36,026 nt of DNA from Planctomycetota bacterium (GTDB lineage: Bacteria > Planctomycetota > Phycisphaerae > Tepidisphaerales > Tepidisphaeraceae), in assembly GCA_039182125.1 (NCBI GenBank), contig JBCDCH010000040.1, forward strand, positions 1 to 36,026. The letters run 5' to 3'. Position 1 is the stretch's first letter; each line of letters opens with the position of its first letter. Position numbers and translations under genes: made by a program. Below are positions 1-36,026 of the stretch, piece by piece. Below the pieces are notes generated by a model. That model saw nothing but the letters and a program-made list of their open reading frames with translations, did no database searches and was not told the origin of the DNA.

Positions 1-1132
<1,132 letters not shown>

Positions 1133-1428
1133 TTGCTTTTGAATCTCACCGACCGAAATCGGCGAGCTAATCGCGAATGAAGTATTTGACCATTCGCCCC
1201 CGCGAGGTGGCGGGAACGACTGGCATGTATGGTACCGGCGGCGGTGCCGCCGGCGCTGAACTCGAAATCAATCATTCTTAGGTGACTCGCAACGACCCGA
1301 AGGCCGCTGCGGCGTGCAACCACGAAGGACGATCTCAAGTTGAGATTGTTTGTCCCCTCACCATCTTTCCGCGGCCGAAACCGCTTCCGTCTGGCAGGGG
1401 CCACGTCCTCGTGGCATCCCGTCTTCAC

Positions 1429-1471
1429 TTGTCAAAGAGCTTGTTTATCGCTGTTGGCGAGGGCGTTCGCC
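1429..1471 (-). promoter_or_regulatory. rrn antitermination site (boxB-like hairpin plus boxA)
   Basis: Minus-strand GCTCTTTGACAA at 1429-1440 closely matches E. coli rrn boxA (TGCTCTTTAACAA), the NusB/S10 binding element. A 5-bp stem hairpin at 1456-1471 lies 15 nt upstream of it, the boxB-then-boxA order of rrn leaders. This predicts Nus-dependent antitermination of the rRNA transcript. Confidence 0.7.
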
Positions 1472-1490
1472 TCCGTCACCAGCGGGCAGC

Positions 1491-1518
1491 AGTTTAGGCC
1501 GGGTCACGACCGGGTCAA
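1491..1518 (-). promoter_or_regulatory. Predicted sigma70-type rrn promoter
   Basis: On the minus strand a -35 box TTGACC (1513-1518) is separated by 16 bp from a -10 box TAAACT (1491-1496). It lies just upstream of a boxB/boxA pair and about 360 bp before the 16S 5' end, where a P1-type rRNA promoter is expected. The match is by eye. Confidence 0.6.
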
Positions 1519-1554
1519 ACATCGCAGGTGTTTTTTGTTCACATTCGGTTTGCT

Positions 1555-3081
1555 CTACCTGCTGCGCGTCCGTTTTTGGGGCTTCTGGGGCCTTCCAGTA
1601 GGGCTACCGGGCTTTTTGCCGGTTCGCTTCCGCTCGGACTTTTCGCCGCCGGTGAGCTCAGTCAGGTTCTCCGCCTGCGCCTCGCGGTCCGGCTTGCCTC
1701 GCAGGAAGAGCTGGACCGGCACCTCTCCGAACGGCAGCTCATCCCGCAACCGATTGAGCAGGAATCGCTGGTACGCCTTGCTGAAAAGTTTCGGGTCGTT
1801 GACGAACAGCACGATCGTGGGCGGATGGATGTCGACCTGCGTGGCGTAGTAGATTTTGGGCCGCTTGCCGCGGGTGCCGGGCGGGCGGGTCTGGACGGCG
1901 GCCTTGATGACGGAGTTCAGCTTGCCGGTACCGACGCGTTCGCCAGACTGCTTGAACAGACGACGGGCGAGGTCGAGCACCGGGCCGACGTTTTTCCCCT
2001 CTTGGGCGGTCGTGAACGCGACCGGACAGTGCGCCAAGCCCGGCAGTTCTTTTTCGAGGTACGTCTTGAACTGGGCCATGAGCAGGCGGTCGTCGTTCTT
2101 TTCGACCGACTCGCCCTGCTTCCCGGCCGACTCGCGTAGAAACTTGCGGGCCAGGTCCCACTTGTTGACCACGATGATCGTCGGCTTGCTGTGGTCGGCG
2201 ATCACCCGGCCCAGCTTCTTGTCCGGATCGGCCACCTTGATCGACGAGTCCAACAGCATGAGCACCACGTCCGCCCGGCGGATCGATCGCTCGGCCCGGT
2301 GGTAGGCGTAGAACTCGATGTCGTCGTTGACCATGTGTCGGCGTTTGCGGACGCCGGCGGTGTCGATGATCGTGAGTGCCCGGCCGTCTTTCTCGAAACG
2401 GACATCGACACTGTCGCGGGTGGTACCGGGGATCTCGCTGACGATCACCCGGCTGCTCTCGCCCGCCCCGTACAAGTCCGCCACGGCGTTCACGAAGGTC
2501 GACTTCCCCGCGTTTCGCTTGCCGACGACCGCGATGTGCAGATCAGGCTCGGGCACCGAGTCGGGCGCGTCGACAAGATCGACGTTGTCGGCGATGAGTT
2601 TAGGGAACTTCTCGACGCCGCGGCCGGTCGTGGCCGAGACCGGCACCGGCGTCCCGAATCCGAGCGACGCGGCCTCGGCGATGGTCAACTCGTGCCGTGG
2701 GCCGTCGGCCTTGTTCGCCACGAGCACCACCTTCACGCCGGTCTTGCGAAGCATCTCGGCGATCGTCTCGTCCAAGGCCGTCAGCCCGTCGTGGGCGTCG
2801 ATCACGAAAAACACCATGTCCGCCCGCCCCACCGCGAGCCGGATCTGTTCTTCGACGTGGCCGACGAGATCATCGCCGTCGAACCCGAAGCCGCCGGTGT
2901 CAACGAGTTCGACGTAGCGCGTGCCGTGCTGGGTGCCGACCTTGACGGGCGTGGAGATACGGTCCCGCGTGACGCCGGGCATGTCCTGGACGATGGAGAT
3001 GCGTTTACGCGCCAGCGCGTTGAGCAGGGACGACTTGCCGACATTGGGCCGGCCGACGATGGCAATGACGGGGAGACGCAC
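1555..3081 (-). CDS. der: Ribosome-assembly GTPase Der (EngA)
   Basis: Der is a double-GTPase needed for maturation of the 50S subunit. The N-terminal G domain starts within a few residues of the proposed GTG start, with P-loop GRPNVGKS, a DTGG G3 motif and NKAD. The second G domain has the P-loop GKRNAGKS, the G3 motif DTAG and NKWD, and is followed by the KH-like domain. The C-terminus is a basic Lys/Arg/Pro-rich tail. The frame is open to a TTG at 3120, but the GTG at 3079-3081 places the protein start directly before the conserved VIAIVGRPNVGKS strand, giving 508 residues. It is transcribed towards the 16S gene, whose promoter lies less than 45 bp beyond the stop codon. Confidence 0.95.
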   Translation of the reverse strand: MRLPVIAIVGRPNVGKSSLLNALARKRISIVQDMPGVTRDRISTPVKVGTQHGTRYVELVDTGGFGFDGDDLVGHVEEQIRLAVGRADMVFFVIDAHDGLTALDETIAEMLRKTGVKVVLVANKADGPRHELTIAEAASLGFGTPVPVSATTGRGVEKFPKLIADNVDLVDAPDSVPEPDLHIAVVGKRNAGKSTFVNAVADLYGAGESSRVIVSEIPGTTRDSVDVRFEKDGRALTIIDTAGVRKRRHMVNDDIEFYAYHRAERSIRRADVVLMLLDSSIKVADPDKKLGRVIADHSKPTIIVVNKWDLARKFLRESAGKQGESVEKNDDRLLMAQFKTYLEKELPGLAHCPVAFTTAQEGKNVGPVLDLARRLFKQSGERVGTGKLNSVIKAAVQTRPPGTRGKRPKIYYATQVDIHPPTIVLFVNDPKLFSKAYQRFLLNRLRDELPFGEVPVQLFLRGKPDREAQAENLTELTGGEKSERKRTGKKPGSPTGRPQKPQKRTRSR

Positions 3082-3242
3082 AGCAAACTGTAGATAAGTC
3101 CAAGTCACCAAGCAGAACAAAAATATTTCGCAGCGATCTCAGGCACTGAGACTACATGCGATCGCCAAGCTATGCAACCGACATTCCAATCAAACCCAAT
3201 AACCAATTCTAACGATTACCAAAATCCGTCGCCCGCGTTTGC
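3082..3242. other. Intergenic, no gene seen
   Basis: AT-richer spacer between der and the DUF2721-like gene. It should contain the der promoter on the minus strand, but I see no convincing -35/-10 pair. A small perfect inverted repeat (6-bp arms, 3-base loop) lies at 3137-3151. Confidence 0.4.
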
Positions 3243-3845
3243 CTAGGACCTGCTGATCGAACTCTTAAGCCGAAAAATCTTCGCCTCGAACTCTGCCTTG
3301 ATCGGGTCTTCGATATTTTTCTCCACCCTTTTCAATATCGATTCCAACTCGTTAATAGAATTTCTGCCGAACGCCGAATCATCGATAGCGACCAACGTAG
3401 TTACAACATTCAAGCACAGGGACTTCCGAGCAAGCGCTGTCTCAGCGATGCAGGCGCGTGTGGCAAACGTTGCCGCTGTACCTCCTATGAAAAACAAGGC
3501 AACGGACGCCATCTTAATGTAGTCTGGCGTCAAATCCAGACCGACTAGATGCCACTCTGGAGAAATGACAAGTATCGCAATCATCAATCCGAACATCAGC
3601 ACTGAGAAGATCGCACACACAAGCGCTCGGTTGCTGATCATGTACCGATGGAGGAAGAACGAAATCTGTTTCACATAACAAACCTTCCAAGGATAAGATG
3701 GACGCCTAATATCACATGCACTCTCAATGATTTTGCCGCATAGATCTCTTGTATTTTTTGCCAGATGAACATTTCGTATCCCAAGGAATGCGATCAAGCT
3801 GATTGAGCCTATCATGAACGGAATGAATGATGATTGGAGGTCCAT
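3243..3845 (-). CDS. DUF2721-like membrane protein
   Basis: A 200-residue protein with three hydrophobic segments: one near residues 10-25, then a pair near 75-97 and 107-128. A basic cytoplasmic stretch separates the first from the pair, and a charged Lys/Glu-rich C-terminal helix may be a coiled coil. This arrangement, with an R/T-rich stretch after the first helix and a conserved E-x-A-L-A after the last, resembles the uncharacterised DUF2721 family. The assignment is from pattern, not alignment. The ATG at 3843-3845 is preferred over an upstream GTG because an AGGAG lies 7 nt before it. The gene is visibly AT-richer than its neighbours and uses codons such as AAA, ATA and AAT that are otherwise scarce here, suggesting acquisition by transfer. 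Function is unknown. Confidence 0.7.
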   Translation of the reverse strand: MDLQSSFIPFMIGSISLIAFLGIRNVHLAKNTRDLCGKIIESACDIRRPSYPWKVCYVKQISFFLHRYMISNRALVCAIFSVLMFGLMIAILVISPEWHLVGLDLTPDYIKMASVALFFIGGTAATFATRACIAETALARKSLCLNVVTTLVAIDDSAFGRNSINELESILKRVEKNIEDPIKAEFEAKIFRLKSSISRS

Positions 3846-4057
3846 AAAGTTCTCCTGAACCAGCACGAGATGAACAAACGCTCTTCGATGAGTTTGACAA
3901 GCGACATATACTAATCACAACACAGGCTGAGTGCTAGCAATTACGGATCAATGACCCCGCCCCCGCCACAGTTTGTCCAACAGCCAACATCGCCCGAACG
4001 ATAACCTGCAAAGGTGAATCCGACGGGTCCGATCTTTATGTGACAGTAGCAAATTCG
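3846..4057. other. Intergenic, no gene seen
   Basis: About 210 bp of mixed composition between the DUF2721-like gene and the end of the nucleotidyltransferase fragment. The sequence next to 4058 does not continue the nucleotidyltransferase family in any frame that I could recognise. No tRNA or clear terminator was seen. Confidence 0.35.
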
Positions 4058-4615
4058 TCAAAACATAGGTAAAATCGGCCACGCCATTTCGCCGTGCTTG
4101 ACCGCGAGCAACCTGTCGCGTTCACCGACCGGCTGCAAGTCGAGCTCGCCGGTTCGCAAGAGCGTCTCGCCTGCGATGAGGAGGCGGAGGGTGTGCATCA
4201 CCTGCTTGGGCTTGACCGGGTCGCCACGTTCGAGGCGGCGCAGGTGTTTGCCGCGTTGCTTCTCGGCGTAGCCGACGAACGTGTCGGCCACGCGTTTCGA
4301 CAGGAACGCGGACCGATGTCGCCATAAATCATCGCCCGTCTCGTCGCTGTGCTCCACGACGGGCGACCAGAGAATTTCGAGTGCCGTCGGGTTCGCCGAG
4401 AGTCCGAGCCTGACGAACTTCTCGATCTCCCAGGCCACCGTCTGTTCAGCGTCATTCTCGAGCGTGGCCGGGGCACCGCCTAGAGACCAGTGCAGGTCCG
4501 CCGGCGGCAGGTAGACGCCCTTTCGGTCGGTGTCACTCCCTTCGTCGCCCAAGCCATATGCACGGCTGCCAACGACCACGCGATAGCAGACGTATTGCCA
4601 GAGATCACCAGACAT
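4058..4615 (-). CDS. Predicted nucleotidyltransferase (COG3541/YcgL-like), probably C-terminally truncated
   Basis: The N-terminus carries the DNA polymerase beta-type nucleotidyltransferase signature VVGSRAYGLGDEGSDTDRKG, with the G-S and D-x-D elements that bind the nucleotide and metal. It is followed by the family helix (E-I-x-K-F-x-R-L-x-L-x-x-N-P-T-A-L-E-I-L-W) and the conserved K-Q-x-M-H-x-x-R-L-L segment. COG3541 proteins are usually about 240 residues or longer; this one is 185. It stops shortly after the L-L-A-x-x-x-G-E-M element, where an extra C-terminal helix region is expected, so it may be decayed. The ATG at 4613-4615 is preferred because the frame upstream of it runs into a strong hairpin. 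The substrate is unknown for the family. Confidence 0.75.
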   Translation of the reverse strand: MSGDLWQYVCYRVVVGSRAYGLGDEGSDTDRKGVYLPPADLHWSLGGAPATLENDAEQTVAWEIEKFVRLGLSANPTALEILWSPVVEHSDETGDDLWRHRSAFLSKRVADTFVGYAEKQRGKHLRRLERGDPVKPKQVMHTLRLLIAGETLLRTGELDLQPVGERDRLLAVKHGEMAWPILPMF

Positions 4616-4634
4616 GGGATCAAGCCTACCAACG

Positions 4635-4670
4635 ACCACCGCCCGGCCGTTAAACGGCGCGGGCGGTGGT
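4635..4670 (-). terminator. Strong hairpin after the pilin-like gene, likely terminator
   Basis: A perfect 10-bp outer stem (4635-4644 with 4661-4670) encloses a further 5-bp inner stem with a 3-base loop. It sits 25 bp past the stop codon of the pilin-like gene and just before the nucleotidyltransferase start. There is no clear U-tract on the minus strand, so termination is probable rather than certain. Confidence 0.5.
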
Positions 4671-4695
4671 ACTTCGCAACAATGAGGAGTTCGTT

Positions 4696-5610
4696 TTAGA
4701 ACGGATTCCGAATATTGATGGCGGAGAAGCGAACCTCGAAAGTGCTAACGAGCTTCTCCCAAGGATCGCCGTACATGTTCTCGTCAGCGTCGGGAAGAGC
4801 CGAGCCAGCAACGGAAGCGGCATGACCATCAGCAAAGGTGAAGTTGGCGCGGTCGAGATCGCCGTGACGATGGTTGATGCGCTCGCCTTCCATCGCAAAC
4901 AAATAGACCCCGTCGAAGAAGGTGGCGACCCGAGCACTGTCCTGTACCTGGGCCAGACTCATCTGACGCAGACCAAGTACCTCAGCTTGATCGCCGATGT
5001 AGGTCATCGGGAAAAATTCTGCGTAGGTACGCCCCGAGTCCCACCAAGATACTGAATTGCTACCCCACCAAGAGTTCACGGCATAGTGAGTGGCTTTAAA
5101 CTCCGGATCATCCTCGTCGTAACCCTCGGCAGCGTTGGTCTCGAATAGCGAAGCACCGAGGAAGTTCCTAGGCGTCAAACCGACAACACCATCTGCGTCG
5201 GTGCCCCACCCCGGGTCACTGCTACCAGCGAACCAATCTGGGACACCATCTCGACCCAAGATATTGTCGTTACCCGAGGGACAACGAAACGCGGTGTTGG
5301 CATCTTCGCCCTCAGCAGAGATGTACTCGTCGAGTTTGGTCATCCAGTGACGGTCAGGTGCCCGCTCTGTACCGAACTCCTCAAGATAGACTTCTGTGGG
5401 CGGGAGCTTCTGGTCCCAGTCCTCGGCGTAGAACAAGGAGGCCAGACCAATCTGGCGCAAGTTACTCAGACACTGAACCGACTTGGCACTCTCACGGGCT
5501 CGTTGCAGCGAGGGCAGCAGGATGGAGATCAAGAGTGCGATGATACCGATAACGACCAACAGCTCGACGAGCGTGAAGCCGCGACGGTTGCGAGGGTTGC
5601 GAATACGCAT
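4696..5610 (-). CDS. Type IV pilin-like secreted protein (prepilin N-methylation, DUF1559/H-X-DG type)
   Basis: The 304-residue product begins with a short basic leader and a class III signal, [19 protein letters not shown], the prepilin peptidase cleavage site and pilin helix with Glu at +5. It continues with [13 protein letters not shown] and a conserved Cys. The C-terminal [15 protein letters not shown] is a variant of the H-X9-DG signature of planctomycete and verrucomicrobial prepilin-like proteins; here 11 residues separate His from DG. The central Trp/Gly/Asp-rich part is probably extracellular. The start is supported by a GAGGAG ribosome-binding site 7 nt upstream. These proteins are abundant in planctomycetes and often sit near polysaccharide-use genes. 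Divergence from a LacI regulator suggests regulation by it. Confidence 0.85.
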
Positions 5611-5661
5611 GGTGTGCCTCCTCAGGCAGGTGAATCGTTTTTCCCGGGCCGATGGACCCGG

Positions 5662-5690
5662 ATTGTAACGCCGCCTCTCAATGCTGCGAA
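5662..5690 (-). promoter_or_regulatory. Possible promoter of the pilin-like gene
   Basis: On the minus strand TTCGCA (5685-5690), 17 bp, then TACAAT (5662-5667) gives a plausible sigma70 promoter about 50 bp before the start codon. A short GC hairpin at 5644-5661 lies in the leader. Confidence 0.35.
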
Positions 5691-5754
5691 GTATCAGCGA
5701 GCGTGCGGCAGACTGCCCTCCTCGGGCGGTTATTTGGGACTCTATTTGACAGCG

Positions 5755-5768
5755 CTTGCGAATGCAAG
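5755..5768. promoter_or_regulatory. Palindrome, possible LacI-family operator
   Basis: CTTGC-N4-GCAAG is an inverted repeat in the space between the divergent pilin-like and LacI genes, directly after a TTGACA hexamer (5746-5751). Its size and TTGC/GCAA half-sites suit a LacI/GalR-family regulator acting on itself or its neighbour. This is inference from position and symmetry. Confidence 0.35.
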
Positions 5769-5855
5769 ACCTTTTTGCCTACTTTTATGGTATCGTCCAC
5801 CGAGCTGCGTCACTCGATGCGGTTTTCGGAAAGCCTCGCAGGATTGATCCGCCCG

Positions 5856-6995
5856 ATGCCCGCGCGCACACGAAAATCCGATCCGCCTATCGGCCGTCAC
5901 CCGGCCCGAACCCTGCCGCGTGCCACGCCGACACTGGATGAGATCGCCCGCTTGGCCGGCGTGAGTGCCGGCACTGTTTCCCGCGTCCTCAATGGCAAGA
6001 ACAAGGAAAACCGCAGCGCCATCGCCAAACGCTCCGAACGCATCCGCCGCATCGCGGAAGAGGCCGGCTACCGCCCCAACACCGCCGCCCGCACCATGGC
6101 CTCGGGCAAGTTCAAGCTCATCGCCCTGATGACCTGCGGCGAAATCGACGTCGACTGGGTGCCCGTCCCTCTCTTGCACGGCATCCAGGAAGCACTGCAC
6201 GCCAACAAGCAACGTCTCATCCTCAACGACGTGCCTGCCAAACGTTTCGACGAAGCAGGCTTCATCCCTCGCCTGCTGCGGGAGAATGCCGTCGATGGCT
6301 TGCTGGTTCATCCCAACACCAACGTGACCATCTCGGCCGCACCGACATTCGAACGCCAATCACTGCCGTGGCTGTGGGTCAACGCAGGCCGGGAGACTCG
6401 ATCCATCGATCCCGACGAAGACCACGGTGCGGGGGTGTTGGTGAACTTCCTGCTAGAACGTGGCCGACGGCACATCGGTTACTTCCGGCTGAGCCGAGCC
6501 TCGGGCGAAGGCGATCACTTCTCCGGTCCGGCCCGACTTGCCGGCGTCCATAACGCTCTCAACGCTCACGACCTGCCTATCCCGAAGCTTGAGCCTGTGC
6601 GGAAGATCGGCACCACCAACGAGGTTTTCTTCTGGCGTGACGAAGCCGACCGGTTCGTACAACAGCGCGGCGAACTCGATTCGGTCGTCTGCTACGAGAT
6701 GGCCGACGCCGTGGCACTTCACTCCGCCGCGATGCGACACGGCCTGCGGGTACCCGAAGATCTTGAGATCGCCTGCTTCCACGACGACAAGATTCACATG
6801 CACACGGGGATCCCGGTGACCACCGCGCTGATCCCATTCCGCGAGGTCGGCAGGACCGCTGCCGAGCGGCTGATGAAGCTGATCGACGCCGAACCCGGTC
6901 ATGTGGATCCATCTCTAGAAGAGCGCGTGCGGGTTCCATATCACCGCCTCTGCCTGCTCGACAGTTCCGAGCGGAACGCCCCGAACCTGCCGTAG
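5856..6995 (+). CDS. LacI-family transcriptional regulator
   Basis: The N-terminal helix-turn-helix reads TLDEIARLAGVSAGTVSRVL followed by the hinge helix (GYRPNTAARTMASGKF), typical of LacI/GalR repressors. The rest is a periplasmic-binding-protein-like sensor domain ending in a dimerisation region (VTTALIPFREVGRTAAERL). The effector is not evident. The frame is open far upstream; ATG 5856 gives a 379-residue protein with about 20 residues before the DNA-binding domain, and ATG 5817 is an alternative. Neither has a strong ribosome-binding site. It diverges from the pilin-like gene, with a palindrome between them, and its stop codon lies 23 bp before the ATG proposed for the methyltransferase. 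Planctomycetes often pair LacI regulators with pilin-like proteins in carbohydrate loci, but no such catabolic genes are visible here. Confidence 0.9.
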   Translation: MPARTRKSDPPIGRHPARTLPRATPTLDEIARLAGVSAGTVSRVLNGKNKENRSAIAKRSERIRRIAEEAGYRPNTAARTMASGKFKLIALMTCGEIDVDWVPVPLLHGIQEALHANKQRLILNDVPAKRFDEAGFIPRLLRENAVDGLLVHPNTNVTISAAPTFERQSLPWLWVNAGRETRSIDPDEDHGAGVLVNFLLERGRRHIGYFRLSRASGEGDHFSGPARLAGVHNALNAHDLPIPKLEPVRKIGTTNEVFFWRDEADRFVQQRGELDSVVCYEMADAVALHSAAMRHGLRVPEDLEIACFHDDKIHMHTGIPVTTALIPFREVGRTAAERLMKLIDAEPGHVDPSLEERVRVPYHRLCLLDSSERNAPNLP

Positions 6996-7018
6996 TGACG
7001 CGAATACCCTCGGGATCC

Positions 7019-7819
7019 ATGCCGCGGCCGACCCGTTCCTCGAAAAAGCGCCACCAGCCCATCGCCCAGCCGCCGCTACGTCGGCAGGTGACAACCCTTT
7101 GGGACTATCCCTCGCAGGACTACGGCGGTAAGCAGCAGGGCATCAAGGGTTACGCTGGCGCGACCCCGTCGTACATCATCTGGAATCTGCTGGAGCGTTA
7201 CACGAAGCCGAAAGACCTGATCGTCGACCCATGCTGCGGCAGCGGCACGACGCTGGACGTGGCCCGCGATCTCGACCGAAAAGCCCTCGGCTACGACGTG
7301 CATCCGCAGCGCAAGGACATCTTCAACCGTGACGCCCGCGACCTGCCGCCAGAATTGTCGGGAAAGGTCGATTTCGTGTTCATCGACCCGCCCTACGCCG
7401 ACCACCTCGACTACGGCGACGACAAGCGTGACATCGGCAAGCTCAAGGCCGACGGCGGGTATTACGACGCAATGGCCGATGTCGCCAGAGAAATCCACCG
7501 CGTGCTCAAACCCAGCGGCCATGCGGCGATCTACATTTCCGACAGCTACAAGCACAATAAGACCGGCGGCACCTTCCACCCGCTGGGCTTCGAGGTGTTC
7601 GACGCAACACGGAAGCACTTGGAGCCGGTCGACATCGTGAGCGTCGTCCGTCACAACCGCACACTGGAGATGGGCAACTACCGCAAAGCCGCCGACGAGG
7701 GCAACTACTTCCTCCGCGGCTTCAACTACCTGTTCATCTTTCGCAAAGCAAAGGCCAAACCGGCGACCGCTGGCAAAGGGCCGAGGAAGGGCCGGAAGCC
7801 ACGCCGGGCCGGCGGCTAA
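7019..7819 (+). CDS. Orphan DNA (N6-adenine/N4-cytosine) methyltransferase
   Basis: A SAM-dependent DNA methyltransferase domain runs almost the full length. It has an N-terminal WDYP...G(Y)AGATPSYIIWNLL segment, motif I DPCCGSGTTLDVA for SAM binding, then catalytic motif IV DPPY. A conserved RVLKPSGHAAIYI strand follows. Motif I precedes motif IV. The C-terminus is a short Lys/Arg/Gly tail. No restriction endonuclease or specificity subunit lies nearby, so it looks like a solitary methyltransferase with a possible epigenetic role. ATG 7019 gives 266 residues. A GTG at 6995 overlapping the LacI stop codon is an alternative start. Target sequence cannot be read from the sequence. Confidence 0.85.
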   Translation: MPRPTRSSKKRHQPIAQPPLRRQVTTLWDYPSQDYGGKQQGIKGYAGATPSYIIWNLLERYTKPKDLIVDPCCGSGTTLDVARDLDRKALGYDVHPQRKDIFNRDARDLPPELSGKVDFVFIDPPYADHLDYGDDKRDIGKLKADGGYYDAMADVAREIHRVLKPSGHAAIYISDSYKHNKTGGTFHPLGFEVFDATRKHLEPVDIVSVVRHNRTLEMGNYRKAADEGNYFLRGFNYLFIFRKAKAKPATAGKGPRKGRKPRRAGG

Positions 7820-7860
7820 CGCCGTGGGCATTCGGCGGGAATTCTCGTACTTTGGCCGCC

Positions 7861-8739
7861 ATGAAGTTAGCCCTCATCGGCGGTACCGGCCTCGGCGAAG
7901 CGCTCGGCGGCGAAACCGGCACCGCCCACCACCCCGACACGCCCTTCGGCAAGCCGTCCGCCCCGATCATCGAAACGCATTGGGCCGACGTACCGGTCCT
8001 GATCCTGCAACGTCACGGAGACGGCCATCTCATCCGCCCCACTGCGGTCAACAGCCGGGCGAACCTGTTCGCACTCAAGCAACTTGGCGCGACCCACGTT
8101 CTGGCCTCGGGGGCCGTCGGCAGCTTGCGTGAGGAGTTCGCGCCCAAACACTTGTTGGTTCCCGACCAGATCATCGACAAGACTTCGGCCCGGGCGACGA
8201 CGTTCTACGAAAACGCGGCGGTGCATGTGGAGTTTGCCGACCCGTTCAGCGGACCGCTGCGACAGTTGCTGCTCGATTCGGCCGACGCGGTTGAAACTCC
8301 GACCCACCCGGCCGGCTGCTATGTGTGTATGGAAGGCCCCGCGTTCAGCACCAAGGCCGAGAGCCACATGCACCGCCTCTGGGGCGGCGACGTCATCGGC
8401 ATGACGGCCATGCCCGAAGCCAGACTCGCCCGGGAAGCCGAACTGCCCTACGCCCTGGTCGCGCTGGTCACCGACTACGACTGCTGGCGGACGCACGAAG
8501 CCCACCCCGACGGCAAGGAAGGCCTGTTGCGCGAGATCATCGGGAACCTCCAAGCCGCCGCGGCGTCAGGAGTCACGGTGCTCAAACGAGCCGTCGAACT
8601 CGCCGCCGGGCGAAAGGACCAACTCATGGCCGATCCGATCCGCGACACCCTCGCCATGGCGATCTGGTCGGACAAATCGAAGATTCCACCGGACGAGGTC
8701 ACGCGACTTTCGCCGCTGTGGGGACACCACTTCGACTGA
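7861..8739 (+). CDS. mtnP: S-methyl-5'-thioadenosine phosphorylase (PNP/MTAP family)
   Basis: This phosphorylase splits methylthioadenosine to adenine and methylthioribose-1-phosphate in methionine salvage and polyamine recycling. Family signatures are the N-terminal ALIGGTGL phosphate loop, RHGDGH, the NSRANLFALKQLGA helix, ASGAVGSL, the EGPAFSTKAES loop and GMTAMPEARLAREAELPYA followed by VTDYD, which favours MTAP over inosine/guanosine phosphorylase. Length (292 residues) is normal. The ATG at 7861 is chosen because only a TTG lies just upstream and the GG(T)GG strand starts a few residues in. The C-terminal 40 residues are less conserved. Confidence 0.9.
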   Translation: MKLALIGGTGLGEALGGETGTAHHPDTPFGKPSAPIIETHWADVPVLILQRHGDGHLIRPTAVNSRANLFALKQLGATHVLASGAVGSLREEFAPKHLLVPDQIIDKTSARATTFYENAAVHVEFADPFSGPLRQLLLDSADAVETPTHPAGCYVCMEGPAFSTKAESHMHRLWGGDVIGMTAMPEARLAREAELPYALVALVTDYDCWRTHEAHPDGKEGLLREIIGNLQAAAASGVTVLKRAVELAAGRKDQLMADPIRDTLAMAIWSDKSKIPPDEVTRLSPLWGHHFD

Positions 8740-8784
8740 ACCGAAATGCCGCGCATCCCCTAAGATATTTTCGTGGAGCACCGA

Positions 8785-11700
8785 ATGCGTTTAGTACCGT
8801 TGGCATTGACGTTCGCGATCGCCGGTTCGGCCTTGGCCCAGGGTACTTCGCCGCTCGAGGGCAAAGACTCCTCGCAGGGCGTGTTCGTCCGGGACTCCGC
8901 GACGGTGCTCGAGAAGTTCACGTTGGCCGAGCGGATGGAACGGCTGCGTGACTGGGACAACGCAGCCGACGTGTATCAGGAGTTGGTGCTCGGCTTCAAC
9001 GACCGCGTCGTCCCCAGCCGGACCGACGCCGACAACAACATCATCCAGTACCGCAGCGTCGTCCCGGCGATCCAGGAACGCATCGCCCGTTGGCCGGCCG
9101 AGGGGTTGGCGGTGTTCCGCGAGTTGTTCGGCGATGATGCTCAACGCCTGCTTGGTGAGGCGATGGAAGAGACCGACCCGGCCGAGCGCCGCCGGCTGCT
9201 GGGCCGGATATTCAACGAATACTTCGTCACCCGTGCCGCACTTGATGCCGCCCGGCTGCTCATTGATGAATCGTTCCGGGCCGGCGACTTCGCATCGGCC
9301 GCGGCCCTCGCCGATCGCATCCTCGAAACTTACCCCGGCCTAGGCGATGCCCAGCCGGACTTCGCCTTTCGCTCCGGACTCACCCACCATTTACTCGGTC
9401 AAACCGCTCGCGCCGCCGACCGGCTCAATGACCTCCCGCCCGACGCCATCGGCATGCTCGGCGGCGAACCGGTCAACTACCGCGATGCCCTCTCCGCCGC
9501 CCTGCTCGACGGACCGCCGGTTGCCAGAGGGAACGAAATAGCCAATTGGCCGTTGGCCTTCGGCGATACCGACCGACACGTCATCCCCGGCGAACCCAAC
9601 CCCGCGCAACTGCAACGTTCTTTTCGTGTCTCACTGACCGACTCGCGACCTCGCAACGTCCAGGTTGGTTCGGTACGTCGCTACCGCAAGGAAGCCGAAC
9701 CGTTCGAGGCGCGCGGCGACTTCACCGGAATTCTCCCGGTCATCGAGAACGGCGAAATCTTCTTCCACGACAACGCCCGGCTCTACGCACTGAGCATGGT
9801 CAGCGGCACCGCCCTGCCGGCATGGGAGCCGACTCATCCGGGCGGGGTTTACGCCATCGAGGCATGGAGCAAGCCGCGCGGACTGGTCAACACCACCGCC
9901 GTCTCCGAGTCGTCCGTCATCGCCGTCATGGGTAAGGCCGACGTCTTCGCCCAACAGCTCACTGGGCAGGACGGGTTTGCCGAGCAACTGGTTTGCCTGG
10001 ATCGCGGCGACGGTTCGATCCGTTGGACGATGGCCCCGCGCCGGCTTTCCTTCGAGAGCGGTGGCGAAAAAGTGACCGTCGTCGGCGGACGATTCTCCGG
10101 CAGCCCAATCGTCAGCAACGGCCGCATCTACATCAAACTCACCGGCAGCGCCAACGCCAACGCCGGGCAGTTCGAAGAGTGCTACGTCTTGTGCATCGAC
10201 GAGCAGAGTGGTGAGATCCGGTGGGCCGGCTTCGTCGCGAGCAACGCCTCGCAGGCGATGCTCAACCGCCGCAACAACAACAGCCAGCGTGGCCTCAGCG
10301 AATCCCACCCCGCCCTCGACGGGGACCGGCTCTACGTCTCCAACGACGCCGGCGTCATCGCCTGTCTCGACGCTTACGACGGCACGGTCCGTTGGCTCAA
10401 CCTGTACGAGCGTGACCTGCCCGAAGCCGTGAACAATCGGTTCAACCGTCGCCGGCCGGCGCCACGCACCCCCGACGAGTTCACCCCCGCCACCAGCAAC
10501 CCGCTGATCGTCACGCAAGGCAAACTCTTCGCCCTGCCCAACGACGGCAAGGAAGCACTCGTTTACGACGCGCTCGACGGGTCGGAGGTCCTGAGCGTCG
10601 ACCTCGAAGCCCATGGCGATTTGAACCAACTCATCGGCGTTGCCGGCGAACAGCTGATCCTCGGTAACGTCCGCCGCATCGACGCGATCGCCTGGCAGGA
10701 GTACGAGCCGGACTTGGACCCGCTGGACAACGTCTTTTGGAACTTCGAGTTTCCGGGCGAAACGGTGGACTTCATCGGGCGACCGGTCATTGCCGGCGAT
10801 CACCTTTACTTCTGCACGACCGACCGTGTCAGGCGGGTGAGGCTTAGCAACGGAAAGCGGGAGCCGATCCTGCCGCTTGATGGCGAGTTCGCCGAGGACC
10901 AGGGGCCGGGCAACCTGCTCGTCCTCAGCAACACGCTCGTCATTGCCACGGCCAATGAAGTCGACGTCTACGCCGATCCGGTCACCATCCAACGCGAACT
11001 CGAACGGCTCGTCCGTGAGTCGCCTAACGATGTGATCCCCCGCCTGCGGTTCGCCGAATCCGCCGCGGCCAGCGGTGATGCGGCGACGGCCGTCGGCCAC
11101 CTCCGTGACGCCGTCGAAATCATCGGCCGGCTCGACGACGACGGGACGGCACGCACGCGGACCTTCGCCACCATCATGGGTCTGGCCAATCGCGATGTTC
11201 CCGGCTTCGACAAGGACGAGCTCTTTGGCCTGGCCGAGGGCATCGCCGCGTCACCGCAGCAGCAAGTGCGCCTCCGGCTCACCCGCATCGACGCCGCCAC
11301 CGATCCGGGCGACAAGGTCGGGCTTTACCAGGAACTACTTATCGACGACACGCTCCGCAGCATCGACGTCAACGTCGCCGGGGATACCGTTGCCGCTTCC
11401 GAACTGGCGAGGCGGCGGATCGACGCCTTGATCGAAGCTCACGGCCGGGCGGTTTACGCACCGGTCGAAACGGACGCCGTCGCCGCCGCAACACCGCTGT
11501 TGAACGACCCCGACGGTGATCCGCGTGAACTGCTCGACCTTGCCCGGCAATACCCCAACGCGCAAGTCACCACCGACCTTTTCGCCGTGGCGAGCGATCG
11601 TCTTGAGGAAAGCGGCAACGTCCTGCTTGCACGCCGGGCACTTCGGGCATCGCTGGCCCGGGTGACCGACAATGCCGATCGTGCCGCGCTGCTCGAACGG

Positions 11701-13365
11701 CTGGCCCGCACCATGGGCACCGACCCGCAATTCCTTCAACTCGCAGCAGCCCACCTCGCCGAAGCCGCCCGGCTGGAACCCGGCAGCGAACTACTCGCCG
11801 CGATCGACCTGCCCAACGGCGAAGCACTCGGCATCATGTCCCGCGCCAACGCCGCCGACCGACTGCGTGAACTCGCGACATTGTCGGCCAACGCCTTGCT
11901 GCCCAACCTCGACCTGCCGCCGATCACGATCAACGGCGTCGCGCCCGATCCGTTCCCACGACGCGATGTGATCGATGACGTGCGGCTGCTCGTGTCACAA
12001 CTCGACGGCGGCGAACGCACCGACCGGTTCGTCGCTTGGGGCGGCAAGTCCCGGCTCATTTCCGCCCAGGGCCGGGTCATCGCCGAGCTCGATTTCCAGG
12101 CACGGCCCGCCGCCTCGGCGTGGTTCGGGGGTGTCCTCGTGTTGATCAGCCGCGACCACGTTGCGGGGTTCGACGGAACGACCGGCGCGCGACTCTGGCA
12201 GTTCGCCCCGCTGCTACCCGACGACCAACAAGCCGTCGCCGCCGAGCCGCGGGCGGATGAACTGCCCGAAGACGAGCAGCCGCTGGTGATCCGGCTCAAC
12301 GACGGACAGGTCAACCCGCAGCAAGCCCGAGAGTTCGCCGCGCTTCGGGATCGTGCCCAGGCCAACGCCGGCCCGATCGACCGCGGCGGCAGCATCCGCC
12401 TTGCCGCCATCGCCCCCGACCGGCTCGCCGTCGCATCCGAACTCGGCGAGACCGTGCTGATCGATCCGACCGACGGTGCGGTGATTTGGCGGCGCGGCGT
12501 CGATGCGGGGCAGGCCGTCCGCATGCTCGCCGGCCCGGACCACCTCGCCCTGCTCATCCGCCAGCCCAACGGCCAGCAACGCCTTCTCGTTCGTTCGCTC
12601 TTCGATGGCGACCCCGTCCTCGAACAACAAGGCGGCAACGAGCAGTTGGTGAACTTCAACCTCTCCGACGACGGCCTGCTCCTGCTGCTCACGCCGCAAC
12701 GGCTGCGCGCGTTCGACTTGGCAAGCGTCGACGGCCCGGTTCCGACCGCGCTGTGGGAGACCGAGTTCCGTGACCGGCTCGGCGAAGCCCCGTTCGGCCA
12801 GAGCTTCGAGCCGGACAACCTCCTGATCAGCGCAGGCAAAGCCCTTGTACTCGGCGACGCCAACACCGAGACGCAGGGGGTGTACGTCTTCGACCTGGCC
12901 AGCGGCGATCTCATGACGTATCCCGGCAGCGACACGCCGGTCGCGCTGAGCCCGAGGGCCGGTGCCGCGAAGGTTCGGCTCATCGCGTCGGGCAGCCGCG
13001 TCATCACCATCGGTCTCTCGACGTTGGTCACCTATGACATCGCCGAGGCCGGCCGTGAGTGGGAGCGGTTTGCCGGCAGCCCGTTCATGCCGACCATCCG
13101 CGACGTGCTGCTCACGCCCGACACCGCGGTCGTCATCGACGAGCCCAACGCCCGGGTGCAAGGCCGATCACGCCGCCCACGCAACCTGATGCTCACCACG
13201 GTCACGCGGATGAGCGATGACGGCAGCGACGGCGGTCTGGTGCTTCACGAGCGTTCCATCGCCGAGGAAACCGGCATCGAACCGGGGCAATGGCGGCTCG
13301 TCGACGGGGGGATCGTGTACCTCACCGGCGAAGGCAAACTCGTCCTGCTGAGAACGCCCGAGTAA
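8785..13365 (+). CDS. Very large secreted PQQ-like beta-propeller and TPR protein
   Basis: The 1526-residue product begins with a Sec signal peptide ending in SALAQ and has a GGAG ribosome-binding site 6 nt before the ATG. An N-terminal helical region (about 30-220) with A-x-x-Y-x-E-L repeats looks TPR-like. A first PQQ-like propeller (about 290-720) shows repeated D-G-x-x-x-W blades (GSIRWTM, GEIRWAGF, GTVRWLN). A second helical stretch (about 740-1060) looks TPR-like. A second propeller (about 1080-1520) has GARLWQF, GAVIWRR and similar blades. Such fusions are common in planctomycetes and act outside the cytoplasm, perhaps as BamB-like scaffolds. No enzymatic residues or PQQ dehydrogenase motif are apparent. 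It starts 45 bp after mtnP and ends 17 bp before the nfu-type gene. Confidence 0.85.
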   Translation: MRLVPLALTFAIAGSALAQGTSPLEGKDSSQGVFVRDSATVLEKFTLAERMERLRDWDNAADVYQELVLGFNDRVVPSRTDADNNIIQYRSVVPAIQERIARWPAEGLAVFRELFGDDAQRLLGEAMEETDPAERRRLLGRIFNEYFVTRAALDAARLLIDESFRAGDFASAAALADRILETYPGLGDAQPDFAFRSGLTHHLLGQTARAADRLNDLPPDAIGMLGGEPVNYRDALSAALLDGPPVARGNEIANWPLAFGDTDRHVIPGEPNPAQLQRSFRVSLTDSRPRNVQVGSVRRYRKEAEPFEARGDFTGILPVIENGEIFFHDNARLYALSMVSGTALPAWEPTHPGGVYAIEAWSKPRGLVNTTAVSESSVIAVMGKADVFAQQLTGQDGFAEQLVCLDRGDGSIRWTMAPRRLSFESGGEKVTVVGGRFSGSPIVSNGRIYIKLTGSANANAGQFEECYVLCIDEQSGEIRWAGFVASNASQAMLNRRNNNSQRGLSESHPALDGDRLYVSNDAGVIACLDAYDGTVRWLNLYERDLPEAVNNRFNRRRPAPRTPDEFTPATSNPLIVTQGKLFALPNDGKEALVYDALDGSEVLSVDLEAHGDLNQLIGVAGEQLILGNVRRIDAIAWQEYEPDLDPLDNVFWNFEFPGETVDFIGRPVIAGDHLYFCTTDRVRRVRLSNGKREPILPLDGEFAEDQGPGNLLVLSNTLVIATANEVDVYADPVTIQRELERLVRESPNDVIPRLRFAESAAASGDAATAVGHLRDAVEIIGRLDDDGTARTRTFATIMGLANRDVPGFDKDELFGLAEGIAASPQQQVRLRLTRIDAATDPGDKVGLYQELLIDDTLRSIDVNVAGDTVAASELARRRIDALIEAHGRAVYAPVETDAVAAATPLLNDPDGDPRELLDLARQYPNAQVTTDLFAVASDRLEESGNVLLARRALRASLARVTDNADRAALLERLARTMGTDPQFLQLAAAHLAEAARLEPGSELLAAIDLPNGEALGIMSRANAADRLRELATLSANALLPNLDLPPITINGVAPDPFPRRDVIDDVRLLVSQLDGGERTDRFVAWGGKSRLISAQGRVIAELDFQARPAASAWFGGVLVLISRDHVAGFDGTTGARLWQFAPLLPDDQQAVAAEPRADELPEDEQPLVIRLNDGQVNPQQAREFAALRDRAQANAGPIDRGGSIRLAAIAPDRLAVASELGETVLIDPTDGAVIWRRGVDAGQAVRMLAGPDHLALLIRQPNGQQRLLVRSLFDGDPVLEQQGGNEQLVNFNLSDDGLLLLLTPQRLRAFDLASVDGPVPTALWETEFRDRLGEAPFGQSFEPDNLLISAGKALVLGDANTETQGVYVFDLASGDLMTYPGSDTPVALSPRAGAAKVRLIASGSRVITIGLSTLVTYDIAEAGREWERFAGSPFMPTIRDVLLTPDTAVVIDEPNARVQGRSRRPRNLMLTTVTRMSDDGSDGGLVLHERSIAEETGIEPGQWRLVDGGIVYLTGEGKLVLLRTPE

Positions 13366-13382
13366 TCGGCTATCATCACGCC

Positions 13383-13628
13383 ATGCCCGTCGCCAAGCCA
13401 ACCCTTACCGAACGCGTCGCCGAGGTGCTCGAACGCATCCGGCCCGCGGTGCAGGACGATGGCGGCGACGTCGAACTCGTGGACGTCACCAATGCCGGCA
13501 CCGTGCGGGTGCGGTTCCATGGCGCGTGCATCGGCTGCCCGTCGGCCGGCCTGACGCTCCGGCACGGCATCGAGCGCGTGCTCAAGGACAAGCTCCCCGA
13601 GGTGAAAAAGGTGGAGCCCGTCGAGTGA
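13383..13628 (+). CDS. Nfu-type iron-sulfur cluster carrier (NifU C-terminal domain)
   Basis: This 81-residue protein is a stand-alone NifU C-terminal domain. It has the family sequence R-P-x-x-x-x-D-G-G-D-V-E-L-V and the cluster-binding C-I-G-C motif (Cys49 and Cys52) followed by CPSAGLTL. Such proteins bind a [4Fe-4S] cluster at a dimer interface and pass it to target proteins. Its stop codon overlaps the GTG start of tadA (GTGA), so the two are probably co-translated. Confidence 0.92.
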   Translation: MPVAKPTLTERVAEVLERIRPAVQDDGGDVELVDVTNAGTVRVRFHGACIGCPSAGLTLRHGIERVLKDKLPEVKKVEPVE

Positions 13629-14089
13629 CCGACGAAGACGCGATGCGTCTCGCGCTCGCCGAAGCACGTTTCGCGGCAACGGCCGGCGAAGTCCCGGTCG
13701 GCTGCGTAATCCTCTCCCCCACGGGCGACGTGCTCGCCACCGGACAAAACCGACGCGAGCGTGACGAAGACCCGACGGCCCACGCCGAGGTCGTCGCACT
13801 CCGCGCGGCCGGCCGAACACTCGACACCTGGCGGTTGATCGGTTGCACACTCTTCGTCACGCTTGAGCCTTGTCCGATGTGCGCCGGCGCGATCGTCAAC
13901 GCCCGGATCGAGCGGCTTGTCTTCGGCGCGAGCGATCCGAAGGCCGGCGCGGCCGGGACGTTGCTTCAACTCTGTGACGACCCGAGGCTCAACCACCGCG
14001 TCGCGATCGAAAGCGGACTGCTCGCCGACGAGTGTGCCGAGCAGCTGCGGGCATTCTTCAAGCAGCAGCGTGCGCTTGGTAAGAAGTGA
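13625..14089 (+). CDS. tadA: tRNA-specific adenosine deaminase TadA
   Basis: TadA converts A34 to inosine in tRNA-Arg(ACG). The cytidine-deaminase-fold zinc motif is complete: HAE (His53, Glu55) and PCPMC (Cys83, Cys86). The family segments EVPVGCV, NARIERLVFG and D-P-K-A-G-A-A-G-T are also present. The 154-residue length is typical. The GTG start overlaps the upstream stop codon by 4 nt; an internal ATG at 13643 is less likely because it would cut the first helix. Confidence 0.95.
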   Translation: MTDEDAMRLALAEARFAATAGEVPVGCVILSPTGDVLATGQNRRERDEDPTAHAEVVALRAAGRTLDTWRLIGCTLFVTLEPCPMCAGAIVNARIERLVFGASDPKAGAAGTLLQLCDDPRLNHRVAIESGLLADECAEQLRAFFKQQRALGKK

Positions 14090-14092
14090 TCC

Positions 14093-15031
14093 TCACATCG
14101 TCAGCACGACCTTGCCGATCTTGCCGTCGGTCATCACCGCCTCGTGTGCCGCCGGCGCGTCGGCGAGTTTGAACCGCTGGCCGACCACGGGGTTGAGGTC
14201 GCCGTTGGCCAACCCGACGCTCAGCGCATCGAATGCCCGCGCGACCCCGACGTCGCCACCATCCCAATAGTTCATGCCGGTAACAACCGGGTGCTTCTGC
14301 AGGAAGACGCGTGGCGTGATCATGATGTCGCCGCGCGATCCGACGATGACGATCCGCCCGCCGGGTGCGACGTGATCCAGGTCGGTCTGCAGGTTCGCGT
14401 CGGCGAGGTTTTCGAGGATCAACGTCGGCGGCTCGGCGAGTTGGTCGAGCGCGCCGTGCGGGACCGCGCTGGCCGCACCGTTGTCGAGCAGTGCGGCACG
14501 GCCCGCGTCGGTGCCGCCGCTCGCGTCGACATGCACGCCGTGGCCCCGGCAGATTTGGATCGCCGCAAGCCCGACGCCACCGGTGCCGCCGTGAACGAAA
14601 ACGCGATCGGTCGCCTTCATCCGGCCATGATCAAGCAACGCGCGGAAGGCGGTGACGTAGTTGACGTTGACCGCCGCTCCCTGCTCGAAACTGAGCCGAT
14701 CGGGCAGTGCGTGAATCCCGTCGGCCGGGCACACCGCGAGTTCGGTGTAACAACCACTCAGGCTCTTGGCGACGACGACGCGGTCGTTGACCTGCCAGTT
14801 GTCGACGCCCTTGCCCACGGCTTCGATCACGCCTGCCGCGTCGAGGCCCGGCGTGTAAGGCAAGTCCGGCAGCGATCCGTACGCCCCGCTTCGGATGTAG
14901 GTGTCGACCGGGTTCACCCCCGCCGCCGCGATGGCAACGAGAACTTCACCAGGGCCGGGAATCGGATCGGCGACTTCCTCGACTTGCATCACTTCGGGCC
15001 CGCCGAACGCGTGGACGCGGATCGCTCGCAT
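14093..15031 (-). CDS. NADPH:quinone reductase-like zinc-independent medium-chain dehydrogenase
   Basis: A 312-residue quinone-oxidoreductase-type MDR protein. It has the N-terminal GroES-like domain (MRAIRVHAFGGPEVM, then A-A-G-V-N-P-V-D-T-Y-I-R-S-G) and lacks the zinc-binding cysteines. The Rossmann fold motif is HGGTGGVGLAAIQ, for NADPH. Substrate is not predictable; zeta-crystallin-like quinone or enone reduction is usual. ATG 15031 matches the family start. It converges on tadA with 3 bp between stop codons and diverges from the zinc-dependent dehydrogenase. Confidence 0.9.
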   Translation of the reverse strand: MRAIRVHAFGGPEVMQVEEVADPIPGPGEVLVAIAAAGVNPVDTYIRSGAYGSLPDLPYTPGLDAAGVIEAVGKGVDNWQVNDRVVVAKSLSGCYTELAVCPADGIHALPDRLSFEQGAAVNVNYVTAFRALLDHGRMKATDRVFVHGGTGGVGLAAIQICRGHGVHVDASGGTDAGRAALLDNGAASAVPHGALDQLAEPPTLILENLADANLQTDLDHVAPGGRIVIVGSRGDIMITPRVFLQKHPVVTGMNYWDGGDVGVARAFDALSVGLANGDLNPVVGQRFKLADAPAAHEAVMTDGKIGKVVLTM

Positions 15032-15101
15032 GCGAGACCATAGCGCCTCACGCGGGGTTTGAGCGCTCACCGTCGTCCGGTGGGCTTGTACGTTTTCATG
15101 A

Positions 15102-16103
15102 ATGTTCCACGCATACGCCGCCGAGGAAGCCGAGGGTGATTTCAAGTCGTTCGAATACGACCCCGGCGAGTTGCAGCCGCGGCAAGTCGAGATCGACGTG
15201 TCGTCGTGCGGCATCTGCCACTCCGACCTGTCCATGCGCGACAACGACTGGCACATGACGCAGTACCCGTTCGTCGGTGGCCACGAGGTGGTCGGCAAGA
15301 TCGCGGCGCTCGGCCATCAGGTGCCGGAGCTGGAAGTTGGCCAGACCGTGGGGCTCGGCTGGTACAGCAAGTCATGCACCCATTGCATGCAATGCCTCAG
15401 CGGCGCGAGCAATCGCTGCGTGAACAGCGAGCAAACGATCGTCGGCCGACACGGCGGCTTCGGCGACAAAGTTCGCTGTGACTGGACGTGGGCAACACCC
15501 ATCCCGGACGGGCTCGACGCCGACAAGGCCGGCCCGCTCTTCTGCGGCGGCATCACGGCCTTCACGCCGTTCCTCCAGCACAACATCCGCCCGCTCGACC
15601 GTGTCGGCGTCATCGGCATCGGCGGACTCGGCCACCTCGCGGTCATGTTCGCCGACAAGTGGGGCTGCGAAGTCACCGCCTTCTCCACCACCGCCGACAA
15701 GGAGCAGGAAGCCCGCGACATGGGGGCCGACGATTTCGTGGTTAGCAGAGACGAGGATCAGATGAAGAAGCAGGCCGGCCGGTTCGACCTGATCATCAAC
15801 ACGACCAACGTCAAACTACCTTGGGGCCAATACGTCGAGGCACTCGCGCCCGGCGGTGTTCTGCATAGCATTGGGGTTGCGCCGGACTTCGGCTTGGAGA
15901 ACACCTTTCCGCTGATCGCCGGACAAAAGTCGCTCTCGGGCAGCCCGCTGGGCACCATCGCCGACACCCGCAAGATGCTCGACTTCTGCAGCCGCCACGG
16001 CATCGAGCCGATCACCGAGACCTACGCGATGGCGGACATCAACGACGCGTTCGAAAAGCTCCACACCGGCTCGCCACGGTATCGGTTGGTGCTAAAGAAC
16101 TAG
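15102..16103 (+). CDS. Zinc-dependent NAD(P) alcohol dehydrogenase (cinnamyl-alcohol-dehydrogenase type)
   Basis: A medium-chain dehydrogenase of 333 residues. The catalytic zinc site is C-G-I-C-H-S-D (Cys36) and G-G-H-E (His61, Glu62), and structural zinc cysteines are at 92, 95, 98 and 106. The cofactor motif is G-I-G-G-L-G-H-L-A. It resembles the AdhP/YahK/CAD branch that reduces aldehydes with NADPH. Its TAG stop shares a CTAG palindrome with the stop codon of the convergent GHL10 gene. It diverges from the quinone-reductase-like gene with about 70 bp between starts. Confidence 0.92.
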   Translation: MFHAYAAEEAEGDFKSFEYDPGELQPRQVEIDVSSCGICHSDLSMRDNDWHMTQYPFVGGHEVVGKIAALGHQVPELEVGQTVGLGWYSKSCTHCMQCLSGASNRCVNSEQTIVGRHGGFGDKVRCDWTWATPIPDGLDADKAGPLFCGGITAFTPFLQHNIRPLDRVGVIGIGGLGHLAVMFADKWGCEVTAFSTTADKEQEARDMGADDFVVSRDEDQMKKQAGRFDLIINTTNVKLPWGQYVEALAPGGVLHSIGVAPDFGLENTFPLIAGQKSLSGSPLGTIADTRKMLDFCSRHGIEPITETYAMADINDAFEKLHTGSPRYRLVLKN

Positions 16104-17719
16104 TCCTGCTTAACCGGCCGCTCGTACATCGCTGGTTCGCTCTGATTGCCGAGGCGATCGACAGTGCTCACGGCAACATGGGTGATGTAAGCGTCGGCGG
16201 GTTCGCCCAGAGTGAGGCCGAGCTGATCGGCCGGCACGAACTCGATGTGCCAAGTACCGCCAAGCAGGTATTGCACGACGTGGAGCCTCGCGTCGTCGGC
16301 GTCACTCTTCCACTCGACGCGGACGTGGCGTTTGTGGGAAACGGCTTTCTTTTCCTCAAGCGGCTTGAACCACTCGCCCTCCGGTAGCACCGGTTTTGCG
16401 TTGCTGAGCGTGACTTCGATCGGCGCGAGGGTGACGTCGGTCGGGGCGACCGGCGGCTCGTCGTCGATCCACGTCATCGCCGGCACCAGCGCCGGCTTGG
16501 CGTACACCGTGTCACGTAGCGCGGTGCCGATGCCCTTGATGTCGGCCATGATCCACTTCATCGAGAAGTGCACGTTGCCGTGACCGACACCGGAGTAGCG
16601 GGTGATGTAAACCTGCCCGGCGATCTCGTCGATCGGCCAGTCTTTCTGATTCTCGCCAATGCGACCGGTGAAGAGGCCGGGCGCGAGTGTGCGGCTTTGC
16701 GTGTTTTCGTTGGCCCACCAATGAAACAGCGCGGGGAATGACTGCTGGGGTGCGGCGATGTTCCAGTACAACTGCGGCGTGTAATAGTCGACCCAGCCCT
16801 CGTTGAGCCAAAGCTTCGCGTCGGCGTAGAGCTTGTCGTACTGGTCAAAGCCGGCGACGCTCGGCGGGTTGCCCGGCCGCCAGATACCGAACGGACTGAT
16901 GCCGACCTTGACGTGCGGCTTGATGCTTTTCGTTTGTCGGTAGATGCCTTCGACCAGATTGTTCACCGAGTCGCGGCGAAAGTCGTTAAGCTCAAGTTCG
17001 CCGCCGGCCTGTTTGTACTTCGCATAGCTCGCATCGTCGGGAAACGGGATGTTGCCGACGGGGTACGGGTAGAAGTAATCGTCCATGTGAACGCCGTCGA
17101 TGTCGTAGCGTTCGACGAGGTCGGCGAAGACGGCGAGGGTCTGTGCGCGGGCGTCCTCGTTGGCAGGATCCATCCAGAGCTGGTTGCGCGTGTCATCGCC
17201 GTACTGCAGAACGGCGTCGGAGTTCTTGCGGGCAATCGAGTCCGGGCCGGGCTCGAACGGGGCGTTGTTCGGCTTCACGCGAAACGGGTTGAGCCAGACG
17301 TGCAACTCAAGACTCCGCGCGTGGGCAGCGTCGACCCAGAACTCGAGTGGGTCGTAGAACGGTTCGGGCGCCTTGCCCTGCTCGCCGGTGAGGTAGTAGC
17401 TCCACGGCTCGATCTCGCTCGGATACAACGCGTCGGCCGCGGGCCGAACCTGCAGGATGACTACGTTCATGCCGGTCTCGACGACGCGGTCGAGGATCGC
17501 AAGCGCCTCGGCCTGCTGGACATCACTGGGCAGGCCCGGCTTGCTCGGCCAGTCGATGTTCGCGACCGTCGCCACCCACACACCCCGCAACTCGCGCGGC
17601 ACGTCCGGCAATGGCGGAACCTCTTGCTGCTCGGCCTGGCTGGTGTCACTCAATCCGTTGTCCTGGGCAAACGCGGTCGCGGTCAAGGCAAGACACAACA
17701 GTGCGAGGAGCTTCGGCAT
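16100..17719 (-). CDS. Secreted GHL10-family glycoside-hydrolase-like protein (YngK type)
   Basis: A signal peptide (about residues 1-18, ending TAFAQ) precedes a 350-residue TIM-barrel of the GHL10 family (PF02638). Motifs are R-G-V-W-V-A-T-V, F-R-V, DIDGVHMDDYFYPYP (candidate acidic catalytic residues) and K-V-G-I-S-P-F-G-I-W-R. A C-terminal beta-sandwich-like domain (from about 430) follows. The family is thought to act on bacterial surface or cell-wall glycans, but substrates are poorly known. It is last in a minus-strand run (thuA-like, cmk, plsC, mazG-like), separated from mazG-like by 47 bp. Confidence 0.88.
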   Translation of the reverse strand: MPKLLALLCLALTATAFAQDNGLSDTSQAEQQEVPPLPDVPRELRGVWVATVANIDWPSKPGLPSDVQQAEALAILDRVVETGMNVVILQVRPAADALYPSEIEPWSYYLTGEQGKAPEPFYDPLEFWVDAAHARSLELHVWLNPFRVKPNNAPFEPGPDSIARKNSDAVLQYGDDTRNQLWMDPANEDARAQTLAVFADLVERYDIDGVHMDDYFYPYPVGNIPFPDDASYAKYKQAGGELELNDFRRDSVNNLVEGIYRQTKSIKPHVKVGISPFGIWRPGNPPSVAGFDQYDKLYADAKLWLNEGWVDYYTPQLYWNIAAPQQSFPALFHWWANENTQSRTLAPGLFTGRIGENQKDWPIDEIAGQVYITRYSGVGHGNVHFSMKWIMADIKGIGTALRDTVYAKPALVPAMTWIDDEPPVAPTDVTLAPIEVTLSNAKPVLPEGEWFKPLEEKKAVSHKRHVRVEWKSDADDARLHVVQYLLGGTWHIEFVPADQLGLTLGEPADAYITHVAVSTVDRLGNQSEPAMYERPVKQD

Positions 17720-17766
17720 GGTTCTATAAGTTTGCCGAAAGCCTCGGCGTCACGCAACCGCGAACC

Positions 17767-18111
17767 TCACAGGTTCGTGTACTTAGTCGCCTTGCCGGTC
17801 GACTTCTCGACGGGGTACTTCGCAGCGTTCTTCTTCATCTTCGCCTCGAACGCGGCCGGCAGGTCGATCCCCTGATCCGCGGCGATCAACAGCACCCAAC
17901 TCAGCACGTCGACCAACTCCTCGCCGAGCTTGTCCTTGTTTTCGTCGAGGAGCTTTTGCAGATCATCGCCGGTGTGCCATTGCATGTGCTCGGCGACTTC
18001 GGCGGCTTCGAGGACCAAGCCGATCGCTTGGCTCTTGGGATCGTGAAACTGCTCCCAGTTCCGCTCGCGGCGGAACTCGAGCCAGGCCTGTTGCATCTCG
18101 TCGAGGGTCAT
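17767..18111 (-). CDS. MazG-like nucleotide pyrophosphohydrolase
   Basis: A 114-residue all-alpha NTP pyrophosphatase of the MazG-like/RS21-C6 (dCTPase) type. Markers are the R-x-W-x-Q-F-H-D-P-K-x-x-x-x-x-L-x-x-E-A-A-E-V-x-E start and E-L-V-D-V-L-S-W-V-L-L-I-A. The E-x-x-E plus E-x-x-D set binds magnesium. It probably hydrolyses non-canonical or dCTP-like nucleotides as house-cleaning. Its ATG overlaps the plsC stop codon (ATGA). The frame is open further upstream, but that part is out of frame with plsC and is not real. Confidence 0.9.
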   Translation of the reverse strand: MTLDEMQQAWLEFRRERNWEQFHDPKSQAIGLVLEAAEVAEHMQWHTGDDLQKLLDENKDKLGEELVDVLSWVLLIAADQGIDLPAAFEAKMKKNAAKYPVEKSTGKATKYTNL

Positions 18112-18830
18112 GCAACCGCCTCGGTCGGCGTAGGCTCGTCCGCCGGCGGAACGATCTTCACGTCGTCCGCATCGTCCCGGCCGAGACGTTGACGCAAGTC
18201 GGTGAGCATCGTCTTGAACGTCTCGTCGATCAACGCGGGGACGTCCTTGGTGTCGACGTCGTCGAGTTTCAGCGGCGGGCCATAGAGCACGCCCACCTTG
18301 CCGAAGCGCGGGAACTTCGCAGTGCGTGGGTAGGCCTCGAACGCGCCCTCGATGACCAACGGGATGACGGTGCACTTGGCCTTGCGCATGACGAGCGCGC
18401 TGCCGCGCTTGGCCGGGAGCAGGTCGCCGTGCGGGGTGCGCTCGCCCTCGGGGAAGATGTTGAGCGCCCAGCCGGCACGGATGAGCTCGATGGTCTGCTT
18501 CATCGCACCGATGTCGGATTTGCCTTCCTGAAGCGGGAAAGCGCAGAGCTGACGAATGTGCCACGCGAAGATCGGGTTCTTGAACAGCCCGGACCGTGCC
18601 AGAAACGCAACCGGCCGCTTGAGTGCGACGGCGACCAGGATCGGGTCGGCGAACGACTGATGGTTGGACACGAACAGAACGCCGCCCGAGTCGGGCACAT
18701 GGTGCTTCTCGTACACACGCAGCCCGAAGAGCACCTTGCAGAGAATCTTGCTCCCCACCTGCCAGACACGCCAGTAAAGGCCGCGGCGGGTGGGATCACG
18801 CAACTGCTTGTTCTCGTTGGGTTCGGTCAT
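18108..18830 (-). CDS. plsC: 1-acyl-sn-glycerol-3-phosphate acyltransferase (PlsC family)
   Basis: The membrane enzyme adds the second acyl chain in phosphatidic acid synthesis. It has the NHxxxxD motif (N-H-Q-S-F-A-D), the FPEGER-T substrate motif and the V-I-P-L-V-I-E-G strand, in a 240-residue protein of normal size. Its start overlaps the cmk stop codon by 4 nt (ATGA) and its stop overlaps the mazG-like start. A cmk-plsC pair is a widespread bacterial arrangement. The C-terminal 20 residues are Pro/Thr/Glu-rich and probably disordered. Confidence 0.92.
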   Translation of the reverse strand: MTEPNENKQLRDPTRRGLYWRVWQVGSKILCKVLFGLRVYEKHHVPDSGGVLFVSNHQSFADPILVAVALKRPVAFLARSGLFKNPIFAWHIRQLCAFPLQEGKSDIGAMKQTIELIRAGWALNIFPEGERTPHGDLLPAKRGSALVMRKAKCTVIPLVIEGAFEAYPRTAKFPRFGKVGVLYGPPLKLDDVDTKDVPALIDETFKTMLTDLRQRLGRDDADDVKIVPPADEPTPTEAVA

Positions 18831-19492
18831 GCGAGAGCCTGTTGTACGGCACCGACGATGCGCCGGACCACGTCGTCTTCGGTCAGCTCGGTGGTGTCGA
18901 TCACGATCGCGTCATCGGCGGCCTTGAGGGGTGCGACCTTACGCGTCGAATCCCGGCGGTCACGCTCGATCATCTCACGGCGAATGCAATCGACATCGAC
19001 CTTCTCGCCCCGCCGACGCAACTGATCGGCACGCCGACGGGCACGCTCCTCGGGATCGGCGGTGAGGAAGAACTTGTACTCGGCGTCCGGGAACACGACC
19101 GTGCCCTGGTCGCGACCCTCGGTCACGAGGTTTGGCGCGTTGGCACCGATCTTCTGTTGTTGCTCGACGAGGATCTCTCGGATCTCCGGCACGGCGGCGA
19201 CGTGGCTCGCGGCGGCGGTCGGGGCGGCGTCGCGCAGCTTACCCCCCACCGGCTCGCCGTTGAGCACCAACTCCGGCGGCGTCTTTTCCCAGTCGAACTC
19301 GATGCGGCACTTGCCCGCGATCCATGCCAACTCACGCGCGTCGGCCATGTCCGCGTCCCGACGCAGGGCGGCCAGTCCGACGGCCCGGTACATCGCGCCG
19401 GTGTCGAGAAAGTCGAAGCCGAGCTGCTCCGCCACGCGTTTCGCAACGGTGCTTTTGCCAGTTCCCGCGGGGCCGTCGAGCGTGACGATCAT
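18827..19492 (-). CDS. cmk: Cytidylate kinase
   Basis: This kinase phosphorylates CMP and dCMP. Markers are the P-loop DGPAGTGKSTVAKRVA, the LDTGAMYRAV CMP-binding segment, the EGRDQGTVVFPDA motif (canonical proteins have GRDIGT or GRDMGT; Gln here is a small change) and the LID region with R-x-x-x-D-S-T-R. Length of 221 residues is normal. Its ATG is 7 bp after the stop of the thuA-like gene, and its stop overlaps plsC, so it sits within an operon. Confidence 0.95.
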   Translation of the reverse strand: MIVTLDGPAGTGKSTVAKRVAEQLGFDFLDTGAMYRAVGLAALRRDADMADARELAWIAGKCRIEFDWEKTPPELVLNGEPVGGKLRDAAPTAAASHVAAVPEIREILVEQQQKIGANAPNLVTEGRDQGTVVFPDAEYKFFLTADPEERARRRADQLRRRGEKVDVDCIRREMIERDRRDSTRKVAPLKAADDAIVIDTTELTEDDVVRRIVGAVQQALA

Positions 19493-19499
19493 CGGTGCT

Positions 19500-20162
19500 T
19501 TACTTCGCCGCCCACTTGAAGCCGCGGCGCATCAGTTCGAGTGCTTCGGGGACGTCGAAGACGTTGGCGACATGGCCGAGCGCGTTGTAGAAGACCCGCC
19601 CGTTGCCGTACATCTTCGTCCAGACCTGCGGCATCTCGAAGGTGCCGTTGGGAACGTGCGGGCCATCGACGCCGGGCGTCGGGAACGTCGTCGTCGCGAG
19701 CACCTGTACGGCCGGGTCGACATGCATGTAGTACTGCTCGGACTTCACGTCGAAGTCGCTCATGCCGGCGGTGATGTCGTGGGCGACGGGGCCGATGTTG
19801 ATCTTGTACTCGACGCCGTCGTTGCCGGGGTGGGCGACCCACTGGCCGCCGGTCATGAACTGCCACCGCTCGGCCTGACGGAAGGAATCGCACATGCCGC
19901 CGTGACAGCCGGCGAGACCGACGCCGTGGTTCTCCACCGCGTCACACACCGCGTCGAGTTGCTCGTTGCTGATCTCGCCCATCGTCCACACCGGCACGAT
20001 CAGCGACAGCTTGGTCAGGTCGTGTTCGGTGAAAGCGTCGAGCGTGTCGGAGACCGTCACGTCGAAGCCCTGTTCATCGAGAACCTTGCGGAAAATCTCG
20101 GCGACCTGTTCCGGCTCATGGCCGTCCCAACCGCCCCAAACGATCAATGCGCTCTTGCTCAC
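19500..20162 (-). CDS. ThuA-like (class I glutamine amidotransferase-like) protein
   Basis: About 220 residues with the ThuA fold (PF06283): ALIVWGGWDGHEP at the start, V-P-V-W-T-M-G, G-L-A-G-C-H-G-G-M-C-D-S-F (the elbow region) and EQYYMHVDP. The family is named for trehalose-utilisation genes but its biochemical role is unknown. Planctomycetes carry many copies. GTG 20162 places the start right before the first strand; ATG 20198 is an alternative that would overlap the divergent gene's ATG. It lies 7 bp upstream of cmk. Confidence 0.85.
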   Translation of the reverse strand: MSKSALIVWGGWDGHEPEQVAEIFRKVLDEQGFDVTVSDTLDAFTEHDLTKLSLIVPVWTMGEISNEQLDAVCDAVENHGVGLAGCHGGMCDSFRQAERWQFMTGGQWVAHPGNDGVEYKINIGPVAHDITAGMSDFDVKSEQYYMHVDPAVQVLATTTFPTPGVDGPHVPNGTFEMPQVWTKMYGNGRVFYNALGHVANVFDVPEALELMRRGFKWAAK

Positions 20163-20196
20163 GGCGAACACGATAGCGGGGTCGCTACCGTCTCGC

Positions 20197-20718
20197 ATGG
20201 ATGTCCCGAGTTCGCCGCAACCGCGCCACCCGTTGCCCGTGGTGCATCCTTGCCCGCCGGGCATGGTCGCCCACGCCTACGAGCGCTCCGACACCATCCC
20301 GCACCCGGCGACCGCCGTCTGGGATTGGCTCAACGATCCGCGGACATTCACCGACAACCAGCTTTGGCCGTTCCGCGTGGAGTTCATCGACGGCGGCCTT
20401 GAACCCGGCGTGCTCAACACGCACCACGGCCCGCTCATGAGTTTCACCGGCGTCATTGGCGAGGTCCGGCCACCCACCGACGACGCGGCCGGCTACCGCG
20501 ACCTGCAATACCTCTACGGCAGCTACGCCCTCTCGCTACGCGTCATCCGCCCCACCCGATTGCAGTTCTGGGTCGAACCGGACGGCGAGTCCACGACGCT
20601 CCGAACGCGCCTGGACTGCTGGATCAAGCCGAGCTGGGCCGGCCGCTGGACGTGGCTGCAGACGCGGTTTTGGAATCGGTTCCCGAAGTGGGCGCGCAAG
20701 CAGGTGGGCAAGCGCTAG
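20197..20718 (+). CDS. SRPBCC/START-like protein
   Basis: A 173-residue protein whose Y-E-R-S-D-T-I-P-H-P-A-T-A-V-W-D-W-L-N-D-P start, central strands and final amphipathic helix resemble the SRPBCC (polyketide cyclase/START-like) ligand-binding fold. The assignment is from pattern only. ATG 20197 overlaps the alternative thuA-like start on the other strand in a CATG; ATG 20263 is the other option and begins just before the first strand. It converges on the lipoprotein-like gene, 16 bp away. Function is unknown. Confidence 0.6.
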   Translation: MDVPSSPQPRHPLPVVHPCPPGMVAHAYERSDTIPHPATAVWDWLNDPRTFTDNQLWPFRVEFIDGGLEPGVLNTHHGPLMSFTGVIGEVRPPTDDAAGYRDLQYLYGSYALSLRVIRPTRLQFWVEPDGESTTLRTRLDCWIKPSWAGRWTWLQTRFWNRFPKWARKQVGKR

Positions 20719-20734
20719 TTGGCCGCGACTTCAT

Positions 20735-22072
20735 TCATCGCACCGCGGGCTTCTCGGGGCGGGTGATGCGCAGGCCGATGGTCTGCTCGGTCAGGCGATT
20801 GCTGGTTTGATCGGTCAGCGTCAATTTGAGCGTGTACGCACCCGGCGGCAGATCCTCGGGCAGACGCAGCACCTTGCTGATGTGGAAGTCGCGCCGTTTG
20901 TTGTGGCTGCGGTCGATGACCTCGTTCTCCGGGCCGGACCAGACTTGCAGGCCGGTGTTGCTGTAGAGCGTGCACTGTTCGGTGAGGCGGGTTTCCCACT
21001 TGGCGTTCTCGACGAGGGTGGAGGCGAAGCCGTCGACCTCGGCGTACAGCAACGCCTGGCCGGCCCAACCGCTGGGGATCTTCGCGGGGAACGCCGGCGG
21101 CATCGCTTCGTACAAGCCGAAGCCGGTGATGCTGTGACACAACACGACCTCGCCCAGCGAAAGCGTCCCGGCATCACGCAGCCGCTCGGCCATCTCGAGG
21201 ATCGGGGCCACCCGGTCCTGCTGCATGAGCGTCCCGTCGGCGTTGAGCGTGATCCGCAGGTTGGTCAGCCCGTCGATCACGGCGGAGATCAGCTCGCGGT
21301 CGGCCACGGGGAGGTCGGCGATCTGCGTCGGGTCCGGGGCGGGCTCGTTGCGGAGCCAGTTGATCACCTGTCGCTCGAGGTGGGCCTGCACGTCGCGCGG
21401 GTCGGCTGCGATGCGGGCGTCGAGTTCTTCCTGTAGCTCGTCGACCGACGCCAAGGCCGGCACGTCTTCGAGCATGGGCGTGACACCGGCGAACCGGCCG
21501 CCGAGTTCCATGGTGACGTCGCTGGCGGCCGCCGCGGCGGGTTGGGCTTCGGGGACTTGGGCTTCGGCGGGTTGGGCCGGGTGAACCTTACCGGGCTCGG
21601 CAAACTCCGCGTCAGGCGGCGCAAGCTCGGCGACCGGCTCCGGCTCGCTCCACTGCACCTCTGACTCGACCGCGCCCGCGGCTTCGATGACCGGCACCTC
21701 GGCCACTTCCGCCTCCACCACTTCGGTCGGCTTCACCACCACCGGCTTCGGTGCCGGCTTGGAACCGTCCAGCGTCGGCGTGATCACCGGGGCCGGGTTC
21801 GCGTCGGCGGCTTCCACCCGTTCGGCGTACGCCGCGACACGGGCGGCAAGGATGTCCGCCTCGGTCAGCTTCAGTTCGTCGTCCCGCTCGCCGGCGGGAG
21901 CGGGCTCGGCAGGAGCCACCCGCGCGACCGACACGGGGTCCAGCGTCCGCGCCTGGGCGATCGGCTCGGGCTCGTTCAGGTATCTCGTCAATCCGCTCTG
22001 GCAACCGCTGCCCAGCAAAAGCGTCACGACAAGGCCGCCGGCGGCGACGATCGGTTGGTTCTTCTTCGACAT
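20735..22072 (-). CDS. Large lipoprotein-like envelope protein with Pro/Ala/Glu-rich linker
   Basis: The 445-residue product starts with a lipoprotein-like signal (VVTLLLGSGC, Cys24; the -3 residue is Gly rather than Leu, so the lipobox is imperfect). A long low-complexity Ala/Pro/Glu/Val region (about 40-190) follows, probably disordered and spanning the envelope. The C-terminal half (about 210-445) is folded, with a beta-rich end (P-P-G-A-Y-T-L-K-L-T-L-T-D) that looks like an Ig-type sandwich. I do not recognise a named family. It lies 126 bp downstream of the exopolysaccharide operon on the same strand. Confidence 0.75.
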   Translation of the reverse strand: MSKKNQPIVAAGGLVVTLLLGSGCQSGLTRYLNEPEPIAQARTLDPVSVARVAPAEPAPAGERDDELKLTEADILAARVAAYAERVEAADANPAPVITPTLDGSKPAPKPVVVKPTEVVEAEVAEVPVIEAAGAVESEVQWSEPEPVAELAPPDAEFAEPGKVHPAQPAEAQVPEAQPAAAAASDVTMELGGRFAGVTPMLEDVPALASVDELQEELDARIAADPRDVQAHLERQVINWLRNEPAPDPTQIADLPVADRELISAVIDGLTNLRITLNADGTLMQQDRVAPILEMAERLRDAGTLSLGEVVLCHSITGFGLYEAMPPAFPAKIPSGWAGQALLYAEVDGFASTLVENAKWETRLTEQCTLYSNTGLQVWSGPENEVIDRSHNKRRDFHISKVLRLPEDLPPGAYTLKLTLTDQTSNRLTEQTIGLRITRPEKPAVR

Positions 22073-22198
22073 GAGACTCGTCCGTGAGTGGTAAAGCGTC
22101 GGCCTCCTGCCGACCCGATGACTGTGCGCATTATCGGACCCCTCCGCAACCGAACTTCAACGAAATGCGACGGATTGTGCGGGCCGTGATGTGGCGGA

Positions 22199-23593
22199 TT
22201 AAGTTTCTTGCCACAACGCCGTGATCTGATCGTCGAGCAGGTGCGGATGCGTGCGACTCAGATGGATCGCCGCGAGGCCGACACCGATGACGCACCAGTA
22301 CCAAATTCCGCCCATCGGCCCTTCGAGAAACACGTCGAACGACGCGTTGAGCAGGAACACCACCCCGAGAATGCCGATCACGAGGATCACCCGCTCCCAG
22401 CCAATCAGCCGGGCTGCCCGGCACTGCAGGAAGCGAATCCCCAGCGTGACGATCCAAACCCCGTTGAGCGTCGCCCACAGCGCGATCCCCGGCACGCCGG
22501 ACCGGGCGAGGATCGTGAGGTGCCCGTTGTGCGGCGAGCGCAGCGGATTGGCGTCGTCCTCGACCTGGAACCCGTCGGCGTCGGCAAGGTTCACGCCATA
22601 CCCCTTGCCCGTCCAGAAGTAGTGCCCATGCACCGTGTAGTCGACGATGCTGCCCCACCACTGCGTGCGCCATGATTTGGTGCCGTGCATCTCTTCGTGG
22701 CTCTTGTCACCGAGCATGCTCTTGACGCTGATCACGATGTTTTCCGCCGAAAATTCGCGCTTTTCGCCGGGAGGAGCCCAGCGGAAGTCGGTGACCCACA
22801 GTGCAATGAAGCCGACGAGGAACGCACCGATGAGCGTCAGCCCGAGCTTGTGCCTGGGCCGGTGGAGGAACGTCGGAAACGCCCCGGTGAAGAACGCGAG
22901 CATCGCCGCCCGGCTCGATGTCATCAGCCCGCCGACCACCGGAATCGTCGCGAGCAGGAACCACATCGGCAGCGGTGCGACCAACACGACGTAAGCGAAC
23001 ACGCCGGCCAGATGCACGCCCATGTCGCCGCCCTTGGCGTAAATCAGTGGCACGTCAGCCCAGGGCAAACGCGGCCCGCCGCTACCGAGCGTGTCACTGA
23101 ACACCAGCCTCGACGCGATCATCGCGAAAGGTGCGAAGATCAGAAACGCGATCGCGAAGACCCGGTACCACCGCACCACCCCGCGGAACCGCTCAGGCTT
23201 GTCGATCAGCACCGCGCAGATGAAAAACGCAAACGCGCCATAGCCCCAAAGAGCTCCGTCACGCAGGGCATGCACGCCATGGACGCCGAGGAACGGAAAC
23301 GTCCGGCACGCCGACCACGCCATGAACGCCAGCACCGGCAGCGCGAGCCACGCCGTTAACTGGAGCGAAGACCGTCGCACGCCGAGCAATGCCAGCAGTC
23401 CCAAGCCGAAACACATCTCGCCGATGAAGATCGGCTTGGCCCCGAGGTATGCGAAGGACTTGTTGAACGTCGCATAACCGATGAGCGTCACGGCGAGCAG
23501 GCCGAGGAACGCGCGAATGAAGAGTTGGCCCAGGTCGAGACGCGGCTCGGTCGAAGCGGTGGCGAGGAAGTTGGGCGTGGCGAGCCGGCTCAT
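22199..23593 (-). CDS. O-antigen ligase/polymerase family membrane protein (Wzy-like)
   Basis: About 464 residues with ten or more hydrophobic helices and one large periplasmic loop. It contains the Wzy_C signature with S-P-H-N-G-H-L-T-I-L-A-R-S-G-V-P-G (the H-N-x-x-L and E/S-x-G-x-x-G pattern of O-antigen ligases and polymerases). In this operon it is best read as the polymerase of repeat units delivered by the flippase. ATG 23593 overlaps the GT2 stop codon (ATGA). It is the last gene of the run. Confidence 0.85.
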   Translation of the reverse strand: MSRLATPNFLATASTEPRLDLGQLFIRAFLGLLAVTLIGYATFNKSFAYLGAKPIFIGEMCFGLGLLALLGVRRSSLQLTAWLALPVLAFMAWSACRTFPFLGVHGVHALRDGALWGYGAFAFFICAVLIDKPERFRGVVRWYRVFAIAFLIFAPFAMIASRLVFSDTLGSGGPRLPWADVPLIYAKGGDMGVHLAGVFAYVVLVAPLPMWFLLATIPVVGGLMTSSRAAMLAFFTGAFPTFLHRPRHKLGLTLIGAFLVGFIALWVTDFRWAPPGEKREFSAENIVISVKSMLGDKSHEEMHGTKSWRTQWWGSIVDYTVHGHYFWTGKGYGVNLADADGFQVEDDANPLRSPHNGHLTILARSGVPGIALWATLNGVWIVTLGIRFLQCRAARLIGWERVILVIGILGVVFLLNASFDVFLEGPMGGIWYWCVIGVGLAAIHLSRTHPHLLDDQITALWQET

Positions 23594-24762
23594 GCGGTGG
23601 CTTGCCCCCTCTTTCGGCCATCGCCGCTGCCGCGCTGACGCCGAACGGACCGGCCGGTCAGCATGCCCGTGAACTTGCGGAACTTCATCCGCAGGCGATA
23701 GAGCATCCCGCGTTCGTGGCGCAAGGTCCAAACGAGTTTCACGAGCCAGAAGCACCAACTCACCACCACGCCGTAGCACGCGAGACGCTCCCGCAGCGGC
23801 AACCCGCTGCGTCGGACCTGCTGAAGGTAATCGAGCAACCCACGGACCTGCCCCGGCAGGGTCGCCTTCCCGAGCAGTCCGCGGCGGCGCTTGGCACTGT
23901 CGGGATTGACGTACGCGATGTAGTCGTCGTGATCCAGATTGTCGGATTGGGCCTGGTGATAACGCCGCAGGAACAAGGCCGGCTCGAGTTCGCGGATCGG
24001 GCTACGCATGGCGACCGAAGCGATCGTGACCGTGTTCGAGCCGTACGGGCGTTCGTACTTGCCATCGAGCGGCAGGGACCGCAGTGCATCAAGCCGGAAC
24101 AGGCCGAACTGTTCGAACATCCAATGGCTTCGTGTGATCTCGCGGAACCGCACCGCGGAGGAGACCGAAAGCAGCCCCGGTCGTGGCGCGTCGTAGGCGT
24201 CGGCGTACCGGATCGTCGGTGCGTCGGGATCGTCCGGATTGTCGGGCACGATGTGCCGGGCACCTTCGGGAATGGCGACCACGCGCATCGGACGCCCCTC
24301 GTCGTCGATCACCCGAGTCCGCGTCTGCACGAGCATGACGTCCGGCTCACGCTCGAGCGCTTCGACGCAGACCTTGAGCCAGTCGGGCGCAAGAACGTCG
24401 TCGTAAGCGGCCCACTTGAAAAAATCACCGCGGGCAAGCTCCACGACCAGATTGAAGTTCTCGGCCGCGCCCAGGTTCCGTTCGTTGCGATGAAGGCGCA
24501 CGCGAGGATCACGCCGGGCGTAATCGGCGATGATTTGCGGCGTCGAGTCGGTCGAAGCGTTGTCGCTGATGAGCAGTTCGAAGTTGGTGAAGCTCTGGGC
24601 GAGGATCGAGTCGATCGCCTCACGGACGTAGCGCTCGCCGTTGTAGACCGGCAGCGCGATCGTCACCAGCGGGTCGGCCGGCGACGGGCGGTTCCCCGGT
24701 TCGGTGCGATGGGCGTCTGATGTCGGCCCGTGTTCGAGTGCATTTTCTGCCAATAACGTCAT
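23590..24762 (-). CDS. Family 2 glycosyltransferase
   Basis: A GT-A fold transferase of 390 residues: V-T-I-A-L-P-V-Y-N-G-E-R-Y, S-I-L-A-Q-S-F-x-N-F-E-L-L-I-S-D-N-A-S-T-D, and the D-D of YDDVLAPDW that binds the metal-nucleotide sugar. The C-terminal part has a hydrophobic helix and ends in a basic Arg/Lys/Gly tail, suggesting peripheral membrane association. Start ATG 24762 has a GGGGAG site 8 nt upstream and is 2 bp past the Wzx stop codon. It probably builds the exopolysaccharide repeat unit on undecaprenyl phosphate. Confidence 0.92.
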   Translation of the reverse strand: MTLLAENALEHGPTSDAHRTEPGNRPSPADPLVTIALPVYNGERYVREAIDSILAQSFTNFELLISDNASTDSTPQIIADYARRDPRVRLHRNERNLGAAENFNLVVELARGDFFKWAAYDDVLAPDWLKVCVEALEREPDVMLVQTRTRVIDDEGRPMRVVAIPEGARHIVPDNPDDPDAPTIRYADAYDAPRPGLLSVSSAVRFREITRSHWMFEQFGLFRLDALRSLPLDGKYERPYGSNTVTIASVAMRSPIRELEPALFLRRYHQAQSDNLDHDDYIAYVNPDSAKRRRGLLGKATLPGQVRGLLDYLQQVRRSGLPLRERLACYGVVVSWCFWLVKLVWTLRHERGMLYRLRMKFRKFTGMLTGRSVRRQRGSGDGRKRGQATA

Positions 24763-24764
24763 GA

Positions 24765-26150
24765 TCAGTCTCCCCTGGCTCCTTTTGCAGCATCGACCGA
24801 ACCTACGGGGTGCTTGTGCAGTTGCCGGCGGGTGAGAAGGTCCATCACCACGCAGCCCAACGCGGTCGAAATGACCCACGCCCAGGCGATGCCCCATAAG
24901 CCGTACCAGTGTGCGAAAAGCAATCCGCCCGTGATGGTGAACGTACCACCGGCGGCCATGGCCAGAAAGATCTGGTCGGGCCGTTCACGTGCGGCAAGTA
25001 CGCCGGCGCGGGTCGCGATGTAGCCGTAGCCCACGGGAACCAGGCCCAACAGCCAAACCATGCCGCTCGCGTCGGTGTAACGGCCGCCGTAGAGCCACGA
25101 CACGAGCGTCTCGTGGGTCAGCCCCATCAACAGCATCCAGACCAGCGGTAAGCCGCAAAGCCCGAGCATGGCAAGCCGCATCATCCGACGCAGGTCCGCC
25201 GAGCTGGTCTGGCGGACGTACACGGGAACCAGCAAACTCATCACGGCGGTAATCAACTGGAGGAACGGCTGGAACAGGTTCTGAATCGCCCGCAGGGCGG
25301 CCGCGTCGGCGTAACCGGTCTCGGGTTCGAGGACGGGCAGCATCAGGTAGTAAATCTGCTCGGGCAGCAGGGTCAGCAGCCCACTGAGCAGCGCCCACCG
25401 GCCGAACCGCCAGTGGTCACCCGCCGCCTCGCCGACGATCGACAGGCTCGGTCGCGCGACCTTCTCACGCAGCGCCAACCAGCCGGCTGCGAGGATGCTC
25501 GACACCGCCATCACCGCGACCGCCGTCGGAATGCTCAACACGCCGAACCCGTGCGCGGCGAACATCCCGCCGACCATCAACACCATGTAGCCCGCGCCGG
25601 CCAGTGCGGCGTTGCGCGGCTGCAAATCGACGTAGCACGCCTTGCGCATCGCCCAAAGCAGCAAAATCAACGGCGCCGCGACCGCGAACGCCAATATCTC
25701 ACCAGCCGCCTGACCCTCGCCAAGCAGGACGTAGGCACCGGCGATCCCCGCCAGCAGCACACCGCCGACGCAGGCGAGGGTGACGCTCATCGCCGCGAGC
25801 GCGCCCTTGTAAGGCCGCAATCGCTCACCGAACCGCCGCGGCCCGAACACCAGCATCGGCTCGAGTACGAACGAGTTGTGAAACGTCGCGATCAACAAAA
25901 ACCAGCCGAACGCGACCACGAACGCCCCGTACTCCGCTTCGCTCGCCAGCCAGTTGGCCAGCAGCACCGAGAGCAGCCAGTTGCTCGCACTGAAAAACGC
26001 CTGATCGGTCAAAGCCCAAGAGCCACGACCCAACACCCGACGCAGCAACCCGCCGCGATCGTGCGCCTCCTCCGGCGTGTCGATCGACGCGGAAGGTTCC
26101 TCGGCACAAGTCTCGCTCAGAGGTTGAGTCACTGCTGTCGTCATACGCAT
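24765..26150 (-). CDS. Polysaccharide flippase (Wzx/MATE-like)
   Basis: About 461 residues with roughly twelve to fourteen hydrophobic helices in the polysaccharide-transport (Wzx/MVF) arrangement: an N-terminal L-L-R-R-V-L-G-R-G-S-W-A-L-T-D-Q-A-F-F-S segment and the G-G-R-Y-T-D region of the family. It should flip lipid-linked repeat units across the inner membrane. The first 40 residues are a Glu/Ala-rich cytoplasmic extension. Either ATG 26150 or 26144 may start translation. Confidence 0.85.
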   Translation of the reverse strand: MRMTTAVTQPLSETCAEEPSASIDTPEEAHDRGGLLRRVLGRGSWALTDQAFFSASNWLLSVLLANWLASEAEYGAFVVAFGWFLLIATFHNSFVLEPMLVFGPRRFGERLRPYKGALAAMSVTLACVGGVLLAGIAGAYVLLGEGQAAGEILAFAVAAPLILLLWAMRKACYVDLQPRNAALAGAGYMVLMVGGMFAAHGFGVLSIPTAVAVMAVSSILAAGWLALREKVARPSLSIVGEAAGDHWRFGRWALLSGLLTLLPEQIYYLMLPVLEPETGYADAAALRAIQNLFQPFLQLITAVMSLLVPVYVRQTSSADLRRMMRLAMLGLCGLPLVWMLLMGLTHETLVSWLYGGRYTDASGMVWLLGLVPVGYGYIATRAGVLAARERPDQIFLAMAAGGTFTITGGLLFAHWYGLWGIAWAWVISTALGCVVMDLLTRRQLHKHPVGSVDAAKGARGD

Positions 26151-26217
26151 GCCCGGCCGAGTGTCCAAACCCAAGCGCCCCAGTTTGTTCGATCCCCGCC
26201 CGATCGCGGGACGCGAC

Positions 26218-27117
26218 TCAGTCCGCCCGACCCGGTCGGTTGGTGAACCACAGCCAGAGGAAACGCGAGTTCGTCACGGCATAACGCTTGAACAATCGGC
26301 GGGGTTCGGTGCAAAGCCGGTAGAACCACTCGAGGCCGCGCTTCTGCATCCAGGCCGGTGCCTGGGGCGTGTTGCCGGCAATGAAGTCGAACGCCGCGCC
26401 GACCGCCATCATCACCGGCTTCACGTCGTCGCGGTGGCGATCGCAGAACATCTCCTGCTTCGGGCAACCGAGGCCGATGAAGCAGATGCCCGCACCGCTG
26501 GCGTTGATCTCTCGAGCGACCTCGTTGTGCTCCTCGTCGGAAAGCTGTCGGAAAGGCGGTGACTGTCGGCCGGCGATCTTGAGTTTCGGAAAGCGCTTGG
26601 CCAACTCGCCGACGAGTTGGTCGAGCAGCTCGTCGCTCTTGCCGCCGTAAAGGTAGACCGAGACGCCTTCGCGTTCGGCGGCGGCCATCGTGCGGAGCGT
26701 CGTCTCCGGGCCGTAGCAGCGATCGGTCAGCCCGGCGTTGTGGTAACGATTGATCGCCCATCGGACCGGCTGGCCGTCGGGGCAGGTGATCGAAAAATGG
26801 CTCGCCGCCTTGGCGAAGGTGTCGTCCCGCGTTGCCAGCACCAGCCCGTGGGCCGAGAGGAACTGCACTGACCCCCGCACGCCCTGCTTGGCCAGGCTGA
26901 TGACGCAGTCGACGACTTCGTCGTAGTGCGTGACACTCACCGGGATGCCGAACACGGGCTTACGCGGCGGCAGCGTCACGCCGCCCATGGCCGGGTCGAT
27001 GCCCAGGTCGGCTTCCACGGCGGACAACGGCGGCAGCACCGGCGAAGAAATAGGCCGCTGCACGGCAGTCTCTGCCGAAGGGGCCGAGGCAACGGAGTCG
27101 AGTGTGGCGGTATCCAT
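26218..27117 (-). CDS. WecG/TagA/CpsF-family glycosyltransferase
   Basis: A GT26 protein of 299 residues. Markers are T-C-P-D-G-Q-P-V (donor site), G-L-G-C-P-K-Q-E and V-G-A-A-F-D-F-I-A-G-N-T-P-Q-A-P-x-W, followed by the C-terminal E-W-F-Y-R-L-x-x-E-P-R-R-L-x-K-R-Y. The family adds the second sugar (N-acetyl-mannosaminuronic acid or similar) to a polyprenyl-linked sugar. The first 50 residues are Pro/Ser-rich. It sits directly downstream of the initiating transferase. Confidence 0.93.
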   Translation of the reverse strand: MDTATLDSVASAPSAETAVQRPISSPVLPPLSAVEADLGIDPAMGGVTLPPRKPVFGIPVSVTHYDEVVDCVISLAKQGVRGSVQFLSAHGLVLATRDDTFAKAASHFSITCPDGQPVRWAINRYHNAGLTDRCYGPETTLRTMAAAEREGVSVYLYGGKSDELLDQLVGELAKRFPKLKIAGRQSPPFRQLSDEEHNEVAREINASGAGICFIGLGCPKQEMFCDRHRDDVKPVMMAVGAAFDFIAGNTPQAPAWMQKRGLEWFYRLCTEPRRLFKRYAVTNSRFLWLWFTNRPGRAD

Positions 27118-27145
27118 GAAACTGATGGCGTGTTGCGAGTGAGGG

Positions 27146-28309
27146 TTACTTGCTGCCGCGCCGCAGAAGGACGGCGGGGACGGTCGAAAGGATGATGCCG
27201 ATGTCACGCAGCGGCGTGCGGTGCCGCAGGTAACGCAGGTCCATCCGCATCCATTCGTCGAACGAGACACGGCTACGACCCTCGACCTGCCAGATACACG
27301 TCAGGCCCGGCGCGACGTCGAGACGGGCGGCCTGCCAGCGAGAGCAGCCGGCCTGTTCGTCGACCGGCAACGGCCGCGGGCCCACGAGCGACATGTCGCC
27401 CTTGAGGATGTTGAACAGCTGCGGGAGTTCGTCGAGACTGGTCACGCGGAGGAACCGGCCGAACTTGGTGATCCGCGGGTCGTCGGTGAGCTTGAACGCC
27501 GGGCCGTCCTGCTCGCTGATCGCCCGCAGTGCGGCTTTCTGAGCCTCGGCGTCGACGACCATCGTGCGGAACTTGTAGATCATGAACGGCGCGCCGCCGA
27601 AGCCGCTGCGCTTTTGCATGAAGAAGATCGGGCCGGGGCTGGTGAACTTGATGCCCAGCGCGACCGCCGCCATCACCGGCCCGGCCACGAGCAACGCCCC
27701 GCCCGCGGCCGTGATGTCGATCGCGCGCTTCCAGATCGGCGTGCGGTGACGAAGGATCTTTTGAAGCCGGCCGTCGGTGTCGCAGTCGGCGTCGTCGCCG
27801 TAGCTCAGCACATGGCTCGACACGTCGATGCCGAACCGCCGAAGCGTCGCGCAGGCACGGTCGGCCAAGCTGCGTGCCCCCTCGTGGTCGGCGTCGTGGA
27901 GCAGCGCGACGGCGGTGCGGTCGTCGTGCCAGCCGACAATGTCACCACCCCGGGCCGCGCGGAGCAGCGTGCGGGCCATCCGCAACCGGGCGGCCTTCGC
28001 GAAGCGCTTGTTCGTGCTCGGCTCGATCCGCAGGTACAGCAGCGCGAAGCAACCGCCCAAACGATCGATCCGGGCCCGACGGCGATGTACCGCACGGCGA
28101 AAGCTGCCGGAGTCGAGCACCTCGTCAAGATGCAGGTTGATCTTGCGTTCGGGCAGTTCCGGCGCGGGCGCGAGTCGCAACATCTGCTGCGACTCCACCC
28201 GCGGAGCGGCTTCCTGGAGCGGCGGTGATGCGAGCGCCGCGGTTGAGTTGGCTGCTGGCACTTTCTCTCCCAAAAGCTCGGACCGGCCTCCACACGGCCG
28301 AGCGGTCAT
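27146..28309 (-). CDS. Initiating sugar transferase with N-terminal GGDEF-like domain
   Basis: The C-terminal 200 residues are a complete bacterial sugar transferase (WcaJ/RfbP catalytic type): K-R-A-I-D-I-T, one hydrophobic helix, QKRSGFGGAPFMIYKFRTM, SLDELPQLFNILKGDMSLVGPRP and PGLTCIWQVEGRS. It transfers a sugar-1-phosphate to undecaprenyl phosphate. Instead of the usual four-helix/CoA-binding N-terminal part there is a soluble domain of about 130 residues (RLGGCFALLYLRIE, RGGDIVGWHDDRTAVALLH) that looks like a degenerate GGDEF domain without the catalytic GGDEF residues. A Pro/Ala linker precedes it. The start is uncertain: ATG 28384 or 28309 are open, and ATG 28183 has the best ribosome-binding site (GGAG, 9 nt). 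Confidence 0.88.
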   Translation of the reverse strand: MTARPCGGRSELLGEKVPAANSTAALASPPLQEAAPRVESQQMLRLAPAPELPERKINLHLDEVLDSGSFRRAVHRRRARIDRLGGCFALLYLRIEPSTNKRFAKAARLRMARTLLRAARGGDIVGWHDDRTAVALLHDADHEGARSLADRACATLRRFGIDVSSHVLSYGDDADCDTDGRLQKILRHRTPIWKRAIDITAAGGALLVAGPVMAAVALGIKFTSPGPIFFMQKRSGFGGAPFMIYKFRTMVVDAEAQKAALRAISEQDGPAFKLTDDPRITKFGRFLRVTSLDELPQLFNILKGDMSLVGPRPLPVDEQAGCSRWQAARLDVAPGLTCIWQVEGRSRVSFDEWMRMDLRYLRHRTPLRDIGIILSTVPAVLLRRGSK

Positions 28310-28440
28310 TCTCCCAATCCATCGATCACACGGGGCATGACTTCCGCATGGCCGAACGATGTGTTCCAACCCCGGATACGTCATCGGGGTGCCAGCCTTC
28401 GAGATCGATCAACCGATGCCTCCCAACATCGGCCGGCGAC

Positions 28441-30534
28441 TCAGGCGCTGGCGGCCATCTTCGGGCCGTCCCCGGAGTACGCGATGCGTCCCGAGGTCGG
28501 CATGTTCATCAGCAGCAGGCCGCTCACGTTCGCGCCCATGTCCAGCAACCGGTCGCGGGCCTGCTCGGCCCGGCGGCGATCGCTGTTGCCGCCACGCATC
28601 ACGAGCATCGTCGCGTCGGTCGCGCTGGCCGCGATCCGGGCCGCGTCGCCGTTGCTCTCGGCCGCGGCATCAATTAGGACCACGTCGTACTGCTCACGCA
28701 TCTGGTTCAACGCCTCGTCCAACCGCTGGCCGCCGAGCAGAACCTCGGCCTCGTCGCCACGAATGTCGCCGGCGGTGAGCAGGCTCAGCCCGTCGACACC
28801 GCTTGGGCGGGCAAGGTCGGACACGTTGCCGTTGCCACGCAGCACGTCGGCGAGGCCGTCCTCGTTGGGCTTGTCGAAGACTTCGTGCATGTCGGGCTTT
28901 TCGAGATCGGCGTCGACCACGAGCACCCGCTTGCCGAGCGCGGCCAGCGACACGGCCAACGACCCCGTCGCAACGGTCCGGCCCTGACGCTGGGTCGGGC
29001 TGGTGACGAGGATGGTCTTGGCCCCCGCGAAATCGCCGGCCAAAAGCTCATCGGCCAACTCGACGGCCTCCGCCGCGAAGCCGAGCCCGGGCTCCTCGAT
29101 CGGCGCCAACGCCAAACGGCGTCGGTTGGCCCCGTCCATCGCAGGCAGCGTGCCGATGACCGGGAGGGCCATCGTTTCGGACACGCTTTTCTCCCCTGCC
29201 GGAAGACGTGGGGCGTTCGATTCGGCGACGAGGGCCAACAGGATGCCCGCGATCAAACCGAACGCTCCGGCGGCGACCATCGTCGTCGCGAGCTGCGGCG
29301 TGACGTTGTCGTTGTCGGTGCTGGCTTCCTGGGCGACGGTGATCTGCAGGTCCTTGGTGTCCTGCGACAATGCGGCGGTCACGATCGACTTGTCGAGCTC
29401 GTCGATCTGATCTTCGAGCCGCGTCAGGTCGCCTTCGAGCAACGCGATCTCGTAAAGGTTGCCGGTTTGCTCGACACCCTGCTCGCGGAGGCCTTCGACC
29501 TCCTGCATGAGTTGTTCTTCGAGTTGACGGGAAGCGTCGAAGTTGCCGCGGGCGACGGCGACCTGGGTCGCGCGCAGCTTGGCGATGTCGGCGGCGACGC
29601 GGCGGACCTGCGGGTGGCTGGGCAGGTACGTCTGCCGGAGCGTCTGCAACCGCTGCTCGAGGCCGACGATCCGCTGGCGGATCAGTTCCTCGCTCTCCCC
29701 GCTGAGCATCATGGTCGAACCGTCCTCGGCGTTCATGCGATCCTGCGGATCCGTCTGCTCGTAGGCGGCGAGTGCCCGGTCGTAGTTGTTCTTGGCCTTC
29801 ATCGTGGCCTGCTTGGCCTCGACGAGCTGGCCGCTGAGGGCCTGAAGCTCGATGAGCACCATGTTCCCGCCATCGCCCATCGGAACACCGCCCGAACTGT
29901 TCTTCAGCTCAAGAATGCGGTTGCGGGTGGTCGCGAGCTTGGCTTCCTTGTTGGCCCGTTGGGCTTCGAGGATGGTGATGACATCGCTGGCGTTGCCGCG
30001 GTCCTGCTCAACACGCAGATTCTTGTACGCGCTCATGACGGCATCAACGATCGAGCGGATTTCCGGCTGGCTCTCGCCGCGGAGTTCAACATTGATCAGG
30101 CCGCTGTCGCGATCGACCGATACGCCGAGCTGTTTCTTGAGCTGTTGGATGCGGGTGCTGTCCGTGCTGAACCACGGGCTGTCCATGACGAGCCCTCCCT
30201 CTTCGTTCTTGGCCTGAAGGGCACGGAAGAGCACTTCGTCGGTCGTGAGCAACCGGGCCTCCGCGTGACGGAACAGCAGGGCCGATTGGGCATCGACGCG
30301 ATCGTTGTCACTCAACGCGACCGGTGCACCGGGCTCGACCCGCACCAGCCCGACCGCCGAGTACGTCCGCGGCCACACCGAGTAATACACCAACCCCAAC
30401 AGTAACGCCCCGAGCAACATCGCGAGCACGACGGCCTTGCGCCGGGCGAGAACGCCGATGAGCGTGTCGTGCACGGCGGGCAAAGGTTGAACGGCGTGGG
30501 GCGATGCTTGAGACAAGGCGTGAGAATCGGTCAT
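28441..30534 (-). CDS. Wzz/BY-kinase-like chain-length protein with degenerate ATP site
   Basis: This 697-residue protein has the Wzz plus bacterial tyrosine-kinase architecture. It has an inner-membrane helix (about 34-52), a long periplasmic coiled-coil domain, a second membrane helix (about 418-437) and a cytoplasmic P-loop domain (about 480-680). Walker A' (KRVLVVDADLEKPD, 535-548) and Walker B (YDVVLID, 616-622) are present. The Walker A (TSPTQRQGRT, 511-520) has Arg in place of the first Gly and Arg519 for the catalytic Lys. The C-terminus has one Tyr (686) instead of a tyrosine cluster. It may be a pseudokinase that controls chain length structurally. It is the first gene of the exopolysaccharide run. 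Confidence 0.9.
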   Translation of the reverse strand: MTDSHALSQASPHAVQPLPAVHDTLIGVLARRKAVVLAMLLGALLLGLVYYSVWPRTYSAVGLVRVEPGAPVALSDNDRVDAQSALLFRHAEARLLTTDEVLFRALQAKNEEGGLVMDSPWFSTDSTRIQQLKKQLGVSVDRDSGLINVELRGESQPEIRSIVDAVMSAYKNLRVEQDRGNASDVITILEAQRANKEAKLATTRNRILELKNSSGGVPMGDGGNMVLIELQALSGQLVEAKQATMKAKNNYDRALAAYEQTDPQDRMNAEDGSTMMLSGESEELIRQRIVGLEQRLQTLRQTYLPSHPQVRRVAADIAKLRATQVAVARGNFDASRQLEEQLMQEVEGLREQGVEQTGNLYEIALLEGDLTRLEDQIDELDKSIVTAALSQDTKDLQITVAQEASTDNDNVTPQLATTMVAAGAFGLIAGILLALVAESNAPRLPAGEKSVSETMALPVIGTLPAMDGANRRRLALAPIEEPGLGFAAEAVELADELLAGDFAGAKTILVTSPTQRQGRTVATGSLAVSLAALGKRVLVVDADLEKPDMHEVFDKPNEDGLADVLRGNGNVSDLARPSGVDGLSLLTAGDIRGDEAEVLLGGQRLDEALNQMREQYDVVLIDAAAESNGDAARIAASATDATMLVMRGGNSDRRRAEQARDRLLDMGANVSGLLLMNMPTSGRIAYSGDGPKMAASA

Positions 30535-31041
30535 CGTGAGGGTCCTGGGCCGGCGTTGGGTCTTGTCGGTCGGGTGTACGGTCTTGCGGCGCGGCGGCGC
30601 CTTTATCCAACGTCGGTTATTTCGGTCCGACGGGTTACAACGCCCGCGCGGAACACACGATCCACGATCGCATCCCTTTCGGGACGCGTCTCCTTACGTC
30701 GGGGGTACCCGACGCACCTCCACAGAACAGATCACTGCCAAAAACACGGCCGAAGCCGGCAGAAACCTCCGCCCCCGCAATCAACCGCCCGTTACCCGGA
30801 GAACGCCGGTGGGCGAATGCTTCATAACATAGCCGATGACTCGTCAGTCGCGAGAAGATTCTCAACGGAAAACGACCCAAACCGGCCAATGCCTGGACAA
30901 TCTGTAAGGATTATCGGGCCGGCTTGCAAGCATGTTTTCGGGTCCCGCAAGTCCTAGCCACGCATCGGGGCAACGTTTTCGCCCGGATCGTCCGATAGCG
31001 ACAAAAGCACTCACCCGTCGTACCGCCCATTTTCAAGCCCC
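30535..31041. other. Divergent intergenic region between exopolysaccharide and Ubl operons
   Basis: This 507-bp stretch without a convincing gene must hold both divergent promoters. On the minus strand it contains two neighbouring hairpins near 30672-30714 (see separate entry). No clear -35/-10 pair, transcription-factor palindrome or known riboswitch was recognised. Confidence 0.5.
30672..30714 (-). promoter_or_regulatory. Two-hairpin leader element upstream of exopolysaccharide operon
   Basis: On the minus strand a perfect 7-bp stem with a 4-base loop (30697-30714) is followed by a second 7-bp stem, including one G-U pair, closed by a GAAA (GNRA) tetraloop (about 30672-30689). It lies about 140-180 nt before the first start codon. 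The pairing is seen in the sequence; regulation is an inference, and it does not match the c-di-GMP riboswitch consensus as I know it. Confidence 0.35.
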
Positions 31042-31350
31042 ATGACCGAACCCAACCCCACCGCCGAACCGCAAGTCCTCGTCGAAATCTGGGACGCCAC
31101 GGGTAACAAACGCCAGGAAGTACAGATGCCCACCGACGAGCCGCTCGAGCGAATCCTCGCGGTGCTCATCGACCGCATGAAGTTCCCCCGCACCGGCCCT
31201 GACGGGAACCTGCTCAGCTACAAGGTCCACCACCGCCGCACCGGCAAACAGCTCGCCGAGGACGCCACGCTGGCCGACGCCGGCGTGCAAGCCGGCGACG
31301 TGCTACGTCTCATGCCCGAGATCACCGCAGGAGCCGACGCCGATGGCTGA
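31042..31350 (+). CDS. Ubiquitin-like protein (beta-grasp Ubl)
   Basis: The 102-residue product has a single beta-grasp-type domain (about 10-92). It opens with the V-L-V-E-I-W-D strand, then a helix (L-E-R-I-L-A-V-L-I-D-R), and ends L-A-E-D-A-T-L-A-D-A-G-V-Q-A-G-D-V-L-R-L, the ubiquitin-like finish. An 11-residue flexible tail ends in Asp-Gly at the C-terminus, so the last residue is Gly102; another Gly is at 97. A terminal glycine is what an E1 needs for adenylation. It also resembles YukD/EsaB, but no type VII secretion genes are nearby, and its partners are E1, JAB and E2. The stop codon overlaps the E1 start by 8 nt. Similarity is by eye. Confidence 0.8.
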   Translation: MTEPNPTAEPQVLVEIWDATGNKRQEVQMPTDEPLERILAVLIDRMKFPRTGPDGNLLSYKVHHRRTGKQLAEDATLADAGVQAGDVLRLMPEITAGADADG

Positions 31351-32524
31351 ACCCCTGACCATTTCGACGCGGGATCACCGCTTCTCCCGCTTCGAGCTCA
31401 TCGGCTGGTGGGATCAGCAGCGGCTCGCGTCGGCGAGGGTGATCGTCGTCGGGGCCGGGGCGTTGGGTAACGAATTGCTGAAGAACCTCGCCCTGCTCGG
31501 CGTCGGCCAGCGCGGTCACGGCCACGTCACTATCATCGACATGGACGACATCGAGCACAGCAACCTCTCGCGCAGCGTGCTGTACCGGGCCGAGGACGCG
31601 GGACGCAAGAAGGCCGAGGTCGCGGCCGAGCGGGCGGCGGAGATTTATCCGGACATGGACGCCCGCGCCGTCGTCGGGGACGTGAAGCTCGATCTCGGGC
31701 TCGGTGCTTTTCGTGAAGCCGACGTGGTTCTGGGCGGGCTCGACAACCGCGAAGCACGCCTTGCCATCAACCGCGCCTGCTACCGCGTCGGCACGCCGTG
31801 GGTCGACGGCGCGATCCAGGTCGTCGACGGCATCGCCCGCGTCTTCGTCCCACCCGGGGCGTGCTACGAGTGCACGATGAACAAGACCGACTGGCAGGTG
31901 CTTCAGCATCGCCGGTCGTGTGCCGGGCTGTCGCGCAAGGAAATGGAAGGCGGCAAAGTGCCCACCACCCCGACCGTCGGCAGCATCATCGCGGGCGTGC
32001 AAGTACAAGAAGCCGTCAAGCTCCTGCACGGCATCGACACCATCGCCGGCAAGGGCTGGAGCTTCAACGGTGCCGCCACCGACGCCTGGCAGACCGAGTA
32101 CGACCGCAAGGAAGATTGCCTCAGCCACGACCCGCTGCTCGACGTCCGGCCCGTCGGCACCGATTCGACCTTCGGCGGCCTTCTCGAAGAAGCCACCCGG
32201 CTCGGCGCTCCAAACCTGGAACTGCCCAAGACGCTCTTGCGCGGGTTTCGGTCCGAAACCGGCGAGTTCGAGCCGGTCGACGATTTATTGGAACGCGTAT
32301 CGGCCGAACGGCTTTCGGACCCGCGGACCGGCGCTGCGCGACATGTGGTTACATTGGACGCCGTTTCAACCGATACGACCGGCACAGGCCCGAACTTGCT
32401 TGGGTTGCGACCTGCCGACGTTGGCTTTCCGTCGCACGAGATTTTCACCGCACGCACCCCTGCGGGCGCGATCGGGCTTGAACTCTCCGACGACACCGTC
32501 GAGGACGAACTGGAACTGGAATGA
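31343..32524 (+). CDS. E1-like Ubl-activating enzyme (ThiF/MoeB fold)
   Basis: A 393-residue E1-like protein. The adenylation domain shows V-V-G-A-G-A-L-G-N-E (ATP loop), I-D-M-D-D-I-E-H-S-N-L-S-R-S-V-L with Asn74 and Arg77, Lys90 and G-L-D-N (Asp134). A zinc site is formed by C174-x2-C177 and probably C259-x2-H262, where MoeB has a second C-x-x-C. Cys193 in R-S-C-A-G-L-S lies where ThiF, MoeB and UBA4 carry their reactive cysteine, so it is the likely thioester cysteine. V-G-S-I-I-A-G-V-Q-V-Q-E-A-V-K-L-L follows. Residues 263-393 are an acidic C-terminal extension of unknown fold that could recruit the E2. It starts inside the Ubl gene and ends overlapping the JAB gene (ATGA). Confidence 0.9.
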   Translation: MAEPLTISTRDHRFSRFELIGWWDQQRLASARVIVVGAGALGNELLKNLALLGVGQRGHGHVTIIDMDDIEHSNLSRSVLYRAEDAGRKKAEVAAERAAEIYPDMDARAVVGDVKLDLGLGAFREADVVLGGLDNREARLAINRACYRVGTPWVDGAIQVVDGIARVFVPPGACYECTMNKTDWQVLQHRRSCAGLSRKEMEGGKVPTTPTVGSIIAGVQVQEAVKLLHGIDTIAGKGWSFNGAATDAWQTEYDRKEDCLSHDPLLDVRPVGTDSTFGGLLEEATRLGAPNLELPKTLLRGFRSETGEFEPVDDLLERVSAERLSDPRTGAARHVVTLDAVSTDTTGTGPNLLGLRPADVGFPSHEIFTARTPAGAIGLELSDDTVEDELELE

Positions 32525-33324
32525 GCTCTGACACCGAGCATGCCGCACCCGCCACCGACGCGCCCGAGGACGCGCTGCGGCAGGGTAACGCCAACGGCGA
32601 GCCGACCGCAGCTCAGACCGCCGCCCAGGCGGAGAACGTGCTCGACGCGGCGTCGGTCATCAGCACCAGCCTGCCCCGCCGGTTGATCAAACGGGCCGAC
32701 GGCCAACGCAAGCACGGCTTCCAGGTCGTCATCCGGCGTGGTGCCCATGATGCGATGCTCAAGCACGCCAACAGCCGCACCGACGTCGAGGTCTGCGGCG
32801 TCCTTGCCGGCAACCTCTACCGCGACCACTTCGGCCCGTACCTGCTCATTTCCGCCGCCATCCCCGGTCATGCCGCCAGCCAACGCGGCGCGTCCGTCAC
32901 GTTCACCGCCGAGACGTGGACGAGCGTGATGGAGAAGATGGAATCCGACCACGCCGACCGGAAGATGGCCGGCTGGTACCACACCCACCCGGACTTCGGC
33001 GTCTTCCTCTCCGACGCGGACGTGTTTATCCATCGCAACTTCTTCGACCTGCCATGGCAGCCGGCGATCGTCGTCGATCCGGTCCGACAGGAGATCGGCA
33101 ACTTCGTCTGGCGCGGGGGCAACCCCGAACGCGAGCCGTGGATCATCGAGGAGGAGAACGCCACCACCAACTGGCGCAAGATCCAACAGAACGGCGGCAC
33201 CTCCGGCCCGACCGGCAAACTCGGTGGCTTTTTTAGTGCCGTCGTCACGCCGGTCTTGTTCGTCCTGCTCGTGGTCGCCCTGATCGCCGGGCTGTGGTTG
33301 GCCCTGTATTTCCTCGAGTTCTAA
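32521..33324 (+). CDS. Membrane-anchored JAB/JAMM isopeptidase
   Basis: A 267-residue JAB1/MPN metalloprotease. The JAMM zinc motif is complete: Glu90 (E-V-C-G-V-L-A-G) and H-T-H-P-D-F-G-V-F-L-S-D-A-D (His154, His156, Ser164, Asp167). The first 50 residues are Ala/Thr-rich and probably disordered. A single hydrophobic helix at about 242-264 with only a few residues after it makes it a tail-anchored protein with the catalytic domain in the cytoplasm. It should trim or remove the Ubl from targets. Its ATG overlaps the E1 stop codon by 4 nt. Confidence 0.9.
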   Translation: MSSDTEHAAPATDAPEDALRQGNANGEPTAAQTAAQAENVLDAASVISTSLPRRLIKRADGQRKHGFQVVIRRGAHDAMLKHANSRTDVEVCGVLAGNLYRDHFGPYLLISAAIPGHAASQRGASVTFTAETWTSVMEKMESDHADRKMAGWYHTHPDFGVFLSDADVFIHRNFFDLPWQPAIVVDPVRQEIGNFVWRGGNPEREPWIIEEENATTNWRKIQQNGGTSGPTGKLGGFFSAVVTPVLFVLLVVALIAGLWLALYFLEF

Positions 33325-33356
33325 GCTCGCGCTCTCATCTGTACCCGAGCCATCCC

Positions 33357-34595
33357 ATGTCCGATCCGCTGATCATCACCCGCGACGAGCTACACAGCGA
33401 CAACGTCGAAAAGACGCTCCGCGAGCACAAGCAAATCTCGCAGACCAAGTCGCACTACGAAAACGCCAAGGTCGTCTCGCGCGTCGCCAAGCAACAGCCG
33501 TCGCTTCTGCAACGGGCGGCGGTGTACCTCACGCTCTTCGGACTGCTCGGCGGACTGCTCGGCTGGGGCATCGGCCAGTTCCTGCACCTGCGCCCCGACG
33601 TCCAGGCCCGGGCCAACGCCGCACTCAACGAACGCGCCGCCATTCAATCGCAGATCAGCCAAGGCACGCTCGATCCCGAGGTCGCGGCCTTCCAGCTGTC
33701 CGACCTCGACCGCGTCTACGGCAACAACCCGTTCTATCAAGTCGAGACCGATCCGACGCTCGGAGCCGACGAGCGGACGGCCAAATCGCTGGCGCTGCTC
33801 GATCGCGAGCGGACCAAGGACCGCATCGCCGACGTGCTGCTCTTCGCGATCGCCGGTGCGTTTCTCGGTGCGGCGCTCAGTGCGGCCGAGCCGGCGGTCG
33901 GTCGGAACTGGACGGCCACCCTGCGGTTCGCGGCGGTGGGAGCGACGGTCGGCTTCGTCGGCGGAGCTGCCGCCGGGCTCATCGCGGTGCCGCTGCAAAC
34001 CCTCATCACCGGTGGCGTCGACACCGTGCCGTCGGAGCGGCAACTGATTCTCGCCCGCGCCGCCGTCTGGGGCGTGCTCGGAATGTGCCTCGCGGCCGCG
34101 CCCGGCGTGGCCATGCGTTCGGGCAAGCGGGCCGGCATCGGACTCGTCGCAGGATTGGTCTGTGGGGCCATCGGCGGTGTGCTCTACGGGCCGATCCTTG
34201 AAACCCTCTCCTCCGAGCCGCTCTCACGCCTGGCCGCCCTGCTGCTCATCGGCGGCGGTGCGGGCCTTGCGTCGGCGTGGGTCGAGGACGCGATCAAGGA
34301 CGGCTGGCTCCGCGTCACCGCCGGGCCCATCGCCGGAAAGCAGTTCGTGCTCTACCGCGACCCGACCTACGTCGGCGCGGCCCCGAACAGCCACATTTAC
34401 CTGTTCAACGACAACAAGGTCGGCCGACGCCACGCCGCCGTCCACAAATCCGCCAACGGCTACGAAATCGAAAACCTGCCCCTCGGCGGCCCCACCACCG
34501 TCAACGGCCGGCCCGTCCAACGTGCCAAGCTCCTCCGCGGCGACGTCATCGGCGTCGGCTCGACCAACTTCGAGTTCGGCGAAAAGCCCAAGTGA
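33357..34595 (+). CDS. Multi-pass membrane protein with C-terminal FHA domain
   Basis: The 412-residue product has about six hydrophobic helices (near 54-75, 158-178, 190-216, 231-251, 258-280, 290-310), many Gly-rich, then a cytoplasmic FHA domain at about 318-408. The FHA core is recognisable (Y-V-G-A, N-K-V-G-R-R-H-A-A-V-H, T-V-N-G) but degenerate: the usual G-R is G-A and the phosphothreonine-contacting Ser is Gly (G-R-R-H). ATG 33357 follows the JAB stop codon by 32 bp. It may be the membrane platform of the Ubl system; the family is otherwise unrecognised. Confidence 0.78.
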   Translation: MSDPLIITRDELHSDNVEKTLREHKQISQTKSHYENAKVVSRVAKQQPSLLQRAAVYLTLFGLLGGLLGWGIGQFLHLRPDVQARANAALNERAAIQSQISQGTLDPEVAAFQLSDLDRVYGNNPFYQVETDPTLGADERTAKSLALLDRERTKDRIADVLLFAIAGAFLGAALSAAEPAVGRNWTATLRFAAVGATVGFVGGAAAGLIAVPLQTLITGGVDTVPSERQLILARAAVWGVLGMCLAAAPGVAMRSGKRAGIGLVAGLVCGAIGGVLYGPILETLSSEPLSRLAALLLIGGGAGLASAWVEDAIKDGWLRVTAGPIAGKQFVLYRDPTYVGAAPNSHIYLFNDNKVGRRHAAVHKSANGYEIENLPLGGPTTVNGRPVQRAKLLRGDVIGVGSTNFEFGEKPK

Positions 34596-34616
34596 GCCGA
34601 TAACAAACCGGTGGTC

Positions 34617-35339
34617 ATGCCCTGTCTCGTTCTCCAAGTCCGCGACCAACTTGAACGCTTCGAGTTGAGCGACGGCGACATCCTCGGTCGCGGCGACGAC
34701 GCGCACGTCCGAATCGTTGACCCCACGATCAGCCGACACCACGCCCGCTTCGAACTGACCGACCCGGCACTGCCCAGCGTCGTCGACTTGAATAGCGCCA
34801 ACGGCATCCGCGTCGATGGTGACCGGGTGTACCCGAAGGACGTGCTGCCCGACGGCGCGCAGGTGCGGTTCGGGGACGTGGCCGGTTGGTTTTTCCAGAA
34901 AGAGCCGCCGTTCAAACTCGACACCGGGCCGATGTGCGCGGTCTGTCAATGGAAGGTCGAGCCGCGTCAGGCGCTGCACCGCTGCAACGACTGCGGCGTG
35001 CTCTACCACCGCGATTGCTGGGTGCAAAACGGCGGTTGCGGCAGCTACGGATGCACGCAGGTCGGCGCGGCCGTCATCGAAGACTCCGGCGACCATGCCG
35101 GCGATGACAGCGGGCTCGAAGTCGCGGTCGCCAAGACGACCACCTCCGCCGACGCGGCCCTGCTCGCCTCCGCCGTCGCCGGCAGCGCTCTCGGCATCCT
35201 CGCGTTCGGCATCCCGGCGGCGATCGTGGCCGCCATCGCCGGCGTGAAGAAATCGATCCCCGCCGCAGCACTCGCCGGTGCCGGCGCGCTCGTCGGTGTG
35301 GGCGTGAGTTGGTGGTGGTGGCTCGCTTCGCCGATTTGA
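34617..35339 (+). CDS. FHA-RING-like zinc-finger membrane protein (E3-ligase-like)
   Basis: The 240-residue product has three parts. An N-terminal canonical FHA domain (about 1-95) has L-G-R-G-D, T-I-S-R-H-H-A-R-F and N-S-A-N-G, all the phosphothreonine-binding residues. A binuclear treble-clef finger at 107-146 has the spacing C-x2-C-x12-C-x2-C-x4-H-x2-C-x6-C-x4-C (C4HC3, like RINGv/PHD and prokaryotic RING families). Two hydrophobic segments (about 182-209 and 214-236) anchor the C-terminus. A FHA plus RING order matches eukaryotic RNF8 and CHFR ligases, presumably by convergence. Beside E1, E2 and Ubl it is the obvious E3 candidate. ATG 34617 is preferred to the GTG 6 bp upstream. Confidence 0.85.
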   Translation: MPCLVLQVRDQLERFELSDGDILGRGDDAHVRIVDPTISRHHARFELTDPALPSVVDLNSANGIRVDGDRVYPKDVLPDGAQVRFGDVAGWFFQKEPPFKLDTGPMCAVCQWKVEPRQALHRCNDCGVLYHRDCWVQNGGCGSYGCTQVGAAVIEDSGDHAGDDSGLEVAVAKTTTSADAALLASAVAGSALGILAFGIPAAIVAAIAGVKKSIPAAALAGAGALVGVGVSWWWWLASPI

Positions 35340-35356
35340 CCCCGAACAATCGAACC

Positions 35357-35953
35357 ATGATCTCCTTCCGCTGCGTCACCTGCGGCCACAAGTTCGATGT
35401 CCCCGACCGCCTCGCCGGCAAGAAGGCGCGTTGCAAGCACTGCAAAACGTCGCTGGTGATCCCGCAGCCGGTAAGCCTGAATCGTCAACTCTCACCACGG
35501 CAACGTCGGCTCCTCGCCGACGAAAAAACGCTACGCGAGACCTTCGCCGACGGACCGATCCGCATCGTCGAAGCGTCAGGTGAACCACCGGAGAAGTACG
35601 TACTGGATTACCTCGTCCGCTCGCTCCGCAAGGAAATCAAGCGTGAGCCCGAGCCGATCAAGGGCCATCGCGTGCAGGTCGTGTTGCCGCCGGACTACCC
35701 CCGGCTCGCGCCGACGGTCTCGATGCTCACGCCGGTGTTTCATCCCAACATCGACACGACGACCGTCTGCGTCGGCGACCACTGGGCTGCGGGCGAACGG
35801 CTCGTCGACCTGCTCATCCGCGTCGGCGAGATGCTCGCGTTCCAAGCGTACAACATTCGCAGCCCCCTCAACGGCGACGCCGCCATGTGGGCCGACCTCA
35901 ACAGCGAACAGTTCCCGATCGACCCGATGGATTTGCGGGCGCTGGTGGATTGA
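35357..35953 (+). CDS. E2-like ubiquitin-conjugating enzyme with N-terminal zinc ribbon
   Basis: A 198-residue protein. Residues 1-35 form a zinc ribbon (Cys6, Cys9, Cys26, Cys29; C-x2-C-x16-C-x2-C). From about 50 a UBC/E2 fold follows: the strands to L-P-P-D-Y-P-R-L-A-P (YP motif), H-P-N (129-131) and Cys138 in V-C-V-G-D-H-W, at the place of the E2 catalytic cysteine, seven residues after the Asn. W143 and the downstream helix (L-V-D-L-L-I-R-V-G-E-M-L) plus R-S-P-L-N also match E2s. This is the last gene of the run, 17 bp after the RING gene and shortly before a long inverted repeat. Confidence 0.9.
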   Translation: MISFRCVTCGHKFDVPDRLAGKKARCKHCKTSLVIPQPVSLNRQLSPRQRRLLADEKTLRETFADGPIRIVEASGEPPEKYVLDYLVRSLRKEIKREPEPIKGHRVQVVLPPDYPRLAPTVSMLTPVFHPNIDTTTVCVGDHWAAGERLVDLLIRVGEMLAFQAYNIRSPLNGDAAMWADLNSEQFPIDPMDLRALVD

Positions 35954-35967
35954 CGCGGTCGATCCAT

Positions 35968-36024
35968 TTTGAGCGGCGACCAACGGGAGCTTCTGAAGAA
36001 GGCTCCCGTTGGTCGCCGCTCAAA
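35968..36024. terminator. 23-bp perfect inverted repeat after the E2 gene
   Basis: Arms 35968-35990 and 36002-36024 are perfect reverse complements, with an inner 3-bp stem and TGAA loop across the 11-base spacer. As RNA it would make an exceptionally stable hairpin 15 bp past the E2 stop codon, so it is the likely terminator of the Ubl operon. It lacks a visible T-tract, although the window ends 2 bases later. It could also be a mobile or repeated palindrome. Confidence 0.55.
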
Positions 36025-36026
36025 CG

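Follow-up and report, generated by a model that had tools for sequence, protein, structure and literature searches.

A membrane-anchored FHA and RING-like finger protein in a planctomycete ubiquitin-like operon: a candidate phospho-directed bacterial E3

Our analyses of a 36,026-nucleotide stretch of DNA from a planctomycete of the family Tepidisphaeraceae (the window, which is one complete contig of a draft genome) revealed a 240-residue protein that joins an N-terminal FHA domain to a binuclear zinc finger of the Prok-RING_1 family and a C-terminal membrane anchor, encoded in an operon for a ubiquitin-like protein (Ubl), an E1, an E2 and a JAB peptidase. We propose the following model for its action, and rate its chances of holding as a whole at about even. 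Anchored in the membrane, the protein would serve the E2 of its operon as a RING-like partner, with the finger recruiting or activating the E2 loaded with the YukD-like Ubl. The FHA domain would recruit substrates that bear phosphothreonine, the phosphate having probably been added by a Hanks-type kinase of the genome, and Ubl tagging of these substrates would take place at the membrane. The JAB peptidase, itself bound to the membrane, would trim the Ubl precursor to Gly97, remove the tag, or do both. What the analysis shows are the domains and their conservation, the order of the genes, their co-occurrence and the predicted folds; in the model we infer E2 contact, catalysis and phospho-targeting. 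Its parts differ in strength: a role for the finger beside the E2, as an E3 or an E3-like scaffold, is probable, and the chance that the FHA domain chooses the conjugation substrate lies slightly below even. An E3 is a reasonable reading, with a precedent in predictions for the finger family; a phospho-directed E3 is a plausible one and would be specific to this lineage.

The gene (34617..35339, forward strand) runs uninterrupted from an ATG at 34617 to a TGA at 35337-35339. Over residues 23-86 of the product a Pfam scan matched PF00498 (E 2.5e-13), and the G-R, S-R-H-H and N-G motifs on which the first-pass annotation had based its call of a canonical FHA domain are all intact, with R25, S39, R40, H42 and N62 as the contact residues. 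In an alignment of 10 fused FHA sequences S39 and H42 never vary, and R25 and R40 hardly do. A structural model of the domain (residues 1-97; 34617..34907) lies nearest, at Z scores of about 17, to bacterial FHA domains that bind phosphothreonine (DgcB 17.6, EmbR 17.3, GarA 16.2), and further from the FHA domain of RNF8 (Z 12.4). Both the fold and the G-R, S-x-x-H and N-G residues of a phosphothreonine-recognising FHA domain are thus present, and we consider it likely, from sequence and model, that the fused domain binds phosphothreonine. The genome contains 14 Pkinase-domain matches, and within the six-gene operon there is no kinase gene. At the other end of the protein, the membrane segments noted in the first-pass annotation appear as three modelled helices (residues 177-195, 199-210 and 214-236; together 177-236, 35145..35324). 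Between the FHA domain and the finger, a group of relatives (L039-L050) carries an extra CxC...CxxC stretch resembling a zinc ribbon, which the window protein has lost (34908-34925).

The finger occupies residues 107-146 (34935..35054). In the protein scan Prok-RING_1 (PF14446) matched residues 103-142 with an E-value of 1.2e-6 and 28.8 bits, just short of the 29.1-bit cut-off; in a six-frame search of the genome the score was 32.0 bits, above the curated cut-off, and relatives reach 47.4. The eight ligands (C107, C110, C123, C126, H131, C134, C141 and C146), spaced C-x2-C-x12-C-x2-C-x4-H-x2-C-x6-C-x4-C, are unchanged in all 36 aligned full-length relatives. The fusion of the FHA domain to a binuclear C4HC3 finger is confirmed. 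The same spacing recurs in 88 fingers, a figure that is partly a matter of ascertainment since the loci were found with finger patterns.

What kind of finger is this? The earlier annotation had set C4HC3 apart from the classic C3HC4 RING and left PHD and RINGv types open. By sequence the ambiguity persists: a profile search of solved structures gives PHD fingers scores as good as those of RINGs, and the C4HC3 order fits RING-CH or PHD, with the x4 between the second and third pairs fitting PHD and the terminal x6 and x4 fitting neither. The departure from the classic RING is explained by the prokaryotic RING family, whose members are themselves C4HC3 with a different final spacing (PMC11354881). 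By structure, E3 RING domains come out on top. An AlphaFold2 model of the 50 finger residues alone, built with 55 sequences (pLDDT 88), points tentatively to a RING-type fold, so that the refuting case named in the first-pass annotation, a predicted finger devoid of a cross-brace, did not arise; in VIA-align its best match is RNF165/Ark2C in complex with UbcH5b~Ub (Z 5.7, rmsd 1.6 Å over 43 residues), followed among others by EL5 (Z 5.5), with the PHD finger of Pygo at Z 4.3. The E3 RINGs that head this ranking do so at Z scores that are low in absolute terms, the domain being small, and Foldseek alone gave the model no match below E 0.001, its E-values being 0.05 and above.

The FHA-finger gene is the fifth of six, in the order Ubl-E1-JAB-FHA_TM-finger-E2, all on the forward strand and overlapping or nearly touching. 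Pfam confirmed the E1, E2 and Ubl neighbours named earlier and added the JAB peptidase, which the first-pass annotation did not mention. The Ubl (31042..31350; PF08817, E 5.9e-10) is YukD-like and carries an essentially invariant E-I-T-A-G motif, with Gly97 present in 33 of 33 sequences. After Gly97 comes either the stop codon or an unconserved tail that ranges from absent to long (ADADG here); an invariant glycine followed by a dispensable tail is the signature of a Ubl precursor matured at Gly97. The E1, of the ThiF family (31343..32524; PF00899, E 1.2e-53), has invariant C174, C177 and C193 in 37 sequences; Cys193 stands directly ahead of a P-T-T segment, and from what is known of UBA5 we take it to be the catalytic cysteine. 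The window's E1 is without three C-terminal cysteines (304, 326 and 329) that are conserved in 34-35 of the 37 relatives, which suggests the loss of a second zinc site. The JAB/JAMM peptidase (32521..33324; PF01398, E 1.1e-12) has a C-terminal membrane helix and keeps E90, H154, H156, S164 and D167 in 40-41 of 41 sequences. In the E2 (35357..35953; PF00179, E 1.7e-9), which begins with a CxxC-CxxC region resembling a zinc ribbon, the HPN motif (129-131), the catalytic C138 and W143 are kept in all 43 sequences. FHA_TM (33357..34595; PF00498, E 1.7e-6) is a multi-pass membrane protein with a C-terminal FHA domain. A phospho-recognition role for this second FHA domain was considered and rejected: in none of the aligned operons does it keep the Arg of G-R or the Ser of S-R. 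Membrane helices occur in every protein of the operon except the Ubl, E1 and E2. Taken from its sequences, the operon very probably encodes a working Ubl-conjugation cascade.

How firmly is the finger tied to this cascade? A single-sequence scan of genome contigs gave no relatives, and an alignment-based scan gave 73 finger loci. The six-gene order is shared by genera within the window's family. With an FHA-less finger protein it also turns up in Planctomycetota, Verrucomicrobia, Sumerlaeota, Riflebacteria, KSB1, Kiritimatiellae and others. At 39 of the 73 loci at least two Ubl-pathway genes lie within 8 kb, and a separate FHA_TM is present at 35 of these 39. At 26 loci there are no such neighbours, and we considered these as a disproof of coupling; genome-wide searches for the E2 and Ubl mostly removed the objection. 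Among whole-searched genomes whose finger locus has no Ubl-pathway neighbour, 15 of 19 encode the E2 elsewhere, and the Ubl is found too in all 12 of the E2-bearing Ignavibacteria and Bacteroidetes genomes with an unlinked finger. Across 294 planctomycete genomes, finger and E2 occur together in 22 (against about 4 expected); 8 have the E2 only, 15 the finger only and 249 neither (Fisher p 4e-17, uncorrected for relatedness). The eight E2-only genomes comprise three in which the catalytic Cys is replaced, four with distant E2s and one 84% complete draft (G128); in the first three (G102, G209 and G264) the Cys has become Tyr or His, and the genomes are without Ubl and finger. The finger also occurs in two Clostridia genomes without an operon-type E2, and none of the 73 loci holds a natural finger-E2 fusion. 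The genome evidence couples finger, Ubl and E2.

Other proteins with such fingers came to light in the same survey. In or beside some operons lies a second finger protein with membrane helices, fused to a trypsin-like peptidase domain recognised by Pfam in one case (L086:8662-9957) and by sequence in another (L055:2151-3455). Ignavibacteria and Bacteroidetes loci (L097-L147) encode proteins of about 495 residues whose finger is N-terminal and which have a single membrane segment; these are unlinked to the cascade, in genomes that hold its Ubl and E2. Some planctomycete genomes (G096, G191, G206, G220, G234, G248, G261 [family f36], G284 and G141; loci L154-L183) contain 21-56 Prok-RING_1-like finger matches each, together with one or two E2s and, in most, an adjacent Ubl; one of these fingers is attached to the domain of a GntR regulator. 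Such numbers would amount to an E3-like expansion of paralogues in bacteria.

As for the interface between finger and E2, eukaryotic RINGs, like the archaeal E3 srfp (PMC5654768), rely on an Ile or Val in the first CxxC, a Trp or Leu, a Pro and a linchpin Arg, together with loops 4 and 7 of the E2. One of these four positions is kept in the window's finger: V109, the hydrophobic residue of the first C-x-[IVL]-C, which is I, V or L in 38 of 55 aligned fingers. All 55 have Asn138 in place of the Trp/Leu; where a Pro would be expected stands Ala, Ser or Gly, and the residue at the linchpin Arg/Lys position varies. On the other side, the loop-4 residue that we align with Phe62 of UBE2D is Arg116 in the operon's E2, kept in 42 of 43 sequences, and a shortened loop 7 reads W-x-A, without the Pro of Pro-Ala; UBE2C, the best solved match of this E2, likewise has Ala at the loop-7 position. 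With most canonical contact residues missing on both partners, E2 contact cannot be assumed. The altered residues are strongly conserved on both the finger and the E2, which suggests that the two may meet through a switched interface. The proposal of a phospho-directed bacterial E3 is favored by the operon, the predicted RING-type fold, the FHA contacts and the coupling of finger, Ubl and E2, and is weakened at this surface. Also counting against it are the sequence-level tie with PHD fingers, the weak Foldseek E-values, the fusions of the finger to trypsin-like peptidase and GntR domains, the two Clostridia genomes and the lack of a kinase gene in the operon.

It is conceivable that the finger is instead a PHD- or C1-like protein-interaction module, a scaffold that would hold the E2/Ubl machinery at the membrane but leave transfer unstimulated, so that the choice of targets would fall to the E2. 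The sequence-level tie between PHD and RING, the absence of the canonical E2-activating residues, linchpin included, and the distribution of membrane helices in the operon are all consistent with such a role, but the placing of E3 RINGs above the Pygo PHD finger and the genome-wide co-occurrence of finger and E2 even when unlinked argue against it, and we consider it unlikely. The helices of the JAB, FHA_TM and finger proteins would also suit an Atg8-like arrangement, in which the Ubl is conjugated to a membrane lipid or to the operon's membrane proteins and the finger positions the E2 at the membrane; this we regard as improbable. More improbable still is that the YukD-like Ubl and the FHA proteins belong to a type VII-like secretion apparatus and conjugate nothing. 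The YukD Pfam match, a weak EccD match and a single WXG100 protein elsewhere in the genome (G000:C60:22424-22648) point in that direction; against it stands an operon that also encodes an E1, E2 and JAMM peptidase with complete active sites and a Ubl whose terminal Gly is invariant.

A further alternative concerns the FHA domain, which may bind a fixed partner, such as the adjoining FHA-membrane protein, or only regulate assembly, so that E3 action would not depend on phosphorylation. In most phyla the finger operates with no FHA domain attached, FHA_TM is without the Arg and Ser contacts, and the operon is without a kinase; yet R25, S39, R40 and H42 are kept in nearly all fused FHA domains, whose nearest structures are phosphothreonine binders. 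We give this alternative appreciable weight, short of calling it probable.

Returning to the phospho-directed E3, where might the fusion have come from? The FHA-finger fusion is found at 13 of the 73 loci, all in Phycisphaerae (labelled Phycisphaerae, Phycisphaerales, Humisphaera and Tepidisphaeraceae). Given this confinement, and an FHA_TM without the contact residues, canonical phospho-recognition appears to be a Phycisphaerae addition, and the fusion looks lineage-specific and convergent with RNF8 and CHFR. The match to these human ligases drawn in the first-pass annotation therefore stands as an analogy of architecture: as in RNF8 and CHFR, an N-terminal FHA domain precedes a RING-type finger in one chain and the phosphothreonine residues are kept. 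Unlike them, the window protein has a C4HC3 finger with fixed short spacing and no Trp, Pro or linchpin Arg, is anchored in the membrane, would act with a YukD-like Ubl in place of ubiquitin, and has an FHA domain nearer to bacterial ones. We tentatively suggest a phosphorylation-gated E3 in which a Phycisphaerae Prok-RING_1 ligase captured an FHA domain independently of RNF8 and CHFR and works through a switched interface (E2 aromatic to Arg116, RING Trp to Asn138), some planctomycete families having built an E3-like repertoire of 21-56 fingers around one E2.

The Ubl of Prok-RING_1 operons is reportedly YukD-like, as here. In 2011 Burroughs, Iyer and Aravind predicted the finger family and its operons to be bacterial E3 systems (doi 10.1039/c1mb05061c, as related in PMC4197634 and PMC11354881), and operons of this type are attributed to Actinobacteria, Planctomycetes and Acidobacteria (PMC4197634, citing that study). 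A C4HC3 binuclear finger with E1, E2, Ubl and JAB is common to those operons as they are described there, and with Prok-RING_1 already tied to bacterial Ubl operons a RING-like E3 candidate is not new in kind; the fusion of the finger to a canonical FHA domain sets the present protein apart. The literature searched, which did not include the full text of the 2011 study, contained no bacterial FHA-RING protein. The archaeon Caldiarchaeum subterraneum likewise has a prokaryotic operon with Ubl, E1, E2, RING and JAMM peptidase, and its E3, srfp, is necessary for conjugation and relies on I30, W58, R69 and E2 loop 4 (PMC5654768), of which the window finger keeps the Ile position only (V109). Bil and related bacterial defence systems share the E1, E2, Ubl and JAB logic. 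PADLOC gave weak matches for the operon's E1 and JAB and no match for the finger or the two FHA proteins, and, unlike in Bil-type systems, no defence context was seen around the operon.

If the model is correct, the candidate may mark phosphorylated targets with a protein tag in the manner of human RNF8 and CHFR, an apparent independent invention, and ubiquitin-type tagging directed by phosphorylation would have arisen in bacteria independently of eukaryotes. The altered but conserved surfaces of finger and E2 offer a direct test of RING-type E3 action without the eukaryotic contact residues, and genomes with dozens of fingers would parallel, in bacteria, the eukaryotic E3 repertoire. In planctomycetes, kinase signaling and Ubl tagging would be wired together.
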